A stretch of DNA of 64,000 bases from Thalassomonas actiniarum (GTDB lineage Bacteria; Pseudomonadota; Gammaproteobacteria; Enterobacterales; Alteromonadaceae), in the NCBI RefSeq assembly GCF_000948975.2, contig NZ_CP059735.1, positions 5,454,603-5,518,602 on the forward strand. The letters are read 5' to 3'. Shown in pieces: positions 1 to 64,000 of the stretch. Position 1 is the stretch's first letter, and each line of letters opens with the position of its first letter. The position numbers and the translations under genes are program-made. A model generated the notes under the pieces. That model was not told the DNA's origin. It searched no databases and saw nothing but the letters and a program-made list of their open reading frames with translations.

Positions 1-1364
1 TCACCGCCAAAGCGACAGGCCAGATCATCTTTTCGCAAGGCTAAGCGAATACGGTTAGCCGCCTCGATCAATAAACGATCTCCTTCATCATGACCGTAAC
101 TGACATTCACCTTTTTAAAATTGTCTAAATCAAGAAAGAGTACCGCCAGGCCGCCATGGTGCTTTTCGATCATTGCAACCGCCTTATTCAGCTTATGATT
201 GAGCATGTTACGGCTCGGCAAACCGGTCAGCAAATCATACATGGCGATGTTTTCCAGCTCGCGTGCCTTTTGTTCGATATTTTGATCCAACTGTTCCAGT
301 TCGAAACTCAGCTCTAAGGCGGCATCGGACAAGACATCGAGTTCATCGGAAAACAGACGCATACGGCGAAATTCTACCTGCCGAAATTCGGCAAAATGTT
401 TTCGCGCCAGCAAAGGCAAGGCATCGGACAAGGCCAATAACCGCTGGGAAAAAGGCCCCGTGATATAAAATACCAGCATCGCCAGGGTGAAGAATATGAT
501 ACTCACAGACCATAAAAACTGCCGCCGATCCTCGTCATGCTTTAAAGTGAATGGGGTCATATCATGGATCAATACCAGGAAAAATACCCGCTGCTGATTC
601 TCGGACAAGGAAAGAAAGTTGACTAAATAACTCAGTTGTTCAACCTCTGCCTGCAAGCCGGTATTACTCACCTGAGAAACCAGCTGCCTGCCCTGCTCGC
701 CGTAAAGCAAAATATTAATCAGCTCCCTGTTAGAGGAAGAAATAATACTGGCCTGTTGCACCTGGGGTTTACCCTGGCGGGGATAACTGACAATAGCGAC
801 TTCATTTTCCAGTGACTGACCTATGGCAAATAACATATCCACCAGTGAGGCGGTAATGGCAATCACCGCCAGCTCCCCCTGCTTATTAAATACCGGGATA
901 GTGATTAACTGCAAACAAAGCTGATCGCACAGCACGTCATTATGGGGGTGCTGCAATTTTAATGTTGCGGAGATTTTATCTTTAATATCCGAAGGTAACA
1001 CCCCGGTACCGTATAATTCCTGGCCGCTTTCCTTCACCAGCCAAACATTTTCTACATTCAGCTGCATTTGTAGAATTTCAAATTGCCTGCCAAGATTTAA
1101 GGCCAGCTTTTTAAAATCATCCTGCCGATAGAGGCGGGCAATGCCGGAAAAAGACTCCAACCAAATCCTTAACTGACGCTGCAAAATATTACTTTGCAAA
1201 TAAAACTGTACCTGGCCGTGTTGCAACGCCGTTGTTTGAAATTGTTTAAATTCATTCTGCAAACGCAACAGCGAGAGGCAAGCAAAACCACTGGTCACCA
1301 GCAGCAAGGTCCCGATGATCAGGATCAGTAATTTAGTGGGTACACTGATAAACTGCTTTTTCAT
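1..1364 (-). CDS. Membrane sensor diguanylate cyclase (GGDEF), 3' end outside window
   Basis: Open frame from an ATG at 1364 running off the left edge, about 454 residues visible. The N-terminus has a membrane segment (about residues 8-30), then a periplasmic sensor-like region of about 240 residues, a second hydrophobic segment near 278-298, a short linker, and a GGDEF domain starting near residue 374 (YDLLTGLPSRNML, then LFLDLDNFKKVN). The last visible residues are RFGG followed by GA, exactly where the GG(D/E)EF active-site loop begins, so catalytic competence is likely but the loop itself is cut. Known role of the family: synthesis of c-di-GMP from two GTP in response to an extracytoplasmic signal. 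It lies 3 bp downstream of the barrel-protein gene and is probably cotranscribed with the two genes upstream. Confidence 0.9.
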   Translation of the reverse strand, partial: MKKQFISVPTKLLILIIGTLLLVTSGFACLSLLRLQNEFKQFQTTALQHGQVQFYLQSNILQRQLRIWLESFSGIARLYRQDDFKKLALNLGRQFEILQMQLNVENVWLVKESGQELYGTGVLPSDIKDKISATLKLQHPHNDVLCDQLCLQLITIPVFNKQGELAVIAITASLVDMLFAIGQSLENEVAIVSYPRQGKPQVQQASIISSSNRELINILLYGEQGRQLVSQVSNTGLQAEVEQLSYLVNFLSLSENQQRVFFLVLIHDMTPFTLKHDEDRRQFLWSVSIIFFTLAMLVFYITGPFSQRLLALSDALPLLARKHFAEFRQVEFRRMRLFSDELDVLSDAALELSFELEQLDQNIEQKARELENIAMYDLLTGLPSRNMLNHKLNKAVAMIEKHHGGLAVLFLDLDNFKKVNVSYGHDEGDRLLIEAANRIRLALRKDDLACRFGG

Positions 1365-1367
1365 CGG

Positions 1368-2606
1368 CTAGAACCAATACATCAATTGCAATGCCCACAA
1401 ATTCCAGTGTTCACGGCTATTGGCCCGGGCATCCGGCAAAACCACAGGCGTTAACCGGGCCGTGCCTTCAAACCAGTGATGTTCAAGTTCAAGGCGCACA
1501 TTAGCCCGAAGATCATAGGATACCCCTAAGGTAAAGGAGTTCTGATAACCAAAGTAGGCGGGAATCTGTCCCTGACTTCCCTGTTCCAGTCTACGGCCGC
1601 TCTTATCATCTTTATTGATATAAAATTTTTCATAACGTCCCAGGAAGGTTAATCTGTTGCCCGCCTTATAACGCCCTTGCAAAAATATCCCCTGCCCCAG
1701 GTTATCCTGGTGGAAGCCGGGAAAATAAAAATCATCAAAAACAAACCTGTCCTGCAGCAGCTCTGCACTTAACTCCCAAAACTCCCCCTGGTACAAGGCG
1801 TTAAGAAAATAACGCTGTAAGACAATATCGGCATCCAGAAAAGCATCCTGTCCGCCGCTATGGTAGCTAAAGTCGGAATCAAGCAAAGCCAGACCAAAAC
1901 GCCACGGGGAATAAAGCGGACGCCAGTATAAACTGGCCTGTATATCATAATCGTGTTTCAACCGGCCACTGGCTAACTTGCTTAAGATAATTTGGGTCTG
2001 AGCTTTTGAAATATCGGAGGTACCGGCACTGAGGCCAAAATCAAACTCTCCCAGTTCATCATCGCTGTAACTGACCTTGATATCCAGGCCTTCACCGCCT
2101 TCGGCAATATCGCGAAAACCGTCAAAATAAATGGACTGGGGTAGAATGATACTGGGCCGCGCCTGGGGCACATCCCGGATATTGGAATAGAGCCAGTGAT
2201 TATTTTTAAAACGGCCAAAATAAAAGTTCACCAGCCAGTTTTCTGTACTATAGGCGGACCAGTCCAGCAACAAATAATCCAGTCTTGCTCCTTCATGGTA
2301 GCGATTGCCGCCGTTAAGATAAACCGCCTGCCCGGTGACCCTGAAATCCCGGCTTAACTGATAAGAGGCATTAATGCCAATTTCCGTTAACTTGGCCGAT
2401 ATATCACCGTCGTCATTGACATAATTACTGTGATCTACATCGATCACTCCCTGGGCAATAAAACCATGCAGACGCCAGCGGGTATTATAGTTGTCATCGG
2501 CAAGTGCCCCTGCACAAAAACAGCCCGACAGCAGGGAGAGTGGCAATAGCGCACAGCCCAAAAGCCTTTTCAAAGCGCTAAAGAGCAAAATGTTAGTTAA
2601 CATCAA
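1368..2606 (-). CDS. Outer-membrane beta-barrel (porin-like) protein
   Basis: 412 residues. The N-terminus is a signal peptide with a Leu-rich core ending near CAGALA, followed by alternating amphipathic strands rich in Tyr, Trp and Phe (for example LHGFIAQGVIDVDHSNYV and WLVNFYFGRFKN). The last residues are LQLMYWF, a terminal aromatic typical of outer-membrane barrels. I recognise a porin-like architecture but cannot name a substrate. Its 5' end overlaps the PstS-like gene by 14 bp and its stop is 3 bp from the GGDEF gene start, so the three genes read as one operon. Inference: the barrel and the periplasmic binding-like protein provide or process the signal sensed by the cyclase. An upstream ATG and the next codon are both Met, so the exact start is uncertain by one codon. 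Confidence 0.75.
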   Translation of the reverse strand: MMLTNILLFSALKRLLGCALLPLSLLSGCFCAGALADDNYNTRWRLHGFIAQGVIDVDHSNYVNDDGDISAKLTEIGINASYQLSRDFRVTGQAVYLNGGNRYHEGARLDYLLLDWSAYSTENWLVNFYFGRFKNNHWLYSNIRDVPQARPSIILPQSIYFDGFRDIAEGGEGLDIKVSYSDDELGEFDFGLSAGTSDISKAQTQIILSKLASGRLKHDYDIQASLYWRPLYSPWRFGLALLDSDFSYHSGGQDAFLDADIVLQRYFLNALYQGEFWELSAELLQDRFVFDDFYFPGFHQDNLGQGIFLQGRYKAGNRLTFLGRYEKFYINKDDKSGRRLEQGSQGQIPAYFGYQNSFTLGVSYDLRANVRLELEHHWFEGTARLTPVVLPDARANSREHWNLWALQLMYWF

Positions 2607-3015
2607 CTTCCCCCCCTGTTCTCACTTCATCTGCCGCATATCCTATGGCCCCGGGTGTGGCTTGTACCGCCTCGAGCAAGTCTTGCGGGGTTTGCACCAC
2701 GATCGGCGTTGCTCCCAGGCCGGAAAACGACAGTTTTTGCCAAATATTGTCTAACTGATAGGGGAAGATGCCTAACTTTTCTTTACTGAAGCGCTGGTGC
2801 AGCGGATGCTGGCTGGGCAAAACAAAGACAGTAATGGCAACACCGTTTTGCCATCTTAATTGCCGCATCGAAAAAATACGCCTGAGCTGGGCCGAGGGGA
2901 TATCAGCCTGGCCCACCGAAGCATGGGTGATAATGGTGACGCTATAAGCCCGCGGGCATATAACGAAACCGCAAACAATGATGAGGGTCAGCGTAAGACA
3001 TTTGATAATGTTCAC
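2593..3015 (-). CDS. Small PstS-like periplasmic substrate-binding protein
   Basis: 140 residues with a signal peptide (about residues 1-24, hydrophobic core TLTLIIVCGFVIC). The rest resembles the short phosphate-ABC-binding-like proteins of marine gammaproteobacteria: IPSAQLRRIFSMRQLRWQNG near the start of the mature protein, and a Gly-rich TPGAIGYA near the C-terminus. It is about half the length of a true PstS, with no transporter genes nearby, so uptake is unlikely. Inference: an accessory sensing protein for the downstream GGDEF protein. First gene of the three-gene minus-strand cluster. Confidence 0.7.
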   Translation of the reverse strand: MNIIKCLTLTLIIVCGFVICPRAYSVTIITHASVGQADIPSAQLRRIFSMRQLRWQNGVAITVFVLPSQHPLHQRFSKEKLGIFPYQLDNIWQKLSFSGLGATPIVVQTPQDLLEAVQATPGAIGYAADEVRTGGEVDVN

Positions 3016-3340
3016 CCTTAGTTATTTCATACCTGCCCTTCCCGACCCTTCACCGCTGCAAAGCTGGTGGTTCAAGAGGTAACCGCCGGGTAAAACACAG
3101 AAAAATGACTTGGCTTATTCTCCTTAGCCCATTTTCAGTGTAGTCAAAATTAGTTAAAGCACCAGTTTAGCCATCACGCCAAGTGATTAGACCAGTATTT
3201 TGCTGCTAATTTCTTCGAAAACACTATAATAAGCATCAAATTGTAAAAAGTTGCGTAGTTTTGTTAATCGCATTTCCCAATGTTCAATTTTTATGCGATG
3301 ATAACAGGACAATTAAATTTTAAAGGTGTTTTTACAACAG
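3016..3340. other. Divergent intergenic region upstream of aroQ
   Basis: 325 bp without a gene between the minus-strand sensor cluster and aroQ. It is AT-rich. A TATAAT hexamer at 3225-3230 could be the -10 box for aroQ-accB-accC, but no convincing -35 is seen at 17 bp (TTGCTG at 3200-3205 would give a 19-bp spacer). Confidence 0.4.
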
Positions 3341-3796
3341 ATGACTGCCAAGTTTAAAATTTTAGTGCTAAATGGCCCGAATTTAAATATGTTGGGAAAA
3401 CGTGAACCGCAGATATACGGGGCACAAACCTTAACAGATATTATCGAAGAGCTTAGCAGCAAGGCCCGGGCTTTGGATATCAGCCTCAGCCATGTACAGT
3501 CAAATGCCGAACACACCTTGATTGATGCTATCCACCAGGGATTTGGTGAAATCGACTTTATTATTATCAACCCTGCGGCTTTTACCCATACCAGCGTTGC
3601 CCTGCGTGACGCGTTATTATCTGTCGCCATCCCTTTTATCGAAGTGCATTTATCCAATGTCCATGCGAGAGAGAGCTTCAGACATCATTCCTATTTCTCA
3701 GATATCGCCACCGGGGTTATTTGCGGCTTAGGAGCCAAGGGCTATGAGTATGCACTTGATGCCGCTCATCAACACTTAAAGTCCAAGAACAACTAA
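3341..3796 (+). CDS. aroQ: 3-dehydroquinate dehydratase, type II
   Basis: 151 residues from the ATG at 3341, close to the usual length for type II dehydroquinases. It performs the third step of the shikimate pathway, 3-dehydroquinate to 3-dehydroshikimate, in the cytosol as a dodecamer. Family signatures visible: [18 protein letters not shown] at the N-terminus (with the catalytic Tyr in the flexible loop), [32 protein letters not shown], and [18 protein letters not shown] with the catalytic His region. An in-frame GTG at 3326 would add five residues, but the ATG start matches the family N-terminus. It lies 67 bp upstream of accB, an arrangement typical of many gammaproteobacteria. Confidence 0.97.
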
Positions 3797-3863
3797 AAGC
3801 CGGTTAATGAATATCAGCCGGCAATAAACTAACTAAATTTCAAATTATTATTAAGGTACACAC

Positions 3864-4316
3864 ATGGATATCAGAAAAATAAAAAAACTCATTGAGCTTG
3901 TTGAAGAGTCTAACATCAATGAATTAGAAATTTCCGAAGGTGAAGAGTCGGTACGTATCAGCTGCGGCAATGCCGCTACCGCAACCGTAGTCCAAGCGGC
4001 TCCTGCCATGATGCCGGCCGCGGCACCTGCGCCTGTTGCCGCACCTGCAGCACCAGCCGAACAGGCAGCACCGGCCCTTAGCGGCCATGTTGTGCGCTCT
4101 CCTATGGTAGGCACTTTCTACTCGGCCTCTTCACCGGATTCCCCGGCATTTGTAGAAGTGGGTCAGCATGTCAATGCCGGCGATACCTTATGTATCGTTG
4201 AAGCAATGAAAATGATGAACCAGATCGAAGCCGACAAATCAGGTGTAATCAAAGAAATTCTTGCACAAAACGAAGATGCTATCGAATTCGATCAACCGCT
4301 ATTCATCATTGAATAA
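3864..4316 (+). CDS. accB: Biotin carboxyl carrier protein of acetyl-CoA carboxylase
   Basis: 150 residues. It carries the biotin that shuttles CO2 from biotin carboxylase to the carboxyltransferase in the first committed step of fatty-acid synthesis. N-terminal segment [17 protein letters not shown], then an Ala/Pro-rich flexible linker (about residues 45-75), then the biotinyl domain with the EAMKMM motif in which Lys116 is the predicted biotinylation site. It is followed after 23 bp by accC, the normal accBC operon arrangement. Confidence 0.98.
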
Positions 4317-4339
4317 GCCCAGCCTAAAAGGGTAATTCC

Positions 4340-5689
4340 ATGTTAGATAAAGTTGTTATCGCCAACCGTGGCGAAATTGCACTGAGAATATTGCGCGCTT
4401 GTAAAGAATTGGGCATCAAAACCGTTGCCATTCATTCTACCGCCGATAAGAATTTAAAGCATGTTTTGCTGGCAGATGAAACCATTTGTATCGGTAAAGC
4501 CTCTGCACTTGAAAGCTACCTGAATGTGCCGGCCATTATCACCGCTGCCGAAGTCACTAATGCGGTTGCCATTCACCCCGGTTATGGCTTCTTGGCGGAA
4601 AATGCCGATTTTGCCGAGCAGGTGGAAACCTCAGGTTTTACCTTTATCGGCCCGAAAGCTGACAGCATTCGCTTAATGGGTGATAAGGTTTCGGCGATCA
4701 AGGCAATGAAATCTGCCGGCGTACCTTGCGTACCGGGTTCAGACGGCCCGTTAACCGACGATGAAGAAACCAACCTGGCCCATGCCAAGCGCATCGGTTA
4801 CCCGGTGATCATCAAGGCCTCCGGTGGCGGCGGCGGTCGCGGTATGCGCGTGGTCCGTGAAGAGCAGGAGCTGATTGAATCTATCGCCCTGACCAAGTCA
4901 GAAGCCAGATCGACCTTTAATAACGATATGGTTTATATGGAGAAATTCCTGGAAAACCCACGTCACGTGGAAATCCAGGTATTAGCCGACGGCCAGGGCG
5001 GCGCCATTCATTTAGGTGAGCGCGACTGTTCCATGCAGCGTCGCCATCAAAAAGTGGTAGAAGAAGCACCGGCTCCGGGCATTACCCCGGAAATGCGTAA
5101 GCAAATCGGTGAAAGATGCTGCCGCGCCTGTATCGAAATCAACTACCGCGGCGCCGGTACGTTTGAGTTCTTATATGAGAACGGCGAGTTCTATTTCATT
5201 GAAATGAACACCCGTATCCAGGTTGAGCACCCGGTAACGGAAATGATCACCGGTGTCGACTTAATCAAAGAGCAATTGCGCATCGCTGCAGGCCAGCCGT
5301 TATCCTACACCCAGGAAGATATCAAGGTCAGCGGCCACTCGATCGAATGTCGGATCAATGCCGAAGATCCCCGCAGCTTTATCCCCTCACCGGGTAAAAT
5401 CACCCGCTTCCACCCGCCGGGTGGCTTAGGGGTTCGCTGGGATTCGCATATCTATGCCGACTACTCGGTACCGCCGCATTATGATTCTATGATCGGTAAG
5501 TTAATCACCTATGGTGATAACCGGGATGTTGCCATTGCCCGTATGCGCAATGCCTTGAATGAATTGGTGGTTGACGGTATCAAAACCAATATCGCCCTGC
5601 ACCAGGATATCTTAAACGATCAGGGTTTTGTCAACGGTGGTGCTAATATTCACTACCTTGAAAAGAAACTGGCCGAGTCAGAATCCTGA
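4340..5689 (+). CDS. accC: Biotin carboxylase subunit of acetyl-CoA carboxylase
   Basis: 449 residues, the same length as the E. coli enzyme. ATP-grasp enzyme that carboxylates the biotin on AccB using ATP and bicarbonate. Visible landmarks: [17 protein letters not shown] at the N-terminus, the glycine-rich ATP loop [14 protein letters not shown], the [15 protein letters not shown] segment, the [14 protein letters not shown] metal and bicarbonate region, and the C-terminal domain with RINAEDP. It is the last gene before a strong intrinsic terminator. Confidence 0.98.
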
Positions 5690-5710
5690 TAAGCGCATAA
5701 ACGACGCACA

Positions 5711-5742
5711 GAAAAGCCCTGATATTTTCAGGGCTTTTTTAT
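5711..5742 (+). terminator. Intrinsic terminator after accC
   Basis: Inverted repeat AAAGCCCTGA / TCAGGGCTTT with a short loop, followed by a run of T, 20 bp after the accC stop. Ends the aroQ-accBC transcript. Confidence 0.9.
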
Positions 5743-5880
5743 TTCACTACTCTGCTGCCGTCGAAAACATAATCATTTAATTTGCATTTTTTCACTTTCC
5801 CTGAGGCAAATCGGCTAACTCTCGCCTATCCTCTTTAGGTGATTCAATCATTTTAAATAGGGAAGTTTTTAATTATTCAC

Positions 5881-6984
5881 ATGAATACGAAGGAGTTGTA
5901 TCAAAAAAATACGGACATTCCTCAATCACACGAAATGGATTTCAACTACAGGGTGCTTTTGCTTACACGTATCATGTGTATCGCAATCACCTTCAGTATT
6001 TTATTTGCCCTGATGTCTTCCCTGGGCATAAGTCAAATCGGCGAGCAGGCCACCAATATAGACTACGGCTATGCCCTGCTGCTGCTTGCCCTGCTCATCA
6101 TCTTAAAAAAGAATCATAACCATTTTTCCCTGGTGCTGACGACCTTTTTACTGATCAGTTTTCTGGTGTGTCTGTCGGCACTGGTTACGGTTTTATTCGA
6201 TGAGTTTCGGGCCATCTGGTTTTATTTATTGATCCTGGTCGCCTTTATGCTTGGCGGACAAAAATCCGGGATCTTTTTTACCTTATTGTCCCTGCTGGCC
6301 ATTATCGCGACCCATGTCTTCCTGGCACCTTTTGGCACCGCGACTTTAGCCAGCATAGTTGTCGGCCTGGTGGTTATGTCCCTGGTATTGGCAGCTTTTA
6401 GCAACCAGTTAAGCCGTTACCTGCAGCATATTGAAAAACAAAATGCTGAATTAAATTATTTGGCCAATAAAGATCCCCTGACCGAAGTGCTGCACTCGAA
6501 AAACTACTGCCAGTTAACCAAAAAATATATTGAACGGGCACAAGAGCTTAATGAAAACCTCTCTATCTTATATGCCGGCCTGGACAACCTCGAACGCCTC
6601 AAGGAGAAATACGGCAGCCAAATCCGTCACCTGGCGCTGCAACATGTCATTACCATCATCAAAGAACACCTCCACCACCAGGAGTTGCTGACCCAGGTGG
6701 GAGAAGAGAAAATCTGCATCATTTTGCCCGAGCGGGACGCCATCGCCGCCCAGTCTTTAGCCATCAATATCAGAAATGCGGTCCGTGAGCGTTTATTTGA
6801 CTACGGCAAAAACAAAATCCCCCTGACCCTGAGCATAGGTATTGCCGCCTTAAACGACAGCGACGAAGAAATCCGCTCTATTCAGATAAGGGCAGATAAA
6901 GGTTTGATAAAAGCCAAGTTTTGCGGTGGTGACGAGGTAAAAATCTGCCATTTTTTTGAAGAGTTATCCACGGAAAAACTCTAG
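5881..6984 (+). CDS. Multi-pass membrane protein with degenerate GGDEF domain
   Basis: 367 residues. The N-terminal half (about residues 25-180) has five or six hydrophobic segments, then a short coiled linker and a GGDEF-type domain starting near NKDPLTEVLHSKNY (residue 197). At the position of the GG[DE]EF loop the protein reads VGEEK, and the usual DxDxFK metal segment is replaced by YAGLDNLERLKEKYG, so diguanylate cyclase activity is doubtful. The fold is retained (LTLSIGIAAL, then RADKGLIKAK). Inference: a catalytically inactive receptor or regulatory GGDEF. The GGDE string near the C-terminus is outside the active-site position and is coincidental. The start has no strong ribosome-binding site and could lie a few codons downstream. 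Confidence 0.85.
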   Translation: MNTKELYQKNTDIPQSHEMDFNYRVLLLTRIMCIAITFSILFALMSSLGISQIGEQATNIDYGYALLLLALLIILKKNHNHFSLVLTTFLLISFLVCLSALVTVLFDEFRAIWFYLLILVAFMLGGQKSGIFFTLLSLLAIIATHVFLAPFGTATLASIVVGLVVMSLVLAAFSNQLSRYLQHIEKQNAELNYLANKDPLTEVLHSKNYCQLTKKYIERAQELNENLSILYAGLDNLERLKEKYGSQIRHLALQHVITIIKEHLHHQELLTQVGEEKICIILPERDAIAAQSLAINIRNAVRERLFDYGKNKIPLTLSIGIAALNDSDEEIRSIQIRADKGLIKAKFCGGDEVKICHFFEELSTEKL

Positions 6985-7083
6985 CCGCTTTTGCAGAACT
7001 TTGTCTATAGTAGGAAAAAGCGCCGTCCTTAGGTATACTGGCGGCCAGTTAGTATCAATCCGCTCAAAACTAAAAGTAAGTTT

Positions 7084-7260
7084 ATGTCTTCATTACTTGA
7101 AAAACCTATCCCGCCGGCAGACGACGATTGTTGTGGCGGCGGAGCCTGCAACCCCTGTGTCTGGGATCACTATTATGCCGAATTACAGCAATGGCGCATT
7201 GCTCAGGCCAAAGCCAATGAAGCTGCAGCCAATGAACAGGCAAAAGCGGATAGCCAGTAG
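7084..7260 (+). CDS. Small Cys-rich oxidoreductase-like domain protein
   Basis: 58 residues, ATG at 7084. The core DDDCCGGGACNPCVWDHYYAE is the hallmark of the short oxidoreductase-like N-terminal domain (PF09791 type): CC, then CxxC, then VWDxYxxEL. The C-terminal third is an Ala/Gln-rich helix. Four cysteines suggest a metal or redox role; the biochemical function of this family is not known to me. It lies about 100 bp after the degenerate GGDEF gene, on the same strand. Confidence 0.85.
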   Translation: MSSLLEKPIPPADDDCCGGGACNPCVWDHYYAELQQWRIAQAKANEAAANEQAKADSQ

Positions 7261-7485
7261 CATTTTTGCACTATAATCCTTCCCTGTTGGCAAAGCATAC
7301 ACGCTATCGCCGGGCTAAAGCTTCTACAGGCGATAAAGTCAGGGATAATGCCATTTAGCCAAAATGGCCAAGCACTTTTTAGAAAATAACGAGTTATAGC
7401 TCGCTGCAGGATAAAGCCCTCGTCAGGCAGTAGCTCCGTAAACCCGGGCTGCTGCCTGAGCATCAAAAGCTAAGCGTTATAACCC

Positions 7486-8628
7486 TTACCCTTTAATATA
7501 TGGACGCATCGCTTCATGAATCACTTTTCTTCTTTTTTCCGGGGGCATGGAAAGAATTTCATCATCTGCCGCCTGCTCAAAATGCATCATAAATAAGGGC
7601 TTATTATTCACAGACTGTTTAACAGCAAATGCCCCTTGATGCTCGATCCCCTTCCATACGGCTCTGACATCCGCCCAATACCCCTTAGTTTTATCCCAAT
7701 ACTCCAGGCCCTGTTCATGTTTAAAGTCTTTAATGCGCCGGTAACTGTTATGGCCGATTTCCCTGGCTAACATCACCCCTGAAAACTCTCCTGAAGACGA
7801 AAGCCCTCCCTGGTGCTTAAAGTTTTTTTGCTCATGGAACCAGGCATGTGGGGTTAATACCAGGGTATCCTTGCCCATCAGGATTTGATAGTCATCCCGG
7901 ACCGAACTTTCCCGCCGGGGCAAAGGGCGCGACATATAATCGGTTTCAAAGGTAGAAAGCGAAGCAAAATGATCCCAGCGCCCTATACCCGAGTACCGGG
8001 GAGAGTCATCGACCTGATAAACCGACCATACCCATTTTCCCCGGGTTTGTGAGAGGTCGAGTTTTTTGCTTTGCCACTGGTTGTCTCCCTGATATTCAAG
8101 GATGCTCTTGCCTTGCCAGCTCCAGTCGTGGCGCCAGTGCTTCATCACATGAGGCCCCTGAACTTCCCCGCTGGCCTGGTCCCGGTAATACATCACCATG
8201 ATTTGCTGAACCGAGATAAAATCACCGCTATCCTCGATCACCTTAACAAATTCCGTTCCCCATGAAGCATAGGGGGTATCGACTTCTTTATCGGCACCTA
8301 GGGTGAAAGTCTCCAGAAATTCGAATTTTGTTTCAAAAACCCCTTCCAGGGCATAAATAGCCCGACGGTCCCTTTCATAAGGGCTCAGTCCTTTGGCTTG
8401 CACTTGCTGCCATGAATCGGGAGACTTTTTATCATAAATCACCTTTTGCCCTAACGATGATCCTCCGCGCGGCGGGGTGGTCAGCTTGCGTGTAAAAGTC
8501 CAGTTATAAAGTTTTTCCTCTTCTTTACCTGCCTCAACAGCCGCTTGATCATCCAAAAGCTTGGCACTAAAAGCCTGTGGGCAAGCAATGCATAAGGTTA
8601 ATATCAGGGAAATAGCCGTTTTCATCAA
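7486..8628 (-). CDS. Secreted DUF6607-like protein
   Basis: 380 residues with a signal peptide (residues 1-21, ending FSA). It resembles the DUF6607 family as I recall it: RDRRAIYALEGVFETKFEFLET, SWGTEFVKVIEDSGDFISVQ, HVMKHWRHDWSW, then YQVDDSPRYSGIGRWDH, PLPRRESSVRDDYQILMG and THAWFHEQKN-type segments. Function unknown; probably periplasmic. It stands alone on the minus strand. The family name is from memory and would need a profile search. Confidence 0.75.
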   Translation of the reverse strand: MMKTAISLILTLCIACPQAFSAKLLDDQAAVEAGKEEEKLYNWTFTRKLTTPPRGGSSLGQKVIYDKKSPDSWQQVQAKGLSPYERDRRAIYALEGVFETKFEFLETFTLGADKEVDTPYASWGTEFVKVIEDSGDFISVQQIMVMYYRDQASGEVQGPHVMKHWRHDWSWQGKSILEYQGDNQWQSKKLDLSQTRGKWVWSVYQVDDSPRYSGIGRWDHFASLSTFETDYMSRPLPRRESSVRDDYQILMGKDTLVLTPHAWFHEQKNFKHQGGLSSSGEFSGVMLAREIGHNSYRRIKDFKHEQGLEYWDKTKGYWADVRAVWKGIEHQGAFAVKQSVNNKPLFMMHFEQAADDEILSMPPEKRRKVIHEAMRPYIKG

Positions 8629-8853
8629 TTTACGCCTCCATGGCAGAAAACACGGTTAGTATTAAATGGCAATCAATAGCACAGTTGCCCCTTTTAAAAG
8701 CAACACAAGACCCCATACCTGCCGTTCTTATTATGCTCCAACTCCTTGTAAGTAGAGGTAAAGAAATGCAGAATGTCAATCTATGCCCGGTATTTTTTAA
8801 GCTTTCCCATACGCTGCACCATTGCCTGGCATAAGCATCATTTCGGGGGCACT

Positions 8854-9417
8854 ATGAAACTTGGCTTTATCGACTTTTTACAGCAACACGGCTTTTCGCA
8901 GCAACAAGCCAACATGCTGAACCGGGACACAGAAACCATAGATTTACCTGCACGGACAATTTTCCTGCACCAGGCAGATAAACTTGAATACTTATACTTT
9001 GTCAGCGAAGGGTTATGCCAGGCCTGCTATCACACCGCAGACGGAAAGCGATTCAGTAAAGAATTCTACTGGAGCGGCGACTGTATCATTAACTTTCAAA
9101 GCCTGCTCAGGCAGCAAGTTTCCCCCTATTCACTGGAAACCTTGTCTGCCAGCTCCCTGGTTCGTTTGCCGATAAACCAGGTGCAAATATGGCGACAGAC
9201 AAATCATGCCTGCTACCAGCACCTGCTTGAGACCCAGTTGCTTTACAAAGAAAATAAAGAACGCTTTATGCTGCTGCACACGCCACAAGAAAGATACCAG
9301 CTGTTTTCACAGCAATTTCCCGATTTAGAACCCTGTTTGACCGACTACCAGCTGGCCTCTTATATCGGTATTACCCCAATCAGCTTAAGCCGGATAAAAA
9401 AACGCCTGAGAAATTAA
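8854..9417 (+). CDS. Crp/Fnr-family transcriptional regulator
   Basis: 187 residues starting at the ATG at 8854, which is preceded by a GGGGG stretch; an upstream in-frame ATG at 8773 would add a non-homologous extension. The N-terminal two thirds form a cyclic-nucleotide-binding-like beta-roll (IDLPARTIFLHQADKLEYLYFVSEG, then FYWSGDCIINF). The C-terminus is a short winged HTH (LTDYQLASYIGITPISLSRIKKRL). The phosphate-binding cassette of true cAMP receptors is not evident, so the ligand is unknown. It lies 71 bp upstream of elaA and may be cotranscribed with it. Confidence 0.85.
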   Translation: MKLGFIDFLQQHGFSQQQANMLNRDTETIDLPARTIFLHQADKLEYLYFVSEGLCQACYHTADGKRFSKEFYWSGDCIINFQSLLRQQVSPYSLETLSASSLVRLPINQVQIWRQTNHACYQHLLETQLLYKENKERFMLLHTPQERYQLFSQQFPDLEPCLTDYQLASYIGITPISLSRIKKRLRN

Positions 9418-9488
9418 CAAAGGTTAACGCCATCACGCACTTTTCAGGGTAAAGTAACCGGATATGCCGTTTACCGAAGAGAAAATTG

Positions 9489-9965
9489 ATGAACTGGAAA
9501 TGCCTGACTTTTTCCCAACTCACCACAGAACAACTTTATGCACTGCTCAAACTCAGGGTGGATGTGTTTGTGGTAGAGCAAACCTGCCCTTATCCCGAAC
9601 TTGATGATAAAGACAAGGCACAGGAGGTCTGCCATTTACTGGGTTATCGGGAAGGCGAGCTGATTGCCTATGCCCGCCTGCTGCCCCCGGGTATTTCCTA
9701 TGACAATGTCAGTTTCGGCCGGGTCGCCATCGCGCAATCTGCGCGGGGGCAGGGCTTGGGACAAACCCTGGTTGCCACCATTTTAAGCCACTGCCGGCGG
9801 CTTTGGCCGAACCGGGATATCGATATCGGCGCCCAGGAATACCTGCTGGACTTCTATCAGGGCTTTGGCTTTAGCGCCATTTCAGATGTCTACCTGGAAG
9901 ATGATATTCCCCACCTGGACATGCGCCTGACACATGCCCAAAAGCCTGGCCCTGAGCAGCCGTAA
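9489..9965 (+). CDS. elaA: GNAT-family N-acetyltransferase, ElaA type
   Basis: 158 residues from the ATG at 9489 (a TTG directly before it is in frame). ElaA-family features: QLYALLKLRVDVFVVEQTCPYPELDDKD near the N-terminus, AYARLLPPG, then the acetyl-CoA loop VAIAQSARGQGLGQTLV, and FYQGFGF near the C-terminus. Cytosolic acetyl-CoA-dependent acyltransferase with unknown physiological substrate. Confidence 0.92.
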   Translation: MNWKCLTFSQLTTEQLYALLKLRVDVFVVEQTCPYPELDDKDKAQEVCHLLGYREGELIAYARLLPPGISYDNVSFGRVAIAQSARGQGLGQTLVATILSHCRRLWPNRDIDIGAQEYLLDFYQGFGFSAISDVYLEDDIPHLDMRLTHAQKPGPEQP

Positions 9966-9992
9966 ACCATCACCTTGCCCCGGTCGTTGCCG

Positions 9993-10037
9993 CGCCTGTT
10001 TTTCTGGCGTTTTTTTCTGGCGCCTGTTTTCTGGCGA
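9993..10037 (+). terminator. Weak terminator-like tandem repeat after elaA
   Basis: Three near-copies of TTTTCTGGCG in about 45 bp; CGCC(9993-9996)/GGCG(10006-10009) followed by seven T could act as a weak intrinsic terminator for elaA. The stem is only 4 bp. Confidence 0.35.
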
Positions 10038-10040
10038 CAG

Positions 10041-12770
10041 TTATTGCGGCGGCTCCAACAATGCCTGATCCCAGTTATCCGGCAACTCCATCATAAACAC
10101 TTCCCGGTGATCTAACATACCGCCCCAGTTGGAAGACCAGTAGATGCGGTTGCCGGACAGGTTTATCGCCGCCGGGGCTTCATCCCGGTATTCGCCGTCA
10201 TAATGATTATAAGCAGGGGATATGCGCCAGATAACGGGCTGCTCGGTTTCTGCTTTTAGCTGGATCATCATAAACTGGTTCGCCCCCCACAAGGCATTAT
10301 CTTGCGAATACGAGTTATAGAATAGCCAGCCGGGTTTGCTCAGCGGCATCTTGCCGTAGTGAAAGCCCATGTTCCAGCCAAAATCCCCGTGACTGGCTAC
10401 CATCAGCCGTTGATCATAACCTGAGTTGTCACCGCTGATCTTCACCGCATCCAGCTTATCGGTCCGGTTATTCTGGCTGATAAATATTTCATTTTGCTGG
10501 TTATCAAAGGCCCAGCCGGAATGGCTGGCACAACAGGAAATTTTCACCGGCGCCTGGCGGTTAAAGTCGAAGTCCAGCGGCCATACATGGGGGCCGTCAA
10601 ACCAGGTATTGATATAATGAACCCGGATTTGCTCGGCATCATTATGTTTATGACTGGAATGAATCACCAGCCCAGTACCTAAAGGCGACATTTCCACCAT
10701 ATTCGGACGCAAGGTAAAGCTTGCCCGGTTTTTTTCCCGGTCCAGGTTAGTGCCGGCCAAATCCGCCGGTTTCAGGCTGTGTACGGTATCGGTAGAGATC
10801 TGGTAATGAATAAAGGCATCCACCAAAAAGGAAGCTGAGCCAAAATCATTTTCACCGTAATGCACCGCCATCCAGGCCCAGTGATCGCTGTCATTCGAGC
10901 TGTCGCCTTCAACATCATTATAAATTTTAGTGGAATTGGGAAACAAGTCGCTAAAGTCTTTGATCAGCACCCGGCTGCTTGCCGGCTTGGTAATATCATC
11001 TATCATCCAGAATTTCATGCCGTTAACATAATAAATCCGCCTAGGATGACGTCCGGAATTATCCCACCTGACTTCCTGGTTTTCACCGATAGTGCCGCCG
11101 TTTTCATCCTTAAGCACAGTCACCAGCTCGCCTGTTTTTCGGTTCACCACCCGGCTTGAGATAGAGTTATGGCCAAAAACCAGCACATAATCTCCGGTTG
11201 AATTTTCCGGAGAATAACGGGAATAAACAATTAAGGCATCCTCGCTATCGGCGATTTCACTGGCATCGGTTAGCCGGGTAATACTTGCCCCGGTTATCGG
11301 ATCAACCCTGGTTTCCCCCTTATCCGGCGCCGCTAAGCCGTAATCCGCCATGATCACCGCTTTATTTTGGATATAGGCAGTTGTGCCCCGGCTATTATTT
11401 TCCTGGCTCACCACCACTATGTTGTGGCTGCCGCTGCTGACACCGCTATAAGTTACGGTTAATAATGCTGTCGCCACTTCTGAGGTATTAAAGGTACAGC
11501 GGTTGCCGCTGACAGAAGCCTTGCAGGCAGCATTTCCCTCTGCCTGGTAGCTATAGGGGCTGTTATCCCCGGCAAGCGAAGGCCCCAAAGTGATCACTAA
11601 ATCCTGCCCTGCGATGGCATATAAGGTTTGCCGGACATCTGTTACGCCGGGCAATAAATCAATCACCTGATAATTTTCATTGATGACCTCTTCTTCCGGC
11701 TCTTCTTCACTCGCCTGATCTTCGCTGACAGTAAAAGTATACACATGGGGAGTTAAACTGATATTTCCGACCAGATCCCGGCACCTGCCAAAGAGCTGGT
11801 AACGGGTATTTAACGTCGACACCGGCCATAAAGCACTGTGAAACAAGCCGTCAACAGATACCAGGCTAAAACGCATATCGGCAAAACTGTCTGAGGGAGA
11901 AAGATCATATCTACAGCTGGCTGCTTCATTGGTAAGCAATCTCAGCTCAATCTTATTATCTGTACTGGTAACCTCCTGGTTATAGGGGAAAGATTCAATC
12001 ACTAAAGGTTCGAGCTCATCGGCTACCGGGACAGCAGTGCCGTATGTGATCACCAGCTTAGGACGATAATGGATCTGCGGATAATTGCTGCTGCCGGTAA
12101 TATTTTGCATATTGGCATGCGGGTTGGCGTGAAATAACGCCCAGCCGTGATTGGGACATAACCTTTGCTGCATACATAACAGATCGGCGGTCACATCAAC
12201 CTCATAAGCCGAGCCGATAACATCTGTTTTTTGCGGTGTAAAAAAGGGCGATTCACTCAACGCCTTGAGCACGCCCTGAAAATAATCGCCATTAAGATCA
12301 TCGGGGGAGTCCGGATCCGATAACCGCCATTTGACATCGACACTTTTGCCGTCATCGCGGGATTCAACATTAGCGCCGGCGCGAAATCCCGAGGCCAGCT
12401 TCCAGCCGTTTGCATAAGAAAGCCCTAAATTATCCGGATCCAGAATTTGCCTGACATAGATATTTGAACCGGTATAAATACCTCCCCCCACCCGGTAAAA
12501 AATAAGCTTGGCAGACTCAACCTCGGTTTGTTCGATTAAATCCGGCAGGGAAAAATACTCCAGGTTATACACCCTGGCAGTACCGTCATAGCGAAAATAA
12601 TGCTGCTCCTGAGTATTGTCCTGATTTCTCGAAGAGGAGAATCGCGTTGAACTGGCCCCAAAATAATCATTGAGTCCTTGTTGGTAAGTAAAGGTTTCAT
12701 TGGCAACAACAGGTAGAGACAGCAGCAAATAGAGAGTAAGCAATAAAACTGCAGCAGGTTTGATCAACAT
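10041..12770 (-). CDS. Large secreted multidomain protein, propeller-like C-terminal half
   Basis: 909 residues with a signal peptide ending near VANE. Residues about 25-240 look like a DNRLRE/CBM-type beta-sandwich (SAKLIFYRVGGG, then DVTADLLC). An Ig-like segment follows (about 245-355), then an acidic linker with EEEPEEEV. From about 460 to the end there are repeated WD-like strands (SGRHPRRIYYVNGMKFWMID, HWAWMAVHYG, SHSGWAFDNQQNEIFIS, then NRIYWSSNWGGMLDHREV) that suggest a beta-propeller. I do not recognise a catalytic family. Two decayed paralogue fragments occur in this window (13342-13408 and 57529-57675), the second beside a mannanase gene, so a link with polysaccharide binding or degradation is likely but inferred. 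Confidence 0.7.
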   Translation of the reverse strand: MLIKPAAVLLLTLYLLLSLPVVANETFTYQQGLNDYFGASSTRFSSSRNQDNTQEQHYFRYDGTARVYNLEYFSLPDLIEQTEVESAKLIFYRVGGGIYTGSNIYVRQILDPDNLGLSYANGWKLASGFRAGANVESRDDGKSVDVKWRLSDPDSPDDLNGDYFQGVLKALSESPFFTPQKTDVIGSAYEVDVTADLLCMQQRLCPNHGWALFHANPHANMQNITGSSNYPQIHYRPKLVITYGTAVPVADELEPLVIESFPYNQEVTSTDNKIELRLLTNEAASCRYDLSPSDSFADMRFSLVSVDGLFHSALWPVSTLNTRYQLFGRCRDLVGNISLTPHVYTFTVSEDQASEEEPEEEVINENYQVIDLLPGVTDVRQTLYAIAGQDLVITLGPSLAGDNSPYSYQAEGNAACKASVSGNRCTFNTSEVATALLTVTYSGVSSGSHNIVVVSQENNSRGTTAYIQNKAVIMADYGLAAPDKGETRVDPITGASITRLTDASEIADSEDALIVYSRYSPENSTGDYVLVFGHNSISSRVVNRKTGELVTVLKDENGGTIGENQEVRWDNSGRHPRRIYYVNGMKFWMIDDITKPASSRVLIKDFSDLFPNSTKIYNDVEGDSSNDSDHWAWMAVHYGENDFGSASFLVDAFIHYQISTDTVHSLKPADLAGTNLDREKNRASFTLRPNMVEMSPLGTGLVIHSSHKHNDAEQIRVHYINTWFDGPHVWPLDFDFNRQAPVKISCCASHSGWAFDNQQNEIFISQNNRTDKLDAVKISGDNSGYDQRLMVASHGDFGWNMGFHYGKMPLSKPGWLFYNSYSQDNALWGANQFMMIQLKAETEQPVIWRISPAYNHYDGEYRDEAPAAINLSGNRIYWSSNWGGMLDHREVFMMELPDNWDQALLEPPQ

Positions 12771-13280
12771 AACAACTCCCCGGTAGAGGTTTTAAGCTCT
12801 TAACCGGCATTAAGCTTTTTATTTAACGCCGGATATCCCCATACAGAGCCAGACAAATTATTCGTTCCTTTTGATTAAAATAGTTATCCATTTGATTTTA
12901 AGGTAAATAACAATAAAGCCATAAATACTGCAACTTTCGTTAACACCTGATGATAGCAAAGAAAATGACTCAAGTATGACCTTGAAAGTAAGAGGGAGGA
13001 GAAATCCTTAGACAGACCGGTTAACAACAAACCCGGCTGGGAACTTTTACCTGCCACTAGCCACTTTGCCCTGTGCATTTACTTTTTCATTATTCCGGTG
13101 CACTATCTGCAATTAAAAACAGCCCCTCCGACAAACTCAGTCTCCCGGAGGTTATTGCTGACAGTTTAACTTTAAGTCTAGTAGACCGGAAACATGAACA
13201 GGATCATTCAAGGTAATTCTTCAGCATACAAACACGGCTTCACCTTCATGTGATCGCGCTATACCCTTCATCCTGAATAT
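12771..13280. other. Intergenic region with no supported gene
   Basis: About 510 bp upstream of the 909-residue secreted protein gene. A 64-codon minus-strand frame at 12884-13078 has no recognisable domain and no good ribosome-binding site, so I do not call it. The promoter of the secreted protein gene must lie here, but no convincing hexamer pair stands out. Confidence 0.4.
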
Positions 13281-13303
13281 AAAAAGGCACCCGAAGGTGC
13301 CTT
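13281..13303 (-). terminator. Strong terminator of a lost gene
   Basis: AAGGCACC/GGTGCCTT stem with a TTCG tetraloop read on the minus strand and followed by TTTTTAT. It lies about 40 bp downstream of the paralogue fragment stop at 13342 and was presumably its terminator. Confidence 0.8.
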
Positions 13304-13341
13304 AGCTTTAACACAATATCTCTTAGAGACGATTAACCGGC

Positions 13342-13408
13342 TTATTCAAGTATCTTGCTGTCCCGATCATCCGGCAATTCCACAATAAAGGCTTCACGGT
13401 GATCCAGA
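13342..13408 (-). pseudogene. C-terminal remnant of a paralogue of the 909-residue secreted protein
   Basis: Read on the minus strand this encodes LDHREAFIVELPDDRDSKILE then a stop. The intact gene ends LDHREVFMMELPDNWDQALLE plus three residues. Only about 22 codons are left; the sequence upstream shows no further similarity. A perfect terminator remains downstream of the stop, so this is the tail of a deleted gene rather than chance similarity. Confidence 0.8.
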
Positions 13409-13662
13409 CTTCACCATTTAAGAAGTAAGTACTTACAACCACCTTACATGAGCTAGCAATAAACCACGCTGGAAATTGCTATGCAAAGAAATGATGGTTG
13501 CCCTCTGCTGCCTAACAAAGCTTGGCCTGGCGAATGCTGCCTGGTTTTAGCGTCAGTCGGTTCTCCGTTGATCTCAGAAAAAGCGAATACCATTTATCAG
13601 TTAAAAGGGATAATATCCCGGCAATAGATAACAAAACCTCAAAAGAGGCGGTAATTTATTCC

Positions 13663-14211
13663 ATGAGTAAGCAGTTAACCAAAACCAGTAAGTTCCTTAG
13701 CCTGATCCTACGCCATAAGCCAGAGACCATTAACCTGACATTAGATGACCATGGCTGGGCAGATATAAATGAGATAATCATAAAAGCCGCCGCTCAAACC
13801 GAACTGGCGCTAAGTAAAGCACTGATCCATGAAATAGTAGCCAACAATGATAAGCAACGCTTTGCCCTTTCCGCTGATGGCTTAAGGATACGGGCCAATC
13901 AGGGACACTCCCTTGAAGTAGATCTGGGACTGACAGCCCAAACAGCGCCTGAAATACTCTATCACGGCACCGCCAGCCGGTTTTTAGCCTCAATAGCTAA
14001 AACCGGTTTAGTCGCAGGAGAAAGGCAATATGTTCACCTGAGCGAAAACATAAATACCGCCAGGCAAGTCGGCCAACGATATGGCAAAGCAGTGATATTA
14101 ACCCTGGATACCCGGGCAATGGCAGCACAGGGACACCAATTTTACCAGGCCAAAAACGGCGTATGGCTTACCCCTGCCGTCCCGCCGGAATTTATTAACA
14201 TACCTGAATGA
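13663..14211 (+). CDS. kptA: RNA 2'-phosphotransferase (Tpt1/KptA)
   Basis: 182 residues from the ATG at 13663. The frame is open for 47 further codons upstream, but homology starts at SKFLSLILRHKPE. KptA transfers an RNA 2'-phosphate to NAD, giving ADP-ribose 1'',2''-cyclic phosphate. Family motifs: LRHKPETINLTLDDHGWADI (N-terminal winged-helix domain), then YHGTASRFLASIAKTGL, QYVHLSENINTARQVG and GVWLTPAVPPEFI in the ADP-ribosyltransferase-like domain. Bacterial KptA has no obvious tRNA-splicing substrate and its role is unsettled. Confidence 0.95.
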   Translation: MSKQLTKTSKFLSLILRHKPETINLTLDDHGWADINEIIIKAAAQTELALSKALIHEIVANNDKQRFALSADGLRIRANQGHSLEVDLGLTAQTAPEILYHGTASRFLASIAKTGLVAGERQYVHLSENINTARQVGQRYGKAVILTLDTRAMAAQGHQFYQAKNGVWLTPAVPPEFINIPE

Positions 14212-14709
14212 TAAAAGCGACTTCACCGCCTTTACCGGTGAAATCGGCGGACGCCGACAGAAACTGCACTGAATTCACTTGACGAAAACAGCTGCTATCT
14301 CTCCAGGGTATATTCCAGAGTCCCCTCGAAAGACTAGTCGGCTCTTGTCGTACAAAACACCCGATTTTTGGCAACTTCTAGCCCGGCTCTATAAAAAATA
14401 CTCGCCGGCTCACTTTCAATTAACAGCTCTTTTTTTGAAAAAACCGGCCTCATCATAGATGGCTTCAATTTTTACCTCTCCCTCCATTTAATCTCTGGCC
14501 GCCTGCACAGGATAACGATGAAGTGCTGCATAGATGCTCTTTGGAGTAGAGCTATTTTTACAGCATAGCGTTTGAGAAAACAGGGTAAATTTTCAGCAAC
14601 GGCTTTTACCCGCCCCTGGCTTGCTCCCCTTAAATAAAACCGAATACCGTTACTAAGCAGGCAATTCGTTGCTTATTTGTCCACTTAGTCAAAAAAGTGA
14701 ATTAATGCG
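14212..14709. other. Intergenic region without recognised features
   Basis: About 500 bp between kptA and the tRNA promoter. I see no open frame with a recognisable product, no strong hairpin with a T-run and no repeat. Confidence 0.4.
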
Positions 14710-14738
14710 TTGACAAAGCCCTCGGCTATCAGCATTAT
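14710..14738 (+). promoter_or_regulatory. Sigma-70-type promoter of tRNA-Leu
   Basis: TTGACA at 14710-14715, a 17-bp spacer, then CATTAT at 14733-14738, about 15 bp before the mature tRNA 5' end. Confidence 0.65.
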
Positions 14739-14752
14739 ATGCGTGCTTCGAT

Positions 14753-14839
14753 GCCCAGGTGGTGAAATTGGTAGACACGCTAGCTTCAGGTGCTAGTGCT
14801 CGCAAGGGCGTAGCGGTTCAAGTCCGCTCCTGGGTACCA
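14753..14839 (+). tRNA. tRNA-Leu (anticodon CAG)
   Basis: 87-nt class II tRNA with encoded CCA (14837-14839). The acceptor GCCCAGG pairs with CCTGGGT (one G-U at the end), the D-arm contains AAATTGGTAGAC, the anticodon CAG is at 14787-14789 in loop CTTCAGG, the long variable arm is GCTCGCAAGGGC, and the T-loop is GGTTCAAGTCC. Closely resembles E. coli tRNA-Leu(CAG). Confidence 0.96.
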
Positions 14840-15559
14840 TCCAAGCTTTTTCTTAAATATTTTCTAAATTCCCCCTCTTATTCTGAACAAAAATAACGCA
14901 ATTTAACTGTGTTAAATCCGATCCTGTCATGCGCTTTTAATCAGGAATAAACTCAAACGAATAAACCCGTACTAACAAAAAATTTAAAGAAAATTCGCCT
15001 GCTCAGCTTTCCCTTATTACAAAAATTCTTATAAGCCGACCTTTTGTTGTTTATTAACCAAATACATTCATTTTTTACGCAACACTTTTTAGCCATAACA
15101 AAAACTCAACACAGAAATTTCAAACAGTTTTAGCGCATACCTTCCAGTTTTTAACGCTTTCTCCAAAAGAGGAAATTAACGGCAGATAAGCATAAAAAAT
15201 AAGTAAAACTACCTTTTACCTAAAAAATCCTTACGTATTAACCAACAAAACCTGACACAAGAGTCAAGTTTTCAACAATGAACGACATTTTTTATCAAAA
15301 AAACGACAAGAATATTCCATCAAAACAGGTTTAAACCGGACAAGCGTGGCTGCGCCTACTCTTTCAAATTGTGCGAAAAAAAGTCGTAATATTACTAGTT
15401 TTGTTTTTCTCTTCTGTTTCTAATTAGTTGCCGGAAAAAACACCGGTATTTCATAAAACATTAATAAAAACATGGTAGGGGCATGAACAGGGAATTTAGG
15501 ACATGTTCAGATATCCTCGCCATATAAAAACAAAAACAAGAACACCAAGGAGAAGTAGT
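14840..15559 (+). other. Long AT-rich leader upstream of the metalloprotease
   Basis: 720 bp, strongly AT-rich, with no credible coding frame. It probably carries the promoter and a long 5' untranslated region for the metalloprotease; I see no recognised riboswitch. Confidence 0.45.
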
Positions 15560-16321
15560 GTGTTAAAGAAACTAGCAAGTAAAACCTTAATCGGTCTGTC
15601 AGTATCAGCGGTATTAACAGCATCAGCCATGGCTAAAGACGTTGTTGTCGACGTTTATTACACAGCCTCGGCAGCAGCAAGAAGCTTTGATATCAAAACA
15701 GAAATTAAAAACATGGTTGCCGCTTCTAACGCCAACTATGCGAAAAACAACTTAGACATTAACCTGGTTTTAGCCTGGGATGGCGACAACCAGACAAGTA
15801 CCGATTATGTTGCTTCATGGAATAATATCCAGAGCCTGTATAAAAACAGCCAAATCAGAAACTGGCGCGATGAGTACAAAGCTGACTTCGTGGTTGTGAT
15901 TGGTTCAGCTCAAAGCACCTGGCAGGGTACCACTTGTGGTATCGCCGGTTCTATCTACGGTATGGCCGACGTATTCCCGGATCACAATGCCTATGACAGC
16001 TATGCCTACAACATCACAGCCAACAACTGTGGCGATACTACCCTTACTTTCATGCATGAGCTTGGTCACAACATGGGCTTAGGTCACTCAGTAAGACAAG
16101 GCGCTGAAGGCGGTGTTTATACTTGGGGTGTAGGTTACGGCGTTGACAACCAGTTCGCCACTATCATGGCTTACCCGCAAGAGTTCAATACCACCAACCA
16201 GTTATCTTATTTCTCTAACCCTGGCTTTACGCTAAGCGGTGAGCCGATTGGTGTGAACAATGTAGCAGACGCGCAAAGAGCACTAGAATTAGTGACTGAC
16301 CAAATCGCTGCATTCCGTTAA
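15560..16321 (+). CDS. Secreted zinc metalloprotease (reprolysin-like)
   Basis: 253 residues from a GTG at 15560, chosen because AAGGAG lies 7 bp upstream and the product then begins with a classical signal peptide (VLKKLASKTLIGLSVSA... ending ASAMA). An in-frame ATG at 15503 adds a basic 19-residue extension and has no good ribosome-binding site. The catalytic motif HELGHNMGLGH places zinc ligands at His166, His170 and His176 with catalytic Glu167; the Met-turn is IMAYPQ. Two Cys pairs suit an exported enzyme. There is no propeptide of usual size, which fits the partner protein encoded next. Metzincin, reprolysin-like; the substrate is unknown. Confidence 0.92.
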   Translation: MLKKLASKTLIGLSVSAVLTASAMAKDVVVDVYYTASAAARSFDIKTEIKNMVAASNANYAKNNLDINLVLAWDGDNQTSTDYVASWNNIQSLYKNSQIRNWRDEYKADFVVVIGSAQSTWQGTTCGIAGSIYGMADVFPDHNAYDSYAYNITANNCGDTTLTFMHELGHNMGLGHSVRQGAEGGVYTWGVGYGVDNQFATIMAYPQEFNTTNQLSYFSNPGFTLSGEPIGVNNVADAQRALELVTDQIAAFR

Positions 16322-16403
16322 TATTTAACGGACAGAAATAAACCCAAGCGAAATAAGTGTTAGCTGGCAAATTATCATAATTGCCCGCTTCACTTTTCGC
16401 TTT

Positions 16404-16441
16404 AAATAAGACTTGGGCCATTAAGCCTGAGTCTTATTTTT
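16404..16441 (+). terminator. Intrinsic terminator after the metalloprotease
   Basis: AAATAAGACT (16404-16413) pairs with AGTCTTATTT (16430-16439), with an inner GGC/GCC pairing and a T-run. It separates the protease from the following gene and may allow partial readthrough. Confidence 0.85.
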
Positions 16442-16510
16442 ACCGGCGGAGATCTAGCCACGCAACCGGTATAAAACAAAAGCTAAAAATAAGATAAAGC
16501 AGGAAATGTT

Positions 16511-17242
16511 ATGAAAAAAGCACTCATGATTTTAACCGGTTTGGCCGCGATGGCGGCTATTGCATTCTGGCTAAATTCAACCGGCAGCGACACTGAGGCG
16601 GTCAAAAGCGAGACAGACACAAAAGCAAGCATCACTGCCCAGGTAGAGGCCCCACACAAGCAACACCTGGCGGCTCATCAACATGCCCATCCTGCCCAAC
16701 CTAAGGTCCGGCCCACGGCTGCGCCAAAAAACAATATAACCGCCATTGAAAACCGCGACGATTACCCGGCGGAACCGGTGTTTACACAATCGGAAACGGC
16801 AGAAAAAGTATTAAAAGCCTCGGGGAAATTGCGGGAAAACCTGCGCGGCGAAGTTTACCTGGAAGTTGACAACGGCCACATTTCTTCCCTGGAAGTCGGC
16901 GATACCCTTAAATTAGAAGTACCTTTCTTCGATATGTATTACGACGCCGAAATTGCCAGTACCGATCAGGACAGGCACGGCAATAAAACCATTAATGCCT
17001 CGTTTGAACTTAATGACGAAACTTATAACACCACCCTGACCATCAATGATCACGCCATATATGCCCATGTCAACACACCATACGGCATCTATACCTTAGC
17101 AGGTGACGGCCAATACGCCTGGATGGCAGAATCCAGCGACCTGGTACATGGCGCCATTCCGGATCAAATTGGTCCTGGTCCTGACGATCACAGCGACGGC
17201 AGTGATATCCCGCAAAAACCGATTGAAATTACCGGTAAATAA
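16511..17242 (+). CDS. Membrane-anchored CpaB-like partner of a metalloprotease
   Basis: 243 residues: an N-terminal membrane anchor (about residues 4-22), a Lys/His/Pro-rich linker (about 30-80; HKQHLAAHQHAHPAQ), then a beta-rich domain (about 95-215) with GEVYLEVDNGHISSLEVGDTL, a segment around RHGNKTI, and HVNTPYGIYTLAGDGQYAW. This GxxxxxGxLxxxxG-like fold resembles the propeptide-like domain of secreted reprolysin-type proteases and the secretion chaperone CpaB of Acinetobacter, which is inner-membrane anchored. Its position directly after the protease supports a chaperone or inhibitor role. The assignment is an inference from architecture and context. Confidence 0.6.
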   Translation: MKKALMILTGLAAMAAIAFWLNSTGSDTEAVKSETDTKASITAQVEAPHKQHLAAHQHAHPAQPKVRPTAAPKNNITAIENRDDYPAEPVFTQSETAEKVLKASGKLRENLRGEVYLEVDNGHISSLEVGDTLKLEVPFFDMYYDAEIASTDQDRHGNKTINASFELNDETYNTTLTINDHAIYAHVNTPYGIYTLAGDGQYAWMAESSDLVHGAIPDQIGPGPDDHSDGSDIPQKPIEITGK

Positions 17243-17483
17243 TAGCAAGCAGAAAGCTCTCTTAGCGACTCTCAGTACGAATTCAGCGTAAGGGCCCTTA
17301 ACGGGCCTGTACGCTATTGCACCTCTTTCACCAGCCATTGCAAAACCCCTGGCTTTATTTTCCATTGTCATTATGTCAATGTGGCTATGTCTTTAATCAA
17401 AGAAAAGTCCCGGTATTATGCTCACTGTTTTGCAACTGAAAAAAATCTGCAGCGCCTTTTGCCAATACTAGCAGTTAAGGGAA

Positions 17484-17800
17484 ATGTATGAAGGCCAGTA
17501 TGATGTTCAGGCCTCGTTCATGGCGGCGGCAAAGCCAGTTACGGCAGCCTGCTTCGCCAACGGGAAGGGGGCTGTTCATCAGATAATTCCTTTGAACAGC
17601 AACTGAATGCGTTAAACGCACAAATCAAAAAGCAGGAACAAGAGCACCAAAGAAAACAGCCTGATTTCATCCTGACCAGCTACCGCTGGCTGCTATCGGA
17701 AATCGACTTTTACTGGTTGGCCTATCCATGTAGAACCCTGATATTTACTGTTGCGGTTATTTTATTGGTTTTATATCCGGGGCTATTTTCCGCCGACTAA
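17484..17800 (+). pseudogene. Possible frameshifted small membrane protein
   Basis: An ATG at 17484 opens a frame (MYEGQYDVQASF), and about codon 12 the likely continuation is in another frame: HGGGKASYGSLLRQ, a Gln/Lys-rich helix, then a C-terminal hydrophobic segment (LIFTVAVILLVLYPGLF) ending at 17800. The second frame has no start codon of its own. This fits a one- or two-base indel in a roughly 105-residue membrane protein. No family is recognised, and the call rests only on composition. Confidence 0.3.
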
Positions 17801-18036
17801 TATAAGCTTTTACTTTTTGGACTTTTCACTTTATCAGTGAAATACAGTTTATATGACCTATGCAGCCCTTTTTTCCTTGTCTATGTCCTCAGCTAAGCCC
17901 CGGTGCCGTCGGTAATACAAAAGCCCGCGTATTAAGCCCCTATAGGAAATATTAAACGTGGAAGGCAAGCAGGATTAACCTGTTAACTTTATCAGGTCGC
18001 TATTGACATACCCTTGATTCAAGTTACTGTTTAAAC

Positions 18037-18052
18037 GTGTATTAAAATACAC
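18037..18052. promoter_or_regulatory. Palindrome upstream of the RiPP-like gene
   Basis: GTGTAT TAAA ATACAC, a perfect 6-bp inverted repeat 36 bp before the small gene start. A TTGACA at 18003-18008 lies upstream. It could be an operator overlapping the promoter. Confidence 0.35.
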
Positions 18053-18088
18053 CTTGTGATTTAAAAATAACAAATAAAGGATATATTG

Positions 18089-18259
18089 ATGAAGTTACAA
18101 TTAAATAAGAAAAAATTAAAAAACCTCTCTAAAGACAATAAAGCAGTGCCTATGCAGCTTACCCCCCAGATTGGCGGTGGTGCTGAACGCCTTGCCGGTA
18201 CGCATTACGATTTTTGTCTGCCCCCGACAGACACTGGCTTAACCATCAAGGAAAATTAA
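18089..18259 (+). CDS. Lanthipeptide-like RiPP precursor peptide with GG leader
   Basis: 56 residues, ATG at 18089 with AAAGG 8 bp upstream. The leader starts MKLQLNKKKLKNLSKDNK, the amphipathic K/L pattern seen in class I lanthipeptide-type leaders of marine gammaproteobacteria and Bacteroidetes, and ends in TPQIGGG (residues 25-31), a double-glycine processing site. The putative core (about residues 32-56) has one Cys (DFCLPP), several Thr and no Ser, so a single thioether ring at most would be possible. No LanB, LanC, radical SAM or peptidase-transporter gene is near in this window, so it would rely on enzymes elsewhere. Confidence 0.6.
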   Translation: MKLQLNKKKLKNLSKDNKAVPMQLTPQIGGGAERLAGTHYDFCLPPTDTGLTIKEN

Positions 18260-18265
18260 GCAAGA

Positions 18266-18298
18266 CAATCTCTTGTCTCATTCATAGGGAAGAGATTG
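18266..18298 (+). terminator. Hairpin downstream of the RiPP-like gene
   Basis: CAATCTCTT (18266-18274) pairs perfectly with AAGAGATTG (18290-18298) across a 15-nt loop, 6 bp after the stop. There is no good T-run, so it may act as an RNA-stabilising hairpin or a weak terminator. Confidence 0.5.
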
Positions 18299-18836
18299 TT
18301 GATAGGGCAAGTTAACTATTTCCTGCCCTGACGATAAGGATATCCAGAGTGGAAAATGGCTAGTTTGGATGTCCTTTTATCTGTCATTTGCTGCTTAAGG
18401 TTTTTTATTTTAGCGAGCCGGTTGCTTAACCAGGATAAAGTGAAAAATAGGATAGCGGCATAAGCATTCTCCTCATTTCCTGTAAGCAAATACCAGCCCC
18501 TTAAGCCGGATAAATTATCATTCCCTTTAATTTTAAAAAGTTAGCATTTAAGCAAGGAATTACCTTCTTCTCAGCTAATTTGTTGACTTCCCAGTCCTTT
18601 TAAGAGAAGCAGCTTACTTTTCCATTACTATCAACAGCTTGCCTAAGCATCAACTCTCCCGATATTTTTAATCCTTATTACCTATAATCAACCCCGACTT
18701 TGCTCTTGGTATGGAAACCAGGAAATCTAGTTCCCCGCCATAAAGTTATCCGGCAAGAAATAATGCCGGCATATGCTCTGTTGTGCCGCATTTTTCCCTG
18801 CCAAACCCTCAACTTTTCAACTGATAAGGAATGACA
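18299..18836. other. Intergenic region before the small exported protein gene
   Basis: About 540 bp, mostly non-coding. A 35-codon hydrophobic frame at 18356-18463 has no good ribosome-binding site and is not called. No other structure recognised. Confidence 0.35.
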
Positions 18837-19292
18837 ATGAAACGTTTATATCATACAGACAAAAAAAGCACGGCGATGATGGCGGCCGGTCTGCTGGCAT
18901 TAGTCGTATGCGGACAAGCATCAGCCAATAACAGCGCCGTGATCACCGCCGAAGATCCAACCACAGTACTGGATCATTTCATGTGTTACGACATAGTGGA
19001 GCAGCCAACGCCGATAGATCTTAAGGTTTATGTTCGCGATCAATTTCTCGAACAATATTACCAGGTACTCGAACTGACCAAGCTATGCGCACCAGCGGAA
19101 AAACACCATGACGGCAAAGTTTTTAAAATCAAATACGAGTTTGCCCACATGGCCTGCTATAACGTTCAACCGGAAAAGTTCCATGCCGCTAACGCCCGTG
19201 TGAACCTGTATAATCAATTCGGCTCCTATTCCGAGCTTTTTGTTTACCAGGTCAGGGAGATATGCGTGCCGACATTTAAAGAGCATTTATAA
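18837..19292 (+). CDS. Small exported protein with repeated Cys-Tyr motif (DUF7450-like)
   Basis: 151 residues. The ATG at 18837 is chosen because AAGGA at 18826-18830 sits 6 bp upstream; an ATG at 18831 would leave no spacing. Signal peptide through about residue 31 (ending GQASA). The mature part has two similar halves: DHFMCYDIVEQP...VYVRDQF...LCAPAEKH and AHMACYNVQPEKF...VNLYNQF...ICVPTF. Each half has the pattern CY, a short strand, then DQF or NQF, then C. This matches my memory of DUF7450-type domains; function unknown. The duplication is visible in the sequence, the family name is tentative. Confidence 0.65.
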   Translation: MKRLYHTDKKSTAMMAAGLLALVVCGQASANNSAVITAEDPTTVLDHFMCYDIVEQPTPIDLKVYVRDQFLEQYYQVLELTKLCAPAEKHHDGKVFKIKYEFAHMACYNVQPEKFHAANARVNLYNQFGSYSELFVYQVREICVPTFKEHL

Positions 19293-19684
19293 TAGCCAGC
19301 AGGTAAACTTGTGCACTGATACTAAGTGTTATTGGCCCCCTGGGATTAATCGCACTATTTATGGCCAGAAGTTATGGCCATATTTGAACATTAACTCAAG
19401 TTAATCCTTCTGCCTTAAACTTCATATATGCTTTTGTCTTCACATAACCGTCTTTGTTGCTCACCAAAATAGCAAAAACGATACAGGTATCCTTTAATTA
19501 TTATTTGGCTTGTATTGACAGGTTTTGAGAGCGATGCAACATTTGCGAGCCACAAGCGCTCACTCTGACTTTAATCAGATAATTTCCTAGTGAAACTATT
19601 GATTAATAAATTACCCAAGACATCTCTAACCACCTATCAAGAGCTGAACAGTCTAAAGCAGAGCCGTATAGAAAACAGAAAGAA
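19293..19684. other. Intergenic region left of the RAYT element
   Basis: About 390 bp; a short frame at 19590-19817 runs into the repeats and is not a real gene. Nothing else recognised. Confidence 0.35.
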
Positions 19685-19822
19685 ACAGAAAGGGACACCC
19701 CTAAATTTAATTTCAGATTATGCCCTATTACACTTGCATATTAAATTTGAACAGAAAACAGAAAGGGACACCCCTAAATTTAATTTCAGATTATGCCCTA
19801 TTACACTTGCATATTAAATTTG
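19685..19822 (+). repeat. Left-end direct repeat, two 65-bp copies
   Basis: Copies at 19685-19749 and 19758-19822 (period 73 bp) are identical or nearly so. Each begins with the 24-bp element repeat and ends in GCATATTAAATTTG. Confidence 0.9.
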
Positions 19823-19981
19823 GGCAACATACTTAATGCTCCCCATAAGCTATTACTTTGTTTTAAGGCTGCAGCTGAAGGAAAATAGAAGGTTTGAAGC
19901 TAGAGTAGGTTTGATGAAACCACTGTTAACAAAAAGATATCGTGAAACAAAAGTTCACGGACCATTTTACAAGCTATATAA

Positions 19982-20974
19982 CTACTCAGTATATAAATGT
20001 AACGACTGATGAGTATTGCACCATTTTCGCTCGGTTTTTAATGCCCAACGGCCCAGATTTTCCGGGCTGCCGGCAGCACTGATAAAGTGACGATTGAAGT
20101 CTTTTATCACTTCCAGCCAGTCTTTATCATTAATATTTAGCCGTGCAAATAGCCGCTGGATATCAGGCGGAATAAAGCCGCGTTTATCCTCTCGTACACA
20201 ACGACCGGTCCATTCCACCAGGCTAAGGTAATCAAACAATTTAAAAGGTAAACCTGTGCCAGGCTTACCGTGAGGTTTATAACCAGTGAAAGGGGCAATT
20301 GTTATTGGTTGTGCTTGCTGCATTTTTTTAGCGGTGGCAAGCGCCTTTATACGCTGCTGGATACTGGTAAAGTCAGAGGTTTCCGGTGTAACACATATAT
20401 CAGCCCGTATTGGGTTCAAATCAACATAAGTCATACAAGCGAGTAATGCGCTATCATCGAGTAGTGCTTGCGACTTAAAACGCCCTTCCCAAAACCGTCC
20501 TTTACACTTATCTTCCTTATTGGCCTGTACCGCAATAGATTCATTTAAGCAACGCATGAACCAGCCCAGCTCGAATAAGCGTTTACGCCACTTTTCAATC
20601 AGCTCAAGTGCTTTATCTTTTTCAGCTTCTGTGGTTTTAGTTTCCGTCAAATATCGGTCAACCAAAGGATGCCCTTTAAACAACTGCATCCAGCGCAAAG
20701 CAACTTCCCTACTTCCCCACTGCAGAGCTTCCTGAGCGTTTACTCTCAACACCAGATGATAGTGGTTACTCATAATGGCATAAGCACATATATCAATAGC
20801 AAATACATCTGCAAGCTGTTTGGTTTTATCCACCAGCCACTGTTTTCTGTGATCAAAGTTTTGTCCGGTACTTTTATCTTCACCACACAAAAACGCCCTA
20901 CGCACACAGCGACAAATGCAGTGATAGTAAGGCGTTTCTTCAAGGCAAACTTGAAGTTTTCGGGCACGGGTCAT
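19982..20974 (-). CDS. REP-associated tyrosine transposase (IS200-like, Y1)
   Basis: 330 residues, the longer type of Y1/HUH transposase. [16 protein letters not shown] near the N-terminus matches the family start; AYAIMSNHYHLVLRV contains the HUH metal-binding motif (HYH). CKGRFWEGRFKSQALLDD and ACMTYVDLNPIRA are family hallmarks, and the catalytic Tyr is expected in the latter. It cleaves single-stranded DNA at hairpin repeats. Flanking repeats of REP type support the RAYT assignment. The frame is intact. It lies just outside the CDI locus with a partial duplicate of its 5' end upstream. Confidence 0.93.
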   Translation of the reverse strand: MTRARKLQVCLEETPYYHCICRCVRRAFLCGEDKSTGQNFDHRKQWLVDKTKQLADVFAIDICAYAIMSNHYHLVLRVNAQEALQWGSREVALRWMQLFKGHPLVDRYLTETKTTEAEKDKALELIEKWRKRLFELGWFMRCLNESIAVQANKEDKCKGRFWEGRFKSQALLDDSALLACMTYVDLNPIRADICVTPETSDFTSIQQRIKALATAKKMQQAQPITIAPFTGYKPHGKPGTGLPFKLFDYLSLVEWTGRCVREDKRGFIPPDIQRLFARLNINDKDWLEVIKDFNRHFISAAGSPENLGRWALKTERKWCNTHQSLHLYTE

Positions 20975-21245
20975 GACTTTAATCTCAGTGTTGATAGCAC
21001 TTAAGTTAAATCCTAGATCGTCATTTTCAGTAAATCAAATTTAGGGGTGTCCCTTTCTGTTTCTTCACCACACAAAAACGCCCTACGCACACAGCGACAA
21101 ATGCAGTGATAGTAAGGCGTTTCTTCAAGGCAAACTTGAAGTTTTCGGGCACGGGTCATGACTTTAATCTCAGTGTTGATAGCACTTAAGTTAAATCCTA
21201 GATCGTCATTTTCAGTAAATCAAATTTAGGGGTGTCCCTTTCTGT
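20877..21245. repeat. 185-bp tandem duplication of the transposase 5' end
   Basis: 20877-21060 is repeated at 21062-21245. The first copy includes the first roughly 98 bp of the transposase gene and the upstream repeat; the second is a non-functional partial copy. Confidence 0.92.
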
Positions 21246-21431
21246 TCGGTAAATCAAATTTAGGGGTGTCCCTTTCTGTTCCTTTCTGTTCGTGGTAAAT
21301 CAAATTTAGGGGTGTCCCTTTCTGTTCGTGGTAAATCAAATTTAGGGGTGTCCCTTTCTGTTCGGTAAATCAAATTTAGGGGTGTCCCTTTCTGTTCGTG
21401 GTAAATCAAATTTAGGGGTGTCCCTTTCTGT
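21222..21431 (-). repeat. Tandem array of the 24-bp element repeat
   Basis: Six copies beginning at 21222, 21256, 21302, 21338, 21372 and 21408 (a seventh stands apart at 21037), spaced 34 to 46 bp and separated by short linkers such as TCGTGGTAAATC or TCGGTAAATC. One linker carries an extra CCTTTCTGTT. Amplification by slippage or repeated element-end copying is likely. Confidence 0.9.
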
Positions 21432-21432
21432 T

Positions 21433-21540
21433 CGTTTCCAAAATGTTATTTGTGGTATTCACGTCAAAGTCAATACGGAAGTTACTCCCGTCATATTCCT
21501 CATAACCCTTCTGCGCTGAAATACTTTCTATGGTTCTAAC
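21433..21540 (-). pseudogene. Orphan CdiA toxin-tail remnant
   Basis: Read on the minus strand this encodes RTIESISAQKGYEEYDGSNF followed by RIDFDV. The intact CdiA tail has RQVLSINGKSTETQGGYEAY then DGQNYRIDFDI. About 35 codons remain; the frame then runs into the RAYT repeats. It has no start codon. Orphan toxin tails downstream of cdiA-cdiI are typical of CDI loci and serve as donors for tail exchange. Confidence 0.75.
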
Positions 21541-21543
21541 TTA

Positions 21544-21858
21544 TTACATCCCTGTTAGCGCTCTTATTTTTTTTGAAAAGACAGCCATCTCTACTCTATC
21601 AAAACCAGTAATTGCTTGTAATTCCCCTTGAAACATGGACTCATTTTTTGATGCTTCATGCGCCAACAAGCTCAAAACAAACAATTCATTAGGTGTAAAT
21701 ACCTCTCCAGCATATACTTCTTTAATAGCATTCGTAATCTTTGTTACAATTTCTTGCATATTTGCTGTTGTTATCACGATATCACTTCCTTCTTCCAAAA
21801 CAAGTAAAGTGCTAGCTATTTTATCATTCAAATCTGTATTGATATCTTTCATATTCAT
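21544..21858 (-). CDS. Small hypothetical protein of the CDI locus
   Basis: 104 residues, AT-rich codon use like its neighbours. Mostly helical, acidic: NTDLNDKIASTLLVLEEGSD, then FTPNELFVLSLLAHEASKNE. No family recognised. It lies between the candidate immunity gene and the orphan tail remnant, on the same strand. Inference: an additional immunity-type or locus-accessory protein. An in-frame ATG at 21852 has a better-spaced AGG and is an alternative start. Confidence 0.6.
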   Translation of the reverse strand: MNMKDINTDLNDKIASTLLVLEEGSDIVITTANMQEIVTKITNAIKEVYAGEVFTPNELFVLSLLAHEASKNESMFQGELQAITGFDRVEMAVFSKKIRALTGM

Positions 21859-21939
21859 CCTAAAAATAAAACTACTTTTCCACTATTATTTTTATTAACA
21901 TCTATATATAACACTCATTCACTCTGCACATTATCGTTA

Positions 21940-22371
21940 TTATGACAAAGGGTTATCAATAGCATAAAACTTACAGCTTTCATTCATGAATTGTTTGATT
22001 TCACCAGGAAAAGTAACACCTACATTTAAAGACTTTAAATGTAAAATTTTTTGATGGATATAATCAAAATACGCTCGTTTTTTTACTTCATCAATTTCAT
22101 TAATAAATGTAGATAAGTATTTCTTGTAATATGGAACAGCCCAATCATAAGAAGCACTTAATAATGTTCTAACATCTTCAGGTGAATTAATTATCCTATA
22201 TGCTTTTTCAAACAACAGGACTTGTTCATGGACAGTTAAATTAATCAAATATTTATCTTTGAAATCTTTATATTCACCATGCGTATTCCAAGCAATTGTT
22301 CTATATGGGTAATCACCTTGTATCAAGCTTATGAATAACTCTACAGTAGTATCTTTTAGCATATCATTCAT
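21940..22371 (-). CDS. Candidate CDI immunity protein
   Basis: 143 residues from the ATG at 22371, which starts one base after the CdiA stop codon and suggests translational coupling; the frame stays open upstream (GTG at 22395), overlapping cdiA. Mostly alpha-helical, soluble, no membrane segment: VELFISLIQGDYPYRTIAWN, LTVHEQVLLFEKAYRI, then TFPGEIKQFMNESCKF. No family recognised. Position immediately after a CdiA toxin tail is the standard place for cdiI, so the role is inferred from position. Confidence 0.7.
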   Translation of the reverse strand: MNDMLKDTTVELFISLIQGDYPYRTIAWNTHGEYKDFKDKYLINLTVHEQVLLFEKAYRIINSPEDVRTLLSASYDWAVPYYKKYLSTFINEIDEVKKRAYFDYIHQKILHLKSLNVGVTFPGEIKQFMNESCKFYAIDNPLS

Positions 22372-22372
22372 C

Positions 22373-25300
22373 TTACGGATTATCGGTACCATCACTATTT
22401 AAATTATTATTTTTAGGAATAGATACATCATCATATCTATGGACTGTTGGGTTGGTTATAGGATTAATTATAACAGTTTCATTATTTACTCTTTGTCTTC
22501 CTCCACCAAGAGCTGCTGGCCCACCGATATCATTGAGGTAATTTGAATTAAATACTGGTATATCCAATTTATTTAGCTGATCAGCAATATCAAAATCTAT
22601 GCGATAATTTTGTCCATCATATGCTTCATAACCACCTTGTGTTTCAGTCGATTTACCATTAATTGAGAGCACCTGCCTTGTTTCTGTTATTCCTTTACCT
22701 GCGACATCCTCTGTAAAGGTCATATATTTTCCAGGAGGAATCGTTATTTCATTTTTTAACACAAAATTCCCGTTAGCATCATATATAGGATTACCTTCAA
22801 AATCTTTATCTACGTAATATTCTATAAATGATTTTTCATCTACAACAACAGATGTTCTATCAGAATTAGACAAAGCATTTTGATTAACTTTGTGCTCCAA
22901 TAAACGACTAGGATCTGTAATTACTTCAGGTTGACTGACAGAACCTGTTGGGTTGCTTGGAACTGCAGTTACTGGATTAGACACATTTTCTAAACCTTTC
23001 ACTGGCACATGCGGTTGAGGTGTAGTTTCAAAAGGCGTAGTTTGTTTAGGTATCTTGTTACCAACATAATCATCCCAATTAACAGGACGAAATGCGGTTC
23101 CCCCATCATCTGAGTTACTATCTCGTACGACAACTGTTTTTGAGTTTTGATCTAAATAAACGGTACGTCCATCAGGATAATACCTAACATCTGTTGGATT
23201 ATTCAAAACCCCCTCAACATGGTTTTGAAATTCACCTTTACTATTAAACTCTGGGAATTCATCACCATGTTTATCCCATGCATGGCCATTAGTTATTTGC
23301 TCTGAAGCTAATTGGTGATTTAATGCTGGTGAATTGATATTGTCAGTGCTTCCAGTCCTATCTGGAACATTAGTATCAGAACCACCTTTATTAATTGCAC
23401 CAATCCCTGCACCCAGCCCTACAACCTCAAGGCCAAATTCAGTACCACTTTGTAATGTCGTTGATAAGCCACCACCTAGCCGATCATCAATCTCCATGAA
23501 ACGTTCATGAGTTTCAACATCTACACCTTGCACACCAGCAGCAATGTATTTAGCAGTTGTTTCCTGAACATTTCTGATTACATCCCCAAAAGCAGTTTCG
23601 ACAGCAAACTCTTTACCTACTTCCAGTGCAGTTCTAACAACGCCACCAGTAAGCATACCAACAGCCAGCAAAGCAGCTTCTGCCTGCTCTACAGGTAAAG
23701 TCGCAACAAATGCTTTGGTTGTATCTAAACCAACAATCACTTTCTGGGCTGGTGTTATGTCATTACCTTCAGTAATCGTAATTTCTAATGGTCCACCATT
23801 AAGTTCTCTCGTGGTATTTTCACTATTAGCGACATTGTTTTGTTCGCTAATATTTTGCTCCCCGGTTGAGGCCTCAGCACCAATTAAGTCACCATTGGCA
23901 AGCATATTGCCGATAATGGCGTAAAATTCAGGGTTAGTGAGCAAGTCTTTCGCAACACTGGGATCTACGCCTCTTTGGATCAGGTTATCAAGAGCTTGCT
24001 CCTCTTTCCCCTGTAGCAATGCTGCGACCTTAGGATCATCAATGTCATACATAAACTGGGTAACTTCCTTTACCCCTAAAGCATTGGCAACATCACCTAT
24101 CGTTTCACCTACGGCCTCTGCCGCTTGGGCAACCTGCTCATGGTCCACCGTAAGGTCAATATTGCCTTCCTGGCGATCTATGCTGTACAGCTCTTTATCA
24201 ACATTGTCGGTATCGCGATTGATGTTGATATCTTGTGTTTCCCCTTCGCCTAAGGTTTCACCGCCCACGGTAACGTTACCTTCACCAATCGTGGCCAGGG
24301 TTTTACCTACATCAATGCTGCTGGTGTTGCTGTAGGTGTACTGGCTGGAGTTCACGTCCAGGCTGTTGCTGCCGGTATCGCTGTCGCCTGTCGGTGAAGT
24401 GGCATTGGGGTCGTTGACCGTACCGCCGATACCGACATTGGCATTGATGCCCGCATTTTGCTGGCTGCTATAGCTGGTATTGGTCAGGTCGGTAAAGGTC
24501 AGCGTGTCGGTACTCAGGTTCAGGTTGCCGGTATCGTTGCCTGCTTCGTCCCTTGCGGCAATCAAGGCGCCGGCAATATTGGTATTGCCGTCGACATTGA
24601 TATTGACTTCACCGCCGCCGGTGATGCTGCTCAGCACCGTTTCACGGGTCTGGTAACGGCCGCTGCTGGTATTCATGCCGCCGTTGACGCTGCCGACACC
24701 GCCGCTGGTATCCCCCAGGTTCGCGGTCGCCACAGCTTCGCCGCCGTTAATACCTGACAAGGCACTGCCTATCGCAGATGAAGTACTGTTCGGTGCTTCA
24801 CTGCCGGCATCAAAGCCAAAACCGCCGCTGATACCAAAACCTTTGTTGCTGCCGCTGGTACGGTTTTGCATCGACTCCAGCGTTAAATCACCGCCGACAT
24901 CCAAATTCAGGTCATTGCTGGCGGCTATATTGCCGCCCTGGATATTGGTATCGCCTGCCGTGGTGATATTGATATCGTTCGCACTTAAAGTGCTGTTATT
25001 GTAGGTGGTGCTTCTGTCGCGGTTTTCATTGCGGTTATAGCTGGCACTCACCGTCGGACCACTTGCGGCACCGCCTAAGGTTTGCGCTATGGTGATATGG
25101 CCGTTTTGCATCTCATAACTGCTGCTTGAGGTATCGCGCGACGCCTGGATATCCAGCGTGCCGGTATCAATATTCAGCTGGTTGCCTGCAAACAGGTCGC
25201 TGCCCTGAATCAGCGTGGTGCTGGTATTGCCCTGCTCGCTGTCACGGCTGTTCAACCCGGTCACGATATTAATGTTGTTACCGCTCACGTTAGAAGCACG

Positions 25301-28300
25301 CGAGGTGGTTTTTTCATACTGGCTGTTGGTTTTCGTGGCATCCACATCCAGCTGTACACCGGCATTAAAGCCCATGATCATGGATGTCGCCGCGCCTGCA
25401 GTCACCTGCTGGGCTAAGTTATAGCCTTTCATGGTGGCATCGGCGGTAGCTAAGGCGATGCCGGTGACATACCAGTCTTCATCGCTTTGTACATCTTCCA
25501 CCAGTTCACGCAGTTCGATCAGATCGGTATAGGTGACCCCGGGCGTGCCTGCCCCATACTCCGCTTCCAACTGGGCTAAGCGGTTTTCCAGGCCATCACG
25601 CTCTTTTTTGTAGGTGCGGTAATCTTCTTCCGCCTGTTTCACCTTTTCTCTGGCTTCGTTCAAGGCGACAGTGGCTTTGGCTACTTCTACCGCCTGGTTC
25701 TGCACCACTATGCTCAGCTCGGCTTCGCCGTGGGTTTCTTCTAAGGTTTCCTCATAACTTTCTTCCGCTTCCCTGATGATGACATTGTCGCCGGCTATCA
25801 GGTTAACGCTGCCTTCGGTGTTGGAGCTGCTGTCGGCATCACCCCCGTTACCGGCAAGAATATCCGAGCCTTCGATCAGGATATCCGCCACCGAATCCAG
25901 GGTAATGCTCTCGTTGGCAGCAAGTGTTGAACCGCGCTGGGTATTGCTGGTGCTGCTAAAGTCAACATTGTCATAGGTGGCGTTGCCGATAGAGAATTTC
26001 AGCTGGCCGTCTTCCACCTTCACCATATCGGTGGGGTTGCTCAGTCCTTTTAAGGCATCGCCAAAACCGACTTCTATCTTGCGCTCGCGGGAGTAGGTTT
26101 CCACCGTTTCCCGGGCCGCCAGTACTTGGATATCGCCGATATCGGTGGTAATAGCCAGGCCGCCGCCGGCAATCACGTCCGAGCCGACCACGGTGCCGCT
26201 GCCGACATCCATATTGATATTGCCCCGAGCATCAAGCAATGAGCTGTAGGCGGTGGTGGCGGTTTCGCCATTCATTTTCTCTTTCGAGGAATAGAAGCTG
26301 CCGCCGGAGAGAAAGCCGCCTTTTTTGCGCATCTTCTCTACCTGGCTGGTTTCTTCGCCTGCGGTGATCAACAGCTCATCAAAGGCGGCGACATTGATAT
26401 CGCCACCGGCAAAGAGTTCGCTGCCGCCTATGGTAATATCGTCCCCGGAAAGCAGGGTTAAATCCGCCCCCGAGTTAAGCTGGCTGCTGCTCAGTTTCTC
26501 GGTCTTCTCGGCATCAAGCTTGGCCTTGGATTTTAAGCCGCCGAAGCTTTTCTTGCTCACCGACTTCATTTCATAGTCGGTATAGCTTTGCGCCAGTACG
26601 TTGATGTCGTTGCCGGCAACCACCATATCGCCGCCGGATTGCAGGGTGGAGCCGACAATATTGACATCGCCGCTTTGCTGCACCGACAGGCTGCCGTCTT
26701 CGTTTTTCAAGGCATTGATCAAGACATCGCCGCCGGCAACCACAGTCGTGCCGAGCACGGTATCGTGCTGCGACTCTTTAAGGGTGATCTTTTTCTTGAA
26801 GGTGCTTTTCTTGGTCTTCTTCGAGCTGGCCATGTGCGATTCGGTCACCGCCAGCAGGTTCATCTCGTTGCCCGCCGCCAGCGAAACATCGCCGTTGGCG
26901 GCAAATAACGCTCCTTCAGATTCCAGATTATTACCGGCTGCCACACTCAGGTTGCCGCCCGCCTGCAGACTGGCCACATCATAGGTGGTGTCGTAATTGA
27001 TCTTATAACCGCCTTTAAAATAACGCTCCTGACCGGATTTATTTTCAATCGCGCCGAGCAAAACATCGTTACCGGCATACAGGCTGATATCGCCGGCGGC
27101 GCTGAGCTCGCTGCCCTGCAGGTCGATATTGTTGCCGGCGTTCATGGCCAGACTGTCGGTGGAGATAATTTGTGAGGCTTCGCCGACACTGGTGTAGGTG
27201 ACGCTGTCGGTGCCGCGTTTATGCTCGCGCTCCCAGGTGCTTTGCTCAAACTCGGTACGGTTGATGATATCGCCGCCGGCGTTAAGCACCACGTCACTGC
27301 CGGCAATCAGTGCCTGCTGGTTCAGCAGATCGCCGCCGGCATTGATTTGCAGCAGGCCACCGGAGAGCAGGCTGTTATTGTTGATCACATCGCCGCCGCT
27401 GGTCAGGCTTAATTCCGCACCCGCCATCAAGCTGGCGTCATTGGTAAAGTCACCGCCGATATCCAGCACGATCGCCTGGGCGCTCAGATCCAGGGTATTG
27501 ACGAAGTCGCCCCCCAGCTCCAGGCCGATCAGGTTTTCGCTATCGAGGAAAGTTAATGCCGTGGTTTCAAGTTCGCCTTGTGAGCGTAAAATCACGCCAT
27601 CAACGCCGCCAATGCCCGCTTCCACCGTGATGCCGCCGTCGGCGCGGATATCCAGGTAGGTGCCTGCGCCTATGGTCACGCCGTCCGCCAAGAGATCGTT
27701 CTGGCCCACCGCCGCATACAGCTGGGTCTGGCCGTCATTGATATAGTCTTCGTTGAAGCCCAGATCCTGGGTCAGTACCCGCACCTGTTCGTCGGTTAAA
27801 AAGACGTTTTCCGAGGCCTGCACACTGCCGTCATTACCTGTGTTAGCGGTGTTAACGCTGGTGGCAGCCTCGGCATGGGCGGCGGCTGCCGCTTCCAGCT
27901 CAATCAAACTGGTGAGGTAGCCACCGTGGCCGGCGGCTTCGTTGATCAGCGCCCGGGTGGCATTTTGTGCCAGCTGTTGCTGGCTTAACTGACGCTGTTC
28001 GCTCAGGCCCTGGTCATTTTCGATTTGCTCCCTGAGCACTTCATCGGGATCATGGCCGATAGTGTCCAAAAAGCGCTCCGAGCCCAGCAGCGCCTGCTCG
28101 GTCAGGTATTGTTCGCGATTTTCTTCGGTATAGTTGTGCTCCGGATTTTCCCCGCTGACGTGTAAACTCGGGCCGTTAACGGCAACCTCGTCGCTGCGCT
28201 CTGCGCTGGCATCACTGCTCTGCGCCGCCACTTCCTGTGTTTCAACGCTGCCCGGGCCTTCATTGCCCGGGTTGTCTATCACCGGCGTGATATAGTTCAT

Positions 28301-31300
28301 GTCCTGATCTTTAAAGGCACTGGCATGCTGACTTGAGCCACGGGCACTGCCCTGATCGCCGCCGCCGACAAAACTCACGCCGCCGCTGCTTACCAGGGTC
28401 AAAGTGCTGCCTGTCGCTACCGCCTCTTGCGCCGCCAGGTTATCCGCCCGGCTTGAATCGGCATCGCTGTCAAAACGGGGATCGTTTGCCGCCACACCGT
28501 CCGTTGGCGTCTCATTGATCGCCAGCTGCTCATGCCCGGCCAGTGCCAGCGGGCCATCGGTGAAACCTGCCGCTTGTCGCTGCCGGGCCGTTAAACTGTT
28601 GTAACTGCTGCCCTGACTGACGGCATCGGTGCTCTGGCTGGTCGTTTGCTGATAACCCGCCACCGCCTGATTATTTTGCGCCACATTCAATGACACACCA
28701 GAGCCGACAATAAGTTCACTTCCCGCTGTCCCCTGGTTTTGCTCAGCTGCCCCGACTACTGTTTGGTTGTTAACCTGGGCAACACCGCCCACCTGGTTCT
28801 GGCTATAACCGTTATCGGTTAAATCGCTGCTACCGGCAGCACTGCCGCTGCTGACCGCCACCTGGCTGTCCAGCTCGCCATTGCCGTCAAAGTTTGCCGA
28901 CTGCTGTGAGCCGCTGGCAAGAGTGGCTTGCTCGCCATTGCTGATGGCTTGCCCGGTGGCCGTGGCGCTGCCGGAGGTCCGCTCATTGGTATTGCCGCTG
29001 GCGGCTATGCTGACCGAGCCGGTATTGGCGCTGCTGCTCTGGCTGTTATTGCCGCTGAAGTTTTCCTGCTGGTTTTGCAAAGCCACGCTGACATTGGTGC
29101 TGGCATTGCCGCTGACACCGCTGGCGCTCTGGCTCTGGCCGCTGGTGCTTTGGCTGGTACCGTTACTGGTGTTGACACTCGCACTCTGGCTGCTGTTGCT
29201 GCCGGCGCTGCCGCCGCGGGAAGCCGAGCCGCTGGAACCGCTGACACTGGTGCTGGCGCTGCGGCTGCCGGGGCTACTCGGGCTGGCATCATTGGCTTCA
29301 AGCTGACCGGATAAGTTACCACTGATGGAGCCGCCTGCCGCTATAGTGCCGTAGGCGCCGCCGATAAAGTTGGTCTCGGTAGAAGTACCGGTCTCGGTTT
29401 CGCTTTTATATTTATAGACATCAGGCTCATCACAGGTGCCGTTATTAACCCCCACCAGACATTTGGCTACCCAGGTTTCTTTAACCTCAGTAATGGTAGA
29501 AATACTCTTATTCTGGGCGCTGTTATTGGTTAGGCTGCTGCCGGAAAGGGTGATATTGCCGCCAGCAGAAATCGTACTGTAGTTGTTGGTAATATTGCCG
29601 CTTAAACTTAAATTGTTGCCTGCGGCTATGACACCGGCAGTGCCGCTGACCGAGGCATTATAAACCGTGGTACTGGTGGTGGTTTTATTGACATAAGCGT
29701 ACTTTTCCCGGGACGAATTATAACCGCTAAAGCCGGGGTTTCTTGGCTCGCTGCCGCCGGAAGTCTCGACTGTGGTTTCCCCCTCGCTATAGCTGGTTGA
29801 ACCGCCGCCGCTGCGGTTATTGGTAATAGTGCCCGTCAGGGTCAGGTTACGGGCAGCACCGATAGAGCCGGCATTATTGGTAATGGTGCCGCCACGCAAG
29901 GTAGCGTCGCCGCCGGAATAAATACTGCTGGTATTGGTAATATTGCCGTCTATGGTCATGTTGGCGCCGGCAAACAATAAATTGCTGTTGCTGGCATTGC
30001 CGTTGATATCCAAAGTACCCGCCGCGGCCACAGTGCCGCTGTTGGTGATATTGCCGTTCACCGTTAAAGTGGCATCGCTGCTTAAAGTGCCGGTGTTGCT
30101 GATGCTGCTGAAATTAAGCTGACCGTTGCCGTCAGACTTTATGCTGCCGCTGTTGGTCAGGGCGCCGCCACTTAAGGTTGCAGTGCCGCCGGCCACTACG
30201 GTGCCGCGGTTGGTAATATTGTTGCCGCTGGTATTTAGCACCAGGTTGCCGCTGGCGCTTAAGGTATCGCCGCTGGCCAGGTTAAAGGCGCTGTAGGTGG
30301 TCAGATTAAGGTCGCGGCCGTAAATTTTCCCCAGCGCTAATATGTTACTGTCCACGGTCACGCCGCCGTCAGATTGCAGCGAGCCGCTATTGCTTAAACT
30401 ACCGGCATCGATATCAAGCGCACTTTTACCGCTGATGGTGCCCGAGTTGGTTAAAGTATTACTGCTTTGAATATCCGCCGCACCGTTTCTGCTGGCCAGA
30501 GTACCGCTGTTGTTGATGCTCGTGGCGCTGGCGGTCAGGGCTGAGGCCGCTGAAATAATACCGCTGTTGCTTAAACTGGAGCCGCCGCTCAGTTTGATAC
30601 TGCCGTTGGCCAGGATCAAACTGCTGCCGCCGTCGTTTTTTACACTGCCGGCATTGATATCGAGCACACCTGTGCCCGCCGAGGTAATCTGGCCGTTGCT
30701 GTTATCCAGGGCGCCTTGCGCCATGATCACTAAACTGCTGCCGTCATTGGCAATCTTGCCGCCCGTGTTATTGATTGAACTGGCATCCAGTACCGAGTTG
30801 CCGTTATTAAAGCCGATAACATCGCCGCCGACATTGCTGAACCAGCTGCCGGCATCAATATCAAAGTCTGCCGCAGTAATGGCGCCGCCGTCGTTATTGA
30901 TGCTGGAGCCGGCATCCATCACCAAAGCACCGGCGGTGGCGATCCGGCCGCTGTTTTGCGTGATGCTGCCGCTGGCACTGACCGTTAAGGTGCCGCTGCC
31001 GCTATGACTGATGGTGCCGCCGCCGTTGCCTAAATTGCCGCTGGTGGCTTTTACGGTAAAACTGCTGTTGGTGGACTGTATAGTACCGTTGCTGTTATCC
31101 AGGCTGCCGGCAAGGATCTGCCCGCTGCCGCTGCCGGTCGAAGTAATGGTACCGCCATTGTTGTTCACCGTACCGGCGCGGATATCGACATTGTTGCCCT
31201 GCATTAAACCATTGCTGTTATTGACCGTGCCTGAGGTATTGATGCCTAAGGTGCCGTCGGCAATCAGTTGGCCGCCCTGGTTCTCCACCGCACTGTTGAT

Positions 31301-34300
31301 CTGCAAATCGCCTTCGGTATACAGGTTGCTGTTGGTATTAACAAAAGTGCCGCTGGTGTCTATGCTCAGCGCCCGTTTTGCATAAAGATCGCCGCTGCCG
31401 CTGAGGTTGCCCTGCAAGCTAGCGGTGCCTGCGGTAGAAACCTTACCGCCGTCGATATCCAAACTGCCGTTATTGCCCAGTACCAAAGTGCCGGTACCGG
31501 CATGGATCAGCTGGCCGCTGTTGGTTACCGAGCCGCCAAAGCTCATGCTACTGCCACTGTTGTAAATGGTGCCCGCATTGGTAAGCTGGTTGACCGCTAA
31601 GTTCATGGCATTGCTGCCGGTACCGCTCGCCACCAGGACCCCGGAGCCGTTATTGTTGAACTGGCTGCCGCTAAAGCTGGCGTTTGCACCTTCGATGCGG
31701 CCGCTGTTGGTTAAGGTAGAGAAGCCACTAACGCTCAGATCATCCGCCGAGAGCGTACCCGAATTGCTGATGGTGCCGGCACTAAGGTCTGCGCTGTTGC
31801 CTCCGTAGAGCAAATTGCTGTTGCTGATGCTGGAGCCGCTGAGATCTAAACTATTGGCAGCAGAAATCTGGCCGCTGTTGCTGATGCCCGACGAGCCGCC
31901 GTTAACGGTGATATTTTGCGCGGTAATGCGCGCGCTGCTGCCGTTGGTTAAACCGCCGCTAAGGCTTAATGCACCCGCCGCCTGCAACTGGCCGCTGTTA
32001 TTGACACTACCCGCCGCCAGCACTAAGTTGCCATCGGTCGCCACCGTGCCGCTGTTTTGCATGGTGCCCGACTGGCTCAGGGTAAAGCTGCCGCTGCCCT
32101 TATGGATTAAATTGCCGCCGCTGTTGCTGATGTTATTTAACGACAGCAACCAGTTTTGCGCATAACTGGCCAGGGTGCCGCCGCTGTTGTTGATGGTACC
32201 GAGGCCGGATAAGTTCAGGGAGTTGCCGGTGCTGCTGCTCGCCAGTACCGTACCGCTGCTGTTATTTAACGAACTGCCGCTAAGCGCCACAGTGCTGCCA
32301 TTGATAGAGCCGCCTGAGTTATCTAGTGCGCCGCTGCTGCTGACACTCAGGCTCTGCCCCTGCATCACCCCCGAGCGGTTGGCTACCGTCGCTGCGCTCA
32401 GCTGCAACTGACCGTCCGACTGCACCACGCCGCCGTTATTACTGAAACTGCTGCCGCCGTCGATATTCAAACTGCCGTTGGCGGCTAAGGTGCCTGAGGC
32501 ATTATTGATACTGCCGGCATCTACCGAAGCACTGCTGCCGGAGAAGATCACACCGCTGCTGTTGGTTAAGCTGCCGTTGGCATCTAAGTTTAAGCTGCCG
32601 CCTGCCACCACAGAGCCGCTGCTGTTATTGACGGCGCCGCCGATATCCAGGGTTAAGTTACCCGCCGACTCTATCTGACCGCCGCTGCTTTGTAGGCTGC
32701 CGGCGGTCAATACCTGGCTGCCACGGGAAGTGATCACCCCGGAATTATTATTAAGCGTGCCCGTATTCAGAGCCAAACTGCCCTGGGAGATCAGCGCGCC
32801 GCCGCCGTTATCAAAACTGCCCGCCTGACTGATGGTTAAGGCGCCATTACCCTGTAAGCGGATTTGCCCGCCGTTATTGGACAAAGAGCCGATATTTCTG
32901 AGATCTAAATTGCTGCCGTTTGACTCGATAATACCGCTGCTGTTATTGGTCAAAGCGCCGCTGACGGTTAAGTCCAGGCTGTTGCCGCTGCCGCTTCTTG
33001 AGAGCAACAAACCGCCGCTGTTATCCAGGTTAGTGCTGTTAACACTTAAGGTATCCGCCTGGATCACACCGCCGCGGTTAGTTATTTCATTGATGGTTAA
33101 ACGGACATCCTGCCCGGAAATCACTGCCTGCTGACCATTGACGCTGTCGTTGCTTAAGCTGCTTAATGCCAGTGCAATCACCCCGCCGCTGGCCAGGGTA
33201 CCGCCGTTATTATTCAGCGAGCTGAAACCGGATAATGCCAGGCTGCCGCTGCCCTGGTGGATCACTGTGCCTTGCTGGTTGTTAAAGCTCGCACCGCTGA
33301 TTTCCATATTGCTGGCGCTGCTCGCCATCACACCGCCGTTGCCGTTGTCTAAGGCGCCGCTGGTGTTGATGCGATAGACACTGCCGCTGCCGGTAATGCT
33401 GCCGCCGCTGTTGTTTAAACTGCTGGCATCCAGGGTTAATGAACCGCCGGCAAACATGCCGCCGCCGGTGTTGTTGACGGCGCCGCTGTCGATATCGAGC
33501 GCCTGTGCGGCTTCTATCGTACCGCCCTGGTTGCTCAGGCTGCCCTGAAGGGTAATATCCCCCAGACTCAGCAGCTGCCCCTGGTCATTGATGACATTAT
33601 TGGCTGTCAGGGTGCCGCCGCTTAGCAGCAGGATCTCACCCTGGCTGTTATCAATGCCGTTATTCAGCGTTAAACCCGTGCCCCGGGTCTGGATCACGCC
33701 GCTGCGGTTGTTGATCTCATTGGCGGTATTAAGGGTTAAAGACTCGTTTTGGCTGGAGCTGGCATACAATACCCCGGAGTTGCTGATATTGGTTGCCGTC
33801 AGGGTCAGTAATTCACCGGCCAGAGTACCGCTATTAACCAATTGCCCGCTGTTTAGCGCCAGTTGACCCGCCTGGATCACCCCGGCATTGTTAACATTAC
33901 CGGCATTGATAGCTAAAGCACCGACACCGCTGATCTCACCGCTGCTGTTTAAATTGGCCAGAGTCAGGGCAAAACTGCCGGCCCCCTGCTGCAGCAAGAC
34001 ACCGCTGCCGTTATTTAAGGTATCCGCTGCCAGGGTAAGGTCACCGCTTTGGTTATAAACCAGGCCGTTGTTGTTGGCCAGCTCATCCGTCAGGCTCAGC
34101 GCCAGATCTGAGGCCGAAAGCAGCTGACCGCCGGTGTTGTTCAGGCTGTTGGCATCTAGCTCAAGTACCCCTTCCGCCAGTAATACCCCGGAAGTATTAT
34201 CGAGATCATAATTACTGTTAAGGGTGAGATCTCCCGATGCCTGGATCACTCCCGAAGTATTGTTTAATGCTTCACCGCCACTCTCGCCATCAAGGTTGAG

Positions 34301-37300
34301 GGTCACATTGCCTAAACCGGCAATAACACCGCTTTGGTTGTTCAGCGCCTGCGTGCTGCTGATCACAAACTCGCCGCTGCCGGTATGGCGCAGGGTGCCT
34401 CCCTGGTTATTGATATTCTGGTTATCCAGGGTCCAGTTGCTGCTGTTGACCTCAAGCTCTCCCCCCAGGCTGTTATCGAATAAACCGGAAAGGGCTAAGG
34501 TGAAGCTTTCACCGCCGGAGAGTACCAGGCCGTTTTGGTTGTTGATATTGGCCAGGGTCAGGGCCATGGAGGTTGAAGACTCTAACACGCCCCCTTGGTT
34601 ATCGATATTGCTGCTGTCGATATCGAGATTGGCGGCGCTGATCACGCCACTGCCGTTATTGCTCAGGCTCTGGCTGGTAATGGTCAACAGGTTTTCGCTG
34701 CGGATCAGACCGCCGTTGCTGCTGATGTTCCCGGCATCAAGGGTAAGCTTATCGCCGGCGGCAATCACGCCGCTGCCGTTAATGATATCGGCGGCATTGA
34801 CAGTTAACTGCTCAACATCACCGATAATGCTGCCGTTGTCGTTTGTCAGGGTTTGGGCTATATCCAGGGTGGCGGTGTCGCCGAAACTGCTGATCTCGCC
34901 GCCGGTATTATCGAGATTATCCAGGGTTAACCGGTTATTGCCGCTTACCTGGAGCACACCGTTTTGGTTATTGAGATCGCCGCCGCTCAGGGCAAAATCT
35001 GCCAGCGCGTAAACAGCGCCATCCTGGTTGATCAGCTGAGCCAGGCTTAACAAGCCGCTACCGGCATGTACTAAGATGCCCTGGCTGTTGTCTACCGCCT
35101 GGTTAAACACCAGCTGCTCGCCGTGGCTTTGTATTTGTCCGCTGTTAGTGATGCCGCCGCCGGCATTGATGGTCAACGACTGGCCAGAGGTACCGGTTGC
35201 CAGTATTAAACCGCTGTTATCAAAACTTGTGCTGTCGATGTCGAGCTGCTCACCCTGGAGCGTGCCTTGGTTATTGAGGCTGGTCACATCAAGCTCAAGC
35301 GAAGCGGCATCGATCACCCCCTGGTTATCCAGGTTGGCGGCAAGCAGTTGTAATTGCTGCGCCGAGGTAATTTGCCCCGAGCCGTTGCTGAGATTATTGG
35401 TCACCGTCAGCTGCAGCTTTTCCGTGTTTTGCTGGCTGATAAGTCCGCCGTCATTACTGAGATCAAGGGCATTGATGGCGGCATCGGCCGCCGTGGTGAC
35501 GATTTGTCCCGAATCATTATCGAGCAAGCCGGCGATGGTCATGGCAAAACTCACATTGCCCGCCACTAAGCCCCCGGCATTGGTCAAGCTGTCGGCGTTG
35601 ACACTCAGGTTATCGGCGTGGATCAAACCGTCATTGTTATTGATGGTTTCACTGGCCAGGCTGATATCTGTTGCCAGAATTTGTCCGCCGTCGCCACTAC
35701 CGTTGGCCAGGCTGTTGTCGATATTTTTGCTGCTCAGCACCAGGTTTTGTGCGCCGATCACCCCGCCCTGGTTATTGACAGAATCGCTAATGGTTAAGGT
35801 CATTAACTCTTGGGCAAACACCAGCAGATTACCCTGGCTGTTATTTATATTGTCCAGCACCAGGGTCATACCGTTATCCGCCTGCACCAGGCCGGCAGTA
35901 TTGGTCAGGGTGGCAGCCGTTAGCGCCAAGCGCCCCTCGGTTAACATTTCCCCCTGGTCGTTATTTACTTCGCCTGTGGTATTAAGGGTTAAGCTGCCCT
36001 CTCCCAGGTGGGCAATTTGTCCCGTCTGGTTATTGATGGCCATATCCGTTAACGAGAGGTCTTCGCCGTAGCTGATCAGCGCACCGCTGTTGGTTAAACT
36101 GTCGGTGGCCAGTTGCAGGCTTTCACCCGAGGTTCCTCTGGCGACAATGTTGCCGCTGTTGTTGAGCCCTGTGCTGGTCAGCACCGCCTGCCCGGCGACG
36201 ATATCGCCGCTGTTGTCCAGGCCCTGGCTGTTGACGGTCAGCCGGGCAGCATCTATGGCGCCCCGGTTGTTGATATTGGTACTGTTAAGGGTTAATTCAG
36301 CGGCGCTGAGGCTGCCTTCACTGGTCAGGTTTTCGCTATTAACCACGACATTGCTGTTACCGGCAATGGTGCTGATATTGGTCGCGGGATCTGTCAGCGA
36401 CAGGCCGTTATCTAAACTGCCGGTGTTAATGGTTAGCATATCCGTGCCGCTATGGCTGATGGTGCCGCCGCGGTTATCCAGGCTGGTCGCCGAGATCAGT
36501 GCCTGCTCGCCGGCGCCATATACTTGTCCGAGCTGGTTATCCAGGGCATTGGTCACATTAACCGTCAGGCTTTGCCCGTTTTCACCCAGCGCCAGCACTT
36601 GTCCCTGGTTATTATCCAGTTCGTCGGCATCTAAGGTTAAGGTTTGGGTGCCGATCAAAGCCCCCTGGCGGTTAAGCAGCTGCTCGCTGTCCAGGGCTAA
36701 ATTGGCGGCAACAATTTCCCCCTGGTCATTGGCCAGGGTATCGGCTTTCAGGTTTAAGCTGCCGTCACTCAGCAATAAACCGCCGTTATTATTTAGGGTA
36801 TCGACCGCCAGGCTATCGAGTACTTCCAGGGTAAAGACCCCCCGGCCATAATGGAGAATTTGCCCGTTATCGTTATTAAGCACCAGATTGCCAAGGCTGA
36901 AGTTTTCGCCGTTGGTGGCAATGACCCCGGTATTATCCAGGGTTTGCAGCGCCAGCAGCAGGCTTTGCTCCTGCTCTCCCGCCGCCAGCAACTGCCCGCT
37001 GTTGGTTAAGGCAGCTAAAGTCAGCTGCGCCTGCTGCGTTTCGATCACACCGGCATTATTTAATGTATTAGCCGCCAGGGTCAGTTGTTGCGCCTGGATG
37101 TTACCGTCACTGGTAAAGGTATCGCCGCTAAGGGTGAGGTTATCCGCCAGCAGCGCGCCGCTGTTGTTCAAATCTGTGGCGGTAACGGATAAAGCGCTGG
37201 CAGAGCCGATAGAGCCGGTTGACAGGTTATCCAATAACGCCGTGGTCAGGGTCAATAAACCGTTACCTGCGTAGCTGATATCGCCGCTGTTGCTGATGCT

Positions 37301-40300
37301 GGCCGCAGTGATTTTCCCGCTGTCGCCGTTTGCATAAATCAAACCCTCCCGGTTGTCCAGGGTGGTGGTCACCGTCAGATCCAGGCTTAATCCTGAATCG
37401 GCAAAGGCGGCGATTTCCCCGCCTTCATTTAACAAAGTATTCGTGGCAATCACCGCCTGATCGGCGTAGATATTACCCTGGCGGTTGACCAAACCGGTCA
37501 GGGTCAGCGCCAGTTGGCCGTTGCTGTTAATCAGGCCGTTGATGTTATTCAGGTTTGTCGCACTAATCGTCAGGCTGCTGGCCGCCAAAGTGCCTGAGTT
37601 GTTGATTTCGCTGCTGCTGACGGTTAACGCATCGGCACTGATCAAGCCGTTATTGCTGATATTGGTGACATTAATATCAGCCGTACCACCACTGAGCCGG
37701 GCGCTACTTTCCTGGGTCAGGGTTTGCGCTTGCAGCGTTAATTCATTGGCGGCGATGATGCCGTTACTGGTCAGGGTATTGGTATCCAGTGCCAACTGCT
37801 GCGCGGCGACAATTTCTCCCGAGTCACCGTTAATGATATCGGTCACGGTCAGGGTGGCGTTATTGGCCATCAGGCTGCCTTGCTCATTGGTCAGCTGCTC
37901 GGCAGTGATGCTAAGGTCTTGCAAGAACTCCATGCTGCCCTGGCTGTTATCAAGCTGTTTAAGCTGCAACTGGTTATCCAGGGCATTGGAAGCAATGACA
38001 CCGCCGGTATTGTCTAAGTTTTCGCTGATATTCATCACCAGCTGATCGCCGCCGGTCACCACCAGCTGACCGCCGCGGTTGTTGACTTGCTCTGTGGTGA
38101 TAGCTACATCCTGCATCGCCTGAAGCAGACCGCTGCTGTTGTCTAAACTGTCGGCGGTTAAACTGAGCTCGCCGTCCACCAGCCATTGTCCCTGGTTGTT
38201 GACCGTGGCGGCATTGACTAAGGTATCGCTTGCCTGGATCAAACCGCTATTGGTTAAGTTATCCAGCGCCAGGGTAAGTTCGGCGGCGCTGATACCAGCG
38301 TCGGTCAAATTCAGCAGCTGGCCGACCGTCAAGACCATATTGCCCTGACTATAGATCAGACCGTTATTGGTCAATGCATCCGCTGTTAAGGCAAGCGCGC
38401 CGTTTGTGGCAATCTGCCCCTGGCTGTCATTATTGTTGTCGCTGTTTATCCGGGTAATATCCAGCGTCAGGGTACCGCTGCCGCTATGGCTGATGCTGCC
38501 GCCAAAATTTTCCAGCTCTGCGGCGCTGATCAGGGCAGACTCGGAAGCGGCAAAGATACTGCCGTTTTCATTGCTGATATTTTCTGTTACCGCTACCGTC
38601 AGCGCCTGACCGCTTTCGTTAAAGGCTTCGATAACGCCGTTATCGTTGATCAGGCTGTCACTGGTGATCGCCACCTGGCCGCCGGCTAAACGTCCGCCGC
38701 TATTGTCCAGGGTCCGGGCAATATTCAGGGTTAATAACTGCTCGGCCAGGAGCACAATGTCACCGTCGATATTATTGAGTTCATCCAAGGTGATAACGGC
38801 GCTGCCGCCCGCCTGGATAAGGCCCTGATCGTTATTGACCACGCCAGTGGTTAAGGCAAGCGAGCCTTGTGTGGCAATGATACCGGCGACATTGTTTAAT
38901 TCATTCTGGACATCCAGGGTTAATACCCCGGCGCCGAAATGGGCCAGGGTGCCGCCTGTGTTATCAAACAACATATCCCTGAGAGCCAGGGTTTCGCCGT
39001 TGCTGATAATGCTGCCGCTGTTGCCAAGCTGGTCTACCGTAAGGGCCAGGCTGTTGCCGGCAGTGCCGCTGCTGCTTAAACTGCCGCGGTTATTAACCTG
39101 CCTCGCCGCCAGGGAGATCTGCTGAGCCAGGATATCGCCCTGGTTATCCAGGGTGTCGGCACTGATATCGAGGTTGGCAGCGGCAAGCAGCTCACCGCTT
39201 TGCGTGATGGTTTGCGCGGTTATCGATAGCTGATCGGCGCTGATGCTACCCTGTGTGGTTAATGCCGTGCTATTCAGGGTTAACTGACCGTTGGCCGCCA
39301 CCTGCCCTGATCCCAGGTTATCCAGGGTCGTGGTATTCACTTGTAATTCGCCGTCGCCGGCAAGTACGATGGCGCCGTCGCTGTTGGTTAGTCCGCTTGC
39401 GTTGATCTGCGCATTCTGGCCGGCAATCAGCAGCTGACCCGAGCTATTGTCAAAGTTGTTGCTGATATTGATCTCGGCAGCAGCCGGCAGTATGCCATCC
39501 TGCATTGAACCCTGGGCCTGGGAAACCAAAATCTGCCCCTGGGTATTGGTTAAATTATCCGCAGCTATGCTAAGTTGTCCGCCGCTGATCTCTCCCTGGC
39601 TGTTATCGATTTCCGGGCTGTTAATGTCAAGCAGCGCGCCGCTTGCAAGGATACCGGCAACATTATTGACCTGCCCGGTAGTCAAGGTCATATCGCTACT
39701 GCTTTGTATCAGGCCCTGACTGTTATTGAGAATATCCGACGTTAAAGCCAGCCGACCGTTAGCGACTAATTCGCCGCCGGCATTTTCCAATGTTTGCAGT
39801 ACCTCCAGGGTAAAGACCCCGGCACCGGCATGCACTATGCTGCCGCCGGTGTTATCCAGCAACATTTGTCTCAGGGACAGGTTTTCCCCGCCCGAGTAGA
39901 TCACCCCGCTGTTATTCAGCGTCGGCGTTGTGATCGCTAAGCTTTCCCCGCTCTGGCCCAATGCCTGGATATAACCCGAGTTAGTCAGCTGATCTGTGGT
40001 TAAACTTAATCCTTCTGCGCTGATGCTGCCTTCATTGCCAAGCCGGTCGGCATCAAGCATTAATTGCCCTTCACCGGTGATTTGTCCCGTGCCCAGGTTA
40101 TTCAGCTGCGCGGCGGTGATGGCGCCGTCACCGACAAGGTAAATTTCGCCGTCAGTATTATCCAGCTCAGCAACTGACAGGCTGTTTTCGCTGCCTGCGC
40201 TGTAGATCAAGCCGCCGGTATTGTCCAGGTGTGAGTCCGGGTTGGCGCTCAGCTCCAGCCTCAGTGCAGCTGCCACATCCGACAGTGCCGCCAGCTGGCC

Positions 40301-43300
40301 GCCGCTGTTGTCCAGGCTATCGGTGACTATCGCCAAGGAACCGGCCTGGATTTGTCCCTGCTGATTTAACAGCTCGGGGGTAGTGATCGCTAAACTTTCG
40401 GTGCTGCTGATTTGTCCCTGGCTGTTATTCAAGCTAGCGGCACTCAGGGTGAGCTCTCCCGCCGTCGCGATCACCCCGGACTGGTTATTTAAATCAGCCG
40501 GGGTATCAATACTCAGCACACCTGAACCGGCATGCATGATAGTGCCCCCCTGGTTATCCAGGACCAGATCGCTCAGGTTGAGATTTTCACTGTTGCTGTA
40601 AAGGGTGCCGCTGTTGGTTAAACTGGCGAGATCAAGTTCAAGTTCGGCGCCGCTGCTTAACCCCGAAACCTGGATCACACCGCTGTTGGTCAGACTGCCA
40701 CCGGAAATCGCTGCACTTTGTGTTAACAGCTCCCCTGAGTTGGTGATATTGGTGGCATTAAGCTGCAGCAGATCCGAGATAAAGCTGCCGCTGTTGTTGA
40801 AGGCGCTTGCCGTTAGCGAAGCTGAAGCACTGCTGATCACACCGGCATTTTCCAGGGAAGACGCTGAAACGGTTAATGTGCCGGCCGCACTGATCACGCC
40901 ATCTTCGCCGTTATCTATGTCACCAACGACCAGGTTTACATTATTGGCAACAAGGCTGCCGCTTTCGTTATTCAGGCTTTGGCTGCTTATCAGTCCCTGG
41001 CTGCTGTTAATTTCAATAATGCCCGACTGGTTATTCAGGGTATTGCCGACAGCCAGCTCACTGGAGCTGCCGCCCAGGTTAACGATTTGTCCCTGGCGGT
41101 TATCGAGCGCAGTGGCATTAATACTGAAATCTTCAGTTGACTGGAGCAGCCCCTGCCGGTTATCCAGATTATTAACGGTAATATTCAACACCTGCCCGGC
41201 GGAAATTTCACCGTTAAGGTTATTCAGGGCGGCCTGTGCCAGATCAACTTGTCCCTGCCCATAAATCACGCCGTTTTCATTGACCAGGGTATTATTACTG
41301 TCAAGGCGCAGCACACCCGAGCCAAAATGCAGTAGCTGACCGCTGTTTTCTACGGCGATATCCAGCAGGGTAAAATTCTGGCCATGGCTTTCGATACGGC
41401 CGCTGTTTTCCAGCTGCCTGCCCTGTATAGATAAGGCATCCGCCGCCTCACCGCTGGCCAGTAATAAGCCGCTATTTTTCACGGAAGCCGTATTTAACGT
41501 CAACTGCTGTGCCTGGAGAGTGCTGTTAAGCTCGTTATCTAAACTGCTGGCGGCAATGGTAACGGCATCAGCGCTGATTAATGCCTCTCCCTGGTTGACG
41601 ACAGTATTTGCTGTCAGGTTCAGCTGCTCCGTTGCCGTCAAAAAGGCATCCTGATTAAGCAACTCGCCCGTGGTGATTGCCAAATTTTGCCCGCTGATTT
41701 GTCCGCCATTGTTGGTCAGGCTTTCACTGATATTGGCGGTTAAACTTGAACCGGCTTCAATCAGGCCCTGTTGGTTATTCAGCTGCTGCCCGCTCAGGCT
41801 GACGGACTGTTCACTGATAAGCTGTCCGCCAAGATTTTCCAGGGTATCGGCATCAATGGTCAGTGTTTGCTGTGCCTGGATATTGCCGAGTTCGTTTACC
41901 AGCTGGCCGGCATTGATGGCAATCAGCTGGCTGACAAGGTTACCGCCAAGATTGCTTAGACTATTGACGCTCAGGGCCAGTTCATTACCGGCGGAGATCA
42001 CCCCGTCACTGTTGGCCAGGTTGTCGCTGGTAATGTCGGCATTATTGCCTGTCCAGATCATGCCCTGGTTATTGTCCAGCACCGCGGATTCCAGGCTCAG
42101 CCGGCCGCTACCGCTGTGCACTAACTGCCCCTGCTCGTTGATGATATTGGCGGAGGTTACAGTCAAATTATTGCTGTAGGCTTCGATAGTGCCGAAACTG
42201 TTGTCCAGGCGTTCACTGATATTAAGCTGTAAACTGTTGTCTTGCTGGTCAAAGGCGGCAATAACCCCCTGGGCGTTGCTAAGCTCCCGGGCGCTGAGGG
42301 AAACCAGATCTCCCTGGATATTACCGCCGGTGTTGATAAGTTGATCGCCTGACAACACCTGCTGTTTCGCCACGATCAGTCCCTGGCTGTTATCCAGGGT
42401 TTGCGCCATATTCAGCGCCAGGACACCATTGCCCAGGTGGTTGATTTGCCCGCCGTCATTGCTTAAGGCATTGGCGGCAACCGTGATATTTTCGCTGCCA
42501 AATTGCAGTACACCGCCGTTATTGTTCAGGGTTTGCGAGATATTCAACTGAGGGCTTAATGAATCGGCAAACAATAAATGACCGCTGTTATTAAGGTTAT
42601 CCAGGGTAAAGTTGCTGCTTGCCTGGACTTCCAGGGTGCCGCTGTTGCTGAAATCTCCCGTGGTCAGCTGTAAAGCTCCCTGCGTTAGCCAGTCTCCCTG
42701 ATTTACCACTTGCTCGCTGGCATTGATGTCGGCTAAACCTTCGGTGACCACTAAACCGCCATTCACCTGAAAGTTTTGCCCGTCAACGTTAAGTGTTCCC
42801 TGTTCGCCGTATTGATAGAGCTGGCCCTGCTCGACACTGAAATCATTGAGACTGATATTTACGTCATTGGCCTGGATATTGCCGTTATTAACCCCGGCTC
42901 CCCCGCTCAGGGTAAGGGTCTCACCGCTGAGTTCACCGGAGTTTGTCAGCTGTAAAGCGTCGATATTGATATTATCCGACTGGATCAAGGCGTTTTCTTC
43001 ATTTACCAGCTCACCGGCCGAGATTGCCATTCCAGAAATATTGGCGATATTGCCCGCATTGGTGAGGCTGCCGGACACTTCGATGGATAAAGCGGCACCC
43101 GTTTGCAGCTGGCCTTCACCGTCTAAACCGGCATAAATTTCTCCGCCCTGGTGTAATGCTGCGCTATTGATATCCACCTTAGTTGCCGCCGCCAGCGTGC
43201 CCTGGTTATTCAGGCTGCCGCCGGCTGCAATGCTCACCTGCTCGGCATAGGTACTGCCTGAGGTGGTGATATCGCCACTGACCGAGTTCAGCCTGACACT

Positions 43301-44422
43301 CTCGTTGGCCAGGGTATCTTTTAATCTCAATTCGCCGTCGGCGGTTAATTCCAGATCATTAACGGCATTGATCAAACCTTCGCTTCTTACCCCTAAACCG
43401 GCTTCGGTGCCGAGCAAGGTAATGCTGTTGCTGTACATACTGCCCAGGGCACTGGCATCCAGGGCAAATAACGGCGTGACTCCCAGCGGCTGCTCAGACA
43501 GGGCTTTGCCTTCCCCGGTCTGGTAGTCATAATAATTAGCACCGGTTAAAATATTGAGCCGGTCACTGTAGATGGCGGCATTGACATACATGGCCCGGGT
43601 TAAAATATCGAACTGGCTGACATTGCCGGCATTCATGCCCAGGCCGTCAAAAACCACGCTGCCCTGGTTGATGTTAAAACCGCGTAATTCACCGTTAAGT
43701 ACATCCGGCGCCCCGGTGGCAAAAATCACCCTGGGAGTATTGATAAAACCACAACCGTTACAGCTGATACCGTTGGCATTGGCCAGCACAAATTCCGCCG
43801 AACTCCCTAAAATTTCGGTATAGCCCAATAATGACGAAGCCGAACCGCCGTTAACCTCAGCCAGGATAATTTTCGCGGTGCCGCCGGCCAAACGCCGGTT
43901 ACCGTCGGTCCAGCCGCCAAGCACAGAGATCTGCGGCGTCAGGCTGTTATTGAGGATCAGGCCACTTTCAGAGACATTAAATTTACTGAACAGGTTATGG
44001 GAAACCCCTTTACCGCTGGCCTCGGCAATATCCACCACGGCAGTGCCGTTGGCTGACTCTTTTAATCCCGCCTGGTTGATATTGGCGGCATTGGCATCAA
44101 CTTCTATTCCGGTAGACGTGGTAAAAGCCGGCAGCTGAAACTGGCTGGCGGCTGCCTGTGCACTGGCATTACGGGCGGCGTTGACGGTTAGCGCACTGTT
44201 ATTTGAAGAATTAGTGGCTGACGAGCCGGTGTTTGCCGATAAGTTGGCGGCAACCTGAGCTTCAAGCCGGGCACGATTGGACACCAGCAGCTGCTCGTTA
44301 CGCATCTCCTGTGCGACAGTTTCCAAGCGATCAATACGTTCGGCTGAGACAACTAACGGATTGGTTGTCATGATAACTATCAATAAATAACCGATAACAG
44401 CTTTTAACTTTACGCTAAACAT
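22373..44422 (-). CDS. cdiA: Giant CdiA/FhaB-type contact-dependent inhibition exoprotein
   Basis: 7349 residues, much larger than E. coli CdiA (about 3100-3300). Signal peptide (about 1-28, ending VVSA); TPS secretion domain about 85-345 with the diagnostic NANGISCNGCGFINTPR near residue 214. A very long series of short FHA-type repeats runs from about 350 to 4950, pattern L(D/N)Nxx(G)xIx. A Ser/Gly/Asn-rich low-complexity region follows at about 5050-5250. A second FHA region follows, then a coiled coil (about 6240-6290), a pretoxin region (about 6830-6990) and a variable tail. The tail contains GHAWDKHGDEF (about 7045) and GGTAFRP (about 7105), resembling RNase-type polymorphic toxins, then a further unrecognised module. 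The tail is AT-rich, unlike the rest. Exported by the adjacent CdiB. Confidence 0.93.
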   Translation of the reverse strand: MFSVKLKAVIGYLLIVIMTTNPLVVSAERIDRLETVAQEMRNEQLLVSNRARLEAQVAANLSANTGSSATNSSNNSALTVNAARNASAQAAASQFQLPAFTTSTGIEVDANAANINQAGLKESANGTAVVDIAEASGKGVSHNLFSKFNVSESGLILNNSLTPQISVLGGWTDGNRRLAGGTAKIILAEVNGGSASSLLGYTEILGSSAEFVLANANGISCNGCGFINTPRVIFATGAPDVLNGELRGFNINQGSVVFDGLGMNAGNVSQFDILTRAMYVNAAIYSDRLNILTGANYYDYQTGEGKALSEQPLGVTPLFALDASALGSMYSNSITLLGTEAGLGVRSEGLINAVNDLELTADGELRLKDTLANESVRLNSVSGDITTSGSTYAEQVSIAAGGSLNNQGTLAAATKVDINSAALHQGGEIYAGLDGEGQLQTGAALSIEVSGSLTNAGNIANISGMAISAGELVNEENALIQSDNINIDALQLTNSGELSGETLTLSGGAGVNNGNIQANDVNISLNDFSVEQGQLYQYGEQGTLNVDGQNFQVNGGLVVTEGLADINASEQVVNQGDWLTQGALQLTTGDFSNSGTLEVQASSNFTLDNLNNSGHLLFADSLSPQLNISQTLNNNGGVLQFGSENITVAANALSNDGGQINHLGNGVLALNMAQTLDNSQGLIVAKQQVLSGDQLINTGGNIQGDLVSLSARELSNAQGVIAAFDQQDNSLQLNISERLDNSFGTIEAYSNNLTVTSANIINEQGQLVHSGSGRLSLESAVLDNNQGMIWTGNNADITSDNLANSDGVISAGNELALSVNSLSNLGGNLVSQLIAINAGQLVNELGNIQAQQTLTIDADTLENLGGQLISEQSVSLSGQQLNNQQGLIEAGSSLTANISESLTNNGGQISGQNLAITTGELLNQDAFLTATEQLNLTANTVVNQGEALISADAVTIAASSLDNELNSTLQAQQLTLNTASVKNSGLLLASGEAADALSIQGRQLENSGRIESHGQNFTLLDIAVENSGQLLHFGSGVLRLDSNNTLVNENGVIYGQGQVDLAQAALNNLNGEISAGQVLNITVNNLDNRQGLLQSTEDFSINATALDNRQGQIVNLGGSSSELAVGNTLNNQSGIIEINSSQGLISSQSLNNESGSLVANNVNLVVGDIDNGEDGVISAAGTLTVSASSLENAGVISSASASLTASAFNNSGSFISDLLQLNATNITNSGELLTQSAAISGGSLTNSGVIQVSGLSSGAELELDLASLTNSGTLYSNSENLNLSDLVLDNQGGTIMHAGSGVLSIDTPADLNNQSGVIATAGELTLSAASLNNSQGQISSTESLAITTPELLNQQGQIQAGSLAIVTDSLDNSGGQLAALSDVAAALRLELSANPDSHLDNTGGLIYSAGSENSLSVAELDNTDGEIYLVGDGAITAAQLNNLGTGQITGEGQLMLDADRLGNEGSISAEGLSLTTDQLTNSGYIQALGQSGESLAITTPTLNNSGVIYSGGENLSLRQMLLDNTGGSIVHAGAGVFTLEVLQTLENAGGELVANGRLALTSDILNNSQGLIQSSSDMTLTTGQVNNVAGILASGALLDINSPEIDNSQGEISGGQLSIAADNLTNTQGQILVSQAQGSMQDGILPAAAEINISNNFDNSSGQLLIAGQNAQINASGLTNSDGAIVLAGDGELQVNTTTLDNLGSGQVAANGQLTLNSTALTTQGSISADQLSITAQTITQSGELLAAANLDISADTLDNQGDILAQQISLAARQVNNRGSLSSSGTAGNSLALTVDQLGNSGSIISNGETLALRDMLFDNTGGTLAHFGAGVLTLDVQNELNNVAGIIATQGSLALTTGVVNNDQGLIQAGGSAVITLDELNNIDGDIVLLAEQLLTLNIARTLDNSGGRLAGGQVAITSDSLINDNGVIEAFNESGQALTVAVTENISNENGSIFAASESALISAAELENFGGSISHSGSGTLTLDITRINSDNNNDSQGQIATNGALALTADALTNNGLIYSQGNMVLTVGQLLNLTDAGISAAELTLALDNLTNSGLIQASDTLVNAATVNNQGQWLVDGELSLTADSLDNSSGLLQAMQDVAITTEQVNNRGGQLVVTGGDQLVMNISENLDNTGGVIASNALDNQLQLKQLDNSQGSMEFLQDLSITAEQLTNEQGSLMANNATLTVTDIINGDSGEIVAAQQLALDTNTLTSNGIIAANELTLQAQTLTQESSARLSGGTADINVTNISNNGLISADALTVSSSEINNSGTLAASSLTISATNLNNINGLINSNGQLALTLTGLVNRQGNIYADQAVIATNTLLNEGGEIAAFADSGLSLDLTVTTTLDNREGLIYANGDSGKITAASISNSGDISYAGNGLLTLTTALLDNLSTGSIGSASALSVTATDLNNSGALLADNLTLSGDTFTSDGNIQAQQLTLAANTLNNAGVIETQQAQLTLAALTNSGQLLAAGEQEQSLLLALQTLDNTGVIATNGENFSLGNLVLNNDNGQILHYGRGVFTLEVLDSLAVDTLNNNGGLLLSDGSLNLKADTLANDQGEIVAANLALDSEQLLNRQGALIGTQTLTLDADELDNNQGQVLALGENGQSLTVNVTNALDNQLGQVYGAGEQALISATSLDNRGGTISHSGTDMLTINTGSLDNGLSLTDPATNISTIAGNSNVVVNSENLTSEGSLSAAELTLNSTNINNRGAIDAARLTVNSQGLDNSGDIVAGQAVLTSTGLNNSGNIVARGTSGESLQLATDSLTNSGALISYGEDLSLTDMAINNQTGQIAHLGEGSLTLNTTGEVNNDQGEMLTEGRLALTAATLTNTAGLVQADNGMTLVLDNINNSQGNLLVFAQELMTLTISDSVNNQGGVIGAQNLVLSSKNIDNSLANGSGDGGQILATDISLASETINNNDGLIHADNLSVNADSLTNAGGLVAGNVSFAMTIAGLLDNDSGQIVTTAADAAINALDLSNDGGLISQQNTEKLQLTVTNNLSNGSGQITSAQQLQLLAANLDNQGVIDAASLELDVTSLNNQGTLQGEQLDIDSTSFDNSGLILATGTSGQSLTINAGGGITNSGQIQSHGEQLVFNQAVDNSQGILVHAGSGLLSLAQLINQDGAVYALADFALSGGDLNNQNGVLQVSGNNRLTLDNLDNTGGEISSFGDTATLDIAQTLTNDNGSIIGDVEQLTVNAADIINGSGVIAAGDKLTLDAGNISSNGGLIRSENLLTITSQSLSNNGSGVISAANLDIDSSNIDNQGGVLESSTSMALTLANINNQNGLVLSGGESFTLALSGLFDNSLGGELEVNSSNWTLDNQNINNQGGTLRHTGSGEFVISSTQALNNQSGVIAGLGNVTLNLDGESGGEALNNTSGVIQASGDLTLNSNYDLDNTSGVLLAEGVLELDANSLNNTGGQLLSASDLALSLTDELANNNGLVYNQSGDLTLAADTLNNGSGVLLQQGAGSFALTLANLNSSGEISGVGALAINAGNVNNAGVIQAGQLALNSGQLVNSGTLAGELLTLTATNISNSGVLYASSSQNESLTLNTANEINNRSGVIQTRGTGLTLNNGIDNSQGEILLLSGGTLTANNVINDQGQLLSLGDITLQGSLSNQGGTIEAAQALDIDSGAVNNTGGGMFAGGSLTLDASSLNNSGGSITGSGSVYRINTSGALDNGNGGVMASSASNMEISGASFNNQQGTVIHQGSGSLALSGFSSLNNNGGTLASGGVIALALSSLSNDSVNGQQAVISGQDVRLTINEITNRGGVIQADTLSVNSTNLDNSGGLLLSRSGSGNSLDLTVSGALTNNSSGIIESNGSNLDLRNIGSLSNNGGQIRLQGNGALTISQAGSFDNGGGALISQGSLALNTGTLNNNSGVITSRGSQVLTAGSLQSSGGQIESAGNLTLDIGGAVNNSSGSVVAGGSLNLDANGSLTNSSGVIFSGSSASVDAGSINNASGTLAANGSLNIDGGSSFSNNGGVVQSDGQLQLSAATVANRSGVMQGQSLSVSSSGALDNSGGSINGSTVALSGSSLNNSSGTVLASSSTGNSLNLSGLGTINNSGGTLASYAQNWLLSLNNISNSGGNLIHKGSGSFTLSQSGTMQNSGTVATDGNLVLAAGSVNNSGQLQAAGALSLSGGLTNGSSARITAQNITVNGGSSGISNSGQISAANSLDLSGSSISNSNLLYGGNSADLSAGTISNSGTLSADDLSVSGFSTLTNSGRIEGANASFSGSQFNNNGSGVLVASGTGSNAMNLAVNQLTNAGTIYNSGSSMSFGGSVTNSGQLIHAGTGTLVLGNNGSLDIDGGKVSTAGTASLQGNLSGSGDLYAKRALSIDTSGTFVNTNSNLYTEGDLQINSAVENQGGQLIADGTLGINTSGTVNNSNGLMQGNNVDIRAGTVNNNGGTITSTGSGSGQILAGSLDNSNGTIQSTNSSFTVKATSGNLGNGGGTISHSGSGTLTVSASGSITQNSGRIATAGALVMDAGSSINNDGGAITAADFDIDAGSWFSNVGGDVIGFNNGNSVLDASSINNTGGKIANDGSSLVIMAQGALDNSNGQITSAGTGVLDINAGSVKNDGGSSLILANGSIKLSGGSSLSNSGIISAASALTASATSINNSGTLASRNGAADIQSSNTLTNSGTISGKSALDIDAGSLSNSGSLQSDGGVTVDSNILALGKIYGRDLNLTTYSAFNLASGDTLSASGNLVLNTSGNNITNRGTVVAGGTATLSGGALTNSGSIKSDGNGQLNFSSISNTGTLSSDATLTVNGNITNSGTVAAAGTLDINGNASNSNLLFAGANMTIDGNITNTSSIYSGGDATLRGGTITNNAGSIGAARNLTLTGTITNNRSGGGSTSYSEGETTVETSGGSEPRNPGFSGYNSSREKYAYVNKTTTSTTVYNASVSGTAGVIAAGNNLSLSGNITNNYSTISAGGNITLSGSSLTNNSAQNKSISTITEVKETWVAKCLVGVNNGTCDEPDVYKYKSETETGTSTETNFIGGAYGTIAAGGSISGNLSGQLEANDASPSSPGSRSASTSVSGSSGSASRGGSAGSNSSQSASVNTSNGTSQSTSGQSQSASGVSGNASTNVSVALQNQQENFSGNNSQSSSANTGSVSIAASGNTNERTSGSATATGQAISNGEQATLASGSQQSANFDGNGELDSQVAVSSGSAAGSSDLTDNGYSQNQVGGVAQVNNQTVVGAAEQNQGTAGSELIVGSGVSLNVAQNNQAVAGYQQTTSQSTDAVSQGSSYNSLTARQRQAAGFTDGPLALAGHEQLAINETPTDGVAANDPRFDSDADSSRADNLAAQEAVATGSTLTLVSSGGVSFVGGGDQGSARGSSQHASAFKDQDMNYITPVIDNPGNEGPGSVETQEVAAQSSDASAERSDEVAVNGPSLHVSGENPEHNYTEENREQYLTEQALLGSERFLDTIGHDPDEVLREQIENDQGLSEQRQLSQQQLAQNATRALINEAAGHGGYLTSLIELEAAAAAHAEAATSVNTANTGNDGSVQASENVFLTDEQVRVLTQDLGFNEDYINDGQTQLYAAVGQNDLLADGVTIGAGTYLDIRADGGITVEAGIGGVDGVILRSQGELETTALTFLDSENLIGLELGGDFVNTLDLSAQAIVLDIGGDFTNDASLMAGAELSLTSGGDVINNNSLLSGGLLQINAGGDLLNQQALIAGSDVVLNAGGDIINRTEFEQSTWEREHKRGTDSVTYTSVGEASQIISTDSLAMNAGNNIDLQGSELSAAGDISLYAGNDVLLGAIENKSGQERYFKGGYKINYDTTYDVASLQAGGNLSVAAGNNLESEGALFAANGDVSLAAGNEMNLLAVTESHMASSKKTKKSTFKKKITLKESQHDTVLGTTVVAGGDVLINALKNEDGSLSVQQSGDVNIVGSTLQSGGDMVVAGNDINVLAQSYTDYEMKSVSKKSFGGLKSKAKLDAEKTEKLSSSQLNSGADLTLLSGDDITIGGSELFAGGDINVAAFDELLITAGEETSQVEKMRKKGGFLSGGSFYSSKEKMNGETATTAYSSLLDARGNINMDVGSGTVVGSDVIAGGGLAITTDIGDIQVLAARETVETYSRERKIEVGFGDALKGLSNPTDMVKVEDGQLKFSIGNATYDNVDFSSTSNTQRGSTLAANESITLDSVADILIEGSDILAGNGGDADSSSNTEGSVNLIAGDNVIIREAEESYEETLEETHGEAELSIVVQNQAVEVAKATVALNEAREKVKQAEEDYRTYKKERDGLENRLAQLEAEYGAGTPGVTYTDLIELRELVEDVQSDEDWYVTGIALATADATMKGYNLAQQVTAGAATSMIMGFNAGVQLDVDATKTNSQYEKTTSRASNVSGNNINIVTGLNSRDSEQGNTSTTLIQGSDLFAGNQLNIDTGTLDIQASRDTSSSSYEMQNGHITIAQTLGGAASGPTVSASYNRNENRDRSTTYNNSTLSANDINITTAGDTNIQGGNIAASNDLNLDVGGDLTLESMQNRTSGSNKGFGISGGFGFDAGSEAPNSTSSAIGSALSGINGGEAVATANLGDTSGGVGSVNGGMNTSSGRYQTRETVLSSITGGGEVNINVDGNTNIAGALIAARDEAGNDTGNLNLSTDTLTFTDLTNTSYSSQQNAGINANVGIGGTVNDPNATSPTGDSDTGSNSLDVNSSQYTYSNTSSIDVGKTLATIGEGNVTVGGETLGEGETQDININRDTDNVDKELYSIDRQEGNIDLTVDHEQVAQAAEAVGETIGDVANALGVKEVTQFMYDIDDPKVAALLQGKEEQALDNLIQRGVDPSVAKDLLTNPEFYAIIGNMLANGDLIGAEASTGEQNISEQNNVANSENTTRELNGGPLEITITEGNDITPAQKVIVGLDTTKAFVATLPVEQAEAALLAVGMLTGGVVRTALEVGKEFAVETAFGDVIRNVQETTAKYIAAGVQGVDVETHERFMEIDDRLGGGLSTTLQSGTEFGLEVVGLGAGIGAINKGGSDTNVPDRTGSTDNINSPALNHQLASEQITNGHAWDKHGDEFPEFNSKGEFQNHVEGVLNNPTDVRYYPDGRTVYLDQNSKTVVVRDSNSDDGGTAFRPVNWDDYVGNKIPKQTTPFETTPQPHVPVKGLENVSNPVTAVPSNPTGSVSQPEVITDPSRLLEHKVNQNALSNSDRTSVVVDEKSFIEYYVDKDFEGNPIYDANGNFVLKNEITIPPGKYMTFTEDVAGKGITETRQVLSINGKSTETQGGYEAYDGQNYRIDFDIADQLNKLDIPVFNSNYLNDIGGPAALGGGRQRVNNETVIINPITNPTVHRYDDVSIPKNNNLNSDGTDNP

Positions 44423-44440
44423 CTAAGTGTTAATCCTTGA

Positions 44441-46192
44441 TCAAAAGTTATAGCGAACCGTCAGGTCCAGCTCTTGTTCTTGTGCATTTAAAAAGTCGGG
44501 CACACGCAGCGCCCTGGCATATGACAGGCTCAGGCTAACCCCAAAAATACTGGCCTGGGCGCCGATAACCGAACCCGCGATCCAATCAGAGTTGCGATCC
44601 TGGTATTCGGGTAAATTGGTGGTGCCGACGTCTAAACCGAGAAAAACGGTCACCCCGGGCAGCAAAGCCCACGGGGTTTGTAGCGGCAGATAAAAGTCGT
44701 TTCTCAGGTAACCGCCCCGGTAGCCAAACAAAGAATCGCCGGAGATACCGCGTACCGAATAACGACCGCCGACACTCAGCCCTTCCGAGGCCAGGATCAC
44801 CTCAGGGGAATAAAACCAGTTTAATTGGGAAGAAAATTGCATCGGCTGCTCAGCCAATGTAAAAGAGCCGCTAAAGCCCAGCTCCAGCTGATACTTTATA
44901 AACTGGAAATCGTCTTCAGCATCCGCCAGCTCGCGTTTGGCATCGAACCAGGGCACACTTTTATTGATATGCAGGGCGCCGTTTAAGGTGCCGGCAGGAA
45001 AATACCGGGTGTAGTCCGCCGACAGATCCCAGACATAAATGATGCGGGAAGAGGTATCGAGGAAAACATCTTCAATATAGTTACGGCTTTCTTTACGGTT
45101 AAAAGACAAACCGAGATTAAGCTTATCGGCGCTGCCGCGGTACAAGGTATTTTGCGCAACAAAGCTGCTGTTAAAAGAGGTGCCGTGGGTAAGGAAGTCA
45201 ACGCTGGCCCCCAACACCGTTTGTTCGTATTGGTAATAATTGTTATTGAGGCTAAATAACCAGTAGCCATAAGGCACGCTCGCCACCAGGGAGTAACTGC
45301 GGGATTTCGATTGCGGCAGCTCGTGCTCGCCGATATTGGAAGAAAAAGAACTCACCAAAGAGTCGTTGATGCCGAACAGGTTTTCATAGATAAACGAGGC
45401 ATCAAGCTGATATTCGCCGGTAGCTTCCACCCCGGTATTATTGATGCCGACAGAAGCCCGCCAGTTGCTTGCCTCCTGGTTGTCGACCCGCACCACAGAG
45501 CTGCCCTGGCTCTGCCCGGGGATTAACGCTGTTTTTGCCTGGTTTTGTCCGAGGCGGTTTAAGTTCTCAAGCCCCTGCTCTAAATCCCGCAGGTTTAATA
45601 ACTTACCTGTGCGATCGGGAAAAGCCAACGCCAGCTGCCTTGTCGTCAGCAAAGGCTCTGCACCGTTTTTTTCACCGGCATGTGCTTCTCCTGGAGAAAG
45701 GGCCTGGATAAAACCTTCCAGCACCAGGACATGCAAAGTGCCGTCAGATAAATCCTGCGGCTGGATGTAGGCACGGCTGGTGACATAACCGTGGTTGAGA
45801 TACAGATTCGATATCTCGGAAATCAGCTGATTGATACGATTGAGGCCGATGCACTGATGCTCAAAGCTGGAGCTGATGCTATTAATTTCCTGCTCGCTAA
45901 AGACGGTAACATTTTCCACGATCACCTGGTTGATATCGAAACAGGCGCCGGCATCATCGCTGAGAAAAGCCTGCTCTTGCTCCCGGTACTGCTCCTGCAA
46001 GAAAACATCCTGTTTTTTTAACAGCGGGTCGAGCTGGTTTTTAATGCGATCCTGGCCCTGTTTGATTTGTTTTTCATGATCAGAGAGCTTCTGCTCCTGG
46101 GCATAAAGGCCGGGAGTACTGAAAAGTCCCATCAACAACACCAACAGATGAGTGAAAGCACAAATTTTTATTGGCTTTTGATATAAACGCAT
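44441..46192 (-). CDS. cdiB: Two-partner secretion outer-membrane transporter (CdiB/FhaC family)
   Basis: 583 residues. Signal peptide (about 1-31), a periplasmic helix region rich in Glu/Gln/Lys (about 32-75), POTRA domains (about 80-255; FDINQVIVENVTVF, NLYLNHGYVTSRAYIQPQ, then LNLRDLEQGLENLNRL), and a 16-strand-type barrel (about 265-583) with the conserved VRGI motif (RYSVRGISGD) of loop L6 and terminal Phe. It exports the cdiA product across the outer membrane. It lies 18 bp upstream of cdiA and 102 bp downstream of a small leader frame, and the leader carries a c-di-GMP riboswitch. Confidence 0.95.
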   Translation of the reverse strand: MRLYQKPIKICAFTHLLVLLMGLFSTPGLYAQEQKLSDHEKQIKQGQDRIKNQLDPLLKKQDVFLQEQYREQEQAFLSDDAGACFDINQVIVENVTVFSEQEINSISSSFEHQCIGLNRINQLISEISNLYLNHGYVTSRAYIQPQDLSDGTLHVLVLEGFIQALSPGEAHAGEKNGAEPLLTTRQLALAFPDRTGKLLNLRDLEQGLENLNRLGQNQAKTALIPGQSQGSSVVRVDNQEASNWRASVGINNTGVEATGEYQLDASFIYENLFGINDSLVSSFSSNIGEHELPQSKSRSYSLVASVPYGYWLFSLNNNYYQYEQTVLGASVDFLTHGTSFNSSFVAQNTLYRGSADKLNLGLSFNRKESRNYIEDVFLDTSSRIIYVWDLSADYTRYFPAGTLNGALHINKSVPWFDAKRELADAEDDFQFIKYQLELGFSGSFTLAEQPMQFSSQLNWFYSPEVILASEGLSVGGRYSVRGISGDSLFGYRGGYLRNDFYLPLQTPWALLPGVTVFLGLDVGTTNLPEYQDRNSDWIAGSVIGAQASIFGVSLSLSYARALRVPDFLNAQEQELDLTVRYNF

Positions 46193-46293
46193 AAATAAAC
46201 CGGGTAAAACAGTGAAAAAATTAATTCAATAGCACCCAAAGCAAGCATGATGTCCGGGATTAACCGCCAGACAACACCTTCAATCCGGGCAAA

Positions 46294-46419
46294 TTAAAAC
46301 AAACGACGCTTTAGTTGACAGAAAAAGCCACCCGAGAGGCGGCAAAAAGCGGTACAGGCAAAAGCCAGACAGCACAAAGTAATAGCGGAAAACTGCAGTC
46401 GGGATAACAGATAATGCAT
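46294..46419 (-). CDS. Possible 41-residue leader peptide in the cdiB leader
   Basis: Begins MHYLLSRLQF, very hydrophobic and Cys-rich, ends KRRLF; AAAAGGA lies upstream of the ATG, spaced by about 12 bp. It spans the terminator at 46321-46345, so translation would disrupt that hairpin. No homology known. It may be chance. Confidence 0.3.
   Translation of the reverse strand: MHYLLSRLQFSAITLCCLAFACTAFCRLSGGFFCQLKRRLF
46321..46345 (-). terminator. Intrinsic terminator in the cdiB leader
   Basis: On the minus strand GCCGCC pairs with GGTGGC around TCTCG, followed by TTTTTCTGT. It lies between the riboswitch and cdiB, so it can gate transcription of the locus. Confidence 0.8.
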
Positions 46420-46570
46420 AGATTCTATAAATCCTTTTAACTTAAAACTTTATCAAGGAATTTTGATCAGCTCCCATACAAAACGGCATTGCACAGGTTT
46501 AAAAAGATATAAACAGAAGATCGGACACAGACAGAAATGCAGATCCGGTAATAGTGAATGATTACTCGGG

Positions 46571-46668
46571 ACATTAACCTAGGTAGTCCCACTATCTGCC
46601 CGTATTTCAGCAGACTGGTGACTTTGCGTCCAGACCTCGCGATCTGTTTGCCATTATCTCGTTAAATT
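46571..46668 (-). ncRNA. Cyclic di-GMP-I riboswitch (GEMM) upstream of cdiB
   Basis: Minus-strand sequence contains the GEMM core: AATGGCAAAC, a P2 hairpin CAGATC-GCGA-GGTCTG with a GNRA tetraloop, then GGACGCAAAGTCACC, a P3 hairpin GTCTGC...GCAGAT with AGTGG, and a closing P1 (TTAAC with GTTAA). The G before CAAA, which contacts the ligand, is present, favouring c-di-GMP over cGAMP. A GTCCC at the 3' end (46568-46572) could pair with GGGAC inside P3 and compete with the aptamer. It is about 380 bp upstream of cdiB, and a terminator lies in between. Confidence 0.88.
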
Positions 46669-46923
46669 TTTATTACACAATAATGTAAATTTCGGCGAAA
46701 TATTAACAGATCGTAACTGGTTGGACAACAAAATTTAATAATTAGTGTACTTTTATTCACCAATTTGTTGCTAATAATCAAGCAGGCAACGAACGGATAT
46801 AACACCTAAGTCCCCCCGGTTTCACAAACAAAAAGCAATTCCCCCTTAAACCCGGCCATCAGGAAGACAAAAAATTAAGCACTTTTAATAAAGCATCTTC
46901 AAGATTAATTGCAACGAACACGA
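46669..46923. other. Divergent promoter region between cdiB and the mannanase gene
   Basis: AT-rich, no coding frame. It must hold the promoter for the riboswitch-cdiBA transcript (minus). No convincing -35/-10 pair can be named with confidence. Confidence 0.4.
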
Positions 46924-46937
46924 TGTAACCGGTTGCA
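46924..46937. promoter_or_regulatory. LacI-type operator 1
   Basis: TGTAACCGGTTGCA, a palindrome with one mismatched end, about 112 bp upstream of the mannanase gene. One of five sites of the same sequence around the mannan genes. Confidence 0.75.
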
Positions 46938-46946
46938 AGACGATAA

Positions 46947-46958
46947 GTAACCGGTTAC
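46947..46958. promoter_or_regulatory. LacI-type operator 2
   Basis: GTAACCGGTTAC, a perfect palindrome, centre 22 bp (about two helical turns) from operator 1. Confidence 0.8.
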
Positions 46959-47048
46959 AGTGTGGTCGTAGTCTTCAAATATGCAGGCAACTTTTATAAC
47001 AAGCAGATTTATATGACATCGGCAAAAAGAGATTGAAGGGTAATGTTT

Positions 47049-50000
47049 ATGAAACAAACTAAGCTCCTGAAAAGGTCCGGAAAAAACAATAATATCGATA
47101 CCAGTATAAGATTTAAAAAACTCAGCCTAACCACCTTAATCACCCTGGCCTTAACGGCTTGCGGCAGCGACATAGAGCAGGCCAGCTCTGATCAGGTCAA
47201 CTCCTGGTCCAGAACACCTGTTGCCGAGCCGGCCGGTGACAACTGCCCGTTCGGGGGAGAAAAGGTGGAATCGGGCGCCGATACCAATAAGGATGGTGTC
47301 CTTCAAGACAGCGAAATCAACCAGGTAGACTACCTGTGTAGCGATAGCGCCAGCACCAGTACTTATGTTAATGATATGTCTGACTTAAGCGATAACTTCT
47401 GGCGCAGCTTTAACCTGGCAACAGAAGATAACAGCACCGCAGGGACCGACGATGCCATCTACCGCTTCCAGGGGGATTTATTCCGCTTCAAACGCAGTGA
47501 CAATACCGCAGAGTACCTGGATTACCTGATCCCCGGCGCCATCGAAAACGCCGTGGTTTCCGCCTATTACTGGGAAGGAGACACGCCAGAAGTAGCGCCT
47601 TTTAAAATGTTTGCCTCTAAGGTCGGCGCCAATAACCCGGATGACTGGATTGAACTCACCGTGACTCAGGAGAAAGTCGGCGATTATACCCAGAGAGCCA
47701 GCGATGAGGATCAAAACGATGAAGAAAACGACAACTGGATCAAGGTAGACTTTACCGCTGCCGATATCAAAAACCAGGCAGGCGAAGACTATGACTTCAT
47801 CCGGGTGCAGTTCCCCGTTGTTGCCTCCGGCCAGGCCTGGCATCCGCAGCTGGGTAACCTCGAAGTCGCCTTTAGCAGCAACACAGAGCTTGCCGCCGAC
47901 AATAATGCCGCGCCCGACCCGGCACAAGACCCAAGCACCGTAGTGATCCCGGTAACACAGACAGACGGCCTGGATAATTTTAACCAGGTATTCTCCCACA
48001 GCGATTCACTTTTTTTTGACAGCTCAGATGGCGACGGCGAAAGCCGCTTTAACGGGGATACCAGCCGGTTAAAACGCGGCACCAACACGGAAGAATATGT
48101 TCAGTACCAGGTTTATGGCGAAGTCAAAACCATAGAAGTTGTCGGCTACTACCACGCCTTCGATGAATCAGAACCTTTCACTATTTTAGTGTCGAAAACC
48201 GGCGGCAATAATGAAGCCGAGTGGACCGAGCTCACCACAACACACATTCAGGCAGAAGGCGATGCGGTAGAAGACTGGACCACGCATACCTACACCGCCA
48301 CCACCAGTGAACAGCAAGTAGACTTTGATTTTGTCCGCGTGGTCTTTCCGGTCATTGCTGATGACAGCAAGTCATGGCACCCGCAATTAGGCGATGTCAA
48401 CATCACTTACCATCAGGATTACAGCCTGGACAGCGACAATGTCTCACGGGACTTATCCGGTGTCGAAATAACCGGTGGACAGGCACCACTGGCACTGGAA
48501 CAAAGCATCAAAGATACTATGCTGGCCAATGGCATCAGCACCCAATTTGACTGGTATATCACCCGGGGCGAAGGCAGCAACGGTATTGGCGACAGCAACA
48601 AGTTATACCAGGATGACAGCGGCCAGGAATTCCGTTTTGTTTCCTACAACACCCCTAACCTGGTTATGACCGAAGATCCCATCTGGGATATCACCCCGGT
48701 ATTTGAACAGGAAGACGGCATCAAAACCATCAAGGATATGGGCGGCAAGGTCACCCGTATCTATACCCTGGGTATATTTGATGCTTCCAGCCCGGACAAA
48801 GTCAAGCATATCAGCTGGGATGAAAACGGTGCCCTGGTCTTTAATGAAGATATTTTTGTCGCCATGGATAACCTGTTGGCCATCGCCAATAAGCACGGCG
48901 TGCGGGTGCAAATTCCCTTTATCGACCGTAGCTTATGGTGGGGCGGCATAGCCCACTTTGCCCAGCAATACGGTAAAAGCTCCCCGGAGTTTTTCACCGA
49001 CCGCACCACCATAGACGCCTTCAAAGAAGTGATCTCCTATGTGCTTAACCGGGTGAATACCGTGACCGGCATCGCCTACAAGGACGATCCTGCGGTTTTT
49101 GCCTGGGAAACCGGCAACGAATTACGCTCGGACGACCTTGCTGCCATCGAAAGCTGGACCAGCGAGATAGCCGCCCATATCAAGTCTATCGACAGCAAAC
49201 ACCTGGTGATGGACGGCCGGGAAGCCCGCAGTACCCGCTCTTCCGGTGAATATGAAATGCGCATGTCCAACAGCGCCATGTTCGACAGCAATATCGATGT
49301 CTTGTCTAACCATTATTACGGCGACAATTTTTCCGCCCGCATCATGCAGGATTTAAATACTATTTCCGGGGTGAAACCCTTTGTGGTCGGGGAAATCGGT
49401 TTTGGCGACCTGGAAATGGCCGACGCCATAGATACAGTGATCAATGAAGGTTCCACCGGCATTTTATTATGGAGCCTGCGTACCCATGATATCAACGGCG
49501 GTTTTAAAGATCACGACGACGGCTCAGCCCACTCCTACCACTGGCCGGGTTTTGCCGACAACTTTGTTTATAACGAAGTGAAAATCATGGAAAATGCCTG
49601 GGACAAGGCCTATGAGATAGACGGTGAAATAAGACCTGCTATCCCTGCACCGGCAAAAGCCCCGGTGATGTTAGCCAGCCCTTCCACCCTGGATATCCGC
49701 TGGCAAGGGGTTACCAGTGCCCGCTATTATGATATTCAACGTTCCGATAACGGCACCGACGACTGGACCCTGGTAGGTGACGACATTGAAATCGGCGCCA
49801 CCACCGCCAGCAATTATATTTTGGCAGACCGCACCGACTCTTTCGGTACAGTACACCCAGATGTAAAACACCAGATCCTGTTCCAGGATGCCACCGCCGT
49901 CGCTAATGAAACTTACTATTATCGCGCCAAAGCCATTAACGAAAGCGGCGAAAGCGATTGGTCAAATGTTATCGGCACCTCGGCCCAGCTGATTGAAAAC

Positions 50001-51053
50001 GGCATAGTGGAAGACAGCTTAAGCAGCTTAACCTCCGCCACCGCCCTTTCCGATGTTTCAGTGCTCTTTGTCGACAGCGGCAATACCGAGTTCTTTGAAA
50101 ATGACGATGCCGGACGCATCAAGCGCGGCGGCACCGGGGAAGAATGGCTGATGTACAGCTTCGGCGGCGACATCAACACCTTCTGGCTGACAACCTACTT
50201 CTGGCGCAGCGCCCCGGAAACCGATGTTGCTGACTTTAAAGTACAGCTTTCCACAGACGGCAGCAGCTGGGACGATTTTACCCCGGAATCAAGCAGTGTC
50301 GCACAACGCGGCGACTGGGAGCAGATTGACCTGGTTGGCCGTGGCATAACTGGCGGTTACCAGCACCTGCGCGTGGTATTCCCGGTAGCGGCAGCCGCCG
50401 ATTCATCATGGGCACAGCAACTGGGAAATGTCAAAATTGGCGTAGGCACGGGGGTTATCAGCGACTTGCCGAATCCTCCGGGCGTGGATGGTTTAGTGGT
50501 CGATAACTTTGATGCCTACCCGGACGATGCCAGCATCAAAGCCAACTGGGTGGATCAGGCCTGGACCACCATCACGGTGGATAACAGCGCTGACAGCCAG
50601 CAAATGCAGGTGCAATACGATGTCGGCGCCAACGGTTATTCCGGGGTGTTACGTACCTTTGCCACACCGCAGGATTGGACCTCGGGCAACGCCATTCAGT
50701 TTAGCCTGAAACATCAGAACGCCGGCAATGTCTTTGTGGTGCAAATTGATGAAGACCAGGCGCAATTTAAACCGGACGGCGGCGTGGATTCCTGGGAATG
50801 GGCTACGGTATTGGATGACAGCAATATCGACGGCGTGATCACGATAAAGTTCGAGGATTTCCTGCCGAACCATAACTTCCCGGCAAACCAGGTGCCTGAC
50901 GCTACGGTATTCGACCGGGATGCCATCCGCAAGCTCGGCTTCTGGCAAAACCAGGGCTACACGCCTTTTGGCCAGTCGCCGCTACAGCCATTAAATAACA
51001 GCACTGGTGAAAACTTGTTGATTGACAACGTCACGATAGTAACCGTGCCTTAA
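47049..51053 (+). CDS. GH5-type endo-beta-mannanase, multidomain lipoprotein
   Basis: 1334 residues from the ATG at 47049 (GAAGGG 8 bp upstream); the ATG at 47043 has almost no spacing. Lipoprotein signal with lipobox LTAC. Two CBM-like modules (about 105-275 and 305-460), catalytic domain (about 475-860) with the acid/base Glu691 in ETGNE and nucleophile Glu782 in VGEIGF, typical of GH5 mannanases. Then a fibronectin-III-like module (about 870-975), a third copy of the CBM-like module (about 985-1130), and a CBM11-like C-terminal domain. The three CBM-like copies share FRFKR/RLKRG/RIKRG-type and VRVVFPV-type segments. Expected to be surface-anchored and to cut beta-mannan for uptake by the adjacent TonB receptor. 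Confidence 0.85.
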   Translation: MKQTKLLKRSGKNNNIDTSIRFKKLSLTTLITLALTACGSDIEQASSDQVNSWSRTPVAEPAGDNCPFGGEKVESGADTNKDGVLQDSEINQVDYLCSDSASTSTYVNDMSDLSDNFWRSFNLATEDNSTAGTDDAIYRFQGDLFRFKRSDNTAEYLDYLIPGAIENAVVSAYYWEGDTPEVAPFKMFASKVGANNPDDWIELTVTQEKVGDYTQRASDEDQNDEENDNWIKVDFTAADIKNQAGEDYDFIRVQFPVVASGQAWHPQLGNLEVAFSSNTELAADNNAAPDPAQDPSTVVIPVTQTDGLDNFNQVFSHSDSLFFDSSDGDGESRFNGDTSRLKRGTNTEEYVQYQVYGEVKTIEVVGYYHAFDESEPFTILVSKTGGNNEAEWTELTTTHIQAEGDAVEDWTTHTYTATTSEQQVDFDFVRVVFPVIADDSKSWHPQLGDVNITYHQDYSLDSDNVSRDLSGVEITGGQAPLALEQSIKDTMLANGISTQFDWYITRGEGSNGIGDSNKLYQDDSGQEFRFVSYNTPNLVMTEDPIWDITPVFEQEDGIKTIKDMGGKVTRIYTLGIFDASSPDKVKHISWDENGALVFNEDIFVAMDNLLAIANKHGVRVQIPFIDRSLWWGGIAHFAQQYGKSSPEFFTDRTTIDAFKEVISYVLNRVNTVTGIAYKDDPAVFAWETGNELRSDDLAAIESWTSEIAAHIKSIDSKHLVMDGREARSTRSSGEYEMRMSNSAMFDSNIDVLSNHYYGDNFSARIMQDLNTISGVKPFVVGEIGFGDLEMADAIDTVINEGSTGILLWSLRTHDINGGFKDHDDGSAHSYHWPGFADNFVYNEVKIMENAWDKAYEIDGEIRPAIPAPAKAPVMLASPSTLDIRWQGVTSARYYDIQRSDNGTDDWTLVGDDIEIGATTASNYILADRTDSFGTVHPDVKHQILFQDATAVANETYYYRAKAINESGESDWSNVIGTSAQLIENGIVEDSLSSLTSATALSDVSVLFVDSGNTEFFENDDAGRIKRGGTGEEWLMYSFGGDINTFWLTTYFWRSAPETDVADFKVQLSTDGSSWDDFTPESSSVAQRGDWEQIDLVGRGITGGYQHLRVVFPVAAAADSSWAQQLGNVKIGVGTGVISDLPNPPGVDGLVVDNFDAYPDDASIKANWVDQAWTTITVDNSADSQQMQVQYDVGANGYSGVLRTFATPQDWTSGNAIQFSLKHQNAGNVFVVQIDEDQAQFKPDGGVDSWEWATVLDDSNIDGVITIKFEDFLPNHNFPANQVPDATVFDRDAIRKLGFWQNQGYTPFGQSPLQPLNNSTGENLLIDNVTIVTVP

Positions 51054-51181
51054 GGCCTGTTTGATAAAACCTGTATCGAAAGCCGCTTTTCATAAGAAAA
51101 GCCCCGGCGGATAGCACTTACCCTATCCGCCGCATTAACACGCTTAACAACAGCAAGTTTAAACGTTAATATTGAGCAAAT

Positions 51182-51205
51182 AATACGCCGTTTTGGCGGC
51201 GTATT
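51182..51205 (+). promoter_or_regulatory. Perfect hairpin ahead of the receptor ribosome-binding site
   Basis: AATACGCCG (51182-51190) pairs with CGGCGTATT (51197-51205), loop TTTTGG. The ribosome-binding site GAGGAAG starts 2 bp later. No T-run, so an mRNA-stability or translation element is likelier than a terminator. Confidence 0.5.
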
Positions 51206-51218
51206 TGAGGAAGTAGAA

Positions 51219-54176
51219 ATGAGCTCCAAGCAAAGTGTATTTAAAAAATCATTACTCGCCACCAGCATCAGTAGCTGTTTCCTGGCAGCCATGTCAATCA
51301 GTGCAGTAGCGCAAGCCGAAGAAAGCGCCGCAGCTGAAACAAGCGCCGCAGCTAAACAAACTAAAGAAGTTGAGGTCATAGAAGTCGTCGGTACCCGCGC
51401 CGCCTGGGCAAAATCCCTGCTGACCAAAAAAGACTCGGATGTGATCATGGAAAGCATCAACGCCACCGATATCGGCAAGATGCCGGACGCCAACGTTGCC
51501 GAATCCCTACAACGGTTAACCGGGATCCAAATCAGCCGCAATAACGGCGAAGGCAGCAATATCCAGATCCGCGGTATGTCGAAAAACCTGCTGTTACTCA
51601 ACGACGAAGTTATGCTCACCGGCCAGGGACAAACCGAAGGCGGCATGGCATCTTTAGAAGAAATTCCTTCCGAGTTGATTGGCGAAGTCCAGGTATTTAA
51701 AGCCGCACGCGCCGATTTAATAGAAGGCGGCATGGGCGGCACGGTCAATATCATCACCCGCAAGCCGCTGCAGCTGGAAGATTTCACCCTGGCGGGTAAC
51801 CTCAAATCCGGCTGGGGAGAAAACAGCCCCACTGATATTGAACCCAGCGGCGCCCTGGTGATCGGTAATAACTGGGACGATAAATACGGCTTCCTGCTTT
51901 CGGTGTCATCCAGCGAACGTTATAAAGAATCCGATTACGCCTTAACCGAACGTCAGCCCTATGCCAATATCGCCGGTCAGGCTCCCTGGCGTGTGGACGT
52001 ATTAGAAGACGGCGCGCGGGTGGATTATCCGGAAATCTATGCCCCGTCCCAGTCTATCGAACAAAGAAAACGTATCGGCTCGGCACTGGCACTGCAATAC
52101 CGGCCGACGGAAAACCTGGATTTAAGCTTCGACTGGGTGCATAACGAATTACAAAACGACACCGAATCGGTAAAAGCCCTGTTCCATATGGACAGACCCA
52201 GTGAAAACCTGCTCGCCCCCGGGGTAGAACATACCGGCCGCGTGATCGACAATGCCCGCTTTACCCTGAAGCGCCAAGAAAACCAAACCAATGTTACCGA
52301 CCAGACCAATGAAGCAGACAACTTTAAATTCCAGGCAGACTGGGTGGTTAGCGACAATTTCCGCGCGGTATTAAATGTCAGCAAAGCCGATGCCCATGAA
52401 AAATCCTTATATGTGTCGGCGGATACCATGTCCACCCAAAACAGCCGCATCGCCCGTAATGCCGAGCAGGCCGCTAACCCGGCCCTGCGTGAACTGCTAA
52501 ACCCCAACGGCATCGAAAGCTTCGATATGTGGTATTCAGACACAGGTGTCGGCCAGCCGGATATCCGTATCGACCACGACCTGGGCAACGCCGACTACCA
52601 CTACTTTAAATCCGCCTGGGCCGGCGGCGGTGAGCGGGATTCGGAATCCGACGCCATTAAACTGGATTTCGAATATGATATCGATTTAGGACCGTTAAGA
52701 ATGCTTAGCGCCGGGGTGCGCGTCGCCAACCGCGATGTGAAATTCCAGGGCTTTGAATATGTGGTAGATTATACCAACCGCGGCGCTACCAGCGGCGATA
52801 CCTGGGGGCCTTTATACCGTTACCAGGATGCCGGCATCACAGATCCCGGTTTGGGCTATACCATCTTAGATCCGGTACGCTTTGCCGACGATCCTACCCG
52901 GGTAACCATCTACAAAGACTTTTACGGTTTAAAAGATCAGTATGGCGAGTCTATGGATCTGGCGGCCATCAGCACAGACGGTATGCGTAACCCCCATGCC
53001 TGGATGTCGGATTACACCGGCAGCCCGGTACAAAGAGTTAATGATCCTAAAAACAAATGGAGCGTCGACCAGGAAGTAAAATCAATTTACCTGATGGCAG
53101 ACTTTGAAGCAGACGTGTTTGGCGATATGTTCCTGACCGCCAACCTGGGCGCGCGTTATGTGCAGACCAAGATCCTGGTAAAACAGCAAACGTCCCTGCC
53201 GAACACCCCGACCCGCGCCAGCTATGACTGGAACGGCGTGCTCGACGAATCGGGTTTTATCGCCACGCCGCTCAAAAATGACTTTAACGACTTCTTGCCC
53301 AGCTTCAGCGCTAACCTGGAAATAGCCGACGATATGTTTGTTAAATTTGCCGCCAGCAAAACCATGGCCCGGCAAAACCTGAACGACCTGGCGGCGGCCT
53401 TTAACAAAAGCTACTCCAACGAGGTCATCAATAACCCGGACGGCAGCACCACCGAAATCCAGAACTTTATCGGCGGCAGCCGCGGCAATCCGGAATTAAA
53501 ACCGGACCGCACCACAGCCTATGATCTTAGTTATGAATGGTATTTCGGCGACGAAAGCCTGTTCAGCGCTGCGGTCTTCTATAAAGACATGACCAGCGTG
53601 GTTATACAGGAACAAAAAGACGAAGCCCATTTCAACGGCGACGGTGTAACCCTGAATACCGCACCGGTAACTTCTTACTTTAATACCGGCGGCGGTACGG
53701 TAGAAGGGGTGGAGCTAGGATTACAGCACGTGTTTGACAGTGGCTTTGGTTTTAACAGCAACTACACCTATTCAAACGGTGAAGCCAAAGACGATGTTGA
53801 TGAAGATGGTAAGTCACAACTGCCGCTACAGAACTTGTCTGAGCACAGCGCCAACTTAGGTGTGTTCTATGATAATGACGGCTTACGCGCCAATATCAGC
53901 TATAACTGGCGCTCCGAGTTTATTATCGGTTACACCACCTACCACAGCTCTAACCAGGATGTTGCCCCGAGAACCCCAATATATTCTGACAGCTATGGCC
54001 AGGTGGATGCATCAATAGGCTATGAAGTTAACGAAAGCTTCACCATTTTAGCAGAAGTAACCAACCTGTTTGGTGAAGATACCAACCAGTACCTGGGCAC
54101 AGATGCCAGTGATCAGTTCTGGAACTACTATCAAGGTGAAGCCCGCTATTACTTGGGGGTAGCTTTTAAAATGTAG
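51219..54176 (+). CDS. TonB-dependent receptor, probably for manno-oligosaccharides
   Basis: 985 residues. Signal peptide (about 1-32), a TonB box-like VEVIEVVGT at about residue 50, a plug domain (IGKMPDANVAESLQRLTGIQISR, GSNIQIRGMS, then GGMGGTVNIITRKPL), and a 22-strand barrel ending YYLGVAFKM with alternating aromatic residues. Length and sequence style match the large carbohydrate-type receptors of Alteromonadales. It follows the mannanase gene by 165 bp. The substrate is inferred from neighbours only. Confidence 0.93.
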   Translation: MSSKQSVFKKSLLATSISSCFLAAMSISAVAQAEESAAAETSAAAKQTKEVEVIEVVGTRAAWAKSLLTKKDSDVIMESINATDIGKMPDANVAESLQRLTGIQISRNNGEGSNIQIRGMSKNLLLLNDEVMLTGQGQTEGGMASLEEIPSELIGEVQVFKAARADLIEGGMGGTVNIITRKPLQLEDFTLAGNLKSGWGENSPTDIEPSGALVIGNNWDDKYGFLLSVSSSERYKESDYALTERQPYANIAGQAPWRVDVLEDGARVDYPEIYAPSQSIEQRKRIGSALALQYRPTENLDLSFDWVHNELQNDTESVKALFHMDRPSENLLAPGVEHTGRVIDNARFTLKRQENQTNVTDQTNEADNFKFQADWVVSDNFRAVLNVSKADAHEKSLYVSADTMSTQNSRIARNAEQAANPALRELLNPNGIESFDMWYSDTGVGQPDIRIDHDLGNADYHYFKSAWAGGGERDSESDAIKLDFEYDIDLGPLRMLSAGVRVANRDVKFQGFEYVVDYTNRGATSGDTWGPLYRYQDAGITDPGLGYTILDPVRFADDPTRVTIYKDFYGLKDQYGESMDLAAISTDGMRNPHAWMSDYTGSPVQRVNDPKNKWSVDQEVKSIYLMADFEADVFGDMFLTANLGARYVQTKILVKQQTSLPNTPTRASYDWNGVLDESGFIATPLKNDFNDFLPSFSANLEIADDMFVKFAASKTMARQNLNDLAAAFNKSYSNEVINNPDGSTTEIQNFIGGSRGNPELKPDRTTAYDLSYEWYFGDESLFSAAVFYKDMTSVVIQEQKDEAHFNGDGVTLNTAPVTSYFNTGGGTVEGVELGLQHVFDSGFGFNSNYTYSNGEAKDDVDEDGKSQLPLQNLSEHSANLGVFYDNDGLRANISYNWRSEFIIGYTTYHSSNQDVAPRTPIYSDSYGQVDASIGYEVNESFTILAEVTNLFGEDTNQYLGTDASDQFWNYYQGEARYYLGVAFKM

Positions 54177-54514
54177 CACTGGCTATCAGGCCCGGTTCCG
54201 GAACGTAATGCTGGAGCTGACACCTGATAGCTAGGATAAAGGCCGCGATTACCCCGGCGTTTAAAATGTACGCTTTCATGAAACAGGTATTGCCTCAGCA
54301 ATCAATGCTGGAGCAATACCATTAATATCAAGCAAACAGGGATGTTATTGCTTGGCTCCTAAAGTCATACTATCCCTTGTTTATTTCAGTTTTATCGGTT
54401 CATACTCGATCTTATGTATCTAAAATCAGGATGCGGCTTCAGCTGACAGTGGACACGAGTGCTAATGCCACACAGCGGTCCTAATGTAGAAACAAAAAAG
54501 CAGCCCTTGCTAAC
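54177..54514. other. Intergenic region after the receptor with two inverted repeats
   Basis: GCTATCAGG (54182-54190) pairs with CCTGATAGC (54223-54231), and a tighter hairpin GTATTGC-ct-CAGCA / TGCTG-ga-GCAATAC spans 54287-54319. Neither has a T-run. They may end or stabilise the receptor transcript. No gene is seen. Confidence 0.4.
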
Positions 54515-54596
54515 GCTAACAATGAGAAGCTTGCTCTAGCGTAAAACACAAACGTTCACCACTACGACAACCCGCTATCAATTACCATTGTTATAT
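54515..54596 (+). other. attC-like site 1
   Basis: GCTAACAATG ... CATTGTTATAT: outer arms AACAATG/CATTGTT match perfectly and inner arms TAGCG/CGCTA match, an integron attC-like layout with a GTTATAT right box. Diverged, so tentative. Confidence 0.3.
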
Positions 54597-54699
54597 GGAA
54601 TTTATTTGCCTGTTTCTAGGAAATGTCGCATTTATTCAAGACGTAAGAATTGGTTATCTTTAAACTTCTTTAAGTTTTTAACAATAAGGAGGCACAGCC

Positions 54700-55089
54700 T
54701 TGAAATTTAAATACACAATACTTTATGTTGATAATGTTAGTGAGACCCTTGGTTTCTATGAGAATGCCTTTGGTCTGGAAAGGAAAATGCTACATGAGAG
54801 CGGAGACTATGGAGAATTAGTTACAGGCAGCACCACATTATCATTTTCTTCCTTCAAGCTACTAAAACAATTAGGAAAAAACCCAGACAAACCTAATTCA
54901 CAAGCTCCAACTTTTGAAATAGCGTTTGAAACAGATGATGTAAAAACTGCGCTTTCTAAAGCTCGTAAAGCTGGAGCATTACTTGTACAAGATGCAGAAG
55001 ATATGCCTTGGGGGCAGACAGTAGCTTATGTTACCGACAATAATGGTTTTTTGGTTGAGATTTGCACACCTGTAGTCAATCAGCCATAA
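54700..55089 (+). CDS. VOC-family (glyoxalase/bleomycin-resistance-like) protein
   Basis: 129 residues starting at a TTG at 54700, chosen because AAGGAGG ends 7 bp upstream. KFKYTILYVDNVSETLGFYE is the typical VOC start; FEIAFETDDVKTALSKARKAGA and WGQTVAYVTDNNGFLVEICTP complete the two beta-alpha-beta-beta-beta modules. Usually a metal-dependent lyase, isomerase or drug-binding protein; no substrate inferred. It overlaps the convergent AraC gene by 10 bp. Confidence 0.88.
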   Translation: MKFKYTILYVDNVSETLGFYENAFGLERKMLHESGDYGELVTGSTTLSFSSFKLLKQLGKNPDKPNSQAPTFEIAFETDDVKTALSKARKAGALLVQDAEDMPWGQTVAYVTDNNGFLVEICTPVVNQP

Positions 55090-55721
55090 CCCTGATCATA
55101 TAGCTGTCTGATAACACCAGGAGTATTTAATAGTTGTACTGGTGTTAACCTAAACCAGCGTTGGAACTCTCTATTCATGTGCGACTGGTCAGAAAAACCG
55201 TAGTTTTCTGCTACATCAGCCAAGTTAACATCACGACTTAAGCTTCTAGCCGCTTTTCTAATCCTGGCTAATTGCAACCAATAGCCAGGAGTTCTGTTCG
55301 TTTTATTAAATATCAGTCGTTGCAACGTTCTGATACTAACTCCTAATTGAGCTGAGATTTGTTTTACCGTTCCTAGCTCACTAGCCAAGCCCTCTAAAGC
55401 TTCTTGTACCGAATGCTCGACCTTTATGAAGTCACTTATAATGTCTTTTACTTCGTTAGCTTCAAGTTGTTTTATTTCAATATAGGTTAAAAGCTCACGT
55501 TCTTTAATTCCTATTCCTGGGCTTAGACGAAATCCCACATACGAGCAAATATCTTCTGCCAGGACTAACTCTGCCCTATCAAATAGAGGAGACACAAACC
55601 AATCTGGTTTTTCATTTCCTACCGTTTTTACGATTAAATCACGACATCCATCAGGAATAACAATGGTAGACATTCCCAAGTCAAAATTTGCACTCCATTT
55701 AGAAACTAAACTACTATTCAT
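55080..55721 (-). CDS. AraC-family transcriptional regulator
   Basis: 213 residues. N-terminal region without a recognised ligand domain; C-terminal double HTH: VKQISAQLGVSIRTLQRLIF and LADVAENYGFSDQSHMNREF, then RWFRLTPVQLL. Convergent with the VOC gene, with a 10-bp overlap of the 3' ends, so the two probably travelled together. Confidence 0.9.
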   Translation of the reverse strand: MNSSLVSKWSANFDLGMSTIVIPDGCRDLIVKTVGNEKPDWFVSPLFDRAELVLAEDICSYVGFRLSPGIGIKERELLTYIEIKQLEANEVKDIISDFIKVEHSVQEALEGLASELGTVKQISAQLGVSIRTLQRLIFNKTNRTPGYWLQLARIRKAARSLSRDVNLADVAENYGFSDQSHMNREFQRWFRLTPVQLLNTPGVIRQLYDQGYG

Positions 55722-55738
55722 ACTTTATTTAACATAAT

Positions 55739-55789
55739 GTTTTAACCATAGGATAACTCAAGTCGGAGCTATGACTTAACTTGTTAGAC
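55739..55789 (+). other. attC-like site 2
   Basis: GTTTTAAC ... AACTCAAGTC-loop-GACTTAACTT then GTTAGAC, which fits the right box consensus GTTRRRY. Stem of 10 bp with one mismatch. Tentative. Confidence 0.3.
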
Positions 55790-55943
55790 GATTTGTTCAT
55801 TCAGCTTCTCCCTTTGCACATTCTCATAAGACAAAGCAGGACAGCCAAAAACTGCTTTATACCTGGTCAGCTTTTTTAAATTTACCAAGTTTTGGGTATC
55901 CACGCATACAGTTAGGGCACTCACAAATAGCTCAGAGCTTCTT

Positions 55944-56318
55944 TCAGTCTATCAGTCCTAAAAAATTGAAAAAGACTAATAAAGCACCGCTAAGCCCAGA
56001 TGCCATCAACAAGCAGTAAAAGGTTGCTCCAAGAATTTGATCAAATTTATTTGTGTTTTCAAATAATAAGTCAGATTTTGCATGAAGAAAAGATAACGGG
56101 CTTTTTTCTAATTTCCGGCTCCAGCTCCGGGGCATTGCTAATGCTGATGCAACATTCACAATATCCCAGCCACTCGCATATTCCATACCTAAGGCATCTT
56201 TTGTTTTTGGATTTTTTCTGAGTTTTCTTACAGTTAATTGACCGAATAGAACCCAAAGCATTGCTGATAAAATAGAACCAGCAAGGACAAAAGCAAATAT
56301 TATTTCTTCAAATGTCAT
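55944..56318 (-). CDS. Membrane protein, candidate immunity protein of a decayed effector
   Basis: 124 residues from the ATG at 56318, whose first bases overlap the TGA of the upstream decayed gene (ATGA junction); an ATG at 56333 is also in frame. Two hydrophobic segments (EEIIFAFVLAGSILSAMLWVL and ATFYCLLMASGLSGALLVFF) flank a soluble loop. No family recognised. The tight coupling to a membrane-segment protein suggests a toxin-immunity pair of the type seen with T6SS membrane-acting effectors; this is an inference. Confidence 0.6.
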   Translation of the reverse strand: MTFEEIIFAFVLAGSILSAMLWVLFGQLTVRKLRKNPKTKDALGMEYASGWDIVNVASALAMPRSWSRKLEKSPLSFLHAKSDLLFENTNKFDQILGATFYCLLMASGLSGALLVFFNFLGLID

Positions 56319-56657
56319 AAGCTTGATATCCATTGCATGATGCCATCATATCCGCCTTCGCTCTTGTCTTGTGCATAATGATTCATTCCTATTGATGCTC
56401 CCGCAGCAGCACCGACGACAAGAGCACCGCCTATAACTAAACCGACCCAACCGATCGGAGTTGCCACCTGCTTTGTGTGTATTTGGGATATTGCCCACTC
56501 GGCAGGTACAGTCAATCACAGCCAGGCCGTTACCTAGAAGTTTGGTGTATTTGGCAAATTGAACCAGCTCGCTGGCTTGTGCCTGGCTGGTAAGATCAAG
56601 TTTAGTGTGTGAGTTCAAATGAAGTTTGAGGCAAAACATTTCAGCTAACCATTTCAA
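56315..56657 (-). pseudogene. Decayed C-terminal half of a membrane-acting effector-like protein
   Basis: Two overlapping minus-strand frames read as one broken protein: the first (from 56657) gives LDLTSQAQASELVQFAKYTK, then LLGNGLAVIDCTCRVGNIPNTHKAGG; the second ends VATPIGWVGLVIGGALVVGA, then GMNHYAQDK and ISSL. In intact relatives as I recall them, roughly 35 residues separate these blocks, so an internal deletion with frameshift is likely. The N-terminus is missing. Resembles the glycine-rich transmembrane tail of T6SS or polymorphic toxins; tentative. Confidence 0.45.
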
Positions 56658-56662
56658 TGTCG

Positions 56663-56845
56663 CTAATATACGTCTGGCTCTCTTTCAGCTCTGTAAAACT
56701 GCGTCAATTCTAGTTCAGTTAACAACTGAGCATCTTTTGATTTTGATGCAGACTGCACAATATCATCATCAGTTTGCCTTCTGACTTTAGCCCAGTCTGT
56801 TGTCCCTCTACTACTTTTAACATCTTCTAATTTAATCTTTTTCAT
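56663..56845 (-). CDS. BrnA-like antitoxin, second copy
   Basis: 60 residues from the ATG at 56845, with AAGGAGG 6 bp upstream (GTG at 56851 also in frame). KKIKLEDVKSSRGTTDWAKV and ELTQFYRAEREPDVY parallel the preceding protein. It overlaps the upstream copy by 14 bp. Confidence 0.65.
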   Translation of the reverse strand: MKKIKLEDVKSSRGTTDWAKVRRQTDDDIVQSASKSKDAQLLTELELTQFYRAEREPDVY

Positions 56846-57026
56846 TTTCACCCTCCTTGGGAACCTGTTTAAATTCCTTCAATTCTTTATCGGTTAAATT
56901 AGGGGAATCAATGTCAGCTAATATGCCCTCGCTAATATCGGTTTCTGTCATATTATCTATAACTGCTTTATCTGTTGTTCCTTTTGACTTTTCAATATCT
57001 TCAAGCTTAATTCGTTTAATCGACAT
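56832..57026 (-). CDS. BrnA-like antitoxin, first copy
   Basis: 64 residues. IKRIKLEDIEKSKGTTDKAV at the start and LTDKELKEFKQV at the end are typical of short DNA-binding BrnA-like antitoxins. It begins 2 bp after the BrnT stop. With the second copy it forms a tandem duplicate that shares the (R/K)IKLED(I/V) and GTTD motifs. Confidence 0.75.
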   Translation of the reverse strand: MSIKRIKLEDIEKSKGTTDKAVIDNMTETDISEGILADIDSPNLTDKELKEFKQVPKEGENEKD

Positions 57027-57028
57027 TA

Positions 57029-57328
57029 TCAGGGTTCCTTATAAGGTTTTAAAAAACCTAAATCGTAAGCGCGCTTTTCGCGTTTATTGGCTTTTCTGGC
57101 GCTAATCAAGCGTACGACACCGGCATTATCTCTTATGGTATAGACAACCATAAGGATACCAAATTCTGTCATACCTATAGTTTGATATCGCTCTTCCCCA
57201 TAATCTTTACGAGTATCCTTGCGAAACACTCGCCTTTTATCCAAAAAAATATGAACAGCATCAGCAAAATCAATATTGTGGTTTAGCCTGTTAGTGTGAT
57301 TTTTAACCTCGTCCCATTCGAATTCCAT
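57029..57328 (-). CDS. brnT: BrnT-family toxin
   Basis: 99 residues from the ATG at 57328 (MEFEWDEVKNHTN), the family start; upstream codons are open but not homologous. BrnT is a RelE-fold ribonuclease that blocks translation. Motifs: FADAVHIFLDKRRV, GEERYQTIGMTEFGILMVVYT and the C-terminal LISARKANKREKRAYD. First gene of a three-gene toxin-antitoxin operon with two BrnA-like genes. Confidence 0.88.
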   Translation of the reverse strand: MEFEWDEVKNHTNRLNHNIDFADAVHIFLDKRRVFRKDTRKDYGEERYQTIGMTEFGILMVVYTIRDNAGVVRLISARKANKREKRAYDLGFLKPYKEP

Positions 57329-57403
57329 TTCTTGCCCCTTATCATCATTGTTGAAGGAGTGGCTCTTAAATTGACATGCAAAGTGTAGCAAAAAACGGAA
57401 CAT

Positions 57404-57528
57404 TCAAGAGCAGGTCATATTTTTCAGCATTAAACAGCACCTACATAACTCCTTGATCGCGAAAGCTATCTAACCTACCAAGACTGAACAGATACAGCAA
57501 AAATAATTGTTAATCGAAAAGGTATCCT
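57404..57528. other. Promoter region of the BrnT operon
   Basis: Short AT-rich stretch, no gene recognised. Confidence 0.3.
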
Positions 57529-57675
57529 TATCTTTTTCAGTGTCCAGGTTAGTCCCGGCCAAATCAGCCTGTTTGAGGGGGGTTGCTATCGGTTGAGATC
57601 TGATAATGAATATAGGCATCCACCAGATAAATCTTACTGCCTAGATGCCGTAATGCACCGCCATCTAGGCCTAGT
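57529..57675 (-). pseudogene. Internal remnant of a paralogue of the 909-residue secreted protein
   Basis: Nucleotide similarity to 10730-10880 inside the 909-residue gene: shared blocks include GTCCAGGTTAGT, CCGGCCAAATC, GAGATCTG(A/G)TAATGAAT, GGCATCCACCA and CGTAATGCACCGCCAT. Frame lost and short deletions present. It is directly downstream of the minus-strand mannanase gene, suggesting that a full paralogue once stood here. Confidence 0.8.
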
Positions 57676-57775
57676 CCGGTTGGCAAGTCAAAACCAAATA
57701 ATAACGGCAGGGAAACATCTAGCCAGTTAACTAATATCCAATCAACTGGCCAGTTAAAAATTCGAGTAACTAGAA

Positions 57776-59266
57776 CTAGCCACTCACGGGAATAACTTGC
57801 ACCACATTAGACGGCGCCGATTCACCACTTTCATTGCTGGCAACCACACGGTAAAAGTAGCTTTTTCCCGGTTTAACCCCGGTTTTATCGCTAAATAAAG
57901 GTTTTACCTTAGGATCATAACCATTTTCTCCGTCGGACACCTGGTTACCGACAATATACCAGGAGCCGTCCAATGATGTTGCCCGCTCAATACGGTAAAA
58001 ACGGCCAAGCGGGGAGCCCATCCAGTTAATCCAATCTTTCGAGTTAATCGGCAATAACAGCGGCGGCTCAGGAACAGGCAGCGGCGGGGCCGCTTTTAGC
58101 CCGTCCATTTGCGCCTGGCCCAGCCGGATAGCATCTATCACATACTGTTCTTCATTAAACTCGCCTTCGGGAAAGCCGGGCAGGTGGTAACTGAAGTATT
58201 CATAATCCTGGTGCCAGTAAAAACCGCCCTCCTGCCTGTGTCCACGAAAGCCCCATAACAGGCCGCCCACAGACTTGGCGCCCTTATATTGTGAGTGCAC
58301 CACCGACTGCATTATCGCGGCAATATCTTTGCCCGGCAATAAGCCGAATTCACCGACAAAATACGCCTTACGGCCATTAATAAAGGTGAGGTCTTCCAGT
58401 ACCCGAGCGGCACAGTCGGTGCAGACATTGGCATAATAATGGTTGGAAATAATATCGACATTAGGATCGCTCAGGGCAAATTCCTTGAGTTCGATATAGC
58501 TGCCGTCCATCACTAAATGATTGTTATCCTGCTGCTTGATAAAGGCTGAGGTGCGGTTTAAAAAGCTTTCATTGGTTTCAAATATTTCATTGCCGGTTTC
58601 CCAGGACATAATGGCCTTTTCATCTTTATACAAGCGGCCGGTCAGGGTATTTTTCCGGTTGATCACCTGCTCAATTATCGATAAATAGGCGGCATAGGTT
58701 TTACTGTTGATATCGTAAAAGTCCTGCTCCTTTTCATCATACAAAGCCGCCAGTTGCTTGCGGCCCCCCCACCATTCCCAGTGGTCGATAAAAGGCAAAA
58801 TCAGGCGTAAGTTATATTTATCCGCCAGGGCGATCATACGGTCGTAATGCACCATGGCGGTTTCATTTAACCTGGGCAAACCGCCTTTTGTTAACGGCGC
58901 CTGAATATGGGTCTCCCGGCCGCAGGCAGCATCAAACTCCTGCTCCACCGACAACACATAAGTGCGCATGGCTTTAAAACCGGCGTAACTCAGGGCCTTG
59001 ATCCAGTTTTCCTGCTCCAGCGCCGTCGGCCATTTAAAGTATTGCCCCCAGCCCCGGGGATCGGCGGCGCACTTGCCCCTGGCATCGTCTTCGATACGAT
59101 GCAGCTCGGGGGCCTGGATACCGGCGAAACGGAATTCCTGCTGCCCGTCTAATAACCTGTGACCGTCACGGGTAATAAAATGCTCAAGTGCCATGGCTGA
59201 CATCATTTGCCCTGATAACAGCAACAAAAACAGGGTACTTTTTGCAGTAAAAGAAAATCTTTTCAT
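57776..59266 (-). CDS. GH5-type beta-mannanase with fibronectin-III-like tail
   Basis: 496 residues. Signal peptide (about 1-26, ending MSAMA). Catalytic domain (about 28-385): acid/base Glu227 in ETGNE, nucleophile Glu306 in VGEFG, plus HYDRMIALADKYNLRLILPF, ISNHYYA and GGLLWGFRGH. After a Pro-rich linker (LPVPEPP), a fibronectin-III-like module (about 410-495) ends NESGESAPSNVVQV. The catalytic domain resembles that of the 47049 gene. Last gene of a minus-strand operon, 27 bp after the epimerase gene. Confidence 0.88.
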   Translation of the reverse strand: MKRFSFTAKSTLFLLLLSGQMMSAMALEHFITRDGHRLLDGQQEFRFAGIQAPELHRIEDDARGKCAADPRGWGQYFKWPTALEQENWIKALSYAGFKAMRTYVLSVEQEFDAACGRETHIQAPLTKGGLPRLNETAMVHYDRMIALADKYNLRLILPFIDHWEWWGGRKQLAALYDEKEQDFYDINSKTYAAYLSIIEQVINRKNTLTGRLYKDEKAIMSWETGNEIFETNESFLNRTSAFIKQQDNNHLVMDGSYIELKEFALSDPNVDIISNHYYANVCTDCAARVLEDLTFINGRKAYFVGEFGLLPGKDIAAIMQSVVHSQYKGAKSVGGLLWGFRGHRQEGGFYWHQDYEYFSYHLPGFPEGEFNEEQYVIDAIRLGQAQMDGLKAAPPLPVPEPPLLLPINSKDWINWMGSPLGRFYRIERATSLDGSWYIVGNQVSDGENGYDPKVKPLFSDKTGVKPGKSYFYRVVASNESGESAPSNVVQVIPVSG

Positions 59267-59293
59267 AACCTTATAACCTTTACTAAATATTGG

Positions 59294-60592
59294 TTAAATA
59301 CTGGCGCCGGCCAATTGCTCACGACCGTCGGCTTGCTCTTTGGCCGGCATAGCGGCTAATAAACGGCAAATTTCCATCATGGCACGGCCGTTATGATAAG
59401 GCGCCTTCCAGAAACCGGCTTTATAACGGGCCGGTTTGCTGGCTTGCTCCTCAAGCGCCAGCCAGTGCCACTCGCCGTTTTCCCGGTCCAGGTGCTGCTG
59501 CCGGGTAAAGTGCCAGATGCCCTCAAAAGCCTTAATATATTCCGGGTCTTGCGTCAGCTGATAGGCATTTAAGAAACCCACCATGGCTTCCGCCTGTACC
59601 CACCAGTCGCTACAGGGATCTATTTCTTTCTCTATAAAATCATAAGCTTCCAATACCCGGCCATTATCACTTAACCCTTGGCTTAAACCTTCTCTTAAAC
59701 AAGTGCGCGCCAGCTTAATCACCAGCGGAGTTAAACCGGCCAATAATTTGGGCTCATCCAATACCAGCAGGGCTTCATATAATAACCAGCTGCCTTCGAT
59801 ATCATGGCCAAAGGAATAATGCCGAGACTTATCCTGCCAGTCCATTTCCATAAACAGGCGTAAATGCCCGTTATCCGGGTTGATAATGTGCTCGCTAAAA
59901 TACCTGATATTGCGTGCCAGCGCTTCTTGGGTGGCCGGCGTCGGATTAGCCGAGTATAACGCGGTATAGGCTTCGAGCACATGCAGATGGGTGTTCATGG
60001 TTTTCGGCAAGTTATCATCTTTATTGCTCAAACGCATATCCTGCAAAGGCGACCAGTCGGCGGCGAAGGCTTCGCAATAACCGCCGTTAACCGTATCCAG
60101 CGCCCGGCTTTCCAGCAGTTGAAAATACTCCATGGCCTTGGCCAGCGCCTGTGGCTCACGGGTCAACTTGTAATAGGCGCATAAGCCATAAATGGCAAAC
60201 GCCAGGGCATAGGTCTGTTTTTTACCGTCAAGGAGGTGCCCTTTATAATCGAGCGCCCAAAAAACCCCGCCATGCTGCGGATCGTCAAAGTATTCCAGCA
60301 GATAATAAAACGCCCGGCCTGCCAGGGCGGCACACTTCTGCTGCTGCACATCATCTTTAAGTTCATCTCGGAAAAATAACGCCGCTTCACTGAAAAACCA
60401 TAATAAGCGGGTATTGAGAATAATACCCTTGTCGGCATTATCAACCACTTTAGCCAAGTGATCGATTTCACCGACAAAACCGCCATATTTCTTATCTACG
60501 GCATGTTGCTGCCACCAGCTGCTGATATTTTTCAGCTCCCGGTAAAACTCCCCCGCCGAAGCCGATGTTATTGCTACTGCAGATGCCGTCAT
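59294..60592 (-). CDS. AGE-family epimerase, probable mannobiose (cellobiose) 2-epimerase
   Basis: 432 residues, (alpha/alpha)6-barrel AGE family. GGFVGEIDHLAKVVDNADKG, ILNTRLLWFFSEA, MNTHLHVLEAYTALY, FGHDIEGSWLLYEA, SDWWVQAEAMVGFLNAY and KAGFWKAPYHNGRAMME are conserved blocks with the catalytic His and Trp positions. In the known mannan route this enzyme converts beta-1,4-mannobiose to 4-O-beta-mannosyl-glucose. Cytosolic (no signal peptide). Start ATG overlaps the GH130 stop as ATGA. Confidence 0.9.
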   Translation of the reverse strand: MTASAVAITSASAGEFYRELKNISSWWQQHAVDKKYGGFVGEIDHLAKVVDNADKGIILNTRLLWFFSEAALFFRDELKDDVQQQKCAALAGRAFYYLLEYFDDPQHGGVFWALDYKGHLLDGKKQTYALAFAIYGLCAYYKLTREPQALAKAMEYFQLLESRALDTVNGGYCEAFAADWSPLQDMRLSNKDDNLPKTMNTHLHVLEAYTALYSANPTPATQEALARNIRYFSEHIINPDNGHLRLFMEMDWQDKSRHYSFGHDIEGSWLLYEALLVLDEPKLLAGLTPLVIKLARTCLREGLSQGLSDNGRVLEAYDFIEKEIDPCSDWWVQAEAMVGFLNAYQLTQDPEYIKAFEGIWHFTRQQHLDRENGEWHWLALEEQASKPARYKAGFWKAPYHNGRAMMEICRLLAAMPAKEQADGREQLAGASI

Positions 60593-61773
60593 AAACTGAA
60601 CCCTTTGAGGGTTTGTGCATTGCGCTCGATCAGTTCATTGCGCTTTCGTACCGACAAGGCAGAAAATAAACCGTCTTCCGGGGTATTGAGAACATAATCC
60701 ACCAACTGCTCAACCGTGGAAGTGGCCACGTGCATCCGGGTATCGGAAGAAGCGTAATAAATAAACACCTGGTTATCTTCATTCACTATCCAGCCGTTGC
60801 TGAACACGACATTGGAAACATCACCGACACGTTCACTTCCCTGAGGCGCGATCAGGTGTCCCGCCGGTTTATGGCTTACCACCCAGGGGCGCTCCAGCTC
60901 GGTCATGAACATATAAAGCACATAGCGCAAACCAGCGGCGGTATTGCGTACCCCGTGTGCCAGGTGCAACCAGCCCTGATCCGTTTTGATCGGCGCAGGC
61001 CCCTGGCCATTTTTGATTTCCGTGATGGTGTGGTATTGCTTGGCATCAACAATCACTTCTTCTTTGATTTCGGCATTTTCCATCGACTCGGTTAAACCCC
61101 AGCCGATACCGCCGCCAGAGCCGACACTGATAAAACCGTCCTGAGGCCGGGTAAAGAGCGCATATTTGCTATCGACAAATTCCGGGTGTAGCACCACGTT
61201 ACGTTGCTGGCCGGAATAAGTGATCAAATCAGGTAACCGCTCCCAGTTATCCAAGTCTTTGGTACGGGCGATACCACATTGGGCCACGGCGGCAGACAAG
61301 TCATCCGGCTGGGAAAAATCTTTACGCTCAGTGCAGAACAAGCCGTAGATATAACCGTCTTCATGGGCCACCAAACGCATATCGTAGACATTGGTATCCG
61401 GATCATCTGTTTCCGGCATAGTGATAGGTTTATCACGGAAGACGAAGTTATCGACCCCATTGGGACTTTCGGCAATGGCAAAGAAAGACTTACGGTCATC
61501 ACCTTCAACCCGTACTGCCAAAACATATTTGCCGTTAAACAACATGGCGCCGGCATTAAAGGTGGCATTGATGCCCTGGCGTTCCATCAGAAAAGGATTA
61601 CTTTGTTCGTTGAAGTCATAACGCCAGCTGACCGGGGCATGATCCCGGGTCAACACCGGATGTTGCCAGCGCTGGTAAATGCCATTGTTGTCTGGTTCGG
61701 CAACATTTGGAGTTGCTAAAAATGCTTGTTGCCGGGTAATTAGTTGTTGTACTTTTTCTTGAAACTTCATCAT
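60589..61773 (-). CDS. GH130 4-O-beta-mannosyl-D-glucose phosphorylase
   Basis: 394 residues from the first of two ATGs (61773); the upstream in-frame extension to 61866 is not homologous. GH130 family features: SWRYDFNEQSNPFLMER, GINATFNAGAM, RVEGDDRKSFFAIAESPNG, a predicted catalytic Asp131 in NVYDMRLV, and FTRPQDGFISVGSGGGIGWG. Known reaction of this group: phosphorolysis of mannosyl-glucose to mannose-1-phosphate and glucose. First gene of the minus-strand operon, preceded by the triple operator region. Confidence 0.92.
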   Translation of the reverse strand: MMKFQEKVQQLITRQQAFLATPNVAEPDNNGIYQRWQHPVLTRDHAPVSWRYDFNEQSNPFLMERQGINATFNAGAMLFNGKYVLAVRVEGDDRKSFFAIAESPNGVDNFVFRDKPITMPETDDPDTNVYDMRLVAHEDGYIYGLFCTERKDFSQPDDLSAAVAQCGIARTKDLDNWERLPDLITYSGQQRNVVLHPEFVDSKYALFTRPQDGFISVGSGGGIGWGLTESMENAEIKEEVIVDAKQYHTITEIKNGQGPAPIKTDQGWLHLAHGVRNTAAGLRYVLYMFMTELERPWVVSHKPAGHLIAPQGSERVGDVSNVVFSNGWIVNEDNQVFIYYASSDTRMHVATSTVEQLVDYVLNTPEDGLFSALSVRKRNELIERNAQTLKGFSL

Positions 61774-61869
61774 CTTTCTACCAAAAATCTCTGTAACCCG
61801 AGTGTCGTAACGCCTTAAGGGGATAAGCGAAAAACAGTCCCTAAGGTCAATGAAAAGACCACCCAATAA

Positions 61870-61882
61870 GCAACCGGTTACA
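61870..61882. promoter_or_regulatory. LacI-type operator 3
   Basis: GCAACCGGTTACA, about 97 bp before the GH130 start. Confidence 0.75.
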
Positions 61883-62033
61883 TTTTTAAGTTAATAACTG
61901 CCATGGCGAATATACCTTGCCATGACTGACATTTAGGATCACATTCCAGTCAATTGATTAGCACTGACTTTTCCTATTTACTCGAAAAGAACTCTTCCAT
62001 AACCGTCGTGAGAGAGCTTTCCATAGATCACAA

Positions 62034-62047
62034 TGTAACCGGTTACT
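62034..62047. promoter_or_regulatory. LacI-type operator 4
   Basis: TGTAACCGGTTACT, near the centre of the divergent region. Confidence 0.8.
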
Positions 62048-62155
62048 TCATTTTGTGCCAGTATTTTTCAAAAAAATGTCAAAGCAACAAAGTGCCAGCA
62101 AACAGCAGCTGTCACTAAATCTTAAAAATTTATCTCCGGCTATTTCAAATCAAAA

Positions 62156-62169
62156 TGTAACCGGTTACC
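62156..62169. promoter_or_regulatory. LacI-type operator 5
   Basis: TGTAACCGGTTACC, about 116 bp before the phosphomannomutase start. Confidence 0.8.
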
Positions 62170-62284
62170 ATTAATTGATATAAGTGATGTAAGCGATATA
62201 AATTGATATCGGAAACAACCCGTTCATTAAGCGGACATCCGCCAGTGCCGGATTTTTCTTTCAACCCAAAATAAGGATCAGCAG

Positions 62285-63655
62285 ATGCAGCCACTAACTT
62301 GCTTTAAAGCCTATGACATCAGGGGAAAAGTACCCGATGAACTCAACCCGCAACTGGCCTATAAAATAGGCCGGGCCACGGCTTTATTTTTAAATGCCCG
62401 CAAAATAGTGGTGGGTCACGATATCCGCTTAAGCAGCCCGATGATCACCGAGGCCCTGATAGACGGCCTTACCGATGGCGGTGCCGATGTCTTTAATATC
62501 GGCCAATGCGGCACTGAAGAAGTCTACTTCGCCACCTTCTCCCGGGAATTTTGCGGCGGTATCTGTGTTACCGCCAGCCATAACCCTAAAGCATATAACG
62601 GTATGAAGTTTGTCCGTGAAGGGGCAGCTCCCATCAGCGGTGATACCGGCTTAAATGCCATCAAAGAACTGGTACAGGCTGAGTCATTTTCTCCCCCGGC
62701 CCCAAAAGGGAAAGAGCAGGGGAAAGGGCAAGTGATGCCGCTGGATATCAGTGTGGACTATACCCGGCATTTACTCGGTTATATAGATATCGCCAAACTG
62801 AAAAAACTAAAAATAGTGGTTAATGCCGGCAATGGTGGCGCCGGGGCCATCATCGACCGCCTGGCTCCCCACCTGCCCTTTGAGTTTATCCCCTTAAATC
62901 ATGAGCCTGACGGCAACTTCCCCAATGGTGTCCCTAACCCGTTATTACCTGAAAACCGCACGGAAACCGTGGCTGCCATTAAGCTGCATAATGCCGATTT
63001 AGGTATTGCCTGGGACGGGGATTTTGACCGCTGCTTCTTCTTTGATGAACAAGGTGAATTTATTGAAGGTTATTATATCGTGGGTTTACTGGCGGCCATG
63101 CTACTTGATGGCAAACAGGATGAAACCGTTATCCATGACCCCCGCCTGTACTGGAATACCCTGGATATCGTCCGCCAGCAGGGTGGCAAAGCACTGGTCA
63201 GTAAAACCGGCCACGCCTTTATTAAAGAAGCCATGCGCGAGCAAAATGCCATTTACGGCGGCGAAATGAGCGCCCATCATTATTTCCGTGATTTCGCCTA
63301 CTGTGATAACGGCAATATTCCCTGGCTGCTGATCACCGCCTTAATGTCCCGCACCGGCCAATCGCTGTCGTCACTGATCAACGAGCGTAAAGCCCTTTAT
63401 CCCTGTAGCGGGGAAATCAACAGCCAGGTGAAAGATCCTCAGCAAGTGATCCGGGCCATAGCTGGAAAATATCAGGCACAGGCAAAAGACAGCGATATTA
63501 CCGACGGCCTGAGCATGAGTTTTCAGAACTGGCGTTTTAACCTGCGAATGTCAAATACCGAACCGGTGTTAAGACTAAATGTCGAAGCCAAAAACGATCA
63601 GCGGTTAATGCAGGAAAAAACCAAAGAATTACTTATGCTTATCAAGAGCATTTAG
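62285..63655 (+). CDS. Phosphomannomutase
   Basis: 456 residues, ManB/CpsG type of the alpha-D-phosphohexomutase family. CFKAYDIRGKVPDELN at the start, catalytic Ser98 in TASHNPKAYNGMK, the Mg loop DGDFDRC, sugar-specificity loop GEMSAHHYF, and phosphate-binding RMSNTEPVLRLNVE. It interconverts mannose-1-phosphate and mannose-6-phosphate, feeding the GH130 product into glycolysis. GATCAGCAG lies before the start; the operator region is upstream. It precedes an esterase gene by 15 bp. Confidence 0.94.
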   Translation: MQPLTCFKAYDIRGKVPDELNPQLAYKIGRATALFLNARKIVVGHDIRLSSPMITEALIDGLTDGGADVFNIGQCGTEEVYFATFSREFCGGICVTASHNPKAYNGMKFVREGAAPISGDTGLNAIKELVQAESFSPPAPKGKEQGKGQVMPLDISVDYTRHLLGYIDIAKLKKLKIVVNAGNGGAGAIIDRLAPHLPFEFIPLNHEPDGNFPNGVPNPLLPENRTETVAAIKLHNADLGIAWDGDFDRCFFFDEQGEFIEGYYIVGLLAAMLLDGKQDETVIHDPRLYWNTLDIVRQQGGKALVSKTGHAFIKEAMREQNAIYGGEMSAHHYFRDFAYCDNGNIPWLLITALMSRTGQSLSSLINERKALYPCSGEINSQVKDPQQVIRAIAGKYQAQAKDSDITDGLSMSFQNWRFNLRMSNTEPVLRLNVEAKNDQRLMQEKTKELLMLIKSI

Positions 63656-63670
63656 CGCAGGGAACCAGCC

Positions 63671-64000
63671 ATGAACAAATTAAAACAACTAGCGACTTTA
63701 TTTCTGCTGGCAATAACAGTGATTAGCATCCAGGTTACAGCAAAACCCCAAACGATATTCGCCGATAGCGAATTACTGCAATATACCGGCCGCATAGATT
63801 TCAGCGACCCGAAAGCGCCAAAAATGTCCTGGCCCGGCACTTATATCAAGGCCAGGTTCACCGGCGATAAACTGTCGATATTGCTCGATGATGAATTTGG
63901 CCATAATTATTTCAATGTCTTTATCGACGAAGACTGGCATAACCCTGTGGTGATCCGGTGCCGCAAAGGCCTTAATACTTATGTTATCTCCCTTAAATTG
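63671..64000 (+). CDS. CE2-type carbohydrate esterase, 5' part only
   Basis: 110 residues visible, running off the right edge. Signal peptide (about 1-24, ending QVTA). The rest resembles the N-terminal jelly roll of CE2 acetyl esterases: YTGRIDFSDPKAPKMSWPGT, then IKARFTGDKLSILLDDEFG and NVFIDEDW. The expected SGNH catalytic domain lies beyond the window. An acetyl-mannan esterase would suit this locus. Starts 15 bp after the phosphomannomutase stop. Confidence 0.75.
   Translation, partial: MNKLKQLATLFLLAITVISIQVTAKPQTIFADSELLQYTGRIDFSDPKAPKMSWPGTYIKARFTGDKLSILLDDEFGHNYFNVFIDEDWHNPVVIRCRKGLNTYVISLKL

What the first reader, a model, noticed from the sequence alone, without database searches (positions are those of the whole stretch)
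46294..46668. c-di-GMP riboswitch plus terminator gating a giant CDI locus
The aptamer core, GNRA-capped P2 and ligand-contacting G are all present on the minus strand, about 380 bp before cdiB, and an intrinsic terminator lies between aptamer and gene. Direct riboswitch control of a CdiB/CdiA locus would tie contact-dependent killing or adhesion to the sessile lifestyle. The aptamer-terminator distance of about 225 nt is longer than usual; a GTCCC at the aptamer 3' end can pair with GGGAC inside P3, giving a possible second switching mode.
Basis: partly seen in the sequence, partly recalled or inferred. Interest (0 to 1): 0.85.

Follow-up and report, generated by a model that had tools for sequence, protein, structure and literature searches.

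The report
c-di-GMP riboswitch before contact-killing operon
A marine bacterium carries an RNA sensor for the "settle down" signal c-di-GMP in front of genes for a giant surface protein that probably delivers toxins to touching neighbours; the same pairing occurs in related bacteria, so killing by contact may be wired directly to the surface-living lifestyle.

Summary
The aptamer is real: minus strand 46661-46578, 62.0 bits to RF03167 (E 3.2e-12) and 61.6 bits to RF01051. The three ligand-contact positions G20, A47 and C92 are kept, so I do not adopt the best-scoring label c-di-GMP-I-GGC. The operon is a two-partner secretion system whose 7349-aa exoprotein aligns at 66-91% with three congeners up to residue 6775-7013 and then differs. 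One congener pairs a deaminase-type domain with a SUKH-type gene. That is the CDI/polymorphic-toxin pattern; no VENN motif occurs. The aptamer precedes tpsB in 4 of 4 Thalassomonas genomes and three Alteromonadales relatives: 7 of 9 close TpsB, 0 of 19 distant TpsB scanned.

The proposed terminator is not supported: chance level (1 found, 1.0 expected), not at that place in 3 of 3 congeners, and inside a small ORF open in 4 of 4 species. The expression platform and direction stay unresolved; I lean to ON. Side result: aptamers with a GCGA/GUGA P2 loop carry another P3 element (11 of 11; 0 of 60 others). My searches found no report of a c-di-GMP riboswitch on a CDI locus.

The parts
46578..46661 (-). 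c-di-GMP-I riboswitch aptamer, GCGA-loop subtype with P3 CCAGUCUG...CAGAUAGUGG in place of the CUAA-type receptor
   Evidence: cmscan RF03167 62.0 bits; RF01051 61.6 bits; subtype table
46661..46666 (-). 5' flank UUUAAC, whose UUAAC can pair with GUUAA (46578-46574) after the aptamer (P1 extension)
   Evidence: read from sequence; invariant in the alignment of 4 species; inference
46420..46577 (-). leader between aptamer and small ORF; strongly conserved in the genus; predicted hairpin CCGAGUAAU/AUUACCGG and a helix that pairs the Shine-Dalgarno of the small ORF
   Evidence: alignment A1 of 46390-46577 and kin, 93% mean column identity; RNAalifold with 2 of 47 pairs compensatory but covariation term +1.06; folds
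46294..46419 (-). 41-codon small ORF (stop included); open in 4 of 4 species, 34 codons in L024 through an in-frame 21-nt deletion; translation not shown
   Evidence: pN/pS 0.32-0.80 over six pairs, weak constraint
   Evidence: 1 found, 1.0 expected; not at this place in 3 of 3 congeners
44441..46192 (-). tpsB/cdiB-like outer-membrane transporter (ShlB, POTRA_2, POTRA_3), 583 aa
22373..44422 (-). tpsA/cdiA-like exoprotein, 7349 aa, TPS domain and haemagglutinin repeats
22376..24100 (-). variable C-terminal region of TpsA counted from about residue 6775 (the boundary is 6770-7013 depending on the relative), putative toxin part; residues 7046-7119 weakly match a solved chain named PT-VENN domain-containing protein
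   Evidence: blastp end points; 8ey4_A, E 0.0024
21940..22395 (-). 151-aa ORF overlapping the tpsA stop, candidate immunity gene
   Evidence: position only; no family hit; inference

Best explanation
The leader of a CDI-type two-partner secretion operon in a Thalassomonas genome carries a functional class I c-di-GMP riboswitch that sets expression of the cdiB-like and cdiA-like genes. Shown by computation: the aptamer, its contact bases, the operon, the variable C-terminus and the conserved linkage. Inferred: c-di-GMP binds and changes expression. It more likely acts through a long structured leader that hides the start region of a small ORF before tpsB, by translation or Rho-dependent termination. 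I lean (about 60:40) to c-di-GMP turning the operon on, by analogy with two riboswitches on surface-protein genes and because the start-codon region of the small ORF is predicted to be more open when the aptamer is folded.
For: Covariance match far above chance. The genome has nine RF01051 sites; of the eight others, three precede a GGDEF protein, a chemotaxis receptor and a motY/fliF operon, two precede DUF3718 proteins and three an ORF without Pfam hit. Aptamer upstream of tpsB in 4 of 4 Thalassomonas and in Alteromonas ponticola, G199 and G773, that is 7 of 9 close TpsB against 0 of 19 distant ones. Different TpsA C-termini, with Toxin-deaminase plus SUKH in G002 and a HopBF1-like kinase domain in G003, two of these three matches below the curated cut-offs. 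Start-codon region unpaired 0.33, 0.47, 0.48, 0.57 free versus 0.50, 0.72, 0.75, 0.83 with the aptamer imposed. Precedents for ON: Vc1 before gbpA, with no apparent terminator (PMC4744006, passages); Bc2 before cap (PMC4933901, abstract).
Against: No expression or binding data. No sigma-70-type promoter was recognised in 46100-47100 (0 found, 2.6 expected). The Shine-Dalgarno of the small ORF is predicted paired in both states in 4 of 4 species (0.00-0.09 unpaired), so the model gives no clear switch. Without ligand or tertiary contacts the aptamer ensemble is 8.8-12.3 kcal/mol less stable than the free one. In L085 imposing P2/P3 changed nothing at the tpsB start. RNAalifold gives the leader a covariation term of +1.06, i.e. 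no net support. Two close TpsB loci (Marinibactrum L011, G125 L042) lack the aptamer. A riboswitch that binds c-di-GMP but does not respond in vivo is known (Bc1, PMC11218506, abstract).
Confidence: 0.8

Rival explanations
1. One reading: transcription is switched at the intrinsic terminator 46343-46327, perhaps with GTCCC/GGGAC as the alternative helix.
For: Hairpin of -10.1 kcal/mol followed by TTTTT in the window. Terminator/anti-terminator control is known for Bc2 (PMC4933901, abstract). Each congener has some terminator-like hairpin elsewhere between the small ORF start and tpsB.
Against: One found against 1.0 expected by chance; not at that place in 3 of 3 congeners although all have the aptamer; about 235 nt from the aptamer and inside an ORF; alternative helix broken in L024.
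Confidence: 0.1
2. The switch is an OFF switch: the ligand-bound leader keeps the small ORF and tpsB silent, so contact killing is used by motile cells, as low c-di-GMP raises TfoY and T6SS killing in Vibrio cholerae.
For: Shine-Dalgarno predicted paired in the aptamer-folded state in 4 of 4 species; TfoY precedent (PMC4858559, passages); a near-identical aptamer precedes a motY/fliF operon in the same genome.
Against: The Shine-Dalgarno is equally paired without the aptamer fold. Precedents on surface-protein genes are ON (Vc1, PMC4744006; Bc2, PMC4933901), and two TPS proteins, CdrA and ExlA, are held at the cell surface at high c-di-GMP (PMC5422565 passages; PMC8472254 abstract).
Confidence: 0.33
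3. The aptamer is a decaying or idle relic, and tpsB is driven from a promoter downstream of it.
For: Bc1 binds c-di-GMP without changing its downstream genes in vivo (PMC11218506, abstract).
Against: Aptamer core and leader nearly invariant in four species while the small ORF drifts; association present in other genera with divergent aptamers; no sigma-70-like site found downstream.
Confidence: 0.1
4. The RNA is a c-di-GMP-I-GGC variant with another ligand, as the best Rfam name suggests.
For: RF03167 scores 62.0 against 61.6 bits for RF01051.
Against: RF03167 consensus reads GACGCGAA; the seven TPS-linked aptamers read ACGCAAA, with A at the 47 position. Absence of the CUAA receptor may explain the score.
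Confidence: 0.05

Closest known systems
Class I c-di-GMP riboswitch (GEMM, Rfam RF01051), e.g. Vc1 upstream of gbpA (PMC4744006, passages)
   Same: Aptamer core, contact bases, long leader without a clear terminator, surface or secreted protein target
   Different: Target is a CDI-type TPS operon; P2 loop GCGA and another P3 element
Bc2 riboswitch before the collagen adhesion protein gene cap of Bacillus thuringiensis (PMC4933901, abstract)
   Same: c-di-GMP riboswitch, ON, controlling a large surface protein
   Different: Gram-positive adhesin, not TPS, no toxin; uses a terminator/anti-terminator
Vc2/TfoY/T6SS in Vibrio cholerae (PMC4858559, passages)
   Same: c-di-GMP riboswitch linked to interbacterial killing
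   Different: Indirect, through a transcription factor and T6SS, favoured at low c-di-GMP; here the riboswitch sits on the delivery operon
cdrAB (PMC5422565, passages) and exlBA (PMC8472254, abstract) of Pseudomonas aeruginosa
   Same: TPS systems controlled by c-di-GMP
   Different: cdrAB through the protein FleQ and the protease LapG, ExlA at secretion; no riboswitch named in what I saw
CdiB/CdiA-CdiI contact-dependent inhibition systems
   Same: TPS transporter, giant haemagglutinin-repeat protein, variable C-termini, following small ORFs
   Different: No VENN motif found; toxicity and immunity untested

Membership tests
c-di-GMP-I riboswitch (RF01051) | Covariance score above gathering | tested here: met
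   61.6 bits, cut-off 35
c-di-GMP-I riboswitch (RF01051) | Contact bases G20, A47, C92 | tested here: met
   Placed by hand on the alignment and the sequence; base list from PMC4744006
c-di-GMP-I riboswitch (RF01051) | GAAA loop with CUAA-type tetraloop receptor (usual, not required: RF01051 still scores above gathering) | tested here: not met
   GCGA loop and CCAGUCUG P3
c-di-GMP-I riboswitch (RF01051) | Binding of c-di-GMP | not testable with these tools
   needs in-line probing
c-di-GMP-I-GGC (RF03167) | G instead of A at the 47 position (consensus GACGCGAA) | tested here: not met
   window has GACGCAAA; that this base gives the family its name is recalled
CDI (CdiB/CdiA) system | TpsB transporter and adjacent giant TpsA with TPS and haemagglutinin repeats | tested here: met
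CDI (CdiB/CdiA) system | Conserved body with variable C-terminal toxin region and following immunity ORF | tested here: met
   blastp end points in 5 of 5 relatives compared; deaminase plus SUKH in G002; the window's own toxin and immunity parts have no family hit
CDI (CdiB/CdiA) system | VENN-type motif before CdiA-CT | tested here: not met
   no VENN in the 7349 aa; that it is not universal in CDI is recalled
CDI (CdiB/CdiA) system | Contact-dependent inhibition and immunity | not testable with these tools
   needs competition assay
Intrinsic-terminator riboswitch | Conserved terminator downstream of aptamer | tested here: not met

The most novel reading that the evidence does not exclude
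A GCGA/GUGA-loop subtype of the class I c-di-GMP riboswitch, with a co-changed tertiary receptor, controls several surface programmes in Thalassomonas (CDI toxin delivery, a motY/flagellar operon and at least one large surface protein) from one signal, with opposite outputs for killing and swimming. The CDI operon has moved or descended with this riboswitch into a second family (G773).
Probability: 0.35. Interest if true: 0.75.

Novelty: new variant of a known kind. Interest (0 to 1): 0.6.

Why it matters
A riboswitch on the delivery operon would mean that the second messenger for surface life sets contact killing directly, without a protein regulator, and would give a simple handle (one contact base) to test when CDI is used. 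The loop/receptor co-change is a natural test of tertiary contacts in a well-studied aptamer. My searches of the held papers (listings seen, and of the three papers that held all terms the matching passages, none about such a link) found no report of a c-di-GMP riboswitch on a TPS or CDI locus. Most subscription journals are not held, so this is no proof of absence.

Tried and rejected
Terminator gating: rejected. GTCCC/GGGAC switch: weak. Complementarity between the aptamer 5' strand and the downstream leader as a common switch: tested against 200 dinucleotide shuffles for each of 15 leaders. Fraction of shuffles at least as strong: L085 0.010, L012 0.035, L041 0.16, the four Thalassomonas tps leaders 0.325-0.69; of the eight other leaders of the genome seven gave 0.335-0.52 and L007 0.005. 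Striking by eye, not general, so not used as evidence. Small ORF as a proven gene: not claimed (the two tpsB comparisons with L023 in that call are void because the frames slipped). The terminator scan of L022 and L024 was empty because of my start-site string; repeated. The receptor pattern was too loose and at least 5 of 30 order-wide loci were read on the wrong strand; one search repeats the count with the listed strands. In one search the core of L112 was misplaced by the script (the P3 with CUAA is visible in the row; counted as without). The constraint for L012 held no pairs, so that row is no test. Of 22 distant TpsB matches with loci, three (L032-L034, two of them fragments) were not scanned, and L043 has only 470 nt upstream. 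Co-occurrence of RF01051 with all TPS genes of the order was not done: one search lists only part of its matches.

Full report
What is there. On the minus strand at 46661-46578 lies a complete class I c-di-GMP aptamer: RF03167 62.0 bits, E 3.2e-12, gathering score 59, and RF01051 61.6 bits, gathering score 35. Its core reads GGCAAAC...GGACGCAAAG...GACUACC. The three bases that contact the ligand in Vc2, G20, A47 and C92 (PMC4744006, passages), are kept; I carried the numbering over by hand. RF03167 has G at the A47 place in its consensus and the window has A, so I read the GGC label as a matter of score: P3 lacks the CUAA-type receptor.

The operon. tpsB (44441-46192) has ShlB and POTRA domains; tpsA (22373-44422, 7349 aa) has a TPS domain and haemagglutinin repeats. 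Against three other Thalassomonas genomes TpsA gives one blastp block from residue 1, at 66% to residue 7013 (G001), 91% to 6775 (G002) and 86% to 6985 (G003), no further match at E 1e-10, and different ORFs after it. Against the more distant G773 and G199 the similarity (38-39% in the best block) ends at 6770 and 6779. In G002 the C-terminus has a Toxin-deaminase match (26.9 bits, below its cut-off of 29.6) followed by a SUKH-type gene (31.0 bits, cut-off 25.4); in G003 it resembles the kinase HopBF1 (55.3 bits, well below the cut-off of 200); G001 and G773 gave no hit. The window's own C-terminus has no Pfam or NCBIfam toxin hit and a weak match to a solved chain named PT-VENN domain-containing protein (8ey4_A, E 0.0024). 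No VENN motif occurs. A CDI-type polymorphic toxin is supported by anatomy and untested in function.

Conservation of the linkage. Rfam scans of loci fetched by TpsB similarity show the aptamer upstream in L022, L023, L024 (three congeners; L023 lies on the contig of L010, Thalassomonas sp. RHCl1), in L012 (Alteromonas ponticola, 48% TpsB, 49.3 bits), L041 (G199, 52%, 56.2 bits) and L085 (G773, 56%; RF03167 52.4 bits, below that family's cut-off; RF01051 55.9 bits, over its cut-off). With the window that is 7 of 9 TpsB of about 40% identity or more; L011 (Marinibactrum, 54%) and L042 (G125, about 40%) have none. Of 19 more distant TpsB loci scanned (L025-L031, L043-L054) none has one; L043 has little upstream sequence and three further distant loci were not scanned. 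As the four Thalassomonas are close kin, the count by lineage is 4 of 6. In a draw of 295 genomes of the order, 12 (the window's own included) had a TpsB match at E 1e-60 or better; in the family of G199, 2 of 152 at E 1e-50; in a draw of the class, only the window's own at E 1e-80 among 369. The pair is thus rare.

The leader. The terminator at 46343-46327 is what a 1-kb stretch gives by chance (1 found, mean 1.0 in shuffles) and is not at that place in the three congeners. It lies inside a 41-codon ORF (46419-46294) with a good Shine-Dalgarno; the frame is open in 4 of 4 species, in L024 with a 21-nt deletion, but constraint is weak (pN/pS 0.32-0.80 in six pairs, against 0.11 for tpsB window-L022). 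The 158 nt between aptamer and this ORF are more conserved than the ORF. RNAalifold predicts a helix that pairs the Shine-Dalgarno, around a hairpin with one compensatory and three one-sided changes, but its total covariation term is +1.06. Partition-function folds pair the Shine-Dalgarno with or without the aptamer, so this computation does not show how the ligand acts; only the start-codon region opens when the aptamer is imposed, in 4 of 4 species. No sigma-70-like promoter was recognised either up- or downstream. I therefore commit to translational or Rho-dependent control in the direction ON with modest confidence. Vc1 before gbpA is similar: long leader, no apparent terminator, positive control (PMC4744006, passages). 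Bc2 before cap is also ON, by anti-termination (PMC4933901, abstract).

A subtype. Of 71 aptamers (40 from G000-G003, G773 and G199, one from A. ponticola, and the 30 best-scoring with a locus from the order draw), 11 have a GCGA (10) or GUGA (1) P2 loop closed by C-G; all 11, and none of the other 60, have CCAGUCUG in P3, while at least 55 of the 60 have CUAA there. The 11 precede tpsB in five genomes, sit in the motY/sigma-54 activator/fliF position in four (operon genes checked in G000 only; L116-L118 recognised by aptamer sequence only), before a lipoprotein-like ORF in G003 (L105) and at an unidentified locus in G002 (L120). They are related copies, so this is one or few evolutionary events. 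A tetraloop-receptor swap is the natural reading; it is inference.

Novelty. The aptamer class and CDI are known. Their direct combination, and the loop/P3 subtype, I did not find in the papers searched (mostly listings). The subtype was not searched for by name, because I know of none.

Noticed in passing
L019 (G000:C1:249215-269209), aptamer at L008 1501-1595 (-): Near-identical GCGA-type aptamer before a motY, sigma-54 response regulator, fliF operon in the same genome.
   Followed up: partly
L014 1001-1089 and L016 (aptamers L002, L004): Two c-di-GMP-I aptamers directly before small DUF3718 proteins.
   Followed up: no
L013 1001-1083 (aptamer L001): c-di-GMP-I aptamer about 310 nt before a GGDEF protein gene, a possible feedback loop.
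   Followed up: no
L018 1001-1084 (aptamer L007): Leader of a NIT-domain chemotaxis receptor holds a stretch strongly complementary to the aptamer core (fraction of shuffles 0.005, one of 15 leaders tested).
   Followed up: no
L020 (aptamer L009): Low-scoring aptamer (40.9 bits) with CGCC in place of the GGC core and GACGGAAAA; perhaps decayed or a variant.
   Followed up: no
window 19982-20974 (-): ORF with weak IS200-type transposase similarity downstream of tpsA (19.2 bits, below cut-off); an ORF of the same length (330 aa) also lies beyond tpsA in G002.
   Followed up: no
G003:C1:5297372-5297453 (-) (L105): A GUGA-type aptamer lies about 4 kb downstream of tpsA in G003 before a lipoprotein-like ORF of at least 453 aa; the window has no second aptamer at gathering score.
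   Followed up: partly
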